Source: Bacillus sp. (in: firmicutes)
Lineage (GTDB): Bacteria > Bacillota > Bacilli > Bacillales > Bacillaceae
DNA length: 58,040 nucleotides
Direction: 5' to 3'
NCBI GenBank assembly: GCA_031180405.1
Contig: JAPSLU010000008.1
Span: forward strand, 1-58,040
The stretch's first letter is position 1, and every line of letters begins with the position of its first letter. Position numbers and translations under genes: made by a program. Of the stretch, positions 1 to 58,040 are shown one piece after another. The notes under the pieces were generated by a model that saw only the letters and a list, made by a program, of their open reading frames with translations, did no database searches and was not told where the DNA came from.

Positions 1-3
1 CCT

Positions 4-115
4 TTAACGCTTGCCTTTCGAGGCACGAAGCCTTGAGAGGAGCGGAGTTACCGGGGTTGGTAATGAGCACCGCAGCAAGGTGAGTAACGAAGAAAGCGAG
101 CGTTTGTCAACAGTC
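4..115. repeat. 112-bp dispersed repeat, copy A
   Basis: This stretch recurs at 57827-57938 in the same orientation with only three differences in 112 positions. Its ends are nearly complementary (AACGCTTGCCTTTC at 6-19 against GAAAGCGAGCGTT at 92-104), and shorter inner pairings exist (AGGC/GCCT, GTTACC/GGTAAT, CACC/GGTG). It could therefore fold as a branched hairpin. No open reading frame of note lies in it. It resembles the short non-autonomous intergenic repeats of Bacillus genomes, but I cannot assign it to a named family. Confidence 0.85.
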
Positions 116-118
116 TGA

Positions 119-147
119 GACGTAGATCACGATATCTATGTCTTTTT
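119..147 (+). terminator. Rho-independent terminator-like hairpin
   Basis: GACGTAGAT pairs with ATCTATGTC around a 6-nt loop and is followed by TTTTT. It sits directly after the repeat, so it may end a transcript entering from outside the window. Confidence 0.5.
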
Positions 148-254
148 ACCTTATATAGAATATGTTTTCAACGTTATTATAGTGCCCATGACGAAATGAA
201 AAAAACAGCATATACTATCTTATCCTTACATCACGACAAAGGAGAGATGGAGAA

Positions 255-950
255 ATGAAAAATAATAAAAATAAAAATAGACCAAAATTTAAAATTGGGG
301 ATATTGTCGTGATTATTATGTATGGAACGGTGGGAACGATTACAAAGCTTCATCAAGTAGACCAACAATTTGCCTATGAGGTTAACTATGGGGATATGTT
401 GTATTATGAAAATGCTCTTCAACTATTTTCCGAATATGATGGAATTGTCATTGAAACGGAGAAGATTAGTATAGATGTTCTTTTTCAAATAGGTGATATT
501 GTCTTAGTAAAAGGATATGGAAGTTCACTGTTTAGAATCGTTGGGGTAAGAACTGAGGTTTGGAGGTATGCTGAAGATGGGTGGGAAGAATTAACCTATG
601 AATTAACGAGAATGTCAGATGGTGAGTGGTTGGAGGCAACAGAGGATGAAATGAGCCTAATGATCAGTAATAATGAGGCTGAATCGTTTATGCAACATGT
701 TCACTTGCATAATACAATATCAGATGAAAGTCGATATTACGCTTCCTTAATCCATCATTATATCGGTCTTGAGGCTCCAGAGGACACCGGAAACACACAT
801 AATCAAAAACGAGTTATCGATGAAATGCTCGATATATATAATGATTACAAAGCTTTGTACAACTTATTTAACGACCAGGAATACTTAGATATGATGAACC
901 TGGTATTAAAAAGCTTATATCAATACAAAGATATAGATTCATACCATTAA
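255..950 (+). CDS. Conserved hypothetical protein with two SH3-like repeats (possibly YodN)
   Basis: The product is a 231-residue, acidic, probably cytoplasmic protein with no signal peptide or membrane segment. Two copies of a short beta-rich unit begin with KIGDIV (near residue 13) and QIGDIV (near residue 78), each followed by a Gly- and Tyr-rich strand pattern like small KOW/SH3 barrels. The last 80 residues look helical. The ATG follows GGAGAGATGGAG at suitable spacing. In B. subtilis yodN lies next to yozD, and a yozD homologue lies downstream here, so this may be YodN; that rests on position, not on a sequence match I can verify. The function is unknown. Confidence 0.7.
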   Translation: MKNNKNKNRPKFKIGDIVVIIMYGTVGTITKLHQVDQQFAYEVNYGDMLYYENALQLFSEYDGIVIETEKISIDVLFQIGDIVLVKGYGSSLFRIVGVRTEVWRYAEDGWEELTYELTRMSDGEWLEATEDEMSLMISNNEAESFMQHVHLHNTISDESRYYASLIHHYIGLEAPEDTGNTHNQKRVIDEMLDIYNDYKALYNLFNDQEYLDMMNLVLKSLYQYKDIDSYH

Positions 951-953
951 ATT

Positions 954-1139
954 TTATAAAGAACTAATTAAATAGATCAAAAAAGGAATACAGAAAAAAA
1001 TCATTCCACAATATAAACCTTTTAGTACAAATTGTAACAATCGGTCAAATCCTTCTCCATCAATAAACTCTAGAATTTTTTGATTGTTTAATTCTTCAAC
1101 TTTTGTAAACATTTCAGTGTTCGTAACCTCTTTTATCAT
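954..1139 (-). CDS. Small predicted membrane-anchored protein
   Basis: A longer frame exists, but the ATG at 1139 is preceded by GAGGGG at ideal spacing, giving 61 residues (starting MIKEVTN). The N-terminal half is charged. The last 20 residues are hydrophobic (GMIFFCIPFLIYLISSL) and look like a C-terminal membrane anchor. It is convergent with the gene ending at 950, three bases away. I do not recognise the family. Confidence 0.55.
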   Translation of the reverse strand: MIKEVTNTEMFTKVEELNNQKILEFIDGEGFDRLLQFVLKGLYCGMIFFCIPFLIYLISSL

Positions 1140-1302
1140 TCTATACCCCTCATTTCTTTGTATGCTTGTCCATTTAACATATCTATATGAGGAAATATCT
1201 GATGTATTCCAATTACTTTTTTCCGAGACTAACAAAAAAATATTCAACTGAGTTGCATATGTCCCTTTGCATGGACATAAAAAATAGAAGGGGGGCGATA
1301 TT

Positions 1303-1485
1303 GTGAAGGAAATAGAAGTAATTATTGATACAGAGGAGATTGCGGAGTTCTTTTACAATGAGCTCACAAAAAGAGGGTATGTTCCAGGTGAAGAAGAGCT
1401 TGGAGAACTGGCTGATATTACATTTGATTACCTTCTAAACAAATGTATCATTGATGAAGACTTAGAGTTTGAAGAAAATGATTAA
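1303..1485 (+). CDS. yozD: YozD-like small protein
   Basis: This 60-residue, very acidic protein matches my memory of the B. subtilis YozD family along its length: IDTEEIAEFFYNEL, then RGYVPGEEEL, then ADITFDYLL, with a C-terminal acidic tail. The GTG start is preceded by GGGGGCG. Function is unknown; it is a conserved Bacillus small protein with predicted helical content and no membrane segment. A strong hairpin terminator follows at 1503-1560. Confidence 0.8.
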   Translation: MKEIEVIIDTEEIAEFFYNELTKRGYVPGEEELGELADITFDYLLNKCIIDEDLEFEEND

Positions 1486-1502
1486 TGCAAAATAGGACTA
1501 AG

Positions 1503-1560
1503 AGGATGTCTCAATAGGTTTGTTGTCAAACCCATAACATTGAGACATCCTTTTATTTTT
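1503..1560. terminator. Bidirectional terminator
   Basis: AGGATGTCTCAAT pairs with ATTGAGACATCCT, with an inner GGTTTG/CAAACC pairing, followed by TTTTATTTTT. It lies between yozD and the convergent DUF2515 gene and could serve both. Confidence 0.8.
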
Positions 1561-1581
1561 TGTGCGGCGTATTGTTTAATT

Positions 1582-2649
1582 TCAACTTTTTATTACTTTT
1601 TTCATGTTTACTAAAGACTTCATTACATTTAAATCATGTATTATATCTTTCGTTATATCTTTGAATTCTGTTTTTATATCAGTTTTTACCTGTTGAACCT
1701 GGGAGAAGCTCGTAAACCAATCTTTATAAGATGGATAAGTATGATGAACGCTTTCCCATACCTGCTCTAAAGATGGACTAAAGAGTTTGGTATTGTCTTG
1801 CACAGTTGAAAACACATGAGGCCAGTAATCTGATCGTGAAGCAGAGTGTTTTTGTGTCGTTGCAAAGTTAAAAACAGAAGAATAGCCTCGTTTTGAAAAA
1901 AGCATTTTATAAAGTCTTTTACCAATATCAATACGATGTTGAACTGAATAAAAGTTGTGAATTTCAAGACCAAATAATGAATATTTTCTCAAGAATGGAT
2001 AGCGTTTATATGGAAAGACAACATGGGTAAAACCTAATGTTTCTTGTAATAAATATGTGAATGTATGAAAAACGGATTGTTTTGTATCATCTAAAGAGAT
2101 AAGATGCTTTTCTACATACTGTTGCTCATTCGTAATTAGTGCGTGTGTAAGTAAAATAGATTCTGCTCGGTTTTGAAAAAAATAATCCCATATAGGAATC
2201 ATAAATTTTGATACATTGAAGGTAGGTAATAAATGGAAGTAAGGCGTATTATCTTCTACACTCTTTTTATATATAAGTAGTTGTGGGTAGGCATCGTGAA
2301 AGATGAAGGCATTTGCTTTTTCTAAAAATTGAAAGAGGTGTACTTGTTTGCTTGTTGTTAGCAACGGTTTTATTAATGAGCTTTGTAGATCTGTCATATT
2401 ATATCCACCATTTCGAGATACCATATGTGCTAAAAAAGCCCAGTGGATTTCAGGGTGAATTAAATAAAAATGTAAATAAGCTTTTGTTCGTGTAACGTTA
2501 TCTTTGTTTGCGGCCTCTGTTTCAGTTTTAATCTTAGTAATGAACTCCTTTTCCTTCTGAGTTAGGATAAGAGGGGATTGTTGAGTTAGTATTGCTTGTA
2601 ATTCATGCTCAAGTGTGTCATTTTTACTATATTTCATCTGTTCATTCAT
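1582..2649 (-). CDS. DUF2515 family protein (YppC-like)
   Basis: The 355-residue product carries features I associate with DUF2515/YppC proteins of Bacillus: TRTKAYLHFYLIHPEIHWA, then HMVSRNGGYNMTDL near residues 79-92, and a conserved SLFGLEIHNFYSVQHRIDIG block near 223-242. No signal peptide or obvious catalytic motif is visible. ATG is preceded by a weak AAGGAAG motif. The gene stands alone on the minus strand, downstream of the convergent terminator. Family function is unknown. In B. subtilis yppC lies elsewhere, near recU and the penicillin-binding protein gene, so its position here differs. Confidence 0.75.
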   Translation of the reverse strand: MNEQMKYSKNDTLEHELQAILTQQSPLILTQKEKEFITKIKTETEAANKDNVTRTKAYLHFYLIHPEIHWAFLAHMVSRNGGYNMTDLQSSLIKPLLTTSKQVHLFQFLEKANAFIFHDAYPQLLIYKKSVEDNTPYFHLLPTFNVSKFMIPIWDYFFQNRAESILLTHALITNEQQYVEKHLISLDDTKQSVFHTFTYLLQETLGFTHVVFPYKRYPFLRKYSLFGLEIHNFYSVQHRIDIGKRLYKMLFSKRGYSSVFNFATTQKHSASRSDYWPHVFSTVQDNTKLFSPSLEQVWESVHHTYPSYKDWFTSFSQVQQVKTDIKTEFKDITKDIIHDLNVMKSLVNMKKVIKS

Positions 2650-2794
2650 GTTTTTCCTTCCTTTAACAAGTGTACTAACCGATATATTTTCTATTTGTAT
2701 GGTTCTTTACATAAAAAGATGAAACTTTTGTTCTAACAAGTCGTATATAAAAAGTGAATAAAAAATCTATTGTACGAAAAGTGAGGGATTCAAA

Positions 2795-2968
2795 TTGCTA
2801 AGAAAAATCCTTAAGTCACTCATGTCAAATAAACATACTCTTCGAAAACATAGTTCAAGCGACTTCAAACGACGAAATTATAAACATTATCATCCTTCGA
2901 AACATGGACATCATTATTACAAGAAGAATCATAGATCAAGTAGTTTTTTTAGTTCATATAGTAGTTAA
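2795..2968 (+). CDS. Small basic His-rich peptide upstream of kinase
   Basis: A TTG start preceded by GTGAGGG opens a 57-codon frame. The product is strongly basic, with many His, Lys, Arg, Ser and Tyr (for example KHYHPSKHGHHYYKKNH) and a Ser-rich C-terminus. Its TAA stop is followed without a gap by the ATG of the kinase gene, so the two are almost surely translated from one message. The Ser/Tyr-rich tail next to a kinase makes it a conceivable phosphorylation substrate or nucleic-acid binder, but that is inference. I do not recognise a family. Confidence 0.65.
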   Translation: MLRKILKSLMSNKHTLRKHSSSDFKRRNYKHYHPSKHGHHYYKKNHRSSSFFSSYSS

Positions 2969-3763
2969 ATGAATGTTATAACAAAAAAATGGATTGAGCT
3001 AACAGAAAAACCACTCACCCCAACTACAATAGTAGATAATAAATATGTAGTCGATCAGATATTAGGAAAAGGAAGCTATGGTTTCACGTATTTGGTAACA
3101 GATGTACAGAAGAATCAAAAAGTGTTAAAACAATTAAGAAGGTATAAATTGCTCGACCAATCCGGCAAAGATGCATTTGAACGTGAAGCAAAGACTTTAA
3201 AGGACTTTCAACATTTTGCCTTTCCAAGATTCTTTGAACAATTTGAGCACAATCAAAAGAGATTTATTGTAATGGAGTATAAAAAAGGAAAAACATATGA
3301 AGATTTAATTTTTCAGGAACAGAAGCTGTTTACAGAAGCTGAAGCATTAGAAGAACTATACCATATTCTTAAACTAGTCAAAGTCATTCATGATAAAGGG
3401 TATGTTCATCGGGATCTAAGAATTCCTAACATTTTAAAACATGAAAGCGAACATTACATTATTGATTTTGGTTTAGCAAGGAAGAAGTCAGATCGAATTG
3501 GCAAGGAAGAAAAACTAGATCGGTTAGACAAGAAATTATTTAGAGATCTTACCTATAAAAGTGATTTCTATGCATTAGGCCATTTTCTATTATTTTTACT
3601 CTATTCCTCATACGAACCCGTTTCAAATAAGAAAAAATCTTGGGAAGAAGAATTAATATTATCAGATAGATGTAAAATGATTTTACGTAAAATGCTTCAA
3701 ATAGATGTAGCTTATGAAATGGTTGACGAGGTTATTGTAGATGTGAAGAAATGTCTAAATTAG
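2969..3763 (+). CDS. ybdM: Serine/threonine protein kinase, YbdM-like
   Basis: This is a 264-residue Hanks-type kinase with the core motifs in order: Gly loop GKGSYG (33-38), ATP-anchoring Lys54, Glu72, catalytic loop HRDLRIPN (147-154, Asp149 and Asn154) and DFG (166-168). The catalytic loop has HRDLR where most kinases have HRDLK, as in some bacterial small kinases. There is no transmembrane or PASTA region, so it is a soluble kinase like B. subtilis YbdM rather than PrkC. It sits between a basic peptide gene and spo0M, with a 10-bp gap to the latter, which suggests a role around sporulation or stress signalling. Confidence 0.85.
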   Translation: MNVITKKWIELTEKPLTPTTIVDNKYVVDQILGKGSYGFTYLVTDVQKNQKVLKQLRRYKLLDQSGKDAFEREAKTLKDFQHFAFPRFFEQFEHNQKRFIVMEYKKGKTYEDLIFQEQKLFTEAEALEELYHILKLVKVIHDKGYVHRDLRIPNILKHESEHYIIDFGLARKKSDRIGKEEKLDRLDKKLFRDLTYKSDFYALGHFLLFLLYSSYEPVSNKKKSWEEELILSDRCKMILRKMLQIDVAYEMVDEVIVDVKKCLN

Positions 3764-3773
3764 GGGGTAAATA

Positions 3774-4544
3774 ATGTCTTTTTTTAATAAAATATTGGCT
3801 AGTGTTGGGATAGGATCTGCGAAAGTTGATGCAAAGCTTTCTGGTTCTTCGATAAGAGTTGGGGATGAGGCTGAAGGTATTATCGAGGTAAAAGGTGGTA
3901 ATGTTGAACAATCTATTGATGAGATTTATTTAACAATTAATACTAATTATGAAAAAGAGGAAAATGATCGAGTTCTTCACAAACAAGCTGTTATCTCAAC
4001 AGTGAAGCTTAATGAACCATTTGTCATTATGCCTGGAGAAATAAAAACGGTGCCCTTTCGTTTTGAGTTACCACTGGATACGCCAATTACTGCTGGATCA
4101 ATAAAAGTTTGGCTGCAAACGGGAATGGATATAAAAGGTTCTGTAGATCCCACAGATCGTGATTTTGTGACAATACTTCCAAACCACATGGTAGAGCACA
4201 TATTAAATGCCGTGAAGGAGCTAGGATTTACGCTTAGAAAAGTAAAAAATGAAGAAGCTTCTTATAAATTAAGAAAAAGACTACCTTTTGTTCAGGAGTT
4301 TGAATTTGTTCCGACGAAAGGACCATATTATGGGAAATACGATGAAGTAGAAGTCATGTTTAATCAAATAAATAATGAAAAGATAGAGGTTTTTATTGAG
4401 GTTGATCGGAGAGCAAGAGGGATTTCAGGTCTTTTTTCGGAGGCATTGGATTTAGATGAAACAATTGTGAAATTCACTCTGCATGAACAAGAACTAGGTA
4501 ATGTTAAAGAGATTTTAAAGGACATTTTAAACAAACATAGCTAA
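3774..4544 (+). CDS. spo0M: Sporulation-control protein Spo0M
   Basis: The 256-residue protein fits Spo0M (about 258 in B. subtilis). It begins MSFFNKILASVGIGSAKVD, followed by an arrestin-like beta-sandwich with VRVGDEAEGII-type strands and the segment IMPGEIKTVPFRFELP. Spo0M affects early sporulation through an unclear mechanism; its arrestin-like fold suggests protein-protein contacts. It is the last gene of the peptide-kinase-spo0M unit. The preceding gene ends 10 bp upstream, GGGGG provides the ribosome site, and a strong terminator follows at 4559. The kinase-spo0M pairing suggests Spo0M may be a phosphorylation target, which is inference. Confidence 0.88.
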   Translation: MSFFNKILASVGIGSAKVDAKLSGSSIRVGDEAEGIIEVKGGNVEQSIDEIYLTINTNYEKEENDRVLHKQAVISTVKLNEPFVIMPGEIKTVPFRFELPLDTPITAGSIKVWLQTGMDIKGSVDPTDRDFVTILPNHMVEHILNAVKELGFTLRKVKNEEASYKLRKRLPFVQEFEFVPTKGPYYGKYDEVEVMFNQINNEKIEVFIEVDRRARGISGLFSEALDLDETIVKFTLHEQELGNVKEILKDILNKHS

Positions 4545-4558
4545 GGGAATGAATAGTT

Positions 4559-4606
4559 AAAAGCAGGTAAAGTACAGAATTAATACGTACTTTACTTGCT
4601 TTTTCT
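4559..4606 (+). terminator. Terminator of the kinase-spo0M operon
   Basis: AAGCAGGTAAAGTA pairs with TACTTTACTTGCTT, followed by a T-rich run. Confidence 0.85.
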
Positions 4607-4757
4607 TTTATCACTTTTAAAACAACAAAGGGGCAAGTGCTAGAGATTACGGTTAGGAAAAAAGAAGTGAGTTTTGTAACAATTTACTAGATTCTTACGT
4701 TATAAGTATATTAAAATATTTTTATTTATACTTATTGATTTGAGAAGGGGTTAGGGT

Positions 4758-5933
4758 ATGAAGGAGAATTATAAATCACTTTCGAGAAAAGGGTCAATGG
4801 AAGGAAAAAAACGGAGAAGGCTAAAGAAAATATATCGAAGAATACTGACAATGATTGGTTTTTCCTTAGTCGTCCTATTACTATTTCGTTTCACTGATTC
4901 TGAAAAACCAGTTGAAACGATTTTTCCTCACGAACCAAAAGAAACGAACTTAAACGAAAAAGGAGAAATAGTGAAGCAGGCAACCTCAATAACAATAAGT
5001 GCTGCTGGTGATTTTACTCTTGGTAGGGATGAAAATTATGATTATCAAGGATCCTTTGTTGATGTTGCAACTAAGAATGGCTTACCTTATTTTTTAGAGG
5101 GATTGAATAATATATTTTTGGAAGATGATTTTACAACAGTCAATCTAGAAACAACATTGACAAATTCAAATGAAAAGGCTGAAAAAACGTTTCGATTTAA
5201 AGGTGAACCACGGTATGCAGAAATCTTATCATTTTCTGGAATTGAAGCTGTAAATTTAGCAAACAATCATATATTTGATTATTTACAAAAAGGTTATGAA
5301 GATACGATGAGTTCACTAAAAAATGAAAACATAGGATTCTTTGGTTATGAAAATCACTACCTTACTGAAATAAAAGGAGTGAAAATCGGAGCTTTAGGCT
5401 ATGAGGGCTGGCAGGATAGTCAAGAGATCCGGACCCAAATTAAAAAAGAAATCCAATTATTAAAGGGGAAAGGAGCACAAATTGTGTTAATTCATTTTCA
5501 TTGGGGAGATGAAAAACAATATGTGCCAAATGAAACACAAAAATCACTTGCTCGATATAGTATCGATTCTGGGGCAGACTTAATTCTAGGTCACCACCCT
5601 CATGTTATCCAAGGAATTGAAGAATATAATGGGAAGTTTATTGTATATAGCTTAGGAAACTTTATGTTTGGTGGAAATAAGAACCCGTCAGATAAGGATA
5701 CATTTGTGTTTCAACAAACGTTTTATATTGAAGATGGTGTCCTAAATGAAAAAAAGGAAATAAATGTTGTTCCGTTTTCGATATCATCTACTACAACACA
5801 TAATGATTATCAGCCCACTTTATTAAGTGGGGAAGAATACAATCGGGTGAAGGAAAAGATAATTCTTTATTCTAATCAAATTAATGGGTCAGATTGGCTA
5901 GTATATGAGTCAAACCTTGAGATGACTGAGTAA
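4758..5933 (+). CDS. CapA/PgsA-family membrane-anchored metallophosphatase-like protein
   Basis: The 391-residue product has a basic N-terminus and one membrane anchor (about 32-45), then an extracytoplasmic PGA_cap domain. Signature blocks appear in order: AAGDFTLGRD, NLETTLTN, NLANNHIFDY, LIHFHWGDE, LGHHPHVIQG and YSLGNFMFG. These are the metal-binding positions of the CapA/PgsA calcineurin-like fold. In capBCA operons such proteins take part in poly-gamma-glutamate synthesis and export, but no capB or capC lies nearby. This solitary paralogue (compare YwtB-type proteins) therefore has an uncertain substrate. The ATG is preceded by GAGAAGGGG. Confidence 0.8.
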   Translation: MKENYKSLSRKGSMEGKKRRRLKKIYRRILTMIGFSLVVLLLFRFTDSEKPVETIFPHEPKETNLNEKGEIVKQATSITISAAGDFTLGRDENYDYQGSFVDVATKNGLPYFLEGLNNIFLEDDFTTVNLETTLTNSNEKAEKTFRFKGEPRYAEILSFSGIEAVNLANNHIFDYLQKGYEDTMSSLKNENIGFFGYENHYLTEIKGVKIGALGYEGWQDSQEIRTQIKKEIQLLKGKGAQIVLIHFHWGDEKQYVPNETQKSLARYSIDSGADLILGHHPHVIQGIEEYNGKFIVYSLGNFMFGGNKNPSDKDTFVFQQTFYIEDGVLNEKKEINVVPFSISSTTTHNDYQPTLLSGEEYNRVKEKIILYSNQINGSDWLVYESNLEMTE

Positions 5934-6083
5934 AAGGATTCCTAGGTTAGTAATCACTTAACAAAAAAGGTAATTTAGGTATAATAGAATGAGTGAGTAA
6001 AAGTGGACTAACGTTTTGATAGATCGAAATGTTAGAGTCTGCCATTATATAATTGATTTAAATCTTGAAAGTGAGTGTTCATA

Positions 6084-6803
6084 ATGGGTCGAAAATGGAA
6101 TAATATTAAAGAAAAAAAAGCTTCTAAGGATGCTAATACGAGTCGTATCTATGCAAAATTTGGTCGTGAAATTTATGTTGTAGCTAGACAAGGCGAACCA
6201 GATCCAGAAGCGAACCAAGCTTTAAAAGTGGTTCTAGAACGTGCAAAAACATACAATGTACCAAAAGCAATTATTGATCGTGCGATCGAAAAAGCCAAAG
6301 GTGGAGCGGAAGAAAATTACGATGAGCTGCGTTACGAAGGCTTTGGTCCAAATGGTTCTATGGTTATAGTTGATGCATTAACGAATAATGTAAATCGTAC
6401 AGCATCAGACGTGCGTGCTGCATTTGGTAAAAATGGAGGGAACATGGGGGTAAGTGGTTCAGTAGCTTACATGTTCGATGCAACAGCAGTTATAGGTATT
6501 GAAGGGAAATCATCTGATGATGTTCTTGAGATCTTAATGGAGGCAGATGTTGATGCCAGAGATATTATCGAAGAAGATGAATCAGTAATTGTTTATGCTG
6601 AACCAGATCAATTTCATTTTGTTCAAGAAGCATTTAAAGCAGCAGGCATTACTGAATTTACAGTTGCTGAGCTTACAATGCTAGCTCAAAATGATCTGAC
6701 ACTTCCTGAAGACTCAAAGGCACAATTTGAAAAAATGATTGATGCGCTAGAAGATTTAGAAGATGTTAGACAGGTTTATCACAATGTAGATTTAAGTGAA
6801 TAA
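6084..6803 (+). CDS. yeeI: YebC/PmpR-family regulator YeeI
   Basis: The 239-residue protein starts [19 protein letters not shown], the hallmark start of the short-branch YebC family, and matches remembered YeeI throughout ([38 protein letters not shown]). YebC proteins are DNA-associated regulators, and some have been linked to translation of proline-rich stretches. I chose the ATG at 6084 rather than an upstream GTG because family members begin with MGRKW. The gene stands alone and is followed by a terminator. Confidence 0.92.
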
Positions 6804-6811
6804 AACGAATC

Positions 6812-6860
6812 ATGCAGGCCCCTGTTATTAAAAATTATTAGCAGCTGGTCTGCTTTTTTA
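6812..6860 (+). terminator. Terminator after yeeI
   Basis: GCAGGCC pairs with GGTCTGC over a long AT-rich loop and is followed by TTTTTT. It may also serve the convergent gene that ends at 6858. Confidence 0.6.
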
Positions 6861-7352
6861 AATATAATGAAACAATGATAAATAGAATACGACAAAAATG
6901 ACTGATAAACTTAATGCTCTAATAGGATGGAGATAATGTAATCGGATCATTGGAAACATAAAAACGATAAAAAGAAAAGACCAACCAAGATGCCAACCAT
7001 TATAATAATCCAACACTCCCCAATACTTAATAACCCACTCTGCTAATAAAAACACTATGACCCATTTGATCGTATACATAATCTGTTTTCTTGAGGTTTG
7101 AGGGTATTGTGACAAAAAGATAAATGCAATTAAAGGGTTTATGAGAAGATTATGTACAAAATGAACATTCATATGTGATAGAAACGAGTCCTCTTTCAGA
7201 TCCCACAAATGAAACTTTGTATGAGAAATATACTCATATAAGAAGCTAGCCAACGATATATATAGCATGGTTGGGTAATAACTTTCCCAATTGCTCCAAT
7301 TGGCTTTTTTTATAGCTATGACAATAACAAGGCTTAGTAGAAATATATGCAT
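6858..7352 (-). CDS. CBO0543-like integral membrane protein
   Basis: The frame can be extended upstream, but the ATG at 7352 is preceded by GGGGAG at good spacing and gives 164 residues (starting MHIFLLS). The protein has about five hydrophobic segments and the pattern WSNWESYYPTMLYIS followed by LYEYI near the N-terminus, which recalls the CBO0543 family of Firmicute membrane proteins. No function is known for that family. It is convergent with yeeI. Confidence 0.65.
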   Translation of the reverse strand: MHIFLLSLVIVIAIKKANWSNWESYYPTMLYISLASFLYEYISHTKFHLWDLKEDSFLSHMNVHFVHNLLINPLIAFIFLSQYPQTSRKQIMYTIKWVIVFLLAEWVIKYWGVLDYYNGWHLGWSFLFIVFMFPMIRLHYLHPIRALSLSVIFVVFYLSLFHYI

Positions 7353-7572
7353 AATTTTCTCCCCTAAATATTCATTGACTAGTAGTATTCTCATTTTTGT
7401 GGTAAAAAATACCATTTTTATAAGTTGCACCTTATGAGATTAGAGCTAAACACAAAAACTACACACCAATTTTATATTTCTTAAATTTTAAAAAAAACTT
7501 TAGTAAAGGAATGTAAATAGTTTTTTTAGTTACACTAATAACTGCTTTAAAAATTATTATCGGAGGTCAATC

Positions 7573-7713
7573 ATGTCAAAGAAAAAGAACCAACCTTCTT
7601 CTGAAGTTGATCAAAAAAAGCTTGTTGATGATAAAGCAAAAGAATCAAGAGAAAATAACTTTGAAGATAATCACATTCGAAGAGTGACGTTAAATGGTGC
7701 AGATGGTCAATAA
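7573..7713 (+). CDS. Tiny charged protein (SASP-like), 46 aa
   Basis: CGGAGG lies 6 bases before the ATG. The product is Lys/Asp/Glu/Asn-rich with no hydrophobic stretch (MSKKKNQPSSEVDQKKL...). Size and composition resemble the minor small acid-soluble spore proteins, but I cannot match it to a named one. It is the first of two tiny genes on this strand. Confidence 0.6.
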   Translation: MSKKKNQPSSEVDQKKLVDDKAKESRENNFEDNHIRRVTLNGADGQ

Positions 7714-7848
7714 GTAATGATTAAGTTGTATAGGGGCAGAAGTTATTTCGTAATATGGAGCTGTCCTTAAATTTATTGAAATTTCATAGTAAGTTTAGCG
7801 AATGATTTAATAAGTACAAAAAGATTGGTTACAATGTGAGGTGAGTAT

Positions 7849-7986
7849 ATGTCAAAGAAACATCATAATAGTCCTGAGCAAAAGGCCGTAATGGCTCATA
7901 GAGATACTGAAATGGGAAGTGAGTATGACTATAAGCAAAAGCCAGCACCAGGACATAAAGAACAATCTAAGCATAAAAAGGTATAA
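7849..7986 (+). CDS. Tiny His/Lys-rich protein (SASP-like), 45 aa
   Basis: GTGAGGTGAG precedes the ATG. The product starts MSKKHHNSPEQKAVMAHRD and ends SKHKKV; it is hydrophilic throughout with many His and Lys. The SKK start is shared with the previous tiny gene 135 bp upstream. It is probably a spore or stress small protein, and no family is recognised. Confidence 0.6.
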   Translation: MSKKHHNSPEQKAVMAHRDTEMGSEYDYKQKPAPGHKEQSKHKKV

Positions 7987-8012
7987 TCTTTAATACAGTT
8001 AAATTAACTTCA

Positions 8013-8098
8013 AAAGGGTCAGGTCCACATTTAAACAAAAATAGTGCACTTTCATAAATTGAAAGTCTATATATTTTTGTCAGTGGAACTGACCCTTT
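8013..8098. repeat. Long imperfect inverted repeat (GGGTCAG...CTGACCC)
   Basis: AAAGGGTCAGGTCCAC (8013-8028) is complementary at 15 of 16 positions to GTGGAACTGACCCTTT (8083-8098). The 54-nt interior contains a second pairing, ACTTTC/GAAAGT. The arms resemble transposon-like terminal repeats or a large terminator. No T-run follows, so a small repeat element is as likely as a terminator. Confidence 0.6.
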
Positions 8099-8224
8099 GC
8101 GTTTTACAAATCTATAAATCAGTATAATGATAAAGGTGTGTTTGAATCTTTCAATTGCTTTCATTATGTGTCATGATCATTTATATGAGCTTTACTTGAT
8201 AATTGAATTGGAGGAAAGAATTGA

Positions 8225-8836
8225 ATGGGTTTGTTAGTAATATGTGCTTTGCTTTTATTTAGCTTTTGTGCGTTTTTTTATTCAGTTGAATTTTTCTATG
8301 AGATTGATGTAAAGGTAACCTTGTTTTTTGAGAAAATTCGGACACCTGCTGCAACAGAGTTATTTTTGTTCATAACGGATATTGGTTCAATTAAATATGC
8401 TTTTCCCATTTGTATAGGAGTGGGAATATATTTGTTAGTTAAACAGAATTTCTATGATGTAATTTGTTTGTTTTTCCTGTTTTATGGTGTGAGGCAAATC
8501 AATTATTTTCTAAAAGAACTTTTTTTACGGGAACGCCCTTCTTATAATGCTGTTTATGAAGCAACACATTATAGTTTCCCTAGTGGTCATTCTATGAATT
8601 CTACAGCAATCTATGGTTTTTTATGTTATTTAGTTTTAGTTCAATTCGCAAAAACTACTAACCAAAAAATTATGGCTGTTTCTATAACAATTTGTCTTAT
8701 AGGTCTAATTGGAATTAGTAGAATTTATTTAGGAGTTCACTTTTTGACAGATGTATTAGCTGGTTGGAGTGCTGGCTTCATTTTCCTAATGCTATTCATA
8801 TCGATTAAAAAGTTTCGACAAAATAAAAGTTTATAA
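8225..8836 (+). CDS. yodM: PAP2-family membrane phosphatase YodM
   Basis: The 203-residue integral membrane protein has about five or six hydrophobic segments and all three PAP2 motifs: K97-x6-R104-P105 (KELFLRERP), PSGH (119-122) and SR-x5-H-x3-D (Ser165, Arg166, His172, Asp176). These are the vanadium-haloperoxidase-like active site of lipid phosphatases. In B. subtilis YodM acts on phosphatidylglycerol phosphate or a similar lipid. The ATG follows GGAGGAAAG. yodL lies 65 bp downstream on the same strand; in B. subtilis yodL and yodM are also neighbours. Confidence 0.88.
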   Translation: MGLLVICALLLFSFCAFFYSVEFFYEIDVKVTLFFEKIRTPAATELFLFITDIGSIKYAFPICIGVGIYLLVKQNFYDVICLFFLFYGVRQINYFLKELFLRERPSYNAVYEATHYSFPSGHSMNSTAIYGFLCYLVLVQFAKTTNQKIMAVSITICLIGLIGISRIYLGVHFLTDVLAGWSAGFIFLMLFISIKKFRQNKSL

Positions 8837-8901
8837 AGGAATCCTTCTATTAAATAGCTAATTATATAAGTAACACTATTCGATAAAAGGGGAGAAAAGT
8901 C

Positions 8902-9210
8902 GTGTATTCTTTACTTTCAAAAAAACGAATCACTTCCTATGATATGACTATTTTTCAAACGCCGAAATTTGGAGATAAGAAAGGCTATCAAGATGTTTAT
9001 CGTTTTATGATGGAAGGTACCAATCATAAGGACGTTTTAGAAAAGGTGTTTCAAACCTTTAATGTAGCCGATCGTATACCTAGTGATTATAAAGCTAGGT
9101 ACCTAAGCACGGGTGATATTGTCTTTATTGATGAGGGGAAAAAGGGTCAATTTTATTATAAGCTTTACCCGGAAGATTGGAAGATCATAAACAGAATACA
9201 TGTGAGGTAA
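8902..9210 (+). CDS. yodL: YodL-like protein
   Basis: The 102-residue protein has the YodL-family layout: a short strand with YDMTIFQTPKF, a VYRF-type segment with FQTFN, and the conserved IPSDYKARYLSTGDIVFID block (about 74-92). Similar domains occur in phage and plasmid proteins of Firmicutes and their function is not established. The GTG start is preceded by GGGGAGAAAAG. Its place between a yodM homologue and deoD agrees with the B. subtilis order. Confidence 0.75.
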   Translation: MYSLLSKKRITSYDMTIFQTPKFGDKKGYQDVYRFMMEGTNHKDVLEKVFQTFNVADRIPSDYKARYLSTGDIVFIDEGKKGQFYYKLYPEDWKIINRIHVR

Positions 9211-9290
9211 GGAAAGGGGACAGATGAAAGAAATTACGAACCAATCGTAATTACCCCCGCCGTCACCCAATCTAAAGAAACTTAAACCAT

Positions 9291-9431
9291 TTACATATTG
9301 TTTCCTGGACCATTTTTTCGTTTTCCAGGAGAATGTTCTTTTGCATGAGCAGTTTCTTCAGCCTCAAGTACAGAAGGTGAAATATGGTTATTTTTCTTTG
9401 GAGTATTTCGATTTCGGTGTTTTTTTCCCAT
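9291..9431 (-). CDS. Tiny basic protein, 46 aa
   Basis: AAGGATG precedes the ATG; the frame encodes MGKKHRNRNTPKKNNHISP... and ends GPGNNM. It is very basic and hydrophilic. It lies 12 bp after the stop of another tiny gene, so the two form a unit. Composition suggests a minor spore protein or similar; no family is recognised. Confidence 0.6.
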   Translation of the reverse strand: MGKKHRNRNTPKKNNHISPSVLEAEETAHAKEHSPGKRKNGPGNNM

Positions 9432-9443
9432 AATTACACATCC

Positions 9444-9581
9444 TTAGATTTCATTAGTTTTATTTGTAGCATGTGTTTTTTGTTTTCTTGGTTTTTTTGA
9501 TTCATGTGGTTGAGTTCCATTTCTAGATCCAGGGTTTGTTTCATTTGCATGTTGTACAGCTTGTTCTAATTTTTTCTTCAT
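9444..9581 (-). CDS. Tiny basic protein, 45 aa
   Basis: A strong AGGAGGG lies before the ATG. The product starts MKKKLEQAVQHANETNPGSR and is Lys/Asn/Thr-rich with no hydrophobic stretch. It is the first gene of a two-gene minus-strand unit with the frame at 9291-9431. It may be a small acid-soluble spore protein, but this is judged only from size and composition. Confidence 0.6.
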   Translation of the reverse strand: MKKKLEQAVQHANETNPGSRNGTQPHESKKPRKQKTHATNKTNEI

Positions 9582-9772
9582 TTGTTTCCCTCCTAAAGAG
9601 ATTACGGTTTTATTTTATCCCTACCTTCTTAAAGTTAAAGCTGACAAAAAATGTTTTACATGTTTTCCGACATATGAAAATAGGTAATATTGAAAAAATT
9701 TAATTGTCTCACTTGATATGTTATAGTAAATTGAAAATTGGTTTTTCCATTTTGTCTAGGAGGTTTGAAAAG

Positions 9773-10480
9773 ATGAGTGTACATATTGGTGCAAGAGAAA
9801 ATGATATAGCTGAAACAGTTTTACTACCTGGAGATCCGTTACGTGCGAAATATATAGCTGAAACATTCTTAGAAGATGTGACATGCTACAATGAAGTTCG
9901 AGGCATGCTAGGGTTTACAGGAACTTACAAAGGTAAACGAGTTTCTGTCCAAGGAACAGGAATGGGAGTTCCTTCTATATCTATTTACATAAATGAACTT
10001 ATGCAAAGCTATGGTGTTCAACAATTAATACGTGTCGGTACCTGTGGAGCAATACAAAAGGATGTAAAAGTTAGAGATGTTATATTGGCTATGAGTGCAT
10101 CTACGGATTCACAGATGAATCGACTAACATTTGGAGGGGTAGATTATGCTCCTACAGCAAATTTTGATTTATTAAAGAAAGCTTATGATACAGGGCTTGA
10201 GAAAGGTCTGAATTTGAAGGTAGGAAATGTGTTTACAGCGGATATGTTTTACAATGATAATGCTGAGTTAGAAAAGTGGGCACAATACGGTATTCTTGCA
10301 ATAGAAATGGAAACTGCCGCTCTTTACACATTAGCTTCTAAATTCAGTCGCAAAGCTTTATCCGTATTAACGGTTAGTGACCATATCTTAACGGGAGAAG
10401 AGACAACATCAGAGGAACGCCAAACAACGTTTAACGATATGATTGTTGTAGCCTTAGAAGCAGCCATTAAAAATGCATAA
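9773..10480 (+). CDS. deoD: Purine nucleoside phosphorylase DeoD
   Basis: The 235-residue enzyme is the hexameric, trimeric-type-unrelated DeoD class: [41 protein letters not shown] and the nucleoside-site block [10 protein letters not shown] followed by [11 protein letters not shown]. It performs phosphorolysis of purine (deoxy)nucleosides to free base and (deoxy)ribose-1-phosphate in purine salvage. The start was set at the ATG preceded by AGGAGG (CTAGGAGGTTTG), 23 codons inside a longer frame; this agrees with the known 233-residue B. subtilis protein. A strong terminator follows at once. Confidence 0.95.
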
Positions 10481-10491
10481 TATGTATCTAG

Positions 10492-10520
10492 AAAAAAGTA
10501 TGCGATCGCATACTTTTTTT
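10492..10520 (+). terminator. Terminator after deoD
   Basis: AAAAAGTATGCG pairs with CGCATACTTTTT around a minimal loop, followed by a T run. Confidence 0.88.
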
Positions 10521-10692
10521 GTTTGCTAAAAAGTAATCTTGATCACATTTTTTGTCGAAAAGTAAAACGAGCTATTGCGTTTTGATTACTAGGTAAAAAG
10601 GTAAAGATGAGAGTGAGTGCTTAATTAGCATTTCATTAGCTTGTATTTAGTGATAAAATAGCTTTGTTATTGATCAAGAATAGGGTGGTACA

Positions 10693-11514
10693 ATGTTTTA
10701 TTATAAATTAAGCTTTATTTTGCTTTTGCCAATAGGACTAACAGGATGTACAGATTTTTCTAAAACAATGCCGTTTCATAGTGAACAGCCAGGGCAAAAT
10801 TATATTCAATCAAATCAGATCGAAAATATTGAAAAGGCGTCTGAGACAGAAGAGGAAATTGATAGAGACTTCTTATTAGAATCAGAATATTTTAACCAAG
10901 TCACTCGAGTTAATGGTGATTATATTATTGAAAATCCTGCAAATTTACTTGTGATGGTAAATAAAGAGTATGGTCTTTCTTCAGATTATGTGCCAAATGA
11001 TTTAGTAATACCTGACGTTGAATTTTCTTTTGGAGATGCCGATGTGCCGCAAAAATATATAAGAAAAGAAGCAGCCAGAGCTTTAGAAGAGCTTTTTAAT
11101 CTCGCTAAAAAGGATAAAATTGAACTTTTTGCTGTTTCTGGATATAGATCATATTCTCGCCAAGAAGGTATTTTTAACTTCGAGAAGCAAGACAAGGGAG
11201 AAGAACATGCTTTACAAGCAGTTGCTCTGCCTGGACAAAGCGAACACCAGACTGGATTAGCAATGGATGTATCAAGTCGAAGTGTAAATCTAGAAATAAC
11301 GGAAGATTTTGGTGAAACAAAAGAAGGAAAATGGGTAAGAGATAATGCACATCGTGCTGGATTTATTATACGTTACCCTAAAAATAAAGAATCACTTACA
11401 GGGTATCAATATGAACCATGGCATTTACGTTATGTAGGAAAAGAAAAGGCAGCTGTTATTTATGAAAATGACTTAACTTTAGAAGAGTATTTTCTTAGAG
11501 TGAAAAAAATATAA
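10693..11514 (+). CDS. yodJ: D-alanyl-D-alanine carboxypeptidase (VanY family), lipoprotein YodJ
   Basis: The 273-residue precursor has a signal peptide ending in the lipobox LTGC (Cys19), so it is probably a membrane-anchored lipoprotein. The C-terminal VanY/DD-peptidase domain shows SGYRSYSRQ, then SEHQTGLAMDVS (zinc ligands His and Asp) and EPWHLRYVG (Glu241, His244), the zinc and catalytic residues of LAS peptidases. It trims D-Ala or the stem peptide in the wall. The start has GGGTGG upstream. The mug-like gene follows after 12 bp and is likely co-transcribed. deoD and yodJ are neighbours in B. subtilis as well. Confidence 0.88.
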   Translation: MFYYKLSFILLLPIGLTGCTDFSKTMPFHSEQPGQNYIQSNQIENIEKASETEEEIDRDFLLESEYFNQVTRVNGDYIIENPANLLVMVNKEYGLSSDYVPNDLVIPDVEFSFGDADVPQKYIRKEAARALEELFNLAKKDKIELFAVSGYRSYSRQEGIFNFEKQDKGEEHALQAVALPGQSEHQTGLAMDVSSRSVNLEITEDFGETKEGKWVRDNAHRAGFIIRYPKNKESLTGYQYEPWHLRYVGKEKAAVIYENDLTLEEYFLRVKKI

Positions 11515-11526
11515 AGAGGAAATGGC

Positions 11527-12033
11527 ATGGATAAGAATTTGGACAAACTAAAAAAGGATTTAAATATCATTTTTATTGGATTTAATCCAAGCTTAGTTTC
11601 CGGAGAAGTAGGTCATAATTATGCAAATAAACATAATCGTTTTTGGAAGATACTATTTGAAGCAGGTTTAACAGACCGAATGTATCTTCCTAATGAAGAT
11701 GGGGATTTACTTCAAAAAGGGATGGGTTTTACAAATATTGTGTCAAGACCTACTCGAGCTGCAGATGAAATTACTCGCGAAGAATATCAAGAAGGAAGAG
11801 AAATTCTAAAGCAAAAAATTGATTTCTACAAACCTAAAATTGCATTTTTTGTTGGAAAAGGTGTTTATCTTCAATATAGTCAATGTAAAAAAGCGAATTG
11901 GGGCAAACAACATAAAAAGATAGTTGAAGGTGTCACTGATTTTGTAGCTCCTTCCTCAAGCGGGTTGGTAAGAATGAGGATAGAAGATATTGTGGCGATA
12001 TATAAAGACGTTAAGTCATTATTAAACGAATAA
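11527..12033 (+). CDS. mug: G:T/U mismatch-specific DNA glycosylase (Mug-like)
   Basis: The 168-residue protein belongs to the UDG superfamily, TDG/Mug branch. It has the GFNPS motif (18-22) that replaces the GQDPY water-activating loop, and a C-terminal PSSSGLVRM (142-150) in place of the canonical NPSGLSR intercalation loop. The family excises uracil or thymine opposite G and ethenocytosine. The ATG has AGAGGAAATGG upstream and lies 12 bp after yodJ. The mug symbol is by family, not from a known B. subtilis gene at this place. Confidence 0.82.
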   Translation: MDKNLDKLKKDLNIIFIGFNPSLVSGEVGHNYANKHNRFWKILFEAGLTDRMYLPNEDGDLLQKGMGFTNIVSRPTRAADEITREEYQEGREILKQKIDFYKPKIAFFVGKGVYLQYSQCKKANWGKQHKKIVEGVTDFVAPSSSGLVRMRIEDIVAIYKDVKSLLNE

Positions 12034-13068
12034 AGAATTTAAGAGCGGTTGGACTATATCACTGGAAGGGGAGGGCAATAGCCTTCCCTCTTGCAGTGAT
12101 TAGGCCTATGCTCCTACCAAAAAAGCATTCTGCCTAATACAACATTCTTCCTATATTACATGGATACGTCCAGTACAATCAGTGATTCATACCCTTTTCT
12201 ATTATAGCGACCGCATAGATTGTAATATTGTTGTGACAAGCTTTTCCTCCTTATCTTTATAGTCTCCATATATTATATTTGAGACTAGAGGGATGTACTT
12301 CTGTCCTTTTTTAGTTATTTTAGACTGCCTATCTTACATAAAAAATTCGATATGAAAATTATTATTGAAATTTCAATGTTACTATCTAATGCCTTGATAA
12401 CAAATCGGAGGCGGCTTGTGGGATGGAATCGGATAATTGAAATTCTGTTGTAGGGACATCAGATGTAGCGGAGGAGAACTCAGCTTCTGATTGGACTTTA
12501 GAAATAGTTAAGCCATTATTCATGAAGGGATTTTCCATTCTTCAATGGATAAAACAGTAGGAAATCCATAGAATGAGGTAATTTTTTTATTTTTGAATCG
12601 AAAAGTTTTTCCTGACAAACTATCTAAATTTGAAACAATAGTTCCCAGAGGTTTTTAGGATTCTAATAAATTCAAGGAGAATAGCTTCTATATTGGTAAA
12701 GTTTTATACAGAACTCACATAGGACAACATTAAAGGAATGATCAGGTAATGATATGAATCCTAAATTTTTATGTAAATAATGAATTTCTTCATGAAGTTC
12801 ATCATTACGTTTATTTGCATACACATCATTAGCGGGTCATATCAAAATCATAATCTAGTATAGGTATCTGCAAATGTTTAATTCCAGTTCCACATCTTGT
12901 ATCATCAAGTACTTAGCCATTCAATAGGAAGTATTCTTGTTCAATGAACGTTTTTGTTGAAGAAATACCACTTGGATAGCTTCACCTACACAAAGAAGTG
13001 ATAGTGTTTTTAAGTTATTCTCTACATTCTGATTCTATATTTTATGAATAGCCAAAATAACTGGCGAA
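12034..13068. other. About 1 kb of apparently decayed sequence
   Basis: No intact gene is visible. At 12062-12100 a strong hairpin occurs (CACTG...CAGTG enclosing GGAGGGC/GCCTTCC) without a T run. On the minus strand near 12710-12840 a stop-free stretch reads VYANKRNDELHEEIHYLHKN and continues LGFISLPDHSFNVVLCE; the last part recalls the motif after the SAM-binding strand in class I methyltransferases. Stops and frame changes surround it. I read the region as remains of one or more inactivated genes. Confidence 0.45.
12062..12100. repeat. Strong hairpin without T run
   Basis: CACTG at the left end pairs with CAGTG at the right, and GGAGGGC pairs with GCCTTCC around AATA. It could be an intergenic repeat or an RNA stem at the end of the mug transcript. 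Confidence 0.5.
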
Positions 13069-13341
13069 TTATATACAGTTGAATAAGCAATGCTTTTCAA
13101 ATAGCATTTTAAGTTTTGGTTTAATGATTTTATGAATTTCTGCTTTGTAAATAGATTGAAGAGATACTTTAACCTGTAAAGTATGAATAAAACGTTCCAC
13201 TCGATCGTTTATATAGGATGAAACTTGGTTTTGATAAAAAAAGTCTTTTTGTTTTATTTTAAAATCAATTTCTTTCAGTAAAGATAATGAAAAATGGATC
13301 ATTTCAAATTCATTTTTTCCAATGTAATCTGTTATTCTCAT
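13069..13341 (-). CDS. Hypothetical protein, 90 aa
   Basis: AAGGAGGT lies 6 bases before the ATG, which makes translation likely. The product (MRITDYIGKNEFEMIHFSLS...) is Lys/Phe/Ile-rich and predicted helical, with no signal peptide or membrane segment and a short Cys-containing C-terminus (EKHCLFNCI). It borders the decayed 1-kb region, so the C-terminus may be altered. I do not recognise the family. Confidence 0.55.
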   Translation of the reverse strand: MRITDYIGKNEFEMIHFSLSLLKEIDFKIKQKDFFYQNQVSSYINDRVERFIHTLQVKVSLQSIYKAEIHKIIKPKLKMLFEKHCLFNCI

Positions 13342-13600
13342 AAGAATACCTCCTTACATTTACATTTGTGTAATAAACTTTACAATAAATTAATAAAAAA
13401 GTATCGTGGTTTTTGTCGAAGAAAAAATGTTTCTTTTTTTATTGCTAATGGCTCAATTCCTTTATAAGTAGTCTATGATGTCACTCGCTATACCGTTGCA
13501 AACTGTTTGGATCAGAGGTTAATATATAAACAAATTAATTTGACGTTTTCTTATACCTTAGACATAATAGGTACATATATAAAGGTGGTGCACAGTAATC

Positions 13601-14995
13601 ATGAAAAACAGCAAATTACTAATTTCAGTACTTGTAACAGCAATCATTACAGCAGGAATTACATACAATGTTGTTAGACCAAGTGGAATCATGCTAAGTG
13701 CTAAAGAGGATGATCCTTTTGGTAAATTAAGATCAACATACGACATCCTTCAGTCAAATTATTACAAAGAAGTCGATACAGATAAACTTGTAGAAGGTGC
13801 AATAAAAGGTATGGTTGAATCATTAGAAGATCCTTACAGTGTTTATATGGATGTTGAAGAAGCTAAAAGCTTTAGTGATAACATCTCTTCTTCTTTTGAA
13901 GGAATCGGAGCTGAAATACAAGAAAGCAATGGGAATATCATGATTGTTTCCCCTATTAAAGGATCTCCAGCTGAAGAAGTTGGACTAAAGCCAAAAGATA
14001 TTATTCTTAAAGTGGATGACAAATCAATAGAAGGCTTGAATGTTAATGAGGCGGTTATGAATATTCGTGGAGAAAAGGGAACAAAGGTTAACTTACTAAT
14101 TCAACGTGCAGGGATTGGTGAGCTTACATTTACTATAACAAGAGATACGATTCCTTTAGAAACAGTCTATTCAGAAGTGATTGAAGATAATATCGGAAAA
14201 ATTCAGATCACAAAGTTCTCTGAAACTACAGGAAAAGAGCTATCAAAAGCTTTACAGGATCTACAGGACAAAGATGTTAAAGGTCTTATACTTGATCTTC
14301 GCCAAAATCCAGGTGGATTAATGGATCAAGCCCTACTTATGTCTGATTTATTTGTTCCAAAAGGGGAAAATATCTTACAAGTGGAAGATAGAACTGGAGC
14401 TAAAGAGGTCTACAAAGCTGAAAATGAAAAAGATGTTGATCTCCCAGTTACCGTTTTAATTGATGGTGGCACAGCAAGTGCAGGTGAAATAATGGCTGCT
14501 GCATTAAATCAGTCAGCGGACATCCCGCTTGTTGGAGAAAAAACGTTTGGCAAAGGTACTGTTCAAACCGCCAATGGATTTGATGATAATTCATCTGTGA
14601 AGTATACAACTGCTAAATGGTTAACACCTGATGGTACTTGGATACATGAAAAGGGTATCCAGCCTACTGTGAAGGCAGAACTTCCTGAATATGCGAATTT
14701 ACCTTATATTAATCCAGAGAACAAGCTTAAAATAGGTGACTCAACACCCGAAGTTAACGCAGCACAACAAATGTTAAAGGCGTTGGGATATAATAAAGTA
14801 AGTACAAAAGGATATTTTGACGAAACTACCGAAAACGTTGTAAAACAATTTCAAAAAGACAATGATCTAACAGTTGATGGGATCATCACAAAAGATACAA
14901 CGATGAAATTAATGGAACTAATTCAGCAAAAAATTAAAGATAATGATACACAATTAGAAAAAGCAATATCAGTTTTGAAGGAAAGTTTAAAATGA
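13601..14995 (+). CDS. ctpA: C-terminal processing serine protease CtpA
   Basis: The 464-residue protease has an N-terminal membrane anchor or signal (about 7-25), a PDZ domain (about 92-170, with GIGAEI and VSPIKGSPA) and an S41 catalytic core. The core has DLRQNPGG (232-239), catalytic Ser293 in TASAGE and Lys318 in TFGKGT; the Ser-Lys spacing of 25 is normal. It ends in a C-terminal peptidoglycan-binding domain (about 380-445). This architecture is that of B. subtilis CtpA/CtpB; the neighbourhood (yodJ upstream, yodC/yodB downstream) favours CtpA. It acts outside the membrane on protein C-termini. GGTGG precedes the ATG, and a terminator follows the stop. Confidence 0.9.
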   Translation: MKNSKLLISVLVTAIITAGITYNVVRPSGIMLSAKEDDPFGKLRSTYDILQSNYYKEVDTDKLVEGAIKGMVESLEDPYSVYMDVEEAKSFSDNISSSFEGIGAEIQESNGNIMIVSPIKGSPAEEVGLKPKDIILKVDDKSIEGLNVNEAVMNIRGEKGTKVNLLIQRAGIGELTFTITRDTIPLETVYSEVIEDNIGKIQITKFSETTGKELSKALQDLQDKDVKGLILDLRQNPGGLMDQALLMSDLFVPKGENILQVEDRTGAKEVYKAENEKDVDLPVTVLIDGGTASAGEIMAAALNQSADIPLVGEKTFGKGTVQTANGFDDNSSVKYTTAKWLTPDGTWIHEKGIQPTVKAELPEYANLPYINPENKLKIGDSTPEVNAAQQMLKALGYNKVSTKGYFDETTENVVKQFQKDNDLTVDGIITKDTTMKLMELIQQKIKDNDTQLEKAISVLKESLK

Positions 14996-15046
14996 AAAAA
15001 CAGCTTATGTCATCTTTGGAAATTAAAATGGCATAAGCTGTTTTTA
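14995..15046 (+). terminator. Terminator after ctpA
   Basis: AAACAGCTTATG pairs with CATAAGCTGTTT over a 22-nt loop, followed by TTTTTAT. Confidence 0.85.
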
Positions 15047-15083
15047 TATGAGCCTTGGCTATAAAAAAACTAATATTTTATAT

Positions 15084-15707
15084 TTATAACCATGTTACTA
15101 CGTGTTCTAAGTCTAAACGATTACTTTGATGAGCTGGCTTTGCTGCTTTTCCAATCGATATTAACATAATTGGAACGTATCTCTCTGAAATTGAAAATTC
15201 CTTAACAAACGATTCTTTATTAAAGCCGCCAATAGCACATGAGTCATAACCCATCGCTTTTGCAGTAATCATTAATTGCATAGCTGCTAAAGAAGCGTTT
15301 AAAAAAGCTGCATCCCTGGCAAAAGCTTTGTCCGTATAGGCACGGCTAATTTGACCTGCAAGGGTATCTTTAATTTCTTGAGTTATATGTCCGGCTTGAA
15401 CAAGTGGATCATATACTATGTCTGTATTTTGGTTCGCCTCCAAGTCACCTAAGATTGCAATAACAGCTGATGAATCTACAATTTGGCTTTGATTATAGGC
15501 AACAGGTAATAATTTTTGTTTTGCATCATCACTATGAAAAACGGTGAAATGCCAATGTTGCAAGTTCCAAGCAGATGGAGCTTTTGTAGTGAACGTTAAG
15601 ATTTCACTTAGTTCTTCTTTTGAAATTTTTGCGGTTTTATCATAATGACGAACTGATGAACGATTATTGATGACTGTCATTACATCTTCAGCATAAGTTG
15701 TATTCAT
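15084..15707 (-). CDS. yodC: Nitroreductase-family NAD(P)H oxidoreductase YodC
   Basis: The 207-residue flavoprotein has the nitroreductase signatures RSSVRHYD near residue 16, then TKAPSAWNLQHWHF (FMN phosphate and substrate side), and MGYDSCAIGGFN near 165 followed by IGKA for the FMN site. The family reduces quinones and nitroaromatics. It is divergent from yodB, and in B. subtilis YodB represses yodC in response to quinones and diamide. The dyad in the shared intergenic region (15749-15777) fits that control. The ATG has a good GGAGGG. Confidence 0.92.
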   Translation of the reverse strand: MNTTYAEDVMTVINNRSSVRHYDKTAKISKEELSEILTFTTKAPSAWNLQHWHFTVFHSDDAKQKLLPVAYNQSQIVDSSAVIAILGDLEANQNTDIVYDPLVQAGHITQEIKDTLAGQISRAYTDKAFARDAAFLNASLAAMQLMITAKAMGYDSCAIGGFNKESFVKEFSISERYVPIMLISIGKAAKPAHQSNRLDLEHVVTWL

Positions 15708-15748
15708 GAGTAACCCTCCTTAGTTGAATTTGGTCCAAGTATGTTTTA

Positions 15749-15777
15749 TACTAAAAGTAATATACTAACTTTTAGTA
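15749..15777. promoter_or_regulatory. Putative YodB operator
   Basis: A perfect 10-bp dyad, TACTAAAAGT (15749-15758) and ACTTTTAGTA (15768-15777) with 9 bp between, lies in the gap between divergent yodC and yodB. HxlR-family YodB binds TACTA-type dyads, so self- and yodC regulation is likely. Confidence 0.75.
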
Positions 15778-15852
15778 AGTGTTTTCTCATCGTCCCTATA
15801 ATAATGGAAGTGGGTAAATGAGTCAAGTGATATGAAGTAAGGAGCGATCTAT

Positions 15853-16185
15853 GTGAAAATAAATCTATGTCCAAAAATGGAAACGGCATTTCGACTTTTA
15901 GGAAAACGTTGGATTGGTATAATCATTCACGTGTTACTTAATGGACCAAAAAGATTTAAAGACTTAACAGAGATTATTCCTAGTATTAGTCAAAAGATGT
16001 TATCTGAAAGGCTTAAAGAATTGGAAAATGAAGGACTTGTGGAAAGAATTGTGATAGATGAAACACCTGTAAAAGTTATTTATCAATTAACAAAAAAAGG
16101 AGAAAGTTTAGAAGGTGTTGTAAAAGAAGTCGGAATATGGGCAGATACTTATTGCTCAACAGAAGGCAGGGAAAAGAATGAATAG
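15853..16185 (+). CDS. yodB: HxlR-family redox-sensing repressor YodB
   Basis: This 110-residue winged-helix protein has the HxlR pattern: Cys6 in INLCPKMETAF, GKRWIGIIIHVLLNGPKRF, then ISQKMLSERLKELE (recognition helix) and a wing ending VIYQLTKKG. Cys6 and Cys101 sit at the positions of the redox-active cysteines of B. subtilis YodB; the third one (Cys108) is Lys here. It should repress yodC and itself until quinones or disulfide stress modify Cys6. It is co-transcribed with the SDR gene, whose start lies inside its last codons. Confidence 0.9.
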   Translation: MKINLCPKMETAFRLLGKRWIGIIIHVLLNGPKRFKDLTEIIPSISQKMLSERLKELENEGLVERIVIDETPVKVIYQLTKKGESLEGVVKEVGIWADTYCSTEGREKNE

Positions 16186-16918
16186 AACGGTAATTGTGAC
16201 TGGTGGCGCTAATGGTATAGGAAAAGAGCTCGTAATCCAATACGCTAGGCAGAAAGACAATGTTGTAATTGCTGATGTTAATGAACAGGCTGGTAAAGAA
16301 TTAGAACAAATGTGTATAGATCTTTTTCTTAAAGTGTCCTTTGTAAAAACAGATGTTTCAAATATTGCTGAGATTGAAAACTTAATAAAAATAACGGTCG
16401 ATCGCTACGAAACAATTGATATTCTTATTAATAATGCTGGATTGTCAAAGTGGAAGTCTCCATATGAGTTAACAGTAGAGGAATGGGATAAGGTAATCAA
16501 TACAAACTTACGAAGTGTAATGTTTGCTTCCAGAGAAGCAGCTAAAATTATGAAGAGAAATGGTAAGGGCGGAAAAATAGTTAATATGGCTTCAACTCGA
16601 GCGTTAATGTCTGAAGAGAATTCTGAAGCATATGCTGCAACGAAAGGTGGTATTCTGGCCCTAACACATGCACTTGCTACTTCTTTTAGTCAAGATCGTA
16701 TTCAAGTCAATGCGATTTCTCCTGGTTGGATTGAAACCGGTGACTATGACTCGTTAAGAGAAATTGACCACTTTCAACACTTGTCTAAACGGGTAGGTAA
16801 ACCGTCGGATATAGCAAAGGCCTGTTTTTACTTAACATCTGATGATAATGAATTTATAACAGGTACCAATTTAGTCGTAGATGGTGGAATGACGAAGAAA
16901 ATGATTTATGAAGAGTAG
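16178..16918 (+). CDS. Short-chain dehydrogenase/reductase
   Basis: The 246-residue classical SDR has the nucleotide loop TGGANGIG (8-15), NNAG (85-88), catalytic Ser139, Tyr152 and Lys156 (YAATK), and the C-terminal ITGTNLVVDGGM block. Asp33 after the second strand suggests NAD(H) preference. The substrate cannot be read from sequence. The ATG overlaps the end of yodB by 8 bp, so it is translationally coupled and probably induced with yodB by electrophiles. This argues for a role in handling quinone or carbonyl stress, which is inference. I do not recall this gene next to yodB in B. subtilis. Confidence 0.85.
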   Translation: MNRTVIVTGGANGIGKELVIQYARQKDNVVIADVNEQAGKELEQMCIDLFLKVSFVKTDVSNIAEIENLIKITVDRYETIDILINNAGLSKWKSPYELTVEEWDKVINTNLRSVMFASREAAKIMKRNGKGGKIVNMASTRALMSEENSEAYAATKGGILALTHALATSFSQDRIQVNAISPGWIETGDYDSLREIDHFQHLSKRVGKPSDIAKACFYLTSDDNEFITGTNLVVDGGMTKKMIYEE

Positions 16919-17031
16919 TGGGTAAGATAAAAAATTATGTCATTTACCCAATATATAGGTAAAAGCCCACTCAATTTCATCCTTACATGAATACTTATTA
17001 GTGTAGGTATTTATAAGAGGAGGTAAAAAAA

Positions 17032-17253
17032 TTGGGACCTTATATGATGCGTAACGATCTTCGCAGACCTTATCCAGGGGGAAGATTTTTCTTTGGCGGA
17101 CCTTTTGTTGGTGGTCTTTTAGGTGGGTTAGTAGGAAGTGCAATTTTAAGACCTAGACCATACTATCCTTATCCTTATCCTCCGTATCCACCATATGGCT
17201 ATGGGTATGGATATGGATATAGCTCTCCATATGGCAGCTACCCTTATTACTAA
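17032..17253 (+). CDS. Gly/Tyr/Pro-rich small protein, probably spore-surface
   Basis: The TTG start follows AGAGGAGGT. The 73-residue product opens with an Arg-rich part, then a Gly-rich hydrophobic segment GGLLGGLVGSAIL (possible membrane or packing segment), and ends with a low-complexity Pro/Tyr/Gly tail (repeats like YPYPPYPP and YGYGYGY). Such tyrosine-rich tails are typical of Bacillus spore coat or crust proteins that can be crosslinked. B. subtilis has YodI, a small spore protein in this neighbourhood, and this may be its counterpart, but I cannot confirm it. A clear terminator follows. Confidence 0.75.
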   Translation: MGPYMMRNDLRRPYPGGRFFFGGPFVGGLLGGLVGSAILRPRPYYPYPYPPYPPYGYGYGYGYSSPYGSYPYY

Positions 17254-17257
17254 TTTT

Positions 17258-17293
17258 AAAAAACTACCTGCTCTTAAGTAGGTAGTTTTTTTT
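17258..17293 (+). terminator. Terminator after the Tyr-rich gene
   Basis: AAAACTACCT pairs with AGGTAGTTTT, followed by a long T run. Confidence 0.88.
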
Positions 17294-17311
17294 CGGCCTT
17301 TACAAGATATG

Positions 17312-17761
17312 CTAAAAGGAAATATCAACTTCTGATAAGCTACTTTCTTTTAGTTTAATAAATTGAATTTCGATAAAATCTTCTATATATCTCGCTCTAG
17401 TTCCTTTCCTTCTTACAGGTGAAGGGAGCATATATTTTGTTTGCTCTGAATCTTTAGGATAGTTCATAACGATTAATTGATGATTTGTATGTTGTATTTT
17501 TATATTCTTTCGATCTGAATTAACAGTGGGAAGCTTTACATAAACAAAGTCACTTGTTTCAAAAATGTCAGGAATTACATTATTGTTCGATTCTTTTTTG
17601 GGGGATTCACCTTGAAAGGGAAATCCTTGTATAAAATCACCACCGAACACATTGGTCATGACATGTTGGATATAGTTCTCCACCTCTTTTGGATTCATTT
17701 TATTAATATGTTTTGAGAAACCGGATTGATTAAAAGGAAATTGTTTTTCCCATGGAAACAT
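17312..17761 (-). CDS. gerT: GerT-like Hsp20-fold spore protein
   Basis: The 149-residue protein resembles an alpha-crystallin/Hsp20-like domain: PDIFETSDFVYVKLPT, then KIQHTNHQLIVMNYP, and a final strand segment IEIQFIKLKE. A hydrophobic, Phe/Gly-rich N-terminal arm precedes it. B. subtilis GerT, a sigma-K-controlled germination protein related to CotM, is encoded next to yojE, as here. The assignment therefore rests on fold pattern plus position. The ATG has GGAAGTG upstream. It is divergent from yojE and convergent with the Tyr-rich gene. Confidence 0.7.
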   Translation of the reverse strand: MFPWEKQFPFNQSGFSKHINKMNPKEVENYIQHVMTNVFGGDFIQGFPFQGESPKKESNNNVIPDIFETSDFVYVKLPTVNSDRKNIKIQHTNHQLIVMNYPKDSEQTKYMLPSPVRRKGTRARYIEDFIEIQFIKLKESSLSEVDISF

Positions 17762-17924
17762 GCTTTCACTTCCTTTACGTTTCTTTTATTTCTATATAAT
17801 ATGCATTTAAATGCTAATGGGTTAGAATGCTTATTTGTTGTAGGACATGATCCAACATGTTTATAATGGAATTTAGATGAAAAATGACACCTTAGTGTTT
17901 ACAAGAATAGCGAGGTATAAAAGA

Positions 17925-18863
17925 ATGTTTACAGAAACAAGTAGCTATAAGCAAGGCCTTCTTTATACGGCGTTTTCATATTTGTTGTGGGGAGTTTTGC
18001 CGCTTTATTGGAAGCTAATTCATGATGTTACCTCGGAGGAAATTTTGGCGCATAGAATTTTTTGGTCATTTTTGTTTATGCTCGTTATTTTATCATTTAC
18101 TAAAGAATGGACAAACGTAAAGAATGTATGTAAGAGAATGGTAAAGCATCCAAGTTTAATTTTAATACTAGTTTTATCGTCGGTCTTAATTAGTATTAAT
18201 TGGTTTGTGTATATTTGGTCAGTAAATCATGAACACCTAATTGAAGCTAGCCTTGGGTATTATATAAACCCACTTATAAGTGTCTTATTGGGAATAATAT
18301 TCTTTAAAGAAAAGTTGAATCTATGGCAAAAATGCTCTTTTTTAATTGCAGGTGTTGGGGTGCTTTTTATGACCATCCATTACGGTCAAATACCTTTTAT
18401 TGCAATTACCCTTGCTTTAAGTTTTGGATTATACGGGTTAACGAAAAAAATAACGAAGTTAAGCTCTGGCATTGGACTTACATTTGAGGCTTTGGTTGTC
18501 ACACCAATTGCCATTGGTTACCTAATAATCTTAGCAACTAAAGGAGAAATGGCATTCTTTCAATTTGATTTAGCAACAAATCTGTTATTAATCGGAGCAG
18601 GAATTGCTACTGCTGTACCACTACTTCTTTTTGCAAGTGGTGCACAACGAATACCGCTATTTATGGTAGGTGTATTACAATACATATCACCAACAATAAC
18701 GTTAATAATAGGAATTATCGTTTATAAGGAACCTTTTACGAATATAGAATTGATTACATTCTCATGTATATGGACGGCATTATTGCTATTTACGCTTTCC
18801 AATTCTAGATATTTTAAAAAGGTAGAATTAAAACTTAAGAAACAAAATTCCATCGGAATGTAG
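17925..18863 (+). CDS. yojE: EamA/RarD-family permease YojE
   Basis: The protein has about ten membrane segments in two EamA halves, with the RarD signature YLLWGVLPLYWKL near the N-terminus and YYINPLISVLLG in the middle. I set the start at the ATG preceded by GCGAGGT (312 residues, MFTETSSYKQGLLYTAFSYL), since an earlier ATG at 17877 lacks a good ribosome site and adds a basic tail atypical of the family. The transported substrate is unknown; relatives include drug/metabolite exporters. The next gene begins within 12 bp. Confidence 0.85.
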   Translation: MFTETSSYKQGLLYTAFSYLLWGVLPLYWKLIHDVTSEEILAHRIFWSFLFMLVILSFTKEWTNVKNVCKRMVKHPSLILILVLSSVLISINWFVYIWSVNHEHLIEASLGYYINPLISVLLGIIFFKEKLNLWQKCSFLIAGVGVLFMTIHYGQIPFIAITLALSFGLYGLTKKITKLSSGIGLTFEALVVTPIAIGYLIILATKGEMAFFQFDLATNLLLIGAGIATAVPLLLFASGAQRIPLFMVGVLQYISPTITLIIGIIVYKEPFTNIELITFSCIWTALLLFTLSNSRYFKKVELKLKKQNSIGM

Positions 18864-18874
18864 GAGTGTTGATC

Positions 18875-19141
18875 TTGGAATGCATGGAGGAATTATTAGA
18901 AGCCTATAAATCACTATGGACAAATCGAGAGTTACCTATTGATCAAAATCCAACTCATACATTAAGAACTGCGATTGAAAAAGATTTAAGGGATGAAATG
19001 ACGCATCCTAGACTACGAAAAACACCGTATCAAAAGTTTTACTTATCTGTAAAACGAATTGTTGCATCTTCAATGAATGAAAATCAAAAAGTCAATCTTA
19101 TTGATTTTCATCTGAATATATTAGAAGAGCTAATTAAATAA
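18875..19141 (+). CDS. Small conserved protein (YozR-like)
   Basis: About 88 residues from a TTG preceded by TAGGAGTG; an ATG nine bases later is an alternative start. The product is charged and helical with no membrane segment (MEELLEAYKSLWTNREL...; later YQKFYLSVKRIVASSM). It sits between yojE and yojF, where B. subtilis carries yozR, so it may be that gene. The function is unknown. It is only 13 bp before yojF and probably in the same transcript. Confidence 0.65.
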   Translation: MECMEELLEAYKSLWTNRELPIDQNPTHTLRTAIEKDLRDEMTHPRLRKTPYQKFYLSVKRIVASSMNENQKVNLIDFHLNILEELIK

Positions 19142-19154
19142 AGGAGGGTTTGTT

Positions 19155-19505
19155 ATGAAAAATATCACAAAATACGACGTACAAGCATATTTAGATCATT
19201 TTTTAAATAAAGAAGTTTATCTTCATCTTGAAACAACAACCGGTTCGTATTCCGCACATAAAGATGAAAAGAATATGACGGTTGTTGCCTTTATTCGAAA
19301 TACAAAGGTAACCTATCATCAAGCTAAAATAACGGGGAATGGCCCGTATCGAGTTGGACTAAAATTAGAAGAGGGTTGGATTTACGCAGAAGGGCTAACA
19401 GATTGGATCTATAATGAAGACGGCCAATTGTTAATGGCTGGTCATAATTCAGAAGGTCAATTAGCTATAGCCTTACAAATAAGTGAAAAACCATTTAAAA
19501 ATTGA
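19155..19505 (+). CDS. yojF: YojF (DUF1806) protein
   Basis: The 116-residue protein matches the length of B. subtilis YojF and is directly followed by bshB2, as there. It is beta-rich, with EVYLHLETTTGSYSAH near residue 23, GPYRVGLKLEEGWIYAEGLTD in the middle and LAIALQISEKPF at the end. No catalytic motif is evident. AAAGGAGGG precedes the ATG. Its constant pairing with bshB2 suggests a role near bacillithiol or deacetylase function, but this is not demonstrated. Confidence 0.85.
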   Translation: MKNITKYDVQAYLDHFLNKEVYLHLETTTGSYSAHKDEKNMTVVAFIRNTKVTYHQAKITGNGPYRVGLKLEEGWIYAEGLTDWIYNEDGQLLMAGHNSEGQLAIALQISEKPFKN

Positions 19506-19524
19506 CCGTAAGAGGTGAGAATAA

Positions 19525-20190
19525 ATGAAAGAACATGTTCTAATTATTTTACCGCATCCCGATGACGAAGCTTTTGGAGTAGCAGGACTTATCGCACAAA
19601 AGCGTAAAGCTGGAATCCCAGTTACATATGCATGTGGTACTTTAGGTGAAATGGGAAGGAATATGGGGAACCCACTATTTGCTAATCGTGAAATGTTACC
19701 ACTAATTCGTAAAAAGGAACTAATTGACGCATGTAATGCATTAGATATTCAAGATCTGCGTATGCTTGGACTCCGAGATAAAACCCTTGAATTCGAAGAT
19801 GATGAACAGTTAGCTGATTTATTTGAAAAGATTATAGATGAAGTACAACCATCTCTCATTGTTACTTTCTATCCAGGGCATGGTGTTCATCCTGATCATG
19901 ATGCATGTGGAGAAGGGGTTATTAGAGCATTAAAGCGTAAACCAATTGAAGATCGACCTGTCACGTATTGTCTAGCGATTACGAAAAATAGATTTGATGT
20001 AATTGGTTATCCTGATGTGGAAATTAATGTAACAGATGTTGCTGATATAAAGCTAAATGCTTTAAAAGCACACCGCTCGCAAACAGAAGGAATGCTTAAA
20101 GCAATGGAAGAGAAATTCTTGAAAAAGGACCCAGAAATTATGCATTGGTTTGAGAAGGAAGTATTTTATACGTATAAATGGAATGATTAA
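19525..20190 (+). CDS. bshB2: Bacillithiol biosynthesis deacetylase BshB2
   Basis: The 221-residue zinc deacetylase belongs to the LmbE/PIG-L family, with the metal motif HPDDE (11-15) and the downstream HGVHPDHDACG block holding the third zinc ligand. The family removes the acetyl group from GlcNAc-malate to give GlcN-malate, the second step of bacillithiol synthesis; BshB2 (YojG) is the paralogue with broader activity, including bacillithiol-conjugate cleavage. GAGGTGAG precedes the ATG and the gene follows yojF by 19 bp. A terminator follows. Confidence 0.9.
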   Translation: MKEHVLIILPHPDDEAFGVAGLIAQKRKAGIPVTYACGTLGEMGRNMGNPLFANREMLPLIRKKELIDACNALDIQDLRMLGLRDKTLEFEDDEQLADLFEKIIDEVQPSLIVTFYPGHGVHPDHDACGEGVIRALKRKPIEDRPVTYCLAITKNRFDVIGYPDVEINVTDVADIKLNALKAHRSQTEGMLKAMEEKFLKKDPEIMHWFEKEVFYTYKWND

Positions 20191-20193
20191 TAG

Positions 20194-20234
20194 TAAAAAG
20201 AGTGACTCGATTTATTTTGAGGCACTCTTTTTTT
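20194..20234 (+). terminator. Terminator after bshB2
   Basis: AAAAGAGTG pairs with CACTCTTTT across a 16-nt loop, followed by T residues. Confidence 0.8.
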
Positions 20235-20252
20235 GCTAAGGAATTTATAAAA

Positions 20253-20365
20253 TTCTTGAACTGTGGATAAGTGCAAGATATCAAGTGCAAGATATCAAGC
20301 TCAAGTATCCTACTATTTGCAAAAGTAGATGCTTTTGGGAGCTGATCAAGGCGCTTTGTTTTGTT
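20253..20365. repeat. Degenerate dispersed intergenic repeat with internal tandem unit
   Basis: The stretch contains GTGCAAGATATCAA twice in tandem (20271-20298) and ends with GAGCTGATCAAGGCGCTTTG. Parts resemble 53908-54056: CTGTG(G)ATAAGTGC at the left, and TACTATTTG followed by an AGTA/GAT segment in the middle. Similar sequences are common intergenic repeats in Bacillus genomes. It looks like a decayed copy. Confidence 0.45.
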
Positions 20366-20373
20366 CCATTATG

Positions 20374-21741
20374 TTATTTTTGAACTATTGGAATTGTTGC
20401 CTCATTTTTTTGTTGGATTTTGTAAAGCCTAGTAGATAATCCAATTGCTCCAGCTGCAAGTCCAGAAATAAGGCCAATCCAGTAGCCGAAAGCATCAAGT
20501 GAAGTATAGGTAGCAACAATGTATCCGACTGGAAGCCCGATAACCCAATATGAAATCAATGCCATGATGAATGTCACATTCACATCCTTATACCCTCTCA
20601 AGATCCCTTGTATAGGTGCAGCAATGGCATCTGAAAGCTGGAAAAATATCGCATAAATTAAAAAATCCTGTGTTAGCTTTAGTACATCATCATCAGAAGT
20701 ATAGATTGACGCTACTTCTGGTCTAAAGAAATAAATGAATGCAGCAGAAATAATTGATAAAACTAACGCCATAACAATACCTAAATAACTATATTGTTTT
20801 GCATCCTTAATCCTTTTTGCTCCAACTTCTTGCCCAACAACAATTGTAAGGGCTAGGGATATACTTAAAGGAAGCATATAAAGAAAAGAAGCAAAGTTAA
20901 TAGCTGCTTGATGGGAAGCGATTGTAATCGTGTTATATTGACTCATAAGCAGTGTGACAGCAGCAAAAATGCTAGTTTCAAAGAAAATAGAAAGACCAAT
21001 TGGAACACCTATCTTTAGAATTTCTACCCAAGCTTTAATTGAGATTGGATAAAGTGTTTTAAAAATATAGTATTCTTTAAAAGGTGATTGTTTCTTTACG
21101 ATAAAAATAGCAATAACTGTAATACACCAATAGGTAATTGCTGATGCAACACCAGCACCAATTCCTCCAAGTGCGGGAAAGCCAAACTTTCCAAAAATAA
21201 ATAAATAGTTAAACACAAAATTAATTGGTAGGGATGATAAGGTGATAATCATTGTCACTCTAGTAAATCCCAGTGCATCTATAAAGCACCTTAAAACAGC
21301 ATATAAAAATAGTGGGAAAATCCCAAGCGATAGAGAAATTAAATACCATTTTGCAATACGACGAACATCAGTTTCAAGCCCCATATTAGAAAGAATTGGA
21401 TCTAAAGCGAAGAAGCCCAGGACAAGGATTATTACTGAGATAAATAAACTGACGTATAGTCCTTGAACAACCATATAAGGAACATCTTTCATTTTTTTTG
21501 CCCCAACTAACTGAGCGACAATAGGCGTGACAGATAATAATATTCCACTTAGTCCAGTATAGACAGGTACCCATAAACTTGAACCAATCGCAACACCAGC
21601 TAAATCGTTAGGATGAACTTTACCGGACATGGTTGTATCAAAAAAGTTCATAGAAAAAAGACCAAGCTGTGTGATGAGAATAGGAAATAAGATACTGGAG
21701 AGATAAGCAATTTTCTTTTTGTCAAAAATGTTCATTTTCAT
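20374..21741 (-). CDS. yojI: MATE-family multidrug efflux transporter YojI
   Basis: The 455-residue protein has about twelve membrane segments in two related halves and typical MATE patterns (PILITQLGLFSMNFFDTTMSG at the N-terminus, VPIGLSIFFETSIFA opening the second half). It should export cationic drugs or metabolites by cation antiport. GAGGAAATAAC precedes the ATG. Its place between bshB2 and cdaS matches yojI in B. subtilis, although the stress protein gene rsbRC found there is absent here. Confidence 0.9.
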   Translation of the reverse strand: MKMNIFDKKKIAYLSSILFPILITQLGLFSMNFFDTTMSGKVHPNDLAGVAIGSSLWVPVYTGLSGILLSVTPIVAQLVGAKKMKDVPYMVVQGLYVSLFISVIILVLGFFALDPILSNMGLETDVRRIAKWYLISLSLGIFPLFLYAVLRCFIDALGFTRVTMIITLSSLPINFVFNYLFIFGKFGFPALGGIGAGVASAITYWCITVIAIFIVKKQSPFKEYYIFKTLYPISIKAWVEILKIGVPIGLSIFFETSIFAAVTLLMSQYNTITIASHQAAINFASFLYMLPLSISLALTIVVGQEVGAKRIKDAKQYSYLGIVMALVLSIISAAFIYFFRPEVASIYTSDDDVLKLTQDFLIYAIFFQLSDAIAAPIQGILRGYKDVNVTFIMALISYWVIGLPVGYIVATYTSLDAFGYWIGLISGLAAGAIGLSTRLYKIQQKNEATIPIVQK

Positions 21742-21812
21742 GTTATTTCCTCATTTCAAAAAGTTAACTAAAGAATTATAACACGAAAAGAACAATGGGG
21801 ATGTTATTTTGG

Positions 21813-21923
21813 TTAATTGTCTGATTTGCGAGACTCACCTTTAAACATTTGATAATAAAAAAATCCCAATGAGATGACACCTAAAATACTAAAGGTATAT
21901 TGAAGAATTTTATGAGTAATCAT
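21813..21923 (-). CDS. Tiny single-span membrane protein, 36 aa
   Basis: TAGGAGGCG precedes an ATG with ideal spacing. The product is MITHKILQYTFSILGV... with one membrane helix (about 8-25) and a short charged tail (KGESRKSDN). It is upstream of yojI on the same strand and may be in its transcript. No family is recognised. Confidence 0.6.
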   Translation of the reverse strand: MITHKILQYTFSILGVISLGFFYYQMFKGESRKSDN

Positions 21924-22035
21924 TCGAACGCCTCCTACTTTTAATATGGATAAATAATTGGAAAAAATACACAGAGTGTAAAAATCATAAATTATTATGA
22001 ATGTAAAAGACTAATAAAAAGGGGGACTGAGTAAA

Positions 22036-22656
22036 TTGGAAAATAATCAAGCGTTTACATCTATTAAGAACCATATTGCATTACATTTAAATCAAATTAT
22101 TGAAGAAACAGAGATGATGAGGAATTCTCTTGATGAAAAAGAATATTGCTTATTATGTGAGCTTGCACATATCCGAGATCGTTTTAACGAAATTCAATCT
22201 TCAGCCTCATTCTTTTATTTAAAAGCCTATATTGAAAAATTTACTAGTCAATACATAGAGTTAGCCAAGGCAATTCAAAACTTGTCTGATAGGAAACATG
22301 GGGCACTTATTATTGTTGAAAGAGTAAAACCAGTTGATGAGCATATCCAAGCTGGTATTCCTTTGAATGCGAATATTTCCGATCGACTTATTGAAAGTAT
22401 CTTTTATCCAGGTAATCCTTTGCATGATGGTGCTCTTCTGGTAAGAGGGGATTATCTCATTTCAGCGGCAAATGTTTTGCCCTTGACAAATCAAGATTTT
22501 GGTGGCGAAAAAGTTGGGACAAGACATAGAGCAGGGATTGGGCTATCAGAATTGACGGATGCATTAGTGTTAATCATTTCTGAGGAGACAGGGAAAATGT
22601 CATTTGCACTTGATGGTACCCTTTATCCAATTATCTCACCAGGAACGAATCTTTAA
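22036..22656 (+). CDS. cdaS: Sporulation-specific diadenylate cyclase CdaS
   Basis: The 206-residue protein has an N-terminal helical autoinhibitory part (1-75) and a DisA_N/DAC domain with the catalytic motifs DGA (131-133) and GTRHRAG (161-167). It makes c-di-AMP from two ATP. The helical N-terminus and total length fit B. subtilis CdaS (YojJ), which is made in the forespore and needed for efficient germination, rather than CdaA or DisA. The TTG start is preceded by GGGGGACTG. It is followed by a terminator hairpin. Confidence 0.92.
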   Translation: MENNQAFTSIKNHIALHLNQIIEETEMMRNSLDEKEYCLLCELAHIRDRFNEIQSSASFFYLKAYIEKFTSQYIELAKAIQNLSDRKHGALIIVERVKPVDEHIQAGIPLNANISDRLIESIFYPGNPLHDGALLVRGDYLISAANVLPLTNQDFGGEKVGTRHRAGIGLSELTDALVLIISEETGKMSFALDGTLYPIISPGTNL

Positions 22657-22673
22657 TGAGAAGTATAATGAAA

Positions 22674-22710
22674 AACCCAATATTTCGAGTAGCGAAATAT
22701 TAGGTTGGGT
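22674..22710 (+). terminator. Hairpin after cdaS
   Basis: AACCCAATATTTCG pairs with CGAAATATTAGGTTGGGT apart from one bulge; the T run is weak. Confidence 0.6.
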
Positions 22711-22755
22711 GCTATAGTTTACTTACATAATATAATTGGAAGTAGATGAAAAAGT

Positions 22756-23961
22756 ATGTGGAATAATAAAAATGTATGGATTTTATTACTTGGTGAGTTT
22801 GTGGCAGGCTTAGGGTTATGGATGGGTATCATTGGTAATCTCGAATTTATGCAAAAGTATGTTCCTTCTGATTTTATGAAATCAATCATTTTGTTTTTAG
22901 GTCTTTTGGCGGGTGTATTGGTCGGCCCTCTCGCTGGAACAATCATTGATACGTATTCAAAGAAAAAGGTATTAATATACTCTGGGATAGGAAGAACTCT
23001 TAGTGTATTGTTTATGTTTTTAGCTTTATACTATGAATCAATCCCTTTTATGATTTGTTTTATGGTATGTATCCAAGTGAGTGCTGCTTTTTATTTTCCA
23101 GCTTTACAAGCAGTGATCCCACTTATTGTAGAAGAAAAGGATTTAATACAATTAAATGGGGTTCACATGAATGTATCGACGATATCTCGAATAGCTGGTA
23201 CAGCACTCGCTGGAGTGTTACTTGCTGTAATGAATATTGAATTTCTTTATATAGGTTCAATGGTTGCGTATGCTTTAATATTGGTGACTACTTTTGTCAT
23301 GCAATTTGAAGAGTCTACTTCTAATAGAACGACTGTTAATAAATCTAGTTTTACAGAAATATTACCTGTTTTAAAAAGGACACCTATCGTGATGTCTGCA
23401 CTTTTTTTAACTACAATTCCCATGCTATTTTTAGGTGGCTTTAATTTAATGGTTATAAATATTAGTGAGCTCCAAGAAGATACAGCAATCAAAGGATTAT
23501 TATATACAATAGAGGGAATTAGTTTTATGCTTGGAGCCTTTTTTGTGAAAAGATTAACTCATTTATTTCATCCGATTAAATTAATGTTTATATTTGCTTT
23601 TGTAATCTCAATCGCTCATTTATCATTGTTCTTCAGTGACGTCAAAATTATGGCGCTTATATCCTTTGGGATTTTTGGCCTTGGTGTAGGTTGTTTCTTT
23701 CCAATTGCAGCAACCATTTTTCAAACAAAAATTGAAAAGGAATTTCACGGACGTTTTTTCTCGTTTCGAAACATGTTAGATCGTGTAATGTTCCAAATTG
23801 TTTTGTTAAGTACAGGTCTTTTGTTAGATATAATCGGTATTAAATATATGGTTGTTATATTTGGTTTCTTTTCTTTAACTGCCGTATGCTATTTTGGGTT
23901 AAATTATTTCAAACAACACCCCGGTGAAAATTCATTAGATAGTCAGGAGAAAATAGTTTAG
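22756..23961 (+). CDS. Major facilitator superfamily transporter
   Basis: The 401-residue protein has about twelve membrane segments. The cytoplasmic loop between helices 2 and 3 reads GTIIDTYSKKKVLIYSGIGR, the degenerate motif A of drug-exporter-like MFS members. The substrate is unknown. It lies where B. subtilis has the glycosyltransferase gene yojK, so the position has been replaced here. The ATG has no strong ribosome site (TGGAAGTAGATG). It ends in a good terminator. Confidence 0.85.
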   Translation: MWNNKNVWILLLGEFVAGLGLWMGIIGNLEFMQKYVPSDFMKSIILFLGLLAGVLVGPLAGTIIDTYSKKKVLIYSGIGRTLSVLFMFLALYYESIPFMICFMVCIQVSAAFYFPALQAVIPLIVEEKDLIQLNGVHMNVSTISRIAGTALAGVLLAVMNIEFLYIGSMVAYALILVTTFVMQFEESTSNRTTVNKSSFTEILPVLKRTPIVMSALFLTTIPMLFLGGFNLMVINISELQEDTAIKGLLYTIEGISFMLGAFFVKRLTHLFHPIKLMFIFAFVISIAHLSLFFSDVKIMALISFGIFGLGVGCFFPIAATIFQTKIEKEFHGRFFSFRNMLDRVMFQIVLLSTGLLLDIIGIKYMVVIFGFFSLTAVCYFGLNYFKQHPGENSLDSQEKIV

Positions 23962-23963
23962 TT

Positions 23964-23994
23964 AAAAGGCCAGAACCTGAGGTTTTGGCCTTTT
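23964..23994 (+). terminator. Terminator after MFS gene
   Basis: AAAAGGCCAGAACC pairs with GGTTTTGGCCTTTT around a 4-nt loop. Confidence 0.85.
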
Positions 23995-24160
23995 CATTGT
24001 AAAATCTAATGGATTGTCTAGATCTGTAACTTTTTGTATAGTAAAAAGGAAAGTAATGTATCTTTTTTCCTATTTTTATCATATTTATTCATATAATTGT
24101 AGTTTTATGTCTGTTAATCTATTAAACTAGGTTTATGATGAGTAGGAGGTAATAGTAAAA

Positions 24161-25201
24161 ATGAAACATAAGATATTGGGGTTGACAGCGACAGCAGTCG
24201 TAGGTTCTTCCTTATTTGCTACAATTGTTGCAGCAGAAGAGGTAAAAGTTAAGAGTGGTGATACACTTTGGGGGATATCAAGACAATATAACACTTCAGT
24301 AGATGTCATTAAAAAGGCAAATTCACTATCAAGTGACTTTCTTCAGATTGGACAAGTTCTCCAGATTCAAGTTGCGCAGTCTTCAAGTAAGCAAACAAAT
24401 TCGGCTGAAAAAAAGTCTGTATCCACCGCAACCACTAAAAATGTTACATACACTGTAAAAAGTGGTGATTCGTTGTGGGTGATTGCGAAAGCGAATAATA
24501 TATCGGTTGCAGAATTAAAAAAGTTAAATAATCTTAAAAGCGACATGATTCGAGTTGGACAGAAATTAACGCTAAAAAAATCAACTACTCAAGAATCAGT
24601 AAAAAAGAGTACCAAACAAGCGCCACAGCAAGTTGGAACAAATGTAGCCTCCACATATAAAGTCATTTCTGGCGATTCATTATGGAAAATCGCTAATAAA
24701 TTTGAGATAACAATTGCGGAGCTAAAAGTTAACAATGGACTGAAATCAGATAACATCGTAGTTGGTCAGGTCCTGAAAATTAACGGAGAGCAAACGACAA
24801 AAAATAACATTAACAAGACTGTTTCACAACCTACACAAACTCAATCTTCCAAAATTGATACAATGATCAGCGAAGCAAAATCATTGATGGGTACTCCTTA
24901 TCGATGGGCTGGAAATACACCAAGTGGGTTTGATTGTAGTGGATTCATTTATTATGTCCTAAATAAAGTAACGTCAGTATCTCGTTTAAGTACAGCAGGT
25001 TATTGGGATATGATGAAGACAGTTAAGGATCCTGCAGTAGGGGATTTCGTTTACTTTTCTACTTATAAGCCAGGTCCTTCACATATGGGAATTTATTTAG
25101 GAAATAATGAATTTATTCATGCCAGTAGCTCAGGTGTTTCAATAAGTAATTTAAATAACTCTTATTGGAAACAACGCTACCTTGGTGCTAAGCGCTATTA
25201 A
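24161..25201 (+). CDS. cwlS: D,L-endopeptidase CwlS (three LysM plus NlpC/P60)
   Basis: The 346-residue secreted wall enzyme has a signal peptide (about 1-25, ending AAEEV), three LysM domains (about 27-70, 96-139, 166-208) and a C-terminal NlpC/P60 domain. The catalytic Cys259 lies in GFDCSGF, with His308 and His320 downstream. Linkers are Ser/Thr/Gln-rich. It cuts the gamma-D-Glu-meso-DAP bond and in B. subtilis (YojL) works in cell separation; B. subtilis CwlS has four LysM repeats as I recall, so this one may be shorter. AGGAGG precedes the ATG and a terminator follows the stop. Confidence 0.9.
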   Translation: MKHKILGLTATAVVGSSLFATIVAAEEVKVKSGDTLWGISRQYNTSVDVIKKANSLSSDFLQIGQVLQIQVAQSSSKQTNSAEKKSVSTATTKNVTYTVKSGDSLWVIAKANNISVAELKKLNNLKSDMIRVGQKLTLKKSTTQESVKKSTKQAPQQVGTNVASTYKVISGDSLWKIANKFEITIAELKVNNGLKSDNIVVGQVLKINGEQTTKNNINKTVSQPTQTQSSKIDTMISEAKSLMGTPYRWAGNTPSGFDCSGFIYYVLNKVTSVSRLSTAGYWDMMKTVKDPAVGDFVYFSTYKPGPSHMGIYLGNNEFIHASSSGVSISNLNNSYWKQRYLGAKRY

Positions 25202-25229
25202 TAGAATCCAGAGGGTTCTATTTTTTTTT
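25202..25229 (+). terminator. Terminator after cwlS
   Basis: TAGAATCC pairs with GGGTTCTA, followed by nine T residues. Confidence 0.85.
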
Positions 25230-25362
25230 ACCAAAAACATGAAGGGGTGCCTGCGTGACATAAAAAATGATATTCTTATACTTTGAATCCTCTTAGGCTT
25301 TCTAGTATACTCATGGTTGATAGAAAAGTCATTAAAATGGTGCAAGGAAAGAAGGACTATAA

Positions 25363-26250
25363 ATGGAAACAATAAAATCAATTCAATTACCAATTGAAAT
25401 TCAAAAATTAATTTTAAATAGATCAACAAGAGAAATACATGAAGATGATATTCTTTTAATAGGAGAAAGCGGGTTTACTCCATCGGACGACTCCATTTTA
25501 TATGACGCAATGGTGGCTTTGGCTCTTGGAAAAAATGTTTTACTGAAAGGCCCAACAGGTTCAGGTAAAACAAAACTTGCAGAAACTCTATCAAACTTAT
25601 TCCATCAGCCGATGCACAGTATTAACTGCTCTGTGGATTTGGATGCCGAGGCTTTATTGGGATTTAAAACAATTGAGAATAATCAGAATGGGACTTCAAT
25701 CCAATTTGTTGCGGGTCCTGTAGTAAAAGCTATGAAAAAAGGTCACCTCCTTTATATTGATGAAATTAATATGGCAAAACCAGAAACTCTTCCAATATTA
25801 AATGGAGTTCTAGATTATCGAAGAATGATTACAAATCCATTTACTGGTGATGTTGTGAGGTCACATGAAAACTTTGGAGTTATTGCTGCTATTAATGAAG
25901 GGTATGTTGGAACCGTTCCTCTAAATGAAGCGTTGAAAAATCGTTTTGTTGTCATTGAGGTCCCATATATTCAAGGTAAAGAATTACAATCAGTATTGAA
26001 TAAGCAGTCAACTCTATCAGATCGAAAATTACTAGAATCATTCACAAAGCTATCTGCAGATTTATTGAGTCTAGTTCAAAATGGCCAAGTGTCAGAAGAA
26101 GCAGCTTCGATTCGAGCGCTTATTGATACATGTGATTTAGCTAACTATCTGCCACCTAAACGTGCAATAGAAAGAGGCATTGTTGAGAAGCTAGAAGATG
26201 AAAGAGAAAAAGCAGCTATACGAAATGTTGCTGAAACTCTATTTGAGTGA
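25363..26250 (+). CDS. yojN: MoxR-type AAA+ ATPase YojN
   Basis: The 295-residue AAA+ protein has Walker A GPTGSGKT (63-70), Walker B LLYIDE (129-134), a sensor-like AAINEGYVG, and an arginine finger region near ALKNRF. It is the MoxR/CbbQ type that works as a partner of a von Willebrand factor A protein to remodel or load metal into target proteins. The VWA partner gene begins 10 bp after its stop, as in B. subtilis yojN-yojO. The exact client is unknown. Confidence 0.9.
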
Positions 26251-26260
26251 GGTTTTTGCA

Positions 26261-28180
26261 TTGAGATTTATTAAGTTTAATGATCAACAGGTTGATTCAT
26301 TTCTTTTTATGGAATTATCAGATCTTGCAAAAGGACTCACGAAGAATGGAGATCTTGAGGTTGATTATAGTGTGCAATCTTATTTAGATCCATTTGAAGG
26401 GAAAATATATGTTAGTCATTTTTGGGATCATCGTGAAAAGTCTGAAACAGAGCTAGCATTAAAAAGTGATATTTATCTTCGGAGTATCGGAAATTACTAT
26501 TATACAGATTTTCGTGAGCTTGGTTTATTTATTGAAAAGGTACGAAAATTAAATCTTGGTAGTTTTGCTAAACAGTTATGTATGTTATTAGAAGATCTTC
26601 GCCTAGAAGAGATTTGCAAAAAGGAAAGACCGGGCACAAAAAGCGTGTTTATGCTTAGAAAAAGGTTATACAGAAAACATTTTCAAAGTCAACTTATTAT
26701 ACACAACGAGCGAAGTATTCTAACAGATGCGCTTTTTAACGCAATTTATTTAAAATTAACTGCTGAATCTACAATCGAACAAGTACCAACATTATCAGAA
26801 AATCTTGACCGTACTTTACCTTATATTGAATCTCAAATTTTTCAAGTATTTGAAGCAGGGTCAACTTTACAAATTATCAAAATTGTTGAAAATGTCTTAG
26901 ATATTTTAGAAGAGATTTTAGAGATAGATATGTTAAATACGTATTTTTATTTAGCAGAGCTTCCATATGATACGATAAAATCTCCAAGCCTTTTTGATGA
27001 ATTAAAAAGAAAATCTAAATTGAAAAATAAAGATTCAATAGAGGATGCGAAGAATGGTGATGAGGATGTTCATATTGATAAACTTCCTACTTGGCATAGC
27101 GAAACAAGTAAGCCAACAAAAAGTTTTTTGCAATTTGATTTAGAGCAAGGCACAAATACGACGCTTAACGGTGATGGTGCAGTGCGTGAAGGTGAGGACG
27201 CAGACCAAGCTCTTGCGATGGTACAAGGAACTTCTCGAAAAGCAAAAAAAAATGATTACTCAAAATTAGAAGCAATGGAGCCTAAAAAAGAGGAAAAATC
27301 GAGTGTTGGGGAGCTAGCTTACGGTAAGGAAAATAAATATGCTGTACCGGTTTTTAAGTATTCTAGGCAACCTTTGTTAAGCGAATCCGATCAATACAAA
27401 CAGGAGAGAAATGATATCCTCCTTTTTCAAAAAAAGCTAAAGTTAATGATTCAAAAAACATTAGAGCATAAAAAAACAATGCCTAGATCAGATCTTCATA
27501 TCGGGAGATTAAATAAAAAACTATTAAGGTTACTAACAGATAATAATCCTAAACTTTTTTATAAGAAGCAGGAAAAATCTCCTGATATTGATGCTGTATT
27601 TACCCTGCTTGTTGACTGTTCAGCCTCAATGTTCGATAAAATGGACCAAACAAAGATTGGAATTACGCTTTTTCATGAGACACTCAAATCAGTGAGAGTT
27701 CCGCATCAGATCGTAGGTTTTTGGGAGGATACAAATGAGGCGACAAAAACCAGGCAGCCAAATCATTTCCACACTGTCATTTCGTTCGAGGATTCCTTGC
27801 AGAAACATTCAGGCCCTGAAATTATGCAACTATCTCCAGAAGAAGATAATCGAGATGGATATGCAATAAGACATATGACAGAGCAATTATCGAGAAGAAA
27901 TGAAAAGCAAAAATTTCTTCTCGTTTTTTCAGACGGTGAGCCAGCCGCTACTGGATATGAAAGGAATGGGATTATCGACACCCATGAAGCAGTATTAGCG
28001 GCTAGAAAATTGGGAATCGATGTCATGAACGTCTTCTTATCTACGACTGAGGTCGATGAAGCGACAAAAAAAACAATTCAAAATATATATGGGAAATATA
28101 GCATTTTTGTTGAAAAAATCGAAGAACTACCTGAACAATTGTATCCACTATTGAAAAGGCTATTGTTAAAAACTTTATAA
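26261..28180 (+). CDS. yojO: VWA-domain protein YojO
   Basis: I chose the TTG at 26261, preceded by GTGAGG and matching the known length (639 residues); a frame extension to 26198 overlaps yojN and lacks a ribosome site. The N-terminal two-thirds are helical with an acidic linker (about 275-365). The C-terminal VWA domain has the MIDAS motif VDCSASM followed by FSDGEPAATGYERNG. Such proteins form complexes with MoxR ATPases (cobaltochelatase or CbbO type). It is co-transcribed with yojN and followed by a terminator. Confidence 0.88.
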   Translation: MRFIKFNDQQVDSFLFMELSDLAKGLTKNGDLEVDYSVQSYLDPFEGKIYVSHFWDHREKSETELALKSDIYLRSIGNYYYTDFRELGLFIEKVRKLNLGSFAKQLCMLLEDLRLEEICKKERPGTKSVFMLRKRLYRKHFQSQLIIHNERSILTDALFNAIYLKLTAESTIEQVPTLSENLDRTLPYIESQIFQVFEAGSTLQIIKIVENVLDILEEILEIDMLNTYFYLAELPYDTIKSPSLFDELKRKSKLKNKDSIEDAKNGDEDVHIDKLPTWHSETSKPTKSFLQFDLEQGTNTTLNGDGAVREGEDADQALAMVQGTSRKAKKNDYSKLEAMEPKKEEKSSVGELAYGKENKYAVPVFKYSRQPLLSESDQYKQERNDILLFQKKLKLMIQKTLEHKKTMPRSDLHIGRLNKKLLRLLTDNNPKLFYKKQEKSPDIDAVFTLLVDCSASMFDKMDQTKIGITLFHETLKSVRVPHQIVGFWEDTNEATKTRQPNHFHTVISFEDSLQKHSGPEIMQLSPEEDNRDGYAIRHMTEQLSRRNEKQKFLLVFSDGEPAATGYERNGIIDTHEAVLAARKLGIDVMNVFLSTTEVDEATKKTIQNIYGKYSIFVEKIEELPEQLYPLLKRLLLKTL

Positions 28181-28210
28181 GCTCTAGTATAAAATCAAAT
28201 GAACAAACAA

Positions 28211-28246
28211 AAAAGGGTCAGTTTCCTCTAGGATTCTGACCTTTTT
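28211..28246 (+). terminator. Terminator after yojO
   Basis: AAAAGGGTCAG pairs with CTGACCTTTTT around a 14-nt loop. The GGGTCAG arm resembles the inverted repeat at 8013-8098. Confidence 0.8.
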
Positions 28247-28454
28247 GATAAATTTATTGAAAACTGCAACTAAAGTATAATAATTGCTTAACTCTAAACC
28301 ATCAAATAGATATGAGCTTTATTGTTTTCATTTTAAAGAAGTCAAAACAATTTACTTTAAAATAATAAAAATTGTACTTTTTTCCAAAGGATTTGTAGTA
28401 TGATAGAATAAAGGTAGAAGAAAACTAATTTGATAATTCAAACTATTTTAATAA

Positions 28455-28470
28455 TTGGTAGCGCTACTAA
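28455..28470. promoter_or_regulatory. Near-palindrome upstream of odhA
   Basis: TTGGTAGCGCTACTAA is almost perfectly self-complementary, with a central GCGC. It resembles a degenerate catabolite-responsive element. The 500-bp leader of odhAB (28181-28679) has no gene; this and the site at 28553 are the notable elements. Confidence 0.4.
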
Positions 28471-28552
28471 TGGATAATGGAAAAATAACAAATTTTTTGT
28501 AATTTTTCAAACAACTATCTTGGAATGTGTAGTTTCCAATGGTAAAATAGAT

Positions 28553-28568
28553 TTGGAAGCGTTTTAAT
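28553..28568 (+). promoter_or_regulatory. Candidate cre (CcpA) site upstream of odhA
   Basis: TTGGAAGCGTTTTAAT keeps the central AAGCGTT of the cre consensus (TGWAARCGYTWNCW) with a weak right half. odhAB of B. subtilis is repressed by CcpA in glucose, which supports but does not prove the role here. Confidence 0.45.
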
Positions 28569-28679
28569 ATCATACTACTATACTTGTAAGAGTGGATAAT
28601 ATCGTAGGATAATGTTTATCCTTCCTACGTATCAGAACATTTTTTCTGATCACTTATGAATCGTTGGGGGTAATGTTAG

Positions 28680-31520
28680 ATGGCAGAAGGCACAATCAAG
28701 CGAAATTCTCCTTGGGAAGACTTCCATGGTCCAAACCTCGGCTATGTCATGGAACAATATGATCAATATCAACTTGATCCAAATTCTATTGATATAGAAT
28801 TAAAAGAAATCTTTGATAACTGGGGTTCTCCTTCTATACGAACAAAATCAAATCAACAAGCAACATCAGCTGAATGTGAAATAATTTCAGCTGACAAAAT
28901 GAAAAAAGTTGCTGAAGCAGTCAAACTAGTTACGAATATCCGCAGATATGGCCATTTGAATGCGGCAATTTATCCTTTTGAGGATACTTTTGAAAAAAAT
29001 GAATTTCTTCGCCTTGAAGAATATGATTTATCAGAAGAGGATTTAAAGGACATTCCAGTTCATCTATTATGCGAGGATGCACCTGCACATGTCACAAATG
29101 GACTTGAGGCTTACCAATACTTAAAGGAAGTATATAAAAAGTCAATAGCTTTCGAGTTTAGCCATGTACATAACTATGAAGAAAAAACGTGGCTACTCAA
29201 AATGGTAGAGTCCGGAAATATTTTCAGGCATTTATCAAATGAAAAAAGAATATCAATTTTAAAAAGATTAACAGAAGTTGAAGGATTTGAACAATTTCTT
29301 CATCGAACATTTGTAGGACAAAAGCGTTTCTCAATTGAGGGCTTGGACATGCTTGTGCCTGTGCTAGATGAATTAATATCCAATGCAGTACAAGCTGGAA
29401 CAGACACGATTAACATTGGGATGGCACATCGTGGACGTTTAAATGTGCTTGCACATGTACTTGGAAAACCATATGAAATTATCTTTTCAGAGTTTCAACA
29501 TGCACCAAATAAGGAATTAGTACCTTCAGAAGGTTCAATTGGTATTAACTATGGCTGGAGTGGTGATGTGAAATATCACCTTGGTGCAAACAAACAAATC
29601 AAGGATGAAAGCACTGTTCGTGCAAAAGTTACTTTAGCCAACAACCCAAGTCATTTAGAATTTATTGATCCAATTGTTGAAGGGTATACTCGTGCAGCTC
29701 AAGAAGTTCGGACAGAAAAAGGCTATCCAAAGCAAAGTGTAAATGATGCAATGGCCATCTTGATTCATGGTGATGCTGCATTTCCTGGAGAAGGGATTGT
29801 GGCAGAAACATTAAACTTGAATAAATTAACAGGTTATCAAACTGGTGGAACAATACATATTATTGCGAACAATATGATTGGTTTTACGACGGAAAGCCGA
29901 GATTCACGTTCAACAAAATATGCTAGCGATTTAGCGAAGGGCTATGAAATTCCTATTGTCCATGTTAATGCCGACGATCCTGAAGCTTGTATTGCTGCTG
30001 TATTTATCGCAATGGAATACCGCAAAAAGTTTAAAAGTGATTTCCTAATTGATCTTATTGGGTATCGTCGATTCGGCCATAATGAAATGGACGAACCGTC
30101 AATGACACAGCCGCAGCTTTACGAAAAAGTTCGCAAGCATCCTACCGTTCGTGAATTATATGCAAGAACACTAGAAAATGATTCTGTTGTTCGTTCAGAG
30201 GATATCAATAAGATCAATGAAGAAGTTCAAGCAACACTTGACAAGGCTTTTCAAAAGGTTCCGGATAAAAAAGTTGCCCAGACACATGAGATTAAATTAC
30301 CAAAATTCGTTAATAGTGGACTACCACCGCTAAAAACAGCGGTTAACAAAGATCATTTGCTGAAATTAAATGACGAATTGGTGAAGTGGCCGGAAAACTT
30401 TAATGTTTTTTCTAAGCTACAAAGAATACTAGAAAGAAGAGCAAAAGCTCTTAAAGAAGATGGGAAAGTTGAGTGGGCTCTTGGAGAGGCGTTAGCATTC
30501 GCATCCATTTTAACAGATGGAACACCAATCCGTCTAAGTGGCCAAGATTCACAGCGCGGAACATTTGCTCAACGACATATTGTTTTACATGATGTAAACA
30601 CTGGAGACTTTTATTCTCCATTACACAAGCTCTCAGACGCTAAGGCATCATTTGCCGTTCATAATAGCCCATTATCTGAGGGATCTGTTATTGGGTTTGA
30701 ATATGGATACAATGTTTTTGCTCCTGAAACTTTGGTGTTATGGGAAGCACAGTATGGTGACTTTGCAAATGCAGCACAAGTATTTTTTGATCAATTTATT
30801 GCGGCAGGTCGTGCAAAATGGGGGCAAAAATCAGGTCTAATTATGTTATTGCCACATGGTTTTGAAGGACAAGGACCTGAACACTCAAGTGGTAGATTAG
30901 AAAGATTTTTACAACTTGCTGCTGAGGATAGTTGGCAGGTTGCTAATTTAACAAGTGCTGCTCAATATTTTCATATTTTACGCAGACAAGCTGATTTACT
31001 AAAACGTGAAGAAGTAAGACCACTTGTTATTATGACTCCAAAAAGCTTGTTAAGAAATCCTCAAACTGTATCAGATCTAAATGAGTTATGTGAAGGTGAG
31101 TTCAGGCCTGTTATTGAACAACCTGGACTTGGTAACTCTCCAAAAAAAGTGAAAAGACTTCTATTATGCACAGGGAAAATTGCTACAGATTTAACAGATA
31201 AGTTAAACACTTTAGAAGGAAATCAGGATTGGGTTCATATGTTAAGAGTGGAAGAACTATATCCATTCCCTAAAAAGAATATCCTTTCAATAATGGAGAA
31301 TTTATCTTCCCTTGAAGAAATTGTCTGGGTTCAAGAGGAGCCTCAAAATATGGGAGCATGGACCTTCATTGATGCAAAGCTAAGAGAAATAGCACCTGAA
31401 GGAATTCCTGTGAAATATATTGGAAGAAGAAGAAGACAAAGCCCTGCTGAAGGAGATCCGAACATTCATAAGAAGGATCAGGAGCGAATTGTGACAGAAG
31501 CATTGTCTTGGAATAAGTAA
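28680..31520 (+). CDS. odhA: 2-oxoglutarate dehydrogenase E1 component OdhA
   Basis: The 946-residue thiamine-diphosphate enzyme decarboxylates 2-oxoglutarate and reductively succinylates the E2 lipoyl group in the TCA cycle. Visible landmarks are the E1 N-terminal peptide-like region [50 protein letters not shown] (diphosphate and Mg site), [12 protein letters not shown], and [19 protein letters not shown] in the transketolase-like C-terminal half. Length matches the B. subtilis protein (about 944). The ATG is preceded by GGGGGTAATG. odhB follows after 130 bp. Confidence 0.97.
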
Positions 31521-31650
31521 GTATTGACCATTTATTAATTGACTAAATTGAAAAATGCGGAACTTGCTAAGGATCATAAAGTCGCTTTATTTTAAATAGG
31601 TACCTAGCGACACTCTACAAATAAGCAAGTGCTCAAGGGGGAACCAACAC

Positions 31651-32904
31651 ATGGCTGAGATTAAAGTACCAGAACTTGCAGAATCTATTACTGAAGGAAC
31701 AATTGCACAATGGTTAAAACAACCAGGTGATGCTGTTGAAAAAGGTGAATATCTTTTAGAGGTTGAAACAGACAAAGTAAACGTAGAATTAACTGCTGAA
31801 TTTTCTGGAGTTTTAAAAGAGCTACACAAAGAATCAGGTGATACTGTTCAAGTTGGAGAAACAATCGGGGTAATTGATGAGAGTGGAGAAGCTTCTGGAT
31901 TTCAACCGGAAGAAAATAAAGAGGCACAGAAACCGCATGCTGCTGAACAACAACATGAAGTTGAAGCAAAAGCAGAAGAGAAGAAACAACGACCAATTGC
32001 TTCACCTTCAGCTCGTAAGCTTGCTCGTGAGCGTGGGATTGATTTACAACAAGTACAAACAGCAGATCCTCTAGGCCGAGTGCGAAAGCAAGATGTTGAA
32101 GCATTCTCAGGTCAAGATGCTATAAAACAAGTTCAAGCCGAATCAGCAAAACCGGCTGCAGCTCCAAAAGCGGCAGCACCAGCCCAAGCAGACGTACCAG
32201 GTAAACCTGTTGAACGAATCAAAATGTCTAGAAGACGACAAACAATTGCTAATCGCTTAGTTGAAGTCCAACAAACAGCTGCAATGTTAACAACTTTTAA
32301 CGAAGTTGACATGACAGCGGTGATGGAAGTACGTAAAAGACGAAAAGATAAATTCTACGAACAGCATGATGTGCGTTTAGGGTTTATGTCATTCTTTACT
32401 AAAGCAGTTGTGGCAGCATTAAAACAATTCCCATTATTAAATGCAGAAATTCAAGGGAATGAAATTATCATGAAGAAATTTTATGATATTGGAATTGCTG
32501 TTTCAGCACCTGAAGGATTAGTCGTTCCAGTTGTACGTGATGCAGATCGTTTAAACTTTGCTGGAATTGAAGGAGAAATCTTAGATTTAGCAAAGAAAGC
32601 ACGTGATAATAAATTAAGCTTAAGTGATTTACAAGGTGGAACTTTTACAATTACTAATGGTGGGGTATTTGGTTCATTATTATCAACGCCAATTCTAAAC
32701 GGACCACAAGTTGGAATCCTGGGTATGCATAAAATTCAACTTCGACCGGTTGCTATTGACGAAGAGAGAATGGAAAATCGTCCTATGATGTACATTGCAC
32801 TTTCTTATGATCATCGAATTGTCGATGGCAAAGAAGCAGTTAGTTTCTTAGCTACTGTTAAAGAATTACTAGAAGATCCAGAAACATTATTATTAGAAGG
32901 TTAA
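31651..32904 (+). CDS. odhB: Dihydrolipoamide succinyltransferase E2 component OdhB
   Basis: The 417-residue E2 has a lipoyl domain (1-76, lipoyl-Lys42 in ETDKVNVE), an Ala/Pro/Glu-rich linker, a peripheral-subunit binding domain (about 112-150, [15 protein letters not shown]), a second Ala/Pro linker, and the catalytic domain ending with SYDHRIVDG (His388, Asp392). It transfers succinyl to CoA and forms the core of the OGDH complex; E3 (pdhD) lies elsewhere. AAGGGGGAACC precedes the ATG. The OdhA-OdhB pair is a single transcription unit ending at the terminator near 32924. Confidence 0.97.
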
Positions 32905-32923
32905 TCTAGGAAAAAACGTGAAA

Positions 32924-32957
32924 TGGTTGGCACTTATTATTAGGTGTCAGCCTTTTT
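32924..32957 (+). terminator. Terminator of odhAB
   Basis: GGTTGGCAC pairs (with G-T pairs) with GTGTCAGCC, followed by TTTTTCTT. The remaining 250 bp to yocR are AT-rich with no gene. Confidence 0.75.
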
Positions 32958-33207
32958 CTTATGTATAAATAACAATTTATTTCTCAATTTTTCAATATAA
33001 CAATCTGATAAAGATAACATTATTATGTTAACTGACTAATTGTGAGAATATTTTTAAAATATAATAAAATTTTAATTATGCTTCTAAAATGTTAAAATGT
33101 TGAGTTATATAATGTTTGTGATAGTTGAAGATAAATATTAGTGGAAAACCCCTTTTCAGGGATCTATTCAATGTAAAACAAACAATCTAGGTTTCCGAGG
33201 TGATGTT

Positions 33208-34554
33208 GTGAATAATCAAGTTGAGCAATGGTCGTCAAAACTCTCGTTTGTACTTGCAGCAGCAGGTTCTGCAATCGGTTTAGGTGCGATATGGAAGTTT
33301 CCATATGTAGCCGGAACGAGTGGTGGCGGTGTATTTTTTCTAATCTTTATTTTGTTTACTTTGTTGGTAGGTTTACCACTTTTACTAGGTGAATTTATTA
33401 TTGGAAGAAGCACAAAGAAGGATGCAATCATAGCCTACAAGCAAATTGCTCCAAATTCCTCTTGGCATGTAATTGGGAGACTTGGAATTGTAACATGCTT
33501 TATTTTGTTATCATTCTATAGTGTTGTCGGGGGATGGATTCTAATATATTTAGTGAAGGCCGTTACTGGTAACCTAAGTGGATTAACAGAGCAAGAATAT
33601 GGGGAATTATTCGGATCGAGTATTTCAGATCCAGTTTTAACTGTATTTGCACAGTTCATCTTTTTAGTCATTACAAGCTTTGTTGTGTCAAAAGGTGTAT
33701 CTAATGGAATTGAAAAAGCCAGTAAGTTTATGATGCCTGCTCTCTTTATTTTATTTATTTTTCTGATTGTCCGTTCAATAACATTAGATGGTGCAATGGA
33801 AGGAATTATTTTTTTCTTAAAACCTGATTTTGCTAAGGTGACATCAGAAACGATCCTTTATGCAATGGGACAATCTTTCTTTGCACTTAGTGTCGGTGTT
33901 TCTGTGATGGTCACGTATAGTTCGTATTTATCTAAAAATGAAAATCTTCCACAATCTGCTGTTTCAATTGTTGGTTTAAATCTATTAGTTGCACTATTAG
34001 CTGGATTGGCTATATTTCCTGCTGTTTTTTCTTTTGGATTAGCTCCAGATGCTGGTCCTGTGTTATTGTTTAATGTTTTACCAACGGTATTTAATCAAAT
34101 GCCATTTGGTAGTCTCTTTTTGGTTGCTTTTTTATTGTTATTTTTATTTGCAACCTTAACGTCTGCTTTTTCTATGCTTGAAATAATAGTTGCTCCAATT
34201 TCTAAAGGGGATAACAGAAAAAGAAGAATGTTTTCATGGATCGTAGGAATTAGTATTTTTGTTGTAGGGATTCCTTCTGCACTATCTTTTGGGATCCTCG
34301 CAGATGTTTCGATTTTTGATAAGTCTATTTTTGATGCAGCAGATTTTCTTGTCAGTAATATATTAATGCCTTTAGGTGCACTATTGATTTCGATATTCGT
34401 CCCTATGAAAATCTCCAAAAAAGAATTACTACAAGAGCTTCACCAAGGTTCAACCATTAGCAGAAAAGTATTTACCTATTGGTACCTTCTGCTAAAATAC
34501 GTTTCTCCGATTGTTATTATTGTTGTATTTTTAGATGCAATAGGCATTATTTGA
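33208..34554 (+). CDS. yocR: Neurotransmitter:sodium symporter family protein YocR
   Basis: The 448-residue protein has about twelve membrane helices and the NSS signature in helix 1: [20 protein letters not shown] (Na+ and substrate site, unwound region GSAIGLGA). An amino acid or similar organic solute is the likely substrate with Na+. It follows odhAB as in B. subtilis (yocR). The GTG start is preceded by CGAGGTGATG. A strong terminator follows. Confidence 0.92.
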
Positions 34555-34567
34555 TTTTTATTTATAG

Positions 34568-34602
34568 AAGGATAACTCAAGTAATGGGTTATCCTTTTTT
34601 TG
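34568..34602 (+). terminator. Terminator after yocR
   Basis: AAGGATAAC pairs with GGTTATCCTT across a 10-nt loop, followed by TTTTTT; it may also serve convergent sodF. Confidence 0.88.
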
Positions 34603-34607
34603 GTTTC

Positions 34608-35516
34608 TTAATAAGGCTTCCATTTCACTTTCTGAGCCTCATGAAAGCGGCGTTCGACTTCCTTCCAATTCACTACATTCCACCAATTATCTACGTACTT
34701 TTTACGATCATTTTTATATTGTAGATAGTATGCATGCTCCCACACATCTAATGTTAAGAGTGGGATGATATCCCATTGACTTAAATTCTGATGTTTTTCT
34801 GCTTGTAGAATCTCTAAACGGTGTGATCGAGGGGACCATACTAAAATAGCCCAACCAACTGCCTCAACATTTTTAGCAGCTTCAGAAAAATGTTGCTTAA
34901 ATTGCTCAAAGCTCCCAAAGGATTGATTTATTTCTTTCATTAGCATGCCCGATGGCTTTCCACCACCTTCTGGACTCATAATGCTCCAAAAGATCGTGTG
35001 CAAATAATGTCCTGCACCATGAAAGGCAGCTTCACGCTCCCAATGCTTAATTAACTCGAAATTACCTGTCATTCGTGCCTTCTGCATTTCCTTTTCAGCT
35101 TTATTTAATCCATCAACATAGTTCTGATGATGCTTATCATGGTGTAAACGCATAATCTCTTGATCAATATGTGGCTCCAATGCGTCATAATCATAAGGAA
35201 GTGGTGGTAAAGTATGCCTTCCGATTGGGACTGGCCCTATTTGATCTTGAATCCGAGAATTCTCTTCTTTCTCAAAGTCATTGTCATCAAAATATGATTC
35301 GAATTGAGTAAATAACTCATCTGCTCGTTGATAAATTTTTTGGGGATCAAATTCTGAGTTTTCCTTTAGTTCATTCTGTAGGTGTAATAGATCTTCTTTC
35401 CAAGATGCTAATTTTCCAATGTCATGGTTACGGCTTAACACTTCAATGGATTGATGATAACTTTCTAAAATGTCATCACACCATTTTTGCATAGATATAA
35501 TGTATTGTTCTGACAT
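34608..35516 (-). CDS. sodF: Superoxide dismutase (Fe/Mn) with long N-terminal extension, SodF
   Basis: The C-terminal 205 residues form an Fe/Mn superoxide dismutase with all four metal ligands: His125 (RLHHDKHHQNYV), His173 (HYLHTIFW), Asp257 and His261 (LDVWEHAYYLQYKNDR). The first 95 residues are a helical, acidic extension typical of the SodF branch (281 residues in B. subtilis) and absent from SodA. Its role is unclear. The gene lies 37 bp after sqhC on the same strand, as in B. subtilis, and may be read with it. A GGAGGG motif precedes the ATG. Confidence 0.93.
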   Translation of the reverse strand: MSEQYIISMQKWCDDILESYHQSIEVLSRNHDIGKLASWKEDLLHLQNELKENSEFDPQKIYQRADELFTQFESYFDDNDFEKEENSRIQDQIGPVPIGRHTLPPLPYDYDALEPHIDQEIMRLHHDKHHQNYVDGLNKAEKEMQKARMTGNFELIKHWEREAAFHGAGHYLHTIFWSIMSPEGGGKPSGMLMKEINQSFGSFEQFKQHFSEAAKNVEAVGWAILVWSPRSHRLEILQAEKHQNLSQWDIIPLLTLDVWEHAYYLQYKNDRKKYVDNWWNVVNWKEVERRFHEAQKVKWKPY

Positions 35517-35553
35517 GTAAATCCCTCCCAGATATCAGTCGTAGTCAATATAT

Positions 35554-37476
35554 TCAAGAGAAATAAAAGGTTGATGCTTTTCTTTGTTGAACGAAAACAT
35601 TTCCTTCTTTAGCCATTTTTTGTTTATAATGGGCCATGGTTAGAAGAGGGAATATAAGTTGATAACTGTGATAGTTAATATAAAATTGTCCGGGTAAACC
35701 TATTCCTGTGGGATATGACAAAGCTTCCTGAGTAAATGAGCTAGGATCAAGTAAATGTGCCAACCCTATTTGAACGGATTTTTTTCGATACGCGTTACTT
35801 TGAATCAATGCATCTAAAGCCCAAGAAGTTTGTGAAGGTGTGCTAAAAGATAGGGGAGTATAATGCTTTACATTGCTACTAATGCATGATTCACCCCAGC
35901 CACCATTATAAAGCTGAATAGATTCCAACCAATTTAAAGCTTTTTGGATGATACATGATTGAGGGGAAACTCCAACAGCAAGTAAACCGGTGATTGCAGC
36001 CCATGTTCCATAAATATAACAAACTCCCCATCGGCCATACCAAGAACCGTTTTTTTCTTGGTTTTGTTCCAACCAATGGATAGCTGCTTTAATGCTTGGA
36101 TGATTCTTTGTCATTCCAGCATAGGTTCCTAAAAATTCAAGAGTTCTTCCTGTTAAGTCTGCAGTCGAAGGATCAATAGCAGCGTCTTTTGCATTTTCTA
36201 AGGGGATATAAGTTAGAATTTCAAGGTTAGTATCTTTTTCGAATGCAGCCCAACCACCATCTGAATTTTGCATTGATAGTAAATAAGTAACTCCTTTATT
36301 CCATGCATTGTAAACCAATGCATCTGATCGAGCTTTTCTAGTTAGTGCCCTCAATACTACTGAGGTATCATCATTATCTGGGTTAATCGTATTATTGTGA
36401 GAAAAGCCCCAACCTCCTGGTTGGACATTCGGGTTATGAATCTTCCAGTCTCCCTTTTTCGTATGTTGTTTTGTTAATAAGTAGAATATGGATTTGTCTA
36501 TTATATTTTGTTCAGGAAAATTTGCTTCTTGAAGAGCATAACTGATTAAGGCTGTGTCCCACACAGTTGAAGTAGAGTTTTCTAAATGAATTCCATTACA
36601 TTCTGGTGAAACTAGTTGTTTTAAGCTATTTATGGCATTCAAAATAGTTGGTGATTTTTTTTTATAGCCTAAGGACAGTAGTGCAAAAATCATGAATAAA
36701 GTTGAACTAGCATAGCTGTACAAAGTTCCATCAGCTTCAAGTCTTTTTAATATATAGCTTTCAGCACGTTGATAGCCTAATCGATGGAGATGTTCCGGTA
36801 ATTTTAGTAGATTCTTCATTTCATTCAAAAACAAAACTTCTGATCGAAAGGGGAGTCGAAGGGTATCGTTTGACGAACGTACAAACAAATGTTGAACATT
36901 TGGTGTAAAAGGTGACGTTACTGTAAATTTTTTATTTGCTGCTATGATCATCGGGATAAAATGAATTCTGGCATATGCACTGAATTGGTAGAAGTTCATA
37001 GGGAAAGATTTGGGGATAAGAAGAAAAGTCATTGGAACGTAAAATAATGAGGGCCACGGATATAGTCCTGTTACAGCTAACATCCATTTTGTCATAAAAT
37101 GTGAATTGCTAAGACCACCTTTTTCACGTATAAATTGCTCTGCCTTTTTTAAAGTTGGATAACTTGGTGTAAAAAATCCAGAGAATAAGAGAGCACAATA
37201 GGCCTGTATCGTTGCAGATAAATTTCCATCTTTTTCATCAGGAAAGGCTTTCCATGAGCCTGTATTTGTTTGTGTATTAAGGAGCCGCTCAGTAAGTATC
37301 TTTATTAATTGCTCTTCATTCTTGATATCTAGAGCTCTTAGTGTCATGATCATGAATGCATCAGTCATTAGTCCACCTTCAAAACAAAATTTCCACGAAC
37401 CATCTAATTTCTGTCTAGTTTTGAGTTTTTCCATGATAGATGATATTTGTTGGTCAATCATTTTGCTCGTGATCAT
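35554..37476 (-). CDS. sqhC: Squalene-hopene-type terpene cyclase SqhC (sporulenol synthase)
   Basis: The 640-residue class II cyclase has the catalytic DXDD motif (DNDDTSVV) and repeated QW motifs such as QNSDGGWAAFE, QEKNGSWYGRWGV and QLYNGGWGES. B. subtilis SqhC cyclises tetraprenyl-beta-curcumene to sporulenol, which protects spores from oxidative stress; length (632 there) and position next to sodF favour the same function. GAGGTG precedes the start. Production with superoxide dismutase in one neighbourhood fits a protective role. Confidence 0.93.
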   Translation of the reverse strand: MITSKMIDQQISSIMEKLKTRQKLDGSWKFCFEGGLMTDAFMIMTLRALDIKNEEQLIKILTERLLNTQTNTGSWKAFPDEKDGNLSATIQAYCALLFSGFFTPSYPTLKKAEQFIREKGGLSNSHFMTKWMLAVTGLYPWPSLFYVPMTFLLIPKSFPMNFYQFSAYARIHFIPMIIAANKKFTVTSPFTPNVQHLFVRSSNDTLRLPFRSEVLFLNEMKNLLKLPEHLHRLGYQRAESYILKRLEADGTLYSYASSTLFMIFALLSLGYKKKSPTILNAINSLKQLVSPECNGIHLENSTSTVWDTALISYALQEANFPEQNIIDKSIFYLLTKQHTKKGDWKIHNPNVQPGGWGFSHNNTINPDNDDTSVVLRALTRKARSDALVYNAWNKGVTYLLSMQNSDGGWAAFEKDTNLEILTYIPLENAKDAAIDPSTADLTGRTLEFLGTYAGMTKNHPSIKAAIHWLEQNQEKNGSWYGRWGVCYIYGTWAAITGLLAVGVSPQSCIIQKALNWLESIQLYNGGWGESCISSNVKHYTPLSFSTPSQTSWALDALIQSNAYRKKSVQIGLAHLLDPSSFTQEALSYPTGIGLPGQFYINYHSYQLIFPLLTMAHYKQKMAKEGNVFVQQRKASTFYFS

Positions 37477-37624
37477 TTCATATTCACCTCAACATATGGT
37501 ATGCATGGAGATCAACGCATATGTTTTATGTAGATACTTAACAGAAAAAGCCTCCCTCTAATCATTTGCTTTTTTGAAAGAATCAGATAAAATATGAAAT
37601 AAGAAAGTGAGAGGTGGAATTGTT

Positions 37625-37831
37625 TTGATACATAAAACATGGCAAGAAACAAAAGCAATAAAAAAAGTGAAATGTGTACATACAAATGCAGAAAAATATA
37701 TGGTTAATCGTGCCCTTACTGCAGGTAAAGAGTATGATGTACAAAACGAAACAGAGGAATTCTACTTTGTTATTGACAATACAGGTAAGGTTGGGGGCTA
37801 CTATAAAGATTATTTTGAAGTTGTGATTTAA
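37625..37831 (+). CDS. DUF6501-like small protein
   Basis: The 68-residue product (IHKTWQETKAIKKVKCVHTN, then AEKYMVNRALTAGKEYDV and FVIDNTGKVGGYYKDYF) matches a small conserved Bacillus family I remember as DUF6501. Length and Tyr/Gly-rich C-terminal part suggest a small beta fold. I placed the start at the TTG at 37625, since GAGGTGG at 37611-37617 has 7-nt spacing to it; an upstream GTG overlaps that ribosome site. Function is unknown. A clear terminator follows. Confidence 0.75.
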   Translation: MIHKTWQETKAIKKVKCVHTNAEKYMVNRALTAGKEYDVQNETEEFYFVIDNTGKVGGYYKDYFEVVI

Positions 37832-37842
37832 CTATCTATAGA

Positions 37843-37871
37843 GGGAATGACAATTGATGTCATTCCTTTTT
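37843..37871 (+). terminator. Terminator after the DUF6501-like gene
   Basis: GGGAATGAC pairs with GTCATTCC(C/T), followed by TTTTTC. Confidence 0.85.
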
Positions 37872-38027
37872 CTATTCAGATTAGGTTCGATTATGCCTTA
37901 AATTTTCATCATGCCATCTATAGAAAAACAGGGAAACTCCCAATCATTTGACTCTTATATTATTAAAATTAATAATAATAATAATGGTGTTTGTTAGATC
38001 GTCTGTAATGTAAGGAGGGATCACAGC

Positions 38028-38558
38028 ATGGATTCAAAAGCAAAATTAATTCTTCATCCTGTGAGAATGAAAATAGTTCAAACATTAATAGGTAAGAAAG
38101 AGTTAAATGTTCAACAAATACAAGGAAAATTAAAGGATGTACCTCAAGCTACTTTATATCGACATCTAAATAAACTTTTAGAAGCAGAGGTACTTCAAGT
38201 TGTGAAGGAAAACCAAATTCGCGGGACAATTGAAAAGATATATGCACTAAATGAACATGAACTTTCAGATAAAGGGAATCTCCAAAAACTAAGTCGTGAC
38301 GAACATTTAAATTTATTTTTAACCTTTATGACTCATTTATTGGGACAATATGAAGCATACTTACAACAAGAACAATTTGATTTAGTCAAAGACGGTGTAA
38401 GCTTTAGACAGGCAATGGTTTATTTGTCTGATCAAGAATTACAGAATTTTCATGTTGAACTTTCTAATGTGTTTAAGAAAGTCATGGATAATGAGCCAAC
38501 AAGTGAAAGAGCTGTTCGACATATTTCAACTATTATGATGCCTGAGGCAAAAAAATAG
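38028..38558 (+). CDS. Winged-helix transcriptional regulator
   Basis: The 176-residue protein begins with an ArsR-like HTH: LILHPVRMKIVQTLIGKKE (positions 7-25), a recognition helix in VPQATLYRHLNKLLEAE, then a wing. The C-terminal half is helical and may sense a ligand. It belongs with HTH_20-type regulators such as those near transporter or detox genes. AAGGAGGGATC precedes the ATG. Just upstream is an AATAAT-rich stretch (37967-37985). The target is unknown; the acetyltransferase gene follows 99 bp later. Confidence 0.8.
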   Translation: MDSKAKLILHPVRMKIVQTLIGKKELNVQQIQGKLKDVPQATLYRHLNKLLEAEVLQVVKENQIRGTIEKIYALNEHELSDKGNLQKLSRDEHLNLFLTFMTHLLGQYEAYLQQEQFDLVKDGVSFRQAMVYLSDQELQNFHVELSNVFKKVMDNEPTSERAVRHISTIMMPEAKK

Positions 38559-38657
38559 TTTTTGCATTGTTACTTATCACTTATAATAAAAAGATATAGC
38601 CTCTTTTAATAGTTTAGGCTCATATGAAAGGTTTATTAAGAAGGGAATTTGAACAAT

Positions 38658-39167
38658 ATGAATGAACAAAAGTATAAAATCAGAGACGCAAATCTTGAAG
38701 ATCTAAAAATGATTGTTGATATTTATAACACATCGATACCAGGTCAACTTGCCACTGCTGATTTAGAAGAAGTGACTGTAGAGAGCAGATTGACATGGTT
38801 TCATGAGCATAATTCACATCATCGACCTTTATGGGTTTTAGAAGAAGATGGTGTCATTGTAGGTTGGTTAAGTTTTCAGTCATTTTATGGCCGACCTGCC
38901 TATAACGCTACTGCAGAAGTAAGTATTTATCTAGATCCTTCCGTTCACGGTAAGGGCTATGCACGTGTGTTAATGGACCTTGCAATATTAGAATGTCCAA
39001 AACTTGAGATCAAGACATTATTAGCATTTGTGTTTGGACATAACACACCAAGTTTAAAATTATTTGAAAACTATCAATTTGAAAGATGGGCACATCTTCC
39101 AAAGATTGCGAATATGGATGGTGTTGAAAGAGATTTAGTTATTTTGGGTAAAAGAATAGTAGAGTAA
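38658..39167 (+). CDS. GNAT-family N-acetyltransferase (phosphinothricin-type)
   Basis: The 169-residue enzyme (from the ATG at 38658; a TTG nine bases earlier is possible) has the GNAT acetyl-CoA loop with VHGKGYARVLMD near residues 98-109. It also has the Pat-type pattern DIYNTSIPGQLATADLEEVT at the N-terminus and TLLAFVFGHNTPSLKLFENY near the C-terminus. The family acetylates amino groups of phosphinothricin, methionine sulfoximine or similar amino acids. AGAAGGGA precedes the start. The substrate is not evident. Confidence 0.85.
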   Translation: MNEQKYKIRDANLEDLKMIVDIYNTSIPGQLATADLEEVTVESRLTWFHEHNSHHRPLWVLEEDGVIVGWLSFQSFYGRPAYNATAEVSIYLDPSVHGKGYARVLMDLAILECPKLEIKTLLAFVFGHNTPSLKLFENYQFERWAHLPKIANMDGVERDLVILGKRIVE

Positions 39168-39213
39168 TTTATAAATTCATGAAATTAGACACGTACGTAA
39201 TTATACCTTTTCT

Positions 39214-39247
39214 AAAAGGATACAATATTTCTCAATGTATCCTTTTT
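39214..39247 (+). terminator. Terminator after the acetyltransferase
   Basis: AAAAGGATACA pairs with TGTATCCTTTT, followed by TC. Confidence 0.85.
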
Positions 39248-39373
39248 CAGTTTTAAAGTATACTGACAGAAAAAATGGTCAAGCAAATTTTATTGCAATT
39301 GTATAGATCTGCTTTGTTATTACACATACTTCTTATAATATATAAAAAATCAAAGTATAGAAAAGGTGGATTC

Positions 39374-40564
39374 ATGCGGTACTATTTACTAACACATAAT
39401 GATTTAGACGGTGTAAGTTGTGGAATTCTTGCTAAATTAGCATTTGGAGAAGATGTAGAAGTTCACTTCCATTCTGTTAATAGTCTTGATTATCATGTGG
39501 AGCAAATCATAAAAGAGCAAAGTGAACATAAACAAACGTTTAAATTATACATAACGGATTTGTCTGTTAATAAAGAGAATGAAGCTAGGTTAAAAAAGTT
39601 TGTCAAAAACGGTGGTCAGGTTCAATTAATTGATCATCATAAAACAGCATTACATTTTAATAACTATGAGTGGGGCCATGTAATGGTTGAAGAATCAGAA
39701 GGTATTCTAGCTTCTGCTACATCGTTATTTTATGCACATCTTGTTAAAAATAAAATGCTTGAGCAACGCCAAATAATAAGTGATTACGTCGAATTGGTGA
39801 GACAGTATGACACATGGGAATGGGAAAGAAATGAGAACATAAAAGCAAAGCGGCTAAATGATCTTTTATATTTGCAATCGATTGAAGAGTTTGAAGAAAG
39901 CATGAGAGAGAGGCTTACAAAACAAAATCATTTTTCATTTAATGACTTTGAGGAAAAGCTTCTAGATATAGAAGAAAAGAAGACGGATCGCTACATAAGG
40001 AGAAAAAAGAGAGAGTTAGTCCAATCCTTCATCGGAGACATTTGTGTTGGAATTGTCCATGCAGAATCCTATCACTCTGAATTAGGGAATGCTCTAGGCA
40101 AGGAACATCCACATTTAGATTGTATTTCAATCCTGAATATGGGGAATAAAAAAATAGGATTTCGAACGATTCATGATCATATTGATGTATCTGAGATTGC
40201 CTCACGATATGGTGGTGGTGGACATGCAAAAGCAGCTGGATGTTCGCTAACACAAGAGGCATACAGGGAATTTGTTGAAAAACCATTCTCTATTAAGCCA
40301 TTACGAATAGATTCTCCACATAATAAAATGAATATAAAGCAGCATTGCTCTCTTTTTGAAAACTATGAGAAAGATCAATATTTAATATGTATCGATAAAA
40401 AGGGTAGCTGGTATGTAGAAAATAATCATCAGCCTCTACCAAATCAATTTTCTACGTATGAAGAGGCAGAGTTTTTTCTAAAAAGATCTTTTTCTGTATA
40501 CCTTACTAAGGATGAAAAACTTATTAATTATTTACTTAATTCCTGTGAAAAGCAAAAGAAATAA
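39374..40564 (+). CDS. nrnB: DHH-family phosphoesterase, NrnB-like
   Basis: I chose the ATG at 39374, preceded by AAAAGGTGG (396 residues, MRYYLLTHNDLDGVSCG); the longer frame adds 33 residues with no ribosome site. Motifs are those of DHH/DHHA1 enzymes: HNDLDG (8-13), the second metal Asp (Asp62 in ITDLS), DHHK (87-90) and the DHHA1 GGGGHAKAAG near 304. B. subtilis NrnB (YngD, 399 residues) removes nucleotides from short RNA and can cleave cyclic nucleotides. Length matches. A terminator follows. Confidence 0.85.
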   Translation: MRYYLLTHNDLDGVSCGILAKLAFGEDVEVHFHSVNSLDYHVEQIIKEQSEHKQTFKLYITDLSVNKENEARLKKFVKNGGQVQLIDHHKTALHFNNYEWGHVMVEESEGILASATSLFYAHLVKNKMLEQRQIISDYVELVRQYDTWEWERNENIKAKRLNDLLYLQSIEEFEESMRERLTKQNHFSFNDFEEKLLDIEEKKTDRYIRRKKRELVQSFIGDICVGIVHAESYHSELGNALGKEHPHLDCISILNMGNKKIGFRTIHDHIDVSEIASRYGGGGHAKAAGCSLTQEAYREFVEKPFSIKPLRIDSPHNKMNIKQHCSLFENYEKDQYLICIDKKGSWYVENNHQPLPNQFSTYEEAEFFLKRSFSVYLTKDEKLINYLLNSCEKQKK

Positions 40565-40577
40565 TGACAATTGAATT

Positions 40578-40614
40578 AAGAAGCAAAGTTGAATTTAAAA
40601 CTTTGCTTCTTGTT
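40578..40614 (+). terminator. Terminator after nrnB
   Basis: AAGAAGCAAAGT pairs with ACTTTGCTTCTT, followed by GTT. Confidence 0.8.
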
Positions 40615-40651
40615 CATATCAACTAACCAAAAGGAAAACGAATAGTAGATA

Positions 40652-40803
40652 TTAAGCGCTAGAATCCAATTGAATTACTTCTGAGCAATGGACTAGAATG
40701 ATTTCATCTAATGCGGCTTCAAGTTTTTTCAGCTCATAATAGCCACTTGTGTAGGAATAAAAAACTTCATAACGTTCTCCATTGTAGATGACAACCTTCA
40801 CAA
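40652..40803 (-). pseudogene. Frameshifted small gene
   Basis: A GTG with an upstream GGTGAT starts a frame reading VKVVIYNGERYEVFYSYTSG, which hits a TGA after 24 codons. Two bases away the reading continues as YELKKLEAALDEIILVHCSE and then VIQLDSSA to a TAA. Removing a TA dinucleotide in GGCTATATTATGAG joins the two parts into one 49-residue protein. I read this as a small gene inactivated by a 2-base insertion, or a sequencing error. I do not recognise the family. Confidence 0.6.
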
Positions 40804-40900
40804 TTAATCACCATTTCCTTCCATAAATTTCTATAATTTCTATACCCGAATGCCTGGTAATGAAACTAGTCATTTATGACTATTTTTAAATTTTTAGTAT

Positions 40901-41344
40901 CTATTCAACAATGATATAAGCAATCATTGGAATATGTTGTCCTTTATGTGAGTGTGTATCACAAATTAACCGATATGAACCTTCCTCCTTAAAATGTAGA
41001 GAAATTGCTGTCTTTTCACCCTTTTTTACAGTCCCCTTTATGTCGGTTCCCTCAATATAAAAGGGATGCTCGTCACCATTTACTCCAAAAATATTTAATG
41101 TTACATCCTCATCTTGAGGGATAATAATTGTTCCGGGATCCCATCGGTATGCCTCTATTTTTTTTCCATCTGCAGTTGTTGTTGAGAACTCACCAGTTAC
41201 CATGTCTATGGTAATATCCTTATCTAAATTTTGACTACTTTGGAACGTTGGCACAGATTCTTTTGTGAAAAAGTATAAACTTCCCATTAAGATTGCAGCA
41301 CATATGAAAAACAGCCATTTCTTTCTTATAAATACAAACCGCAT
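40901..41344 (-). CDS. Membrane-anchored cupredoxin-like protein
   Basis: The 147-residue protein has one N-terminal membrane anchor (about 9-25) and an extracytoplasmic cupredoxin fold. Candidate copper ligands are His93 (GDEHPFYIEG), Cys128, a His at 131 or 133, and Met140 in CDTHSHKGQHIPM, close to type-1 or CuA-like sites. Electron transfer or copper handling at the outer membrane face is plausible. There is no oxidase gene beside it. The ATG has GGGGGAGA upstream. Confidence 0.75.
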   Translation of the reverse strand: MRFVFIRKKWLFFICAAILMGSLYFFTKESVPTFQSSQNLDKDITIDMVTGEFSTTTADGKKIEAYRWDPGTIIIPQDEDVTLNIFGVNGDEHPFYIEGTDIKGTVKKGEKTAISLHFKEEGSYRLICDTHSHKGQHIPMIAYIIVE

Positions 41345-41449
41345 ATTCTCTCCCCCTAGTGCATGTCTATAATATTTATATGAAGGGAAGGGAGGGAACT
41401 TGTCTAAATTTTATCGTTTGATTAAAATTTATATGCATTACTAAAGTTC

Positions 41450-41486
41450 AAAAAAAGAAGAGGATGATCTTTTTGAACCATCCTCT
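41450..41486 (-). terminator. Terminator of the yflT-like gene
   Basis: Read on the minus strand, AGAGGATG pairs with CATCCTCT and is followed by a run of T. Confidence 0.8.
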
Positions 41487-41492
41487 AAATTC

Positions 41493-41843
41493 TCATACTA
41501 AATGATATTGCTCCGGATTTTTTACTATTAAGAGAGCTTTACCTTTATCAAGTTTTTCTTCAAATACTTTAGCTTCCGTCTCTGAAAATCCCATTTCATA
41601 AAGTTGACTACGTAACTCATCACCCTTTTTGCGGAAAAAGTTTTCAACTGCTGTGTTTAAGCCAGTTTCTTTCATACCAATGACATTTGCATTTGCTTTA
41701 TCTGAAAGTCTTTCAGTTCGATCATCATCATGAGTTAAAACATAGAGGTCAGTAGATTGTACACCATTACTTTTTAGCATTTCTACAGTTTTCTGTAACT
41801 TGTCTTCATTGTTAAATTCTTCAATATAAGGTCTCATTTTCAA
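41493..41843 (-). CDS. YflT-like general stress protein
   Basis: The 116-residue protein fits the heat-induced stress protein YflT family: VEMLKSNGVQSTDLYVLTHDD at the N-terminus, GMKETGLNTAVENFFRKKGDEL in the middle, and a C-terminal hydrophobic strand KALLIVK. In B. subtilis such proteins (YflT, GsiB-like general stress group) are under sigma-B. AAGGAGC precedes the ATG. The structured element at 42001 lies upstream of it but on the opposite strand. Confidence 0.82.
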   Translation of the reverse strand: MKMRPYIEEFNNEDKLQKTVEMLKSNGVQSTDLYVLTHDDDRTERLSDKANANVIGMKETGLNTAVENFFRKKGDELRSQLYEMGFSETEAKVFEEKLDKGKALLIVKNPEQYHLV

Positions 41844-42000
41844 GCTCCTTCTTAAGTTTTAATAGTATTCAATAGCGCGAAAGTACAACGTATAAACATA
41901 TAAAGTGAAAAATAGTCTTTACTACCTACTAGAGATATGAAAGAAATCTTTCTAAAAAATTCTTCTTCCTTATTGTATAAATATGTGGTATATTAATTAA

Positions 42001-42113
42001 GCGATGAGCTGAATTGTGTAAGTCGAATTACATGCCGAAAGGCTAAATGCACGATGTGGCGTGCAGTATTTCGCCTCAATACGCAAAAGACGTCTTTTAT
42101 AGACGTCTTTTTA
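42001..42113 (+). ncRNA. Candidate structured RNA with terminator, upstream of proC
   Basis: Four short hairpins occur in a row: TGTAA/TTACA (42017-42032), GCC-GAAA-GGC (42034-42043), TGCACG/CGTGCA (42048-42065) and GTATT/AATAC (42066-42082). A Rho-independent terminator follows (AAAGACGTC/GACGTCTTT, 42086-42113). A -10-like TATATT lies upstream at about 41991. It could be a small RNA or a riboswitch-like leader for proC, 90 bp downstream. No known family is recognised. Confidence 0.5.
42086..42113 (+). terminator. Terminator of the candidate RNA
   Basis: AAAGACGTC pairs with GACGTCTTT around TTTTATA, followed by TTTTTA. Confidence 0.85.
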
Positions 42114-42201
42114 TTTTGCCTTTTTTAGTAACTTGAATATTACTACCGTCTATCATAAGATAATATAAACGAGATTATGAATAGAAAAGGAGGTAGGTTG
42201 G

Positions 42202-43006
42202 TTGTCGAAATATTCAATATTATTTGTTGGTGCAGGTAGAATGGCAGAGGCGATAATTGCCGGAATCTCAACAAATAGCTTTGATGAAGTAAAACAGATA
42301 TATGTTATTAATCAAACAAATTTTAGATAGATTGCATGAAATGGCTACCAAGTACCAAGTTCTACTAATAGAGAAAGTTGAAGACGTTATTGAAAAAGTA
42401 GACATCATCGTACTTGCAATACCACCTTCAGCACATGATGAGGTTTTAAAGAAAATAAAGCCTTTCATTAGCAGACAATTCATAGTAACTCTCGCAGCTG
42501 GAATTAGCCCTTCACATTTGGAAAACAAGCTTCCAAATGGAACTGCTGTTGGATGGATTATGCCAAATACGGCTGCAATGGTGGGGCATTCAATTTCGTT
42601 ATATACATATGGAAGGTTTGTAACTGAAACAAATCATAAACAAATGAAATTATTGGTTCACTCAATTGGAACATCACACTATTGTACAGAAAATGAAATT
42701 CATGATTTAACAGCCGTAACAGGTAGTGCGCCTGCTTTTTTCTATCTTTTTGTAGAAACATTAATTGAACAGACAGAAAAATATGGTGTTCCAAAGGAAA
42801 TAGCGGAAAAATTAGTGAAAGAAATGATTATTGGTTCTGCTGAAATGCTAAAACGAAATATGTCTCCGCAAGAGCTAAGAGAGCAAGTAACAACCCCTGG
42901 GGGTGCAACAGCTGTAGGGCTTAAAGTGTTGAAAAATGGCCAGTTTGTTCAACTTTTGCAAGAAGCGGTTACGGAAACTAATAAGAAAGCAAAAGGAGAA
43001 ACATGA
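42202..43006 (+). pseudogene. proC: Pyrroline-5-carboxylate reductase gene, broken by a +1 frameshift
   Basis: A TTG preceded by AAGGAGGT at 7-nt spacing opens a frame reading LSKYSILFVGAGRMAEAI (Rossmann GxGxMA), and on to YVINQTN, then a TAG. The rest of the enzyme continues in another frame from about 42302 (ILDRLHEMATKYQV ... VTGSAPAFFYLFVE ... VTTPGGATAVGL). Deleting one T from the TTTT at about 42323 restores a single full-length P5C reductase of about 267 residues, which makes proline from P5C with NADPH. The frameshift sits in a short homopolymer, so a sequencing error cannot be excluded. Confidence 0.8.
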
Positions 43007-43010
43007 GCAA

Positions 43011-43044
43011 AATAAAATCCCATGTATTCCATGGGATCTTATTT
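43011..43044. terminator. Terminator between proC and the convergent gene
   Basis: AAAATCCCATG pairs with CATGGGATCTTATTT around TATTC; it can act in both directions. Confidence 0.8.
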
Positions 43045-43057
43045 GTTGATTATGAAA

Positions 43058-43267
43058 TTAGTCCTTTTTAAGGCTTACAGCAGAAAAGTTCTCTAAAACA
43101 GGTAATGTACGTTCGTCTTCAACCATTGTGTGTCCACATAGCGGACAGTCCGGTTCTTCGTTCGATTTAAAATTATCTCGCATCCAACCGTTACAATCAT
43201 TTGAATCACAAGTCCATATTTTTAAGTTAACCTCAGGTGGCTTTTCGACTTGTTGTTGAAATCTCAT
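43058..43267 (-). CDS. Cold-inducible YdjO-like zinc-ribbon protein
   Basis: From the ATG at 43267 (preceded by AAGGATG) the product has 69 residues, the length of B. subtilis YdjO. It shares the two Cys pairs: WTCDSNDCNGWMRDNF and DCPLCGHTM, a small zinc ribbon. A longer frame upstream has no ribosome site. Family members are cold-shock or stress-induced, with unknown molecular function. The gene is convergent with proC. Confidence 0.8.
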   Translation of the reverse strand: MRFQQQVEKPPEVNLKIWTCDSNDCNGWMRDNFKSNEEPDCPLCGHTMVEDERTLPVLENFSAVSLKKD

Positions 43268-43373
43268 ATCAACACATCCTTCAGTAAGGAGATTTAGTAC
43301 TACATACATTATACACGTTTTTTCTAACAATATGTATAACTGTTAACAAATTCCTTTTCTCTAATAAGGTGTT

Positions 43374-43418
43374 AATTAGTCTGACGAGCTTTACAATTGT
43401 AAAGCAGTCAGACTAATT
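43374..43418. terminator. Large inverted repeat downstream of sspH
   Basis: AATTAGTCTGAC (from 43374) pairs with GTCAGACTAATT (43407-43418), and inside lies the perfect palindrome GCTTTACAATTGTAAAGC. It probably acts as a terminator for sspH on the minus strand; a small repeat is an alternative. Confidence 0.65.
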
Positions 43419-43424
43419 GAGCCC

Positions 43425-43607
43425 TTATTCAACTTCTTTAAGTTCCACAACACTTACTTGAGACCTTTCCTCAAGTGGCCCTCTAAGATGACAAGTTACC
43501 ATCTCTTGGTCTTCATGCAATTCGTCAATCCAAACAGAAGCGCCATTATACATAACTTTTATGTCTGCAGGAGATGATAGAATCTGCTTTACACGGTTTA
43601 TGTCCAA
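43425..43607 (-). CDS. sspH: H-type small acid-soluble spore protein
   Basis: The 60-residue protein aligns with B. subtilis SspH (59 residues): MDINRVKQILSSPADIKVMY, then NGASVWIDELHEDQEMVTCH and a C-terminal VSVVELKEVE. The N-terminal INR.K.I..SP and VxYNG positions are the family signature. The TTG start follows AGGAGGT. It is a minor SASP made in the forespore and placed in the spore core; expression there is by sigma-G, which I have not traced to a promoter here. Confidence 0.88.
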   Translation of the reverse strand: MDINRVKQILSSPADIKVMYNGASVWIDELHEDQEMVTCHLRGPLEERSQVSVVELKEVE

Positions 43608-43754
43608 CTCAAAAACCTCCTAAAATTAATCGTTTTATTTTTGCCTAGTTTCACCACTTTTATTCTTATGGAGAAAAAATGATTTTCTTCAATCAAAAGG
43701 TAATAAGCTGACATTAAACAGACATTGACAACGGTTGTCAGCCTTAATCAGTAT

Positions 43755-44897
43755 CTATTTTTTAAGAAGAAAAGGGCTTACCTTCCTTAAGCTAATAGAG
43801 CGCCAAATCCACTCTAATGGCCCTTGATGAAAATGGGATAACCAGTATTTACTAAATAAAAGTTGAAATAGAAACACAATAACACTCATAACAAGACCTT
43901 CAGATAAACTTACTTTGTTATAAAGATGAGTTATGCGGAAAAAGCTAACCATTAAAATAGATTGAAAAAGGTAATTTGATAATGACATCCTTCCAACATA
44001 ACGGAGAGGATAAAGAATTAGTTTTACAAATGGATGATCAAAGAAAACATAAATACTTGATATATACAAAATAGCCATAACAGCACCAGTGATACTTGTT
44101 AAAAAATAGATGATGTCAGGAAAATAAAAGTGTGCAAGTACAGTCAAAATTAGTAACCCAAGGCTAACATATAAGCAGCTTTTCCAACATGATTTTACTC
44201 GAACTATATTTACAGAATTTCGTTCATAAATACCTACTTTCCCAATATATAAACCTAATAAGAACCATGCAAGAACTGGTATAAAGACGAAAGGCAATTG
44301 AAATAAGACGGGAAAAACCTCGATGTTTAGTCTATAAAAAACCCACTCTTTATAAGTAGAATCTTTATACATTGAAACATAGGTCGAGAGTATATTGTGA
44401 TATTCATTAGATACGAGATATTTGTTATTTGGAATTATTGTATTCCACCCAATAATAAGGTAGTAGAGCGCCAACAATGTAATTGCCCAAAATAAAATCC
44501 ACTTACTAGAAACTTTATAAAATAAAAGTAAGAATAGACTGGTTACAGCATAGATATGCAGAATATCTCCATACCAAATAAAAATAAGATGTATCATTCC
44601 AAAGAAAAAGAGAATAATCATTCTTCTAATAAATAAGGTTATTTTAAATGATTTTTTGATAAATAAGTAAAAGCTTAAACCAAATAAAATAGCAAATATT
44701 GGATAGAACCTCATCTGGATAAATATCTGATAAAAAATACTAATTACTCTATCAAAACCTACTGAATTAGGAGTTACTCCATACATTGTTACAATAAATA
44801 CAGGAGAGGAAAAGCTTTTCATATTAACTAGAAGGATTCCAAGCAGGGCAAATCCACGAATAGTATCAATAATTGGAACTCGTTTTTGTTGTTTCAT
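43755..44897 (-). CDS. DUF418 (YeiB-like) integral membrane protein
   Basis: The 380-residue protein, from the ATG at 44897 preceded by AAGGAAGGG, has about ten membrane segments. The N-terminal DTIRGFALLGILLVNMKSFS pattern and GRMSLSNYLFQSILMV near the C-terminus define the DUF418 family. Members resemble acyltransferase-3 folds and may act on sugars or lipids at the envelope. No partner gene is evident. The frame extends upstream without a ribosome site. Confidence 0.85.
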   Translation of the reverse strand: MKQQKRVPIIDTIRGFALLGILLVNMKSFSSPVFIVTMYGVTPNSVGFDRVISIFYQIFIQMRFYPIFAILFGLSFYLFIKKSFKITLFIRRMIILFFFGMIHLIFIWYGDILHIYAVTSLFLLLFYKVSSKWILFWAITLLALYYLIIGWNTIIPNNKYLVSNEYHNILSTYVSMYKDSTYKEWVFYRLNIEVFPVLFQLPFVFIPVLAWFLLGLYIGKVGIYERNSVNIVRVKSCWKSCLYVSLGLLILTVLAHFYFPDIIYFLTSITGAVMAILYISSIYVFFDHPFVKLILYPLRYVGRMSLSNYLFQSILMVSFFRITHLYNKVSLSEGLVMSVIVFLFQLLFSKYWLSHFHQGPLEWIWRSISLRKVSPFLLKK

Positions 44898-44939
44898 GTT
44901 CAACCCTTCCTTCTTAATATGACATAACATAAAAAATGA

Positions 44940-45185
44940 ACCTATCAAAAGATAATTGAACCAAACGGACAGGATGGGTTTGAATTAAAAGAAAATAAAA
45001 AGCCCGCAACAAAAGAAGATATTTCGATCATTATAAAAGAAATTCAACAAATGAAAGAAATATTGGGTCTGGACTCGTTAAATTCAACTACAAAACGAAG
45101 CATTTCATCTGAAATAACCTTATTTACAGAGGTTGTAAAAATAAAAATAATCCTGTACCCCCTCATAAATTGCAATAAAAGATAA
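44940..45185 (+). pseudogene. Possible gene remnant
   Basis: An open stretch of about 80 codons reads ...GFELKENKKPATKEDISIII and on to KEIQQMKEILGLDSLNSTT, with helical coiled-coil-like composition, but has no plausible start and ribosome site. It may be the truncated end of a lost gene between DUF418 and the biosynthetic operon. The remaining 330 bp up to 45522 hold a promoter region only. Confidence 0.3.
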
Positions 45186-45347
45186 CTCATGTTCTTTCAT
45201 CTATTTTATCATTAATAATTCAATGGATACCTATCAAACATAGTTTTGGTAGGTTTTTAATGTTGTTTTGAAAATAGCGGAAGTATTCTTAAAAATAAAC
45301 AAATTATCTTAATTAATGGGGTTAATAGTCTATACAATCAGAAAATT

Positions 45348-45385
45348 ACTAGTAACTAGTATAATGGTTACGCTTACAAACTAGT
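45348..45385 (+). promoter_or_regulatory. Putative promoter/operator of the biosynthetic operon
   Basis: A -10-like TATAAT (45360-45365) is preceded by two ACTAGT palindromes (45348-45353 and 45355-45360). A cre-like TGGTTACGCTTACA (45365-45378) and a third ACTAGT (45380-45385) follow it. No good -35 box is seen, so an activator may be needed. The message would have a leader of about 150 nt. Confidence 0.4.
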
Positions 45386-45521
45386 CTCTATCATCAAATA
45401 TTTTCATTTCCATTATTGTCTATCACTTTATGCTGTTCGCTACATAAGTTGTAAATGTACTCAGAAAATATGAGTGTGGTAGAAAGACCTAATTAAAAAT
45501 GATTTAAAGGAGGTGGAAGGG

Positions 45522-46088
45522 TTGGTAAATGCAAAAGGTGAATGGAAAAAAGAATTTGAAAAGGCGGTTCACTTACATCAACTAGCAATAAATGGAGATA
45601 AACAAGCAGCAAAGCAAGCTTATGATTTGTTGAAAAAAATAAGATTACAAACTGTTAATAATGCTCTTGTAGATGCCTATTTTGGTAGTTCATCTGCTCT
45701 GATTGCAAGAGATCATCCAGATTTAATGGAAAAAATGAACCTAGCAAAGAGAGGTCTAAAAGCTTTAGACAATGCAGTCAAGGCAGATCCTAATAATGTT
45801 GAAATTAGAATATTACGTGGAAATGTAGCGTATCGCCTTCCAGAAATGTATTTCAGAAGAACAAAAACAGCAATCGAAGACTTTCAATTTCTAGTTGACG
45901 GGTATGAAGGAAAAAAGAATAAGATTTCCAAAAACCAATATTGCGAGTTTTTACTAAATTTAGGTAATTCCTACCAAGTCATTGGAGAAAGTCAAAAAGC
46001 TGACACTACGTGGGATAAATTGCTAAAGATAAATAGCAGTAAGTTTAAAAAGCTTGTTGATGAGCTTAGAAAGAATGGAGGTGTATAG
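45522..46088 (+). CDS. Single-module TPR-like repeat protein
   Basis: The TTG at 45522 lies 6 nt after AAAGGAGGTGG and gives 188 residues. The whole protein is one helical module: QAAKQAYDLLKKI, then AYFGSSSALIARDHPDLMEK, a central LRGNVAYRLPEMYFRRTKTA, IEDFQFLVDGYEG, and a last helix pair LGNSYQVIGESQKADTTWDK. The same module occurs three times in the next gene. The helix-turn-helix spacing recalls TPR units, suggesting protein contacts. No enzyme motif, signal or membrane segment is present. It is first in the operon, 2 bp ahead of the next gene. The function is unknown; a scaffold or partner for the ligases is conceivable. Confidence 0.75.
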   Translation: MVNAKGEWKKEFEKAVHLHQLAINGDKQAAKQAYDLLKKIRLQTVNNALVDAYFGSSSALIARDHPDLMEKMNLAKRGLKALDNAVKADPNNVEIRILRGNVAYRLPEMYFRRTKTAIEDFQFLVDGYEGKKNKISKNQYCEFLLNLGNSYQVIGESQKADTTWDKLLKINSSKFKKLVDELRKNGGV

Positions 46089-46090
46089 AT

Positions 46091-48235
46091 TTGCAATTTA
46101 AAAAGAGAAATGAAAAATTATTAAAAAAATTAGCGGAGGGTAATCCGTATTTGTCTACTTTTAAAAGGGGAACTTTAGAGAATTTACCAATTACTAGATT
46201 AATCTTAAAGGAAGCAAATCATACTACTGATAGAAGCAAGATGTTAATGAAAAAAGTGGAAGCTGTACAAAATAACGCTAATAAATCAATAGAAGAAAGC
46301 AGCCTGAATTTTAAAAAAGCTGTTGAATCTCAAAAAGTTAGGAACAAAAAATCAAAAAAAGTATCAGTTCAAAAGGAGAGCAATCAACAAGTAGAAGAAG
46401 CAGCAAAGTATCCAAGAGTAGAAAATCTAGATTTTACTAAGCGTGAAAAGTCATCAACTAAAAATAATAGTAATAATGAACAATATCAATCAAGTATAAA
46501 GAAATCTGAAAACAAGACGAATAAAATAGTCGAGAATCAAACATCAAGTTCATCAAGTCTTACACCATTAGAAGATGCAATAAATAACCATGATGCTGGT
46601 ATAAAAGGAAATAAGCTCGCTGTAAAAAAGGCATATGCATCTTTAAAAGAGTTACATCAAAAGAACCCTAACGATCTTATGATAAAAGCCTATTATGGAA
46701 GTGCCACAACGTTACTCGCAAGGGACGCAAGCAGTGTTACTGATAAAATGAAATATGCACTTGAAGGACTAAAATATTTAGATGGAGTAGTAGATAAATC
46801 CCCCGATTTTATTCTAGGAAGATTTCTAAGAGGGAATGTAGCCTACCGATTACCAGAATTATATTTTCAACGTACGGCTACTGCTATAGAGGATTTTCGT
46901 TATCTTGTAGACGCATTTGAAGAAAACCGCTCAATTCTATCTGAACGTGATTATATTGAGGTGTTAAAAAATTTAGTCGAGGCTAGTAAACGTGTAAATC
47001 AATTAGACAATGCAAAAAACTATCAAGATAAATTAAAAGCATTAAAACAAAATGAAAAGCCAAGTCCAAATGACGGAACTCAATTAAACACTAACGGAGA
47101 AGTAGAATCAACAGGAGAAGGTCTTACTGATGAAGCAATAACCTATTACCAAAATGCTCTTAATGGAGGACCAGATGAAGTTAAAGAGGCATTGTCATTT
47201 TTTGAAGTATTTGTTTTAACTAATGAGGCAAAAGAAGTAGAGATGACCTACCTAGATCTACAGTCAATGCTTGGGAGAGATTCAATTAACACCTACGAGA
47301 TGTTCGGCTCAGCAATAAAGTCGATGAAAGCCATGGATGCCCTTATTAGTGAACATCCCTCTTTACATGAACTTCGCATAATAAGAGCGAGACATAGTTT
47401 ACGCTTACCTGAGATTTTCTTTAGAAGAGCGGCGATTGCCGTAAGTGATATTGAAATGCTGTTAAAAGATGCAGAATTCTCAAAGAAAGCGGAAAAGGAA
47501 ACTCTTAACCAACTACTTTTTGATTTAGGAAGAGCATACGAAAAATTAGATATGTTAGATGATGCCTTTAAAATATGGTACAAATTATTAAAACAAAGCC
47601 CCAATAAGCGACTAATTAGTAAAATACAAGAAAAAATTGAAATCCATTCATATAAAGAGATGGATTTAAAAATATTCTCATCATACCCAAAAGAAAAATT
47701 GTATAACAAAGGAAAAGAAATCCACTCCATTGGTGCAAAAGGAAGTCGATTAGCTGCGAAACAAAGTTTAGAGGTATGGGAGAAAGCAAAAAACACATTT
47801 CCGGACTGTGAGGTTGCCAATACCTATTATGCTGCTTCAGTAGCTTTAATGGGGAAATATGCTAGTGATCCTCAAGAAATGTTTGGAGAAACCATAAAGG
47901 GATTAAAGCTATTAAAATCATCAATAAAATCGGATAACCCCGAATTGAAGTATTTGCGAGGCTGTATTTATCAATGTTTACCTGAGGGATTCTTCCATAC
48001 AAGTGATAAAGCTGTGAAGGATTTTAAATCTGTAAAGGCAGCCTACGACAATAATCAAGACAATCCTCCAATCACAAAGGACCAATATATAAAACTACTT
48101 TATGATCTAGGTCATCTATTCAAAAAAACTAGTTTTGTAGACAAAGCGTTGAAAACTTGGAAAACTCTTGTAAAAGAGTATCCCCAATCAGAATATGCCC
48201 AAATGATAGCAAGGCAGGTAGGTGAAGTTGAGTGA
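46091..48235 (+). CDS. Three-module TPR-like repeat protein
   Basis: The TTG start follows GGAGGTGTAT. The 714-residue product has a basic, Ser/Lys/Asn-rich N-terminal part (about 1-155) that looks disordered, then three copies of the module of the preceding gene (about 156-315, 345-515, 530-710). The motif RGNVAYRLPELYFQRTATAI (first copy) becomes RARHSLRLPEIFFRRAAIAV (second) and RGCIYQCLPEGFFHTSDKAV (third), showing progressive divergence. No catalytic signature is seen. The stop overlaps the start of the ligase gene by 4 bp (GTGA), which argues for coupled translation and a shared task. I do not recognise a named family. Confidence 0.75.
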   Translation: MQFKKRNEKLLKKLAEGNPYLSTFKRGTLENLPITRLILKEANHTTDRSKMLMKKVEAVQNNANKSIEESSLNFKKAVESQKVRNKKSKKVSVQKESNQQVEEAAKYPRVENLDFTKREKSSTKNNSNNEQYQSSIKKSENKTNKIVENQTSSSSSLTPLEDAINNHDAGIKGNKLAVKKAYASLKELHQKNPNDLMIKAYYGSATTLLARDASSVTDKMKYALEGLKYLDGVVDKSPDFILGRFLRGNVAYRLPELYFQRTATAIEDFRYLVDAFEENRSILSERDYIEVLKNLVEASKRVNQLDNAKNYQDKLKALKQNEKPSPNDGTQLNTNGEVESTGEGLTDEAITYYQNALNGGPDEVKEALSFFEVFVLTNEAKEVEMTYLDLQSMLGRDSINTYEMFGSAIKSMKAMDALISEHPSLHELRIIRARHSLRLPEIFFRRAAIAVSDIEMLLKDAEFSKKAEKETLNQLLFDLGRAYEKLDMLDDAFKIWYKLLKQSPNKRLISKIQEKIEIHSYKEMDLKIFSSYPKEKLYNKGKEIHSIGAKGSRLAAKQSLEVWEKAKNTFPDCEVANTYYAASVALMGKYASDPQEMFGETIKGLKLLKSSIKSDNPELKYLRGCIYQCLPEGFFHTSDKAVKDFKSVKAAYDNNQDNPPITKDQYIKLLYDLGHLFKKTSFVDKALKTWKTLVKEYPQSEYAQMIARQVGEVE

Positions 48236-49566
48236 GCTCTTTATTTGAAAAAAAATTAAAAAAGGTTAGTATGCCACTAACGATAAAACGTTTTTTAGAT
48301 GGCGAAATTCATCCGGATAAAATGTCTCAAAAACAAATTGAGTCCTTTCATGTTGAATCGTTAAAGGAAATTGTAAAAAAGGCATACGAGAAAAATGAGT
48401 TTTATCGCCAAAAACTAGATGAAGCAGATGTAAAGCCCAATTCTATTAAACAAATCAGCGATTTAAGCAAACTTCCATTCTTAACAAAAGATGAATTACG
48501 TGGTAAACCATATATTCTTCTAACTTGTGACAAAAAAGATATTGCACTTGTGCAAGTGTCTACAGGTACAACAGGTGGAGAAGAAATATATATGATGTAC
48601 ACCTGGAATGATTACTATTTACATGATCTTGCTCCTAGATATCCAGAATTATTTGAAGTGGACCCAGGAGATGTATGTTTAAATGCACTTCCATATGAGA
48701 TGAGTGCTGCAGGCTTAGCTTTTCATAAAACGTTTATGGAGGGTTGTGAAGCAACCGTTATCCCTGCTGGAAAAGGCGGGGCATATTCAACCCCTAAGAA
48801 GACGTTAAAAATGATAAAGGATTTACAACCAAACGTAGTTATTACAACGCCTTCATGGGCGATGTTATTAGCTGAAGAAGCCGCTGAGCAGGAGTTTGAC
48901 TTGCAGAGCTTACAGTTAAAAAAACTATGGATCACTGGTGAAGGATGTTCACCTGCTTTTCGTCAAAGGTTAGAAAAACTTTGGGGAGCTACTGCAAACT
49001 TCTTTTATGGAAGTCTTGAGTGTGGAGTTCTGGGAATTGAATGTGACCATCATGATGGATATCACCTTGCCCAAGCTCATGCAATAGTGGAAATTGTTGA
49101 TCCAAAGACAGGGGAACCTCTAGACGAAGGAGAAATTGGAGAAATCGTAGTGACTAGTGCTCTTCGTTACGATACACCGATTCTACGTTTCCGTACAGGT
49201 GACCTTGGCTATATAGAGTCCGAGAGCTGCCCATGTGGTGTGACAATGCCAAAGTTCTATCTACGTGGAAGAGTCGTTGATCAAATCCGATACAATGGAA
49301 CATCTCTGTCCCCATTTTATTTAGAAGAATTTTTAATGCGTGAGCCTGAAATTGGAAATTGGTTTGAATTTGTTATAACTAGCGATGGGGATAACGAATC
49401 TATTCATGTACGTTGTGAATTAGCAGAAGGAATTGCAGCATCCGAACATTTAGCTGATTCTTTAGCAAGTAAACTTGAGTTTGCTTCAGGCATTCCGTTT
49501 GAGCTTGAGTTCGTTGATAAGCTTCCGAGGCCACAAGGAAAAACTGTTCGTGTTGTCTATGAATAG
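48232..49566 (+). CDS. Phenylacetate-CoA ligase-like acyl-activating enzyme 1
   Basis: The 444-residue ANL-superfamily enzyme has the phosphate loop STGTTGG (110-116), YGSLE (259-263) and RFRTGD (319-324). A Cys pair in ESCPCG (Cys333, Cys335) with Cys271 upstream resembles the zinc site of PaaK enzymes, and a C-terminal catalytic Lys lies in GKTVRV (Lys437). It should adenylate an aryl acid and pass it to CoA or a nucleophile. In this operon the likely substrate is 3-amino-4-hydroxybenzoate or a partner acid (inference). Start is GTG with GGTAGGTG upstream, overlapping the TPR gene. A second, distantly similar ligase lies two genes on. Confidence 0.88.
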   Translation: MSSLFEKKLKKVSMPLTIKRFLDGEIHPDKMSQKQIESFHVESLKEIVKKAYEKNEFYRQKLDEADVKPNSIKQISDLSKLPFLTKDELRGKPYILLTCDKKDIALVQVSTGTTGGEEIYMMYTWNDYYLHDLAPRYPELFEVDPGDVCLNALPYEMSAAGLAFHKTFMEGCEATVIPAGKGGAYSTPKKTLKMIKDLQPNVVITTPSWAMLLAEEAAEQEFDLQSLQLKKLWITGEGCSPAFRQRLEKLWGATANFFYGSLECGVLGIECDHHDGYHLAQAHAIVEIVDPKTGEPLDEGEIGEIVVTSALRYDTPILRFRTGDLGYIESESCPCGVTMPKFYLRGRVVDQIRYNGTSLSPFYLEEFLMREPEIGNWFEFVITSDGDNESIHVRCELAEGIAASEHLADSLASKLEFASGIPFELEFVDKLPRPQGKTVRVVYE

Positions 49567-49577
49567 GAGGTGAGAAG

Positions 49578-50333
49578 ATGATTATTGATGCCCATGCACA
49601 TCTTTCAAATACCGAATACGGAAACATGGAAATGTATTTGAAATTAATGAAAGAGGCGGGAATTAACAAGGTAGTAGCTGTTCCGGGTGCAATGCTAGAT
49701 GTGCGAAAAATGACCGAATATATTACAGGTCGAGCAAAACCAGATAATCCAGTTCCAGATAATCTTTATATTGAAAAAGCGTGTAAAGCTAACCAAAGTA
49801 TTCATGGGTTTATCTGTATTAATCCTCATGATAAAGATGTTTTATCACAATTAGAAAAAGGAAAAAAACAAGGGTTTAAAGGCTTAAAGCTGTCACCATT
49901 GTCACACCAGTTTTCCTTTGCATCTAAAGGGGTAACTGGGTTATCTGAATTATGTGGAAATTATGGGTTTCCTGTATATTCACACGTCGTATACAGTCCA
50001 GGAGCTTCAACAACAAAATTTATACAACTTGCAAAACAATTTCCAAAAACAAACTTTATTATTGGTCATATGGGATTTGGTCCTGCTGATCAGGAAGCAT
50101 TAGAAGCTGCAAGGGATTTGCCGAACTTTTATTTAGAAACCTCAACAGGTAATTTTCTTCACATTCAAGAAACAGTAAAGAGAATAGGTTCTTCTAAGGT
50201 GATTTTCGGGTCGGAATACCCTTTATCACACCCTGGTATTGAGCTTGAGAAAGTGCTCAAACTTCAACTTACTGATCGTGAACGAGAAGAAATTCTAAGC
50301 CAAAATATTAAACATTTACTTCAATTGAAATAG
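49578..50333 (+). CDS. Amidohydrolase-superfamily enzyme (candidate benzoxazole cyclase)
   Basis: The 251-residue TIM-barrel protein belongs to the amidohydrolase_2 (PF04909) type: HxH at 6 and 8 (DAHAHL), Lys104 in FKGLKLSP, His136 (YSHVVYS), His164 (IIGHMG) and an acidic residue at the last metal position. That residue is Glu213 (FGSEYP) where the family normally has Asp (FGSDxP). Between two acyl-activating enzymes and beside aminohydroxybenzoate enzymes, it matches the amidohydrolase that closes the oxazole ring in benzoxazole pathways such as nataxazole and, as I recall, closoxazole. That role is inference; a hydrolase or decarboxylase is the alternative. AGGAGGTGAG precedes the ATG. Confidence 0.82.
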   Translation: MIIDAHAHLSNTEYGNMEMYLKLMKEAGINKVVAVPGAMLDVRKMTEYITGRAKPDNPVPDNLYIEKACKANQSIHGFICINPHDKDVLSQLEKGKKQGFKGLKLSPLSHQFSFASKGVTGLSELCGNYGFPVYSHVVYSPGASTTKFIQLAKQFPKTNFIIGHMGFGPADQEALEAARDLPNFYLETSTGNFLHIQETVKRIGSSKVIFGSEYPLSHPGIELEKVLKLQLTDREREEILSQNIKHLLQLK

Positions 50334-50346
50334 AGGTGTGTTTTTG

Positions 50347-51600
50347 ATGAACACACATGAGATGATCATTGCCTTAAATGAAGTCCTAACTTATGCCAAA
50401 ACATCACCATATTACTCAAATCGTATCCAATTACCACCGCTTCATTCCCTTAATGATTTTAAAAAAATACCATTAACAACCAAAGATGATCTTAGAGAAC
50501 AATCACCATTCGGATTACTACCACATTCTTCTATGTCTTTGTCTCAATACCATGAATCTTCAGGTACAACTGGTACACCAGTTTCTGTTTGGTATTCCGA
50601 GTCTGACCTAAATGAAATAGCCAAATCCATTGGCTGTTGCGGAGTGAATATTGGTGAAGATGATCGTGTTCTCATCAGATTCCCATACGCACTTTCAACG
50701 ATTTCGCATTTCCTGCACCGATCTGTTCAGCTGCAAGGTGGATGTGTGATCCCAGCTGATAGTCGCACGACAGTTACTCCGATGCCAAAAGTGATTGATC
50801 TAATGAAAAAGTTAAATATTACAGTTCTTGCATGTATTTCATTACAGGCTATTATGCTGGCAGAAATGGCAGAAATGCTTGGTCTGGAACCCAAAAAAGA
50901 TTTCCCTTTTTTAAGAGCTATTTGCACTGCTGGTGAACCGTTAACACCATACCGCCGGCAGTTGATTGAAAAAATCTGGGGTGTACCTGTATTTGACAAC
51001 TATGGCATGACAGAGGTAGGTACAGCAATGGTTGATTGTTCCTCCTCACATCTGCATATTTTCGAAGAACACTTTCATGTTGAGATTCTGGAGGATGACT
51101 TACAAACTGATGTGAAAAATGGTGATACAGGCAACCTGGTTATCACCACTCTACGCAAAAGAGCAACACCTATGATTCGGTATGTAACAGGTGACATTGT
51201 TCAAGAAATTAAGAGTCCATGTACATGTGGCAAGGGTCGTTCATTTGTGATTAGAGGTAGAAAGGAAAATATTTTGATGATTGAGTCTACTTCATTTGAC
51301 TTATATGAGTTAGAGAAAATTATCGCTCCTTTACCGGCAAGGCGATTTTGGTCTGCCGGGAAGTTCAACAATTCTTTGTATCTATTTATTGAGAAAGAGT
51401 CTACTACTGATACGGTCTCAAAGAATTATATTGATGAACTAAAGAAAATGTATGGGGTTAACATTTCAATTATTCTCTTAAATAAAGGTTCCTTGTACGA
51501 CAGAGCAGACGAAGTAGCCTTTGGAATAAAAGCGAAGCCACGTTATTTTTTGACTGAACAAGAAACAGCAAATTTATTAAATCAAATAAAAACTTTTTAG
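50347..51600 (+). CDS. Phenylacetate-CoA ligase-like acyl-activating enzyme 2
   Basis: The ATG at 50347 follows GAGGTG at 7-nt spacing (417 residues); an in-frame GTG upstream overlaps that site. Motifs are SSGTTGTP (71-78), YGMTE (219-223), RYVTGD (278-283) and the Cys pair PCTCG (292/294). The C-terminal domain is shortened and ends with Lys395/Lys397 in GIKAKPRYF as the possible catalytic Lys. It is only distantly similar to ligase 1, so the two probably activate different acids, or one loads while the other couples. It stands 13 bp after the amidohydrolase gene. Confidence 0.88.
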   Translation: MNTHEMIIALNEVLTYAKTSPYYSNRIQLPPLHSLNDFKKIPLTTKDDLREQSPFGLLPHSSMSLSQYHESSGTTGTPVSVWYSESDLNEIAKSIGCCGVNIGEDDRVLIRFPYALSTISHFLHRSVQLQGGCVIPADSRTTVTPMPKVIDLMKKLNITVLACISLQAIMLAEMAEMLGLEPKKDFPFLRAICTAGEPLTPYRRQLIEKIWGVPVFDNYGMTEVGTAMVDCSSSHLHIFEEHFHVEILEDDLQTDVKNGDTGNLVITTLRKRATPMIRYVTGDIVQEIKSPCTCGKGRSFVIRGRKENILMIESTSFDLYELEKIIAPLPARRFWSAGKFNNSLYLFIEKESTTDTVSKNYIDELKKMYGVNISIILLNKGSLYDRADEVAFGIKAKPRYFLTEQETANLLNQIKTF

Positions 51601-51621
51601 ATTGGAAGGAGCAATTTCAAA

Positions 51622-52728
51622 ATGCAACAAAAAGCTAGGCAAGTATGGTATGACGGTAGGGGCGTTTCAGTAGAGAATATGGATGTATGGGAGCTTATTA
51701 ACCACTCTCCAATTGACAAAGTGCTTGTATCTCTACAACAACGTCAAGATGGATACTTTCCGCAAAAAATGATGTTTATTACTGAGGTTGAAAGTAGTGA
51801 ACAATTAGAGGAAGTACCAACTGGAGATGTGATTTTCTCAGATAAAGAAGAGGTATTAGCGGAAGCGAAAAAAAGAGGCTATAAAACTTGTATTTTTTAC
51901 TCTGTCGATAATAGAGAAATGCTTGAGCGTTGTTCAAGAGAAGCAAGCTATTATGACTTCGCAGCAGTAGACTTTGATTTACCAACAAATATTCCTTTAG
52001 AGTTAATCATTGCTCGCTTAGAGGAAAGCAATACTGTTCTTTTAAGAGCAGTCAATACTGCGATTGATACGGAGATCGCGTACGGGACACTTGAAAAGGG
52101 TAGCGATGGTGTTTTATTTGCTACGACAAATGTAAATGAAGTGAAGCGATTAACGGAATTTATGTCAAAACAATCCTTACCTAAACTTGAATTGCATCCA
52201 ATGATAGTGACAGATGTTGTTCATGCTGGTATGGGCGTCCGTGCTTGTATTGATACAACTGGTATTATGACACAGGATGAAGGGATGATCATCGGTTCCA
52301 CATCTGGTGGAGGGGTATTCGTTTGCTCTGAGACACACTACCTTCCTTATATGAACCTAAGGCCCTTCCGTGTAAACGCAGGTGCTGTTCACTCATATGT
52401 GTGGCAACCTGAGGATGCTGCTGAATATTTAAGTGATTTAAAAGCAGGAGATAAGGTGCTGTGCGTCAATACAAAAGGTGAGACGCGAGTGTTAACAGTT
52501 GGTCGTATTAAAACTGAGGTACGTCCAATGCTTCTCATTAAAGGAAAAGTAGGGGAACGTGAACTAAATGTAATCGTTCAAGATGACTGGCACATCCGTA
52601 TTATGAGTGCTGACGGTAAACCGCGTAATGCTTCTACCATTCAACCTGGTGATGAGTTATTATCATATATCTGTGAGCCAGGTCGACACGTTGGTGTAAA
52701 AGTAAGTGAAACAATTATTGAAAGATAG
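51622..52728 (+). CDS. 3-dehydroquinate synthase II (AroB'/GriH type)
   Basis: The 368-residue protein has the family blocks HAGMGVRACIDTTGIMTQDE, GMIIGSTSGGGVFVCSE and the conserved RPFRVNAGAVHSYV (about 252-265), followed by a SH3-like C-terminal half beginning LKAGDKVL. In methanogens AroB' (MJ1249) converts the aldolase product to 3-dehydroquinate with NAD. In Streptomyces griseus the homologue GriH makes 3-amino-4-hydroxybenzoate. A Bacillus has its own bacterial AroB for aromatic amino acids, so a GriH-like role is favoured. AAGGAGC precedes the ATG. It lies 21 bp after ligase 2 and 18 bp before its aldolase partner. Confidence 0.9.
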   Translation: MQQKARQVWYDGRGVSVENMDVWELINHSPIDKVLVSLQQRQDGYFPQKMMFITEVESSEQLEEVPTGDVIFSDKEEVLAEAKKRGYKTCIFYSVDNREMLERCSREASYYDFAAVDFDLPTNIPLELIIARLEESNTVLLRAVNTAIDTEIAYGTLEKGSDGVLFATTNVNEVKRLTEFMSKQSLPKLELHPMIVTDVVHAGMGVRACIDTTGIMTQDEGMIIGSTSGGGVFVCSETHYLPYMNLRPFRVNAGAVHSYVWQPEDAAEYLSDLKAGDKVLCVNTKGETRVLTVGRIKTEVRPMLLIKGKVGERELNVIVQDDWHIRIMSADGKPRNASTIQPGDELLSYICEPGRHVGVKVSETIIER

Positions 52729-52746
52729 AACATTGGAGGAAAAAGT

Positions 52747-53508
52747 ATGTCTGGAAAAGAAATTCGTCTAAAGAAGCTTTATCACCATTCTGACAAGTTA
52801 CTAATTGTACCAATGGATCACGGGATCACAATTGGTCCTGTTACAGGATTAACTGACATTAATAAAACAGTCGAATCTGTATTTGATGGAGGTGCAGATG
52901 CGGTTGTTGTTCATAAGGGGCTTGTTCGATATTTAACTGATGCAATTGGGTCCAATAAGGGTGAGCTTATTATCCATTTATCAGCATCAACTGCTTTAGC
53001 TCCTGAATCTCAATCAATGCGAAAAGAACTCGTTTCTTCTGTTGAGCATTCCATTCGATTGGGTGCGACAGCCATTTCAACACATGTTAACCTTGGCTCT
53101 CAATTTGAAGCAGAACAAATGAAGGATGTTGGTCTTATTGCTGAAGAATGTGACAAATGGGGATTGCCCCTTTTGGCCATGATGTATGTTCGAGATGGAT
53201 CAAGAGTACATGAGTTTGATCCTGAACGAATTCGTCATGCTGCACGTGTAGCTGAAGAATTAGGAGCAGATATTGTCAAAGTAAACTATAGTGGATCACC
53301 GGAAACATTTAAACATGTTGTTGCTGGCGTGAAAATCCCTGTGTTAATCGCTGGAGGAGAAAGATTATCGTCAAAAGTTGATTTAATGACGATGATTGAC
53401 GATGCAGTAAGCGCTGGTGCAAACGGAATATCAATCGGTCGAAATATTTTCCAGGATGAAGATCCAAAGAAATTATGTGAAAATATTCGATCCATTTTAG
53501 ATCAATAA
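52747..53508 (+). CDS. ADH-synthase/aldolase (AroA'/GriI type)
   Basis: The 253-residue TIM-barrel aldolase resembles 2-amino-3,7-dideoxy-D-threo-hept-6-ulosonate synthase (MJ0400) and GriI. It has PMDHGITIGP (Asp24, His25), Tyr147 in MMYVRDG as proton donor, and the Schiff-base Lys178 in DIVKVNYSG, followed by IAGGERL and GISIGRNIF for phosphate binding. It would condense L-aspartate-4-semialdehyde with a ketose phosphate (DHAP for GriI), giving the C7 amino sugar acid that the neighbour cyclises. GGAGG precedes the ATG. The order cyclase then aldolase places both at the end of the operon. Confidence 0.9.
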   Translation: MSGKEIRLKKLYHHSDKLLIVPMDHGITIGPVTGLTDINKTVESVFDGGADAVVVHKGLVRYLTDAIGSNKGELIIHLSASTALAPESQSMRKELVSSVEHSIRLGATAISTHVNLGSQFEAEQMKDVGLIAEECDKWGLPLLAMMYVRDGSRVHEFDPERIRHAARVAEELGADIVKVNYSGSPETFKHVVAGVKIPVLIAGGERLSSKVDLMTMIDDAVSAGANGISIGRNIFQDEDPKKLCENIRSILDQ

Positions 53509-53526
53509 TCAAGAGGTGATGAAAAA

Positions 53527-53718
53527 ATGGATAAACAAAAATTCACAAATGAAGTAATTGGGAATATGTCCAAAAGAATAGCCGGTTTAAAAAAACAAGG
53601 GGCAACTGGTGAGCAAATTCAAGGTGCCGTATTTGAAATGTTGCGTGAACTGGGAATTAAAATTCCATTAGATAAATTACCAGAGAACTTTAGAAGAGGG
53701 AATAAGGGAAAGAAATAG
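53527..53718 (+). CDS. Small protein at the end of the biosynthetic operon, 63 aa
   Basis: AGAGGTG lies before the ATG, 18 bp after the aldolase stop, so it belongs to the operon. The product starts MDKQKFTNEVIGNMSKRIAG and is helical and basic, with GATGEQIQGAVFEMLRELGI in the middle and a charged KK tail. It is too short and polar for a transporter. It could be an accessory subunit, an adaptor for the ligases or a regulator. I do not recognise it. Confidence 0.65.
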   Translation: MDKQKFTNEVIGNMSKRIAGLKKQGATGEQIQGAVFEMLRELGIKIPLDKLPENFRRGNKGKK

Positions 53719-53857
53719 AATGAATAAACAAATTTGTTTCAACTTTTAGAGCTCGCATCGAAATGGATGAGAAGGTGAAAGTCAAGGCTGCTAGCAGTAA
53801 GACAAATGTTAGCTTTAATTTATAATCAAATGCCTTAAATAATCACTTTTAGTTGAA

Positions 53858-53889
53858 GGGGATTGGACAATTGTCCAATCTCTTTTATT
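53858..53889 (+). terminator. Terminator of the biosynthetic operon
   Basis: GATTGGACAA pairs with TTGTCCAATC as a perfect 20-bp palindrome, followed by TCTTTT. Confidence 0.7.
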
Positions 53890-53907
53890 CTACTTAGGAG
53901 TTTAAGA

Positions 53908-54056
53908 ATTCTTTGGCTGTGATAAGTGCTTCGGTATCCAGCTCCAACAGTCTTACTATTTGTAAAAAAGTAAGATGTTTGGAAGATAAAGAACGTATTC
54001 TATACATTTGCTTATATGCTTGTCAGACCTGGTCAAGGAGCGTACCCTTTTGTTTT
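53908..54056. repeat. Degenerate dispersed intergenic repeat
   Basis: CTGTGATAAGTGC at the left, then TATCCAGCTCCAA, TTACTATTTG and GGTCAAGGAGCG echo the segment at 20253-20365, though with many differences. Otherwise the 458-bp gap between the operon and the LysM-CAP gene has no gene that I can support. Confidence 0.35.
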
Positions 54057-54177
54057 CGTGTGACTTGTATCCCAACACTTTATAACAACTAGAATAAGGA
54101 TTATTGAATGGTTTTTGAAAAAAAAGCCAAACTAACATGGTGCAAAAACAAAATTTAAAAAATTGGAGGAAAACTTC

Positions 54178-54801
54178 ATGCTGAAAAAGCTAGTTTTAGC
54201 AACCTTTGTGTTTTTAATAGCAATACCAACTGTTTCACATGGTCAAATTAAAACCTTTAAGGAACCACCATTTGAATTCTATAAGGTATCTCCTGGAGAC
54301 ACATTCTGGTACATAGCAAAACGATATGGATTAGATTATCGAAAGTTAATGGAATTAAACCCTTCAGTTGAGCCAAGAAATATGCATGTAGGTGAAGTGA
54401 TCCGATTAAAGTCTTCAGCAGAAAGTGTAAGTGGCTTTCAAGAACAAGTCGTTCAATTAGTGAATCAAGAGCGTGCAAAAGCAGGTTTAAGACCACTTAC
54501 ACATCGTGCAGATGTGAAAAATGTAGCTCAGAAAAAAGCAGAGGACATGATTAATTCAAATTATTTCTCACATACAAGTCCTAACTACGGTTCACCATTT
54601 AATATGTTAAATACATTTGGAATTAGTTATTCATATGCAGGAGAAAATATTGCAAAAGGACAAAAAACACCACAAGAAGTCATGAATGATTGGATGAACT
54701 CTTCTGGACACCGTGCAAATATTTTAAAACCAGAATTTGATGCTATCGGGGTAGGATTTTATCATGGTGCTTGGGTGCAAATGTTTATCAAAGGTAGTTA
54801 A
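54178..54801 (+). CDS. Secreted LysM and CAP-domain protein (YkwD/SafA-like)
   Basis: From the ATG at 54178, preceded by TTGGAGGAAA, the product has 207 residues: a signal peptide (about 1-22), one LysM domain (35-78, YKVSPGDTFWYIAKRYG) and a CAP/SCP domain (about 90-205). The CAP part shows LVNQERAKAGLRPL, FSHTSPNYGSPF, AGENIAKGQ and SSGHRANIL. CAP domains bind lipids or act in wall contexts; the LysM anchors to peptidoglycan. Such proteins in Bacillus are often sporulation or stress related. A terminator follows. Confidence 0.88.
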   Translation: MLKKLVLATFVFLIAIPTVSHGQIKTFKEPPFEFYKVSPGDTFWYIAKRYGLDYRKLMELNPSVEPRNMHVGEVIRLKSSAESVSGFQEQVVQLVNQERAKAGLRPLTHRADVKNVAQKKAEDMINSNYFSHTSPNYGSPFNMLNTFGISYSYAGENIAKGQKTPQEVMNDWMNSSGHRANILKPEFDAIGVGFYHGAWVQMFIKGS

Positions 54802-54811
54802 GGTTTGACGT

Positions 54812-54851
54812 AAAGATCCTCTTTCCTCGAAGGAAAAAGGATCTTTGTTTT
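54812..54851 (+). terminator. Terminator after the LysM-CAP gene
   Basis: AAAGATCCT with inner TTTCCT pairs with AGGAAA and AGGATCTTT, followed by GTTTTG. Confidence 0.85.
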
Positions 54852-54997
54852 GTGTTTCGTAAAAGATAGCGGAGGAATCGGAATTTGTTGAAATTTGTCT
54901 AATCGAAAATAAGTCCCAATAATCATCGATAAATTTCTGTGTTTGATAATAAAAACTAATAATCCAAATTGTATGTGCCCTTACGTATAGGGAACGT

Positions 54998-55168
54998 TTA
55001 CTTAAATACATCCCGACCATCTGCACCTACAGAGTCATCCGTATTTGTTCTAGAGTTAATTTCTTCATCATTTTTATAGATACCGTGTGAGGACTGCTTT
55101 GACCCAAGATATTGAGATTTATGTTTCGCTTCTGTTTTAATGAACTCATCAAAATTTTCGTTAACCAA
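54998..55168 (-). CDS. Small acidic protein, 56 aa
   Basis: A TTG preceded by GGAGTGG at 5-nt spacing opens a frame ending at a TAA (54998-55000). The product starts MVNENFDEFIKTEAKHKSQY and ends DDSVGADGRDVFK; it is hydrophilic. A different frame on the same strand is longer but lacks a ribosome site. It may be a small spore or stress protein; no family is recognised. Confidence 0.55.
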   Translation of the reverse strand: MVNENFDEFIKTEAKHKSQYLGSKQSSHGIYKNDEEINSRTNTDDSVGADGRDVFK

Positions 55169-55244
55169 GAAAACCACTCCATTTCATATAATGTCTTCAG
55201 TTGTAGGTTGTCCATACGTAAATGATTTCATCACAGATATGTAA

Positions 55245-55270
55245 AAGAGCATCGCCAATGCGATGCTCTT
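55245..55270 (-). terminator. Terminator of the SASP gene
   Basis: On the minus strand AAGAGCATCG pairs with CGATGCTCTT around a 6-nt loop; a short T run follows. Confidence 0.75.
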
Positions 55271-55286
55271 AGCCATTTATATTTAA

Positions 55287-55502
55287 TTAAAATCTTCCAG
55301 TTCCGCCACCTAATTGTTGCTGAGCCATAGATACTAATCGTTTTGTGATTTCGCCACCAACAGATCCATTTGCACGAGATGTTGTTTCGCCACCAAGATT
55401 TACACCGAATTCACTTGCGATTTCGTATTTCATTTGGTCGATCGCTTGAGAAGCACCAGGTACTAATAATTGATTAGAGTTGTTGTTACTGTTGCTTGCC
55501 AT
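55287..55502 (-). CDS. Alpha/beta-type small acid-soluble spore protein
   Basis: The 71-residue protein is a clear alpha/beta-type [24 protein letters not shown] contains the GPR protease site region (Ser30-Glu31-Phe32), followed by [13 protein letters not shown], both conserved in SspA/B/C/D. These proteins coat spore DNA, shift it to an A-like form and protect against UV; they are made in the forespore under sigma-G. AAAGGAG precedes the ATG. Which of the paralogues it is cannot be told from sequence alone. Confidence 0.95.
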
Positions 55503-55604
55503 GATAATCCATCTCCTTTAATAAATGTATTGTTTGGTGGGTTAGGGTGGAATTGCACCATCCATTAACCATCTAGGTTAACCCGTGGATCTGCTATTGA
55601 TATT

Positions 55605-55634
55605 TAATATTGCACGATTCTAAATAATTATTCG
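55605..55634 (-). promoter_or_regulatory. Possible sigma-G-type promoter of the SASP gene
   Basis: On the minus strand CGAATA and CAATATTA are spaced by about 16 nt, similar to the sigma-G pattern (GMATA and CATANTA). It lies about 100 bp before the start, further than usual, so it is tentative. Confidence 0.3.
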
Positions 55635-55725
55635 GTAATTTCCACAGAAATTTTTTCCATACTTTTGGGTAACTACATCAATATGAGGGATACTACTAAG
55701 GACTCTTAAAAAAGGGGGAAAACTA

Positions 55726-56535
55726 GTGCCGTCTATTGAGCTAGAAAATAAAAAGACAATTTTGTATGATGATATTGGAAAAGGAATACCGGTTCTCTTT
55801 ATTCATCCTCCAGGGATGGGGAGGCATGTGTTTCATTATCAGCGAAGGCTTAGTCAACACATGAGGGTGATACTTCCAGACTTAACAGGTCATGGTGATA
55901 GTTCTCGAGTGGATATGAATATTGTAACTGTAAAATATTATTGTGAAGAATTGATTTCTCTACTCGATAAATTACACATCCAGACAGCTATCATTTGCGG
56001 TTATTCTGCAGGTGGAATGATTGCACAATATATGAGTATTCATTATAAGGATCGGATAAAAGGATTAATTTTATTTGGAGGATATCCAGCTGTTCTTAAT
56101 CCGATCTTTCAATTAGAGCATAAAGCAGGCATGTATTTGGTTAAACAGAACAGCCGTTTATTAGCAAAGATTTTAGCTGTAAGCCATACAAGAGACTCTA
56201 AATTAAGAAAAGTACTATTTGACCATATGAATAAAGCTCAGGTTGAGGTTTGGTTTAAATATTATAATGAAGTTATGAATAGTAATATAATCAAAGACCT
56301 CAAGGAAATATCTGTTCCAATTTTACTAATCGATGGTTCAAAATCAGATTTAACAAATCAATATCATTCTTACTATAAAAGAAGAACAAAACAGCTTCGC
56401 ATCGTGATCATTAAAAGGACCAATCATCAAGTACCAACAAAACGGTGGAAAATTGCCAACAAAGAAATTGAAATGTTTATTAATAAGATTTCCAAAAGAA
56501 ATGCTGCTTCTAAGCAGGAAAATTACGATAAATGA
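55726..56535 (+). CDS. Alpha/beta hydrolase
   Basis: The GTG start is preceded by AAAGGGGG. The 269-residue enzyme has the HPPGMG oxyanion segment (27-32), the nucleophile elbow GYSAGG with Ser94, an acidic candidate in LLIDGSKSD (about 201-210) and a C-terminal His in TNHQVP. A lysine-rich cap and tail follow. The substrate is unknown; relatives include carboxylesterases and lactonases. It stands alone, 165 bp before the galM-like gene. Confidence 0.85.
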   Translation: MPSIELENKKTILYDDIGKGIPVLFIHPPGMGRHVFHYQRRLSQHMRVILPDLTGHGDSSRVDMNIVTVKYYCEELISLLDKLHIQTAIICGYSAGGMIAQYMSIHYKDRIKGLILFGGYPAVLNPIFQLEHKAGMYLVKQNSRLLAKILAVSHTRDSKLRKVLFDHMNKAQVEVWFKYYNEVMNSNIIKDLKEISVPILLIDGSKSDLTNQYHSYYKRRTKQLRIVIIKRTNHQVPTKRWKIANKEIEMFINKISKRNAASKQENYDK

Positions 56536-56700
56536 TTAATATAATAAAGAGGTTAATGCTTTTTTATGATATAAAAATTTTCAGTCTTCATATGTATATG
56601 TTCTTGATAAAGCGTTAACAGTATCGATCAATTGAAAATATCCATTTATCCTAGCAAAAATAGAAGACTGTAGGAAAGATAGAGTAGAGGGAGAGAAATA

Positions 56701-57750
56701 ATGAAAGTACTAAAAGAAATATTTGGAGAGCTTCATGGAGAAACGGTGTATTCTTTTTCACTAGAAAATAGTAGCGGAATGAAGGTATCATGTATCAATC
56801 TTGGCTGTATTATTACAGACATTATTGCTCCTGATAAAATGGGTAACTTGGAAAATGTTGTCCTCGGATTCAATGATCTTGAGAGTTACATAAAGGATTC
56901 ACCATATTTTGGTGCCATTTGTGGACGTGTTGCTGGAAGAATCAGTAACAGTGCTTTTGAGTTAGATGGTCGAATTTACACATTGCCAAAAAATGATAAC
57001 ATGAATCACTTGCACGGTGGACCAGATGCTTTTGATAAAAAGATATGGGATGCAGAAGAAATTGAACTTGATGGAGAAGTAGGTGTAGTATTTTCCTTTG
57101 TAAGTAGTGATGGAGAAAATGGCTATCCAGGAAACTTGTCTGTTCAGATTACGTACAAATTAAACGAACAAAATGAACTAACGATTGGATACTCTGCGAC
57201 AACAGATAAAAAGACACTAATAAACTTAACAAATCATACTTATTTTAATTTAAGTGGGAATCTTAAGGATGATATTCTTTCACACAAATTACAAGTAAAG
57301 AGTAATAAAATTCTTGAATTAAATGATCATGTTGTCCCAACGGGAGAGTTTCTAGATGTTACAGGTACACCATTTGATTTTAGAGAGGGTAAAAAGATCG
57401 AAGAAGCTGTTTCATCCAATCATGAACAAATTAAACTAGTTGGACAAGGTGTTGACCATCCATTTTTATTAGATGAACATCATAATGAAGAAATTGCATT
57501 GTTTGATGAAAAGAGTGGACGTAAGCTAATTGTAGAAACGGATCAGCAAAGCGTTGTTATTTACACAAGTAATATGATGGAAGAAAACTTTAATATCAGA
57601 GGTACAAAGGCAAGAAAATACTTAGGGATTTGCCTTGAAACTCAAGGACTTCCAGACTCAATTAACCATCCACAATTCACACCTTGTATTTTAGATGCTG
57701 GAGATGAATACAAAACATCAACAACTTATAAATTTACCGTTTCAAAATAA
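56701..57750 (+). CDS. galM: Aldose 1-epimerase (galactose mutarotase)
   Basis: The 349-residue enzyme has GalM landmarks: GRVAGRISN (75-83), NHLHGGPDAFDKKIW with His103/His105, TNHTYFNLSG with the catalytic acid His179, and the catalytic base Glu313 in LETQGLPDSINHP. It interconverts alpha and beta anomers of galactose or glucose before metabolism. GAGGGAGAG precedes the ATG. No gal operon is nearby in this window. A good terminator follows. Confidence 0.92.
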   Translation: MKVLKEIFGELHGETVYSFSLENSSGMKVSCINLGCIITDIIAPDKMGNLENVVLGFNDLESYIKDSPYFGAICGRVAGRISNSAFELDGRIYTLPKNDNMNHLHGGPDAFDKKIWDAEEIELDGEVGVVFSFVSSDGENGYPGNLSVQITYKLNEQNELTIGYSATTDKKTLINLTNHTYFNLSGNLKDDILSHKLQVKSNKILELNDHVVPTGEFLDVTGTPFDFREGKKIEEAVSSNHEQIKLVGQGVDHPFLLDEHHNEEIALFDEKSGRKLIVETDQQSVVIYTSNMMEENFNIRGTKARKYLGICLETQGLPDSINHPQFTPCILDAGDEYKTSTTYKFTVSK

Positions 57751-57754
57751 TTGG

Positions 57755-57780
57755 AAAACCCCACTAAAGTGGGGTTTTTT
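57755..57780 (+). terminator. Terminator after galM
   Basis: AAAACCCCACT pairs with AGTGGGGTTTT, followed by TT. A near copy of this hairpin lies at 57939-57966. Confidence 0.9.
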
Positions 57781-57826
57781 AGTGTGTAGACAAAGTGAAA
57801 TTGCTTACCCTTCAGGGGAATGATTG

Positions 57827-57938
57827 TTAACGCTTGCCTTTCGAGGCACGAAGCCTTGAGAGGAGCGGAGTTACCGGGATTGGTAATGAGCACCTCAGCA
57901 AGGTTAGTAACGAAGAAAGCGAGCGTTTGTCAACAGTC
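57827..57938. repeat. 112-bp dispersed repeat, copy B
   Basis: Same sequence as 4-115 with three differences (GGGATTGG for GGGGTTGG, CACCTCAGC for CACCGCAGC, GGTTAG for GGTGAG). It sits between two GGGG-type hairpin terminators (57755-57780 and 57939-57966). Confidence 0.85.
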
Positions 57939-57966
57939 ATAAAACCCCACCTAAGTGGGGTTTTAT
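57939..57966. terminator. Terminator-like hairpin following the repeat
   Basis: ATAAAACCCCAC pairs with GTGGGGTTTTAT around CTAA. It may end the partial gene on the minus strand. Confidence 0.8.
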
Positions 57967-57969
57967 GGT

Positions 57970-58040
57970 TTACTCACCATATGGATATGGAACATGAATA
58001 CTGTCAATTGTTCCTGGTTCATCTTGTATTGTATTTAGGG
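57970..58040 (-). CDS. Partial gene, C-terminal end only
   Basis: The minus-strand frame reads LNTIQDEPGTIDSIHVPYPY and then GE before the stop, so this is the last 23 codons of a protein running off the window edge. It is too short to identify. Confidence 0.4.
   Translation of the reverse strand, partial: LNTIQDEPGTIDSIHVPYPYGE

Follow-up and report, generated by a model that had tools for sequence, protein, structure and literature searches.

What does a run of eight closely spaced genes, five of them of kinds known from an antibiotic pathway, make in a Bacillus, and where would its product go? The genes lie at 45522-53718 of a 58,040-nucleotide stretch of DNA, hereafter the window, meaning the whole stretch that was analysed. 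All eight open reading frames are present on the + strand, as the sequence-only reading had described, and they are tightly packed, with intergenic distances from gene 1 to gene 8 of 2, -4, 11, 4, 21, 18 and 18 bp. The features are as follows, where TPR is tetratricopeptide repeat and AHBA is 3-amino-4-hydroxybenzoate:

45382-45466, + strand: conserved upstream block, candidate sporulation-sigma-like promoter (AC at 45425-45426, 16 bp, CATAAGTT at 45443-45450)
45522-46088, + strand: tprS, one-module TPR protein, 188 aa; TTG start preceded by AAAGGAGGTGG (ORF list, Pfam, upstream alignment)
46091-48235, + strand: tprL, three-module TPR protein, 714 aa (ORF and Pfam; module count from the profile)
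48232-49566, + strand: lig1, PaaK-like adenylate-forming ligase, 444 aa (Pfam/NCBIfam; probable ClxC/PfxA-like role from its place in the set)
49578-50333, + strand: amidohydrolase, 251 aa (Pfam and alignment; probable ClxD/PfxB-like role from its place in the set)
50338-51600, + strand: lig2, ClxA/PfxC-like aryl ligase, 420 aa (comparison with ClxA; zinc cysteines and KP-x-Y lysine kept)
51622-52728, + strand: aroB', AroB'-type AHBA synthase, GriH/ClxB-like, 368 aa (Pfam/NCBIfam, tree)
52747-53508, + strand: aroA', AroA'-type aldolase of the ADH synthase family, with a ClxE-like role, 253 aa (Pfam/NCBIfam, tree)
53527-53718, + strand: p63, small protein closing the operon (family recurrence 3' of aroA')

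The operon is not a product of chance, since the gene set recurs in the same order outside the window's genus and, within that genus, tprS, lig1 (at least 70%) and the amidohydrolase (at least 76%) occur together in 14 of 21 genomes. A Pfam/NCBIfam profile search of the window agreed with the five enzyme kinds proposed earlier: genes 3 and 5 are AMP-binding/PaaK-like, gene 4 is Amidohydro_2, gene 6 is DHQS (3-dehydroquinate synthase II) and gene 7 is DeoC/ADH synthase. The closoxazole pathway is presented as a five-gene set in PMC12118335, and the clx cluster of Clostridium cavendishii and the pfx cluster of Pyxidicoccus fallax share all five kinds with the operon, namely an aldolase, an AHBA synthase, two AMP ligases and a condensing amidohydrolase. 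The five-enzyme part is thus already known in kind, and this match, together with the cyclase tree and the kept metal-site histidines described below, bears out the earlier reading of a probable AHBA/benzoxazole-type operon. What is new is the TPR partnership, the promoter-like block, the p63 family at the operon's end and the missing exporter. Judged by the paper's description, the operon differs from clx and pfx in adding two TPR genes, p63 and a sigma-K-like promoter and in having no exporter; the words 'TPR', 'tetratrico' and 'spor' are absent from the main text of PMC12118335.

The two repeat proteins and the 63-residue protein, previously treated as bystanders, prove to be conserved partners. 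Genes 1 and 2 are TPR proteins by profile (one and three modules, respectively; gene 1 only at scores under Pfam's cut-offs), and an AlphaFold2 model of TprS is all-helical, with a mean pLDDT of 92.5. Among 299 Bacillota genomes, the amidohydrolase occurs in 19; the TPR family accompanies it in 18 and a divergent TPR in the remaining one. Conversely, all 18 genomes with a strong TPR match carry the amidohydrolase (p = 6e-28, not corrected for kinship), where 'strong' means E<=1e-40, a line drawn after the list was inspected; G345 falls on this line (1.0e-40), and G205 lies just past it (3.7e-40) and has no core enzyme nearby. Genomes common to this draw and one of 398 were recognised from their handle numbers. 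At the level of loci, 28 of 80 bear the amidohydrolase, and TPR genes are found at 24 of these, the other four having the amidohydrolase at a contig edge. The TPR proteins are therefore a near-constant partner of the amidohydrolase pathway. A ligase-TPR fusion occurs in two genomes, and linkage together with that one fusion suggests a scaffold role. When the TPR alignment was run as a profile against solved structures, only two designed proteins matched, and those weakly; a literature search on tetratricopeptide and benzoxazole gene clusters returned one Streptomyces genome paper and no description of a TPR-benzoxazole system. The p63 protein had no match in Pfam or NCBIfam; its family, found with a profile whose seed included L045, lies 3' of aroA' in Bacilli and some Clostridia. 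Every one of the 26 TPR genomes also has Spo0A (p = 0.016), but so do 257 of the 299 genomes overall; this co-occurrence says little and was rejected as too weak a test of a spore link.

Upstream of tprS, AC-N16-CATAAGTT is invariant in 15 distinct sequences, window included. Invariant columns number 45 of 437, with 29 in 45407-45466, eight in 45382-45396, eight in the ribosome-binding site and none before 45382. The block is kept across Metabacillus. In sister species lig1 and lig2 form an unlinked operon 125-145 kb away, and the block recurs there as CTATCAC...CATA ahead of 3/3 fetched copies, as against 0/418 background regions. The sequence-only reading made no mention of this block. To call promoter sites we used letters that we take to be the sigma-K/sigma-E consensus, including a strict form ending in TA; the pattern was AC (sigma-K) at -35, 15-17 bp, and CATANNNTA at -10. 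Sigma-K/sigma-E spacing and the common -10 are given in PMC517825; among the matches listed in a literature search on the sigma-K consensus, none prints the consensus letters. By this pattern, AC-N16-CATANNNT is present in the window and upstream of 14 distinct relatives, and AC-N15-17-CATANNNT precedes 32 of 94 core genes versus 43 of 462 others, a count from which 20 loci (one-contig repeats or near-identical species) were removed, in which weak TPR and closoxazole-like loci were retained, and whose 'others' include some cluster-associated genes that match, such as the L034 small families and the L123 gene before its TPR pair. The strict form is found ahead of 16/94 core genes versus 23/462 (p = 2e-4), in Syntrophomonas, in Brevibacillus and at second TPR loci; the window's CATAAGTTG lacks the final TA. 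Of two positive controls, cotD had the site in 5/5 and cotX in 0/16 fetched loci (some being two repeats of one ORF; 26 CotX matches). A genome-wide scan for CTATCAC-N14-17-CATA gave 12 sites versus seven in a reversed control; nine fall inside ORFs, another is the site already known from the window and the rest precede no recognised coat gene, so the scan led to no co-regulated coat genes. The block resembles sigma-K/sigma-E sporulation promoters in sequence, and most of the distant lineages are without it.

Sequence comparison supports the assignment of the enzyme families, the TPR partnership and the conservation of this promoter-like block. The explanation that we favour, with moderate confidence, is that an AHBA pathway of closoxazole type has been adapted to the sporulating cell, organised by TPR proteins and run in the mother cell, with its product most likely going to the spore. 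We infer the structure of the product, the role of the TPR proteins, the sporulation timing and the spore location as follows. The AroA'/AroB' pair would supply AHBA; Lig2 would adenylate one AHBA and couple it to a second as an ester or amide; the amidohydrolase may close the benzoxazole ring; and Lig1 may attach a further aryl unit. The TPR proteins, with one and three modules, and p63 could gather the ligases, or else the aryl chain, in one place, in which case short-lived intermediates or oligomers would be channelled or immobilised. For the ligase PfxC, PMC12118335 proposes that an unstable ester is diverted in vitro into a shunt amide; the same paper gives m/z 289.08, 271.07 and 406.10 for the dimer, the benzoxazole and closoxazole A. 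A sigma-K/sigma-E-type promoter would drive the operon in Metabacillus and some other spore-formers, so that the product would appear late and in the mother cell; mother-cell synthesis from an exporter-free operon would then make a spore-bound product most likely, perhaps serving as a pigment, UV shield or cross-link. The TPR company and the late-sporulation-like switch hence suggest a spore component rather than an exported antibiotic. A more specific version, which we consider possible but doubtful, is an aromatic AHBA polymer or oligomer, benzoxazole- or aramid-like, laid on the spore under sigma-K/E mother-cell control, with the repeat-module TPR and a small helical protein as scaffold: a small-molecule spore-coat system built from antibiotic-pathway enzymes. 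A literature search combining AHBA with spore, Clostridia and sporulation terms showed no such system among the matches listed, and AHBA with Metabacillus gave no match; among the matches listed for AHBA with Bacillus and amidohydrolase gene clusters, only the closoxazole and caboxamycin papers were relevant.

The strongest competing account, though an unlikely one, sees the operon as a closoxazole-type antibiotic cluster of the usual sort, its product leaving by diffusion or by an unlinked exporter, with the TPR proteins accessory and a stationary-phase promoter that merely looks sigma-K-like. The five enzymes fit the antibiotic pathway, and divergent TPR proteins also occur in exporter-bearing closoxazole-like clusters, so TPR by itself is no sign of a spore. 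Moreover, in 15 of 23 lineage units scored by hand (16 of 24 with L048), the first gene has no sigma-K-like site ahead of it. Against this, Pfam found no transporter domain among the eight genes, whereas all four closoxazole-like clusters examined carry an ABC-2 exporter pair, and in the two genomes that hold both cluster types (G009 and G013) the exporter genes accompany only the closoxazole-like one. The block's conservation across Metabacillus and ahead of the unlinked ligase operons also argues against this account; no sigma-K-like site precedes the first core gene in the four closoxazole-like clusters, one of which (L115) has a loose pattern ahead of aroB'.

Less probable still is that AHBA oligomers with amide or ester linkages are the product, and that the amidohydrolase edits or trims these instead of forming benzoxazole. 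Lig2 is 39% identical to ClxA, for which we took PDB chain 9s3l because M198, Y219, T222, N226, D281 and H301 fall at their published numbers (PMC12519233, whose main text lacks that code). It carries the marks of a ClxA-type ligase, namely zinc cysteines, AMP-site residues and a C-terminal extension lysine: in ClxA numbering, C231, C290, C292, Y219 and D281 are identical in 37/37 lig2 rows (20 loci repeating one contig or near-identical species removed, window kept), T222 is kept in 31/37, the window among them, and the lysine of the KP-x-Y tail was found by eye in the window. At AHBA-contacting Asn226, a mutable specificity residue not known to be defining (PMC12519233), the window has Thr, which counts against the favoured reading; of the 37 rows, 20 have Thr, ten Asn, four Ala, two Pro and one Ser. 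Lys140 is missing from all 37, and ClxA K140A is reported to give longer oligoamides (PMC12519233), which favours oligomers. So does the amidohydrolase: of a NatAM-like metal site (His-x-His, two His and Asp), H6, H8, H136 and H164 align, whereas the Asp is E213 in 38/38 rows (32 distinct). The kept histidines and the same Glu in closoxazole-like clusters L115-L117 weigh against this account; glutamate can bind zinc, so a NatAM-like working may still hold. Nataxazole NatL2 (and AjiA1) is likewise a PaaK-like ligase with structural zinc and a C-terminal lysine, whereas NatAM differs in Asp345 for Glu213 and in its roughly 490 residues versus 251, and the nataxazole building block is 3-hydroxyanthranilate rather than the presumed AHBA. 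A plasmid search for amidohydrolase relatives returned 97 records, none at 60% identity or more and the best 30 of 97 at 32% or less.

AHBA is the precursor of grixazone, and spore-formers have laccase-type coat enzymes; the end product could accordingly be a pigment or a redox- or metal-binding o-aminophenol, a grixazone-like phenoxazinone formed by AHBA oxidation. We think this improbable, as none of the eight genes has an oxidase domain and the two ligases and amidohydrolase would be left unexplained.

For the AHBA step itself, the phylogenetic check proposed earlier was covered in part. The operon shares its aldolase and cyclase families with the AHBA-forming pairs of grixazone, bagremycin and ferroverdin (GriI/GriH, BagB/BagC), but scores far below the cut-offs of the bagremycin/ferroverdin models (BagB_FevI, 223 bits against 500; BagC_FevH, 225 against 750). 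In a midpoint-rooted tree the cyclase joins a clade of 42 of 83 rows that includes closoxazole-like L115-L117 (support 0.973), apart from presumed shikimate-type relatives; closoxazole-like clusters, not a characterised GriH or ClxB, are the reference for the AHBA side. The aldolase, by contrast, lies nearer to presumed shikimate-type aldolases than the closoxazole-like aldolases do, in trees that hold no GriI/GriH, and exceeds the ADH synthase cut-off (TIGR01949, 309.3 bits against 299.45). An alternative shikimate entry with no special-metabolite pathway is nevertheless very improbable and was rejected, because the cyclase groups as above, the genome encodes a canonical DHQ synthase at another site, so that the shikimate pathway has no need of the pair, and ligases and an amidohydrolase adjoin the pair.

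If the closoxazole-type pathway does serve the spore, a benzoxazole pathway known as a source of antibiotics would also have another function, in spore-forming bacteria ranging from Metabacillus to Syntrophomonas, and the operon would point to a so far unknown aromatic compound of the spore that can be tested for directly. The TPR proteins would be named as protein partners of closoxazole-type ligases, and the lig2 family would represent naturally Lys140-free relatives of ClxA, usable for making AHBA oligomers.

The sequence-only reading had described eight co-directional, tightly spaced genes, and the ORF calls bear this out:

45522-53718, + strand: eight-gene operon tprS, tprL, lig1, amidohydrolase, lig2, aroB', aroA', p63

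Gaps between successive genes from tprS to p63 are 2, -4, 11, 4, 21, 18 and 18 bp, the largest thus being 21 bp. Domain searches concurred with the earlier enzyme calls; the two "repeat proteins" do carry repeats, now identified as TPR. The host genome is a Metabacillus-like draft of 438 contigs, whose closest named relatives, judged by the aldolase, are M. halosaccharovorans, M. niabensis and Bacillus sp. J37. The gene order tprL-lig1-amidohydrolase-lig2-aroB'-aroA' is also found in Bacillus suaedae, Rossellomorea, Filobacillus, Brevibacillus, Syntrophomonas and several MAGs. An intact DUF421 (YetF-like) gene precedes tprS in many relatives; the window has a decayed remnant at 44955-45140 (+), with 62% identity over the C-terminal part. 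The sole Rfam match across the window at gathering scores is the small RNA BsrF (42001-42109, +; 98.7 bits). Apparently broken genes occur in single genomes (G007 TPR genes at L107 and L120; aroA' at L032/L129; lig2 at L055/L175).

A closoxazole-type chemistry for the operon is well supported. Lig2 matches PDB chain 9s3l (E 1.4e-67; 39% over 327 residues by blastp), taken as ClxA of Clostridium cavendishii because six residues named in PMC12519233 sit at the published numbers. The 39% is close to the 40.2% "similarity" of PfxC (Pyxidicoccus fallax) to ClxA given in PMC12118335. At the AMP site lig2 has the same Tyr and Asp as ClxA, and it retains both the zinc cysteines and the lysine tail at the C-terminus, but has Thr for Asn226 and Ser for Lys140; this last lysine is found in 0 of 37 lig2 rows, and ClxA K140A reportedly yields longer oligoamides (PMC12519233). 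Lig1 is PaaK-like and, by elimination, fills the ClxC/PfxA place. The amidohydrolase retains H6, H8, H136 and H164, which we equate to H75, H77, H253 and H290 of the NatAM (nataxazole) metal site, which also includes Asp345 (PMC7204872); at the position of this Asp, however, all 38 rows compared (32 of them distinct) have Glu213, among them those of the closoxazole-like clusters L115-L117.

The remaining enzymes, aroA' and aroB', are the candidate pair for AHBA (3-amino-4-hydroxybenzoate) synthesis. AroA' scores above the cut-off of the ADH-synthase model TIGR01949 (309.3 versus 299.45 bits), and aroB' belongs to the 3-dehydroquinate synthase II family, above the Pfam cut-off and below every NCBIfam cut-off. 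In a cyclase tree of 83 rows, these clusters and three closoxazole-like rows form one clade (support 0.973; 38 rows from these clusters, a few from loci without a TPR gene in reach, plus L058), separate from relatives in Spirochaetes, Desulfobacterota, Methanosphaera and others, which we take as shikimate-type. In the aldolase tree, these clusters lie closer to the presumed shikimate-type group than the closoxazole-like aldolases do; both trees contain no characterised GriI or GriH. A canonical DHQ synthase is encoded elsewhere in the genome, and the pair is therefore not needed for chorismate.

That the TPR proteins belong to this chemistry is strongly supported. The aldolase led to 80 loci. 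The amidohydrolase is present in 28 of them, 24 of these with TPR genes; in the remaining four it lies at a contig edge. The TPR profile matched 26 of 299 genomes (an even draw of Bacillota) at E<=1e-10. All 18 genomes matching at E<=1e-40, a line for "strong" TPR set after the list was seen and with G205 just past it, are amidohydrolase-positive, and 17 have cluster genes in the fetched DNA; in G251 the TPR and amidohydrolase genes lie together on contig C148. No core enzymes were found in the DNA fetched around the eight weaker matches. The amidohydrolase profile matched 22 of 398 genomes; within the 299 shared genomes it matched 19, of which 18 overlap with strong TPR (hypergeometric p 6e-28, uncorrected for kinship). 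The exception is G252, whose closoxazole-like cluster includes an ABC-2 exporter and a divergent TPR protein of its own. TPR is likewise encoded in the clusters of G381, G411 and G443 and in each of the four closoxazole-like clusters seen (L115, L116, L117 and L192); in L116 and L117 it belongs to a racemase-like protein. By profile counting, 87 proteins contain 172 modules: 40 have a single module, 9 have two and 38 have three. Arg99, Pro107, Phe111 and Asp120 are conserved in 98-99% of modules; the predicted tprS fold is all-helical and confident (pLDDT 92.5).

In two genomes, G014 and G024, TPR genes accompany ligases, and no amidohydrolase, aroA' or aroB' was found in the fetched DNA. Since TPR occurs there and in closoxazole-like clusters, it tracks aryl ligases, not AHBA or cyclisation, and TPR alone is not a pointer to spores. 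Both genomes encode a ClxA-type 587-aa ligase fused to TPR repeats (L123 3971-5734; L124 12506-14269), and the G014 cluster also encodes a DAHP synthase as well as a protein with weak similarity to chorismate lyase, below Pfam's cut-off; the product may be 4-hydroxybenzoate oligoesters. A second, unlinked TPR pair occurs in 7 of 60 relatives (L118-L120, L126-L128), all seven with the main cluster; five of six fetched have a sigma-K-like site upstream, two of these about 250 bp from the start, and in L118 an Orn/Lys/Arg decarboxylase gene adjoins the pair.

Upstream of the operon, 15 distinct regions (14 Metabacillus and B. suaedae) were aligned, and 45 columns proved invariant; 29 of these fall in window positions 45407-45466, 8 in 45382-45396 and 8 in the ribosome-binding site. 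The block core, CTATCAC-16-CATAA..TG, includes AC-N16-CATANNNT, which resembles the sigma-K consensus; the strict form of that consensus ends in TA, unlike the window site. Sigma-E and sigma-K have a common -10, a single base (C or T) distinguishes their -35 elements, and the sigma-K gap between blocks is 14-16 (PMC517825). In G001, G004, G012 and G015, a distance of 125-145 kb separates lig1 from the other cluster genes. The CTATCAC...CATA block precedes the unlinked lig1-lig2 operons in all three fetched (G012, G015, G004) and occurs in 0 of 418 background regions, so two unlinked operons appear to be under one control.

Counted over loci, the loose pattern (AC-N15-17 plus a -10 block) precedes 32 of 94 core genes versus 43 of 462 others (p 8e-9), and the strict pattern 16 versus 23 (p 2e-4), the rows of both comparisons not being independent. 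By lineage, 8 of 23 units are positive (P 8e-4; L048 additionally negative): Metabacillus as three separate units, B. suaedae, Brevibacillus, Syntrophomonas, L042/L052 and L054. Thermincola-type loci, Rossellomorea, Filobacillus tprS (its aroB' is positive) and others are negative. As controls in five Metabacillus genomes, the site was found at 5 of 5 cotD promoters and 0 of 16 cotX loci. None of the four closoxazole-like clusters has it ahead of its first core gene; in L115 it precedes aroB'. Spo0A is present in 26 of 26 TPR genomes and 257 of 299 overall, a weak test given its near-ubiquity. From these promoter-like sequences, expression in the mother cell is likely in Metabacillus.

A profile for p63 was built on six small proteins, five of them Metabacillus rows and the sixth L045, and run against 72 candidate ORFs. 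The relatives it detected lie 3' of aroA' in all 14 cluster-bearing Metabacillus genomes and in B. suaedae, Rossellomorea, Brevibacillus and the MAGs L042 and L052. A second copy of 46-52 aa follows in 9 of the 14 and is absent from the window. The profile had no match in Thermincola-type and several other loci. Eight Thermincola/Syntrophomonadaceae-type loci (L034, L035, L036, L039, L040, L041, L043 and L046) have two further small families, of 160-185 aa in all eight and of 94-137 aa in five (Lys/Asp-rich in L041); one representative of each lacked a Pfam match, and a sigma-K-like site lies upstream of some of these genes. L042 is labelled Actinobacteria, perhaps wrongly; its cluster is laid out as in Peptococcaceae L052.

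A plain closoxazole-type antibiotic cluster is a rather unlikely alternative, which gains from the TPR proteins of exporter-bearing clusters and from the window site departing from the strict -10 form; these two points slightly raised our estimate of it and slightly lowered that of a mother-cell product. The domain search found no exporter genes in the operon, whereas all four closoxazole-like clusters seen have ABC-2 exporters, a contrast that helps the case for a spore-destined product, itself a bold inference. G009 (L112/L116) and G013 (L113/L117) each carry a TPR-type cluster and an exporter-bearing closoxazole-like one. On balance we lean modestly towards an AHBA-derived benzoxazole or oligomer that would be made in the mother cell, organised by TPR proteins and perhaps meant for the spore.
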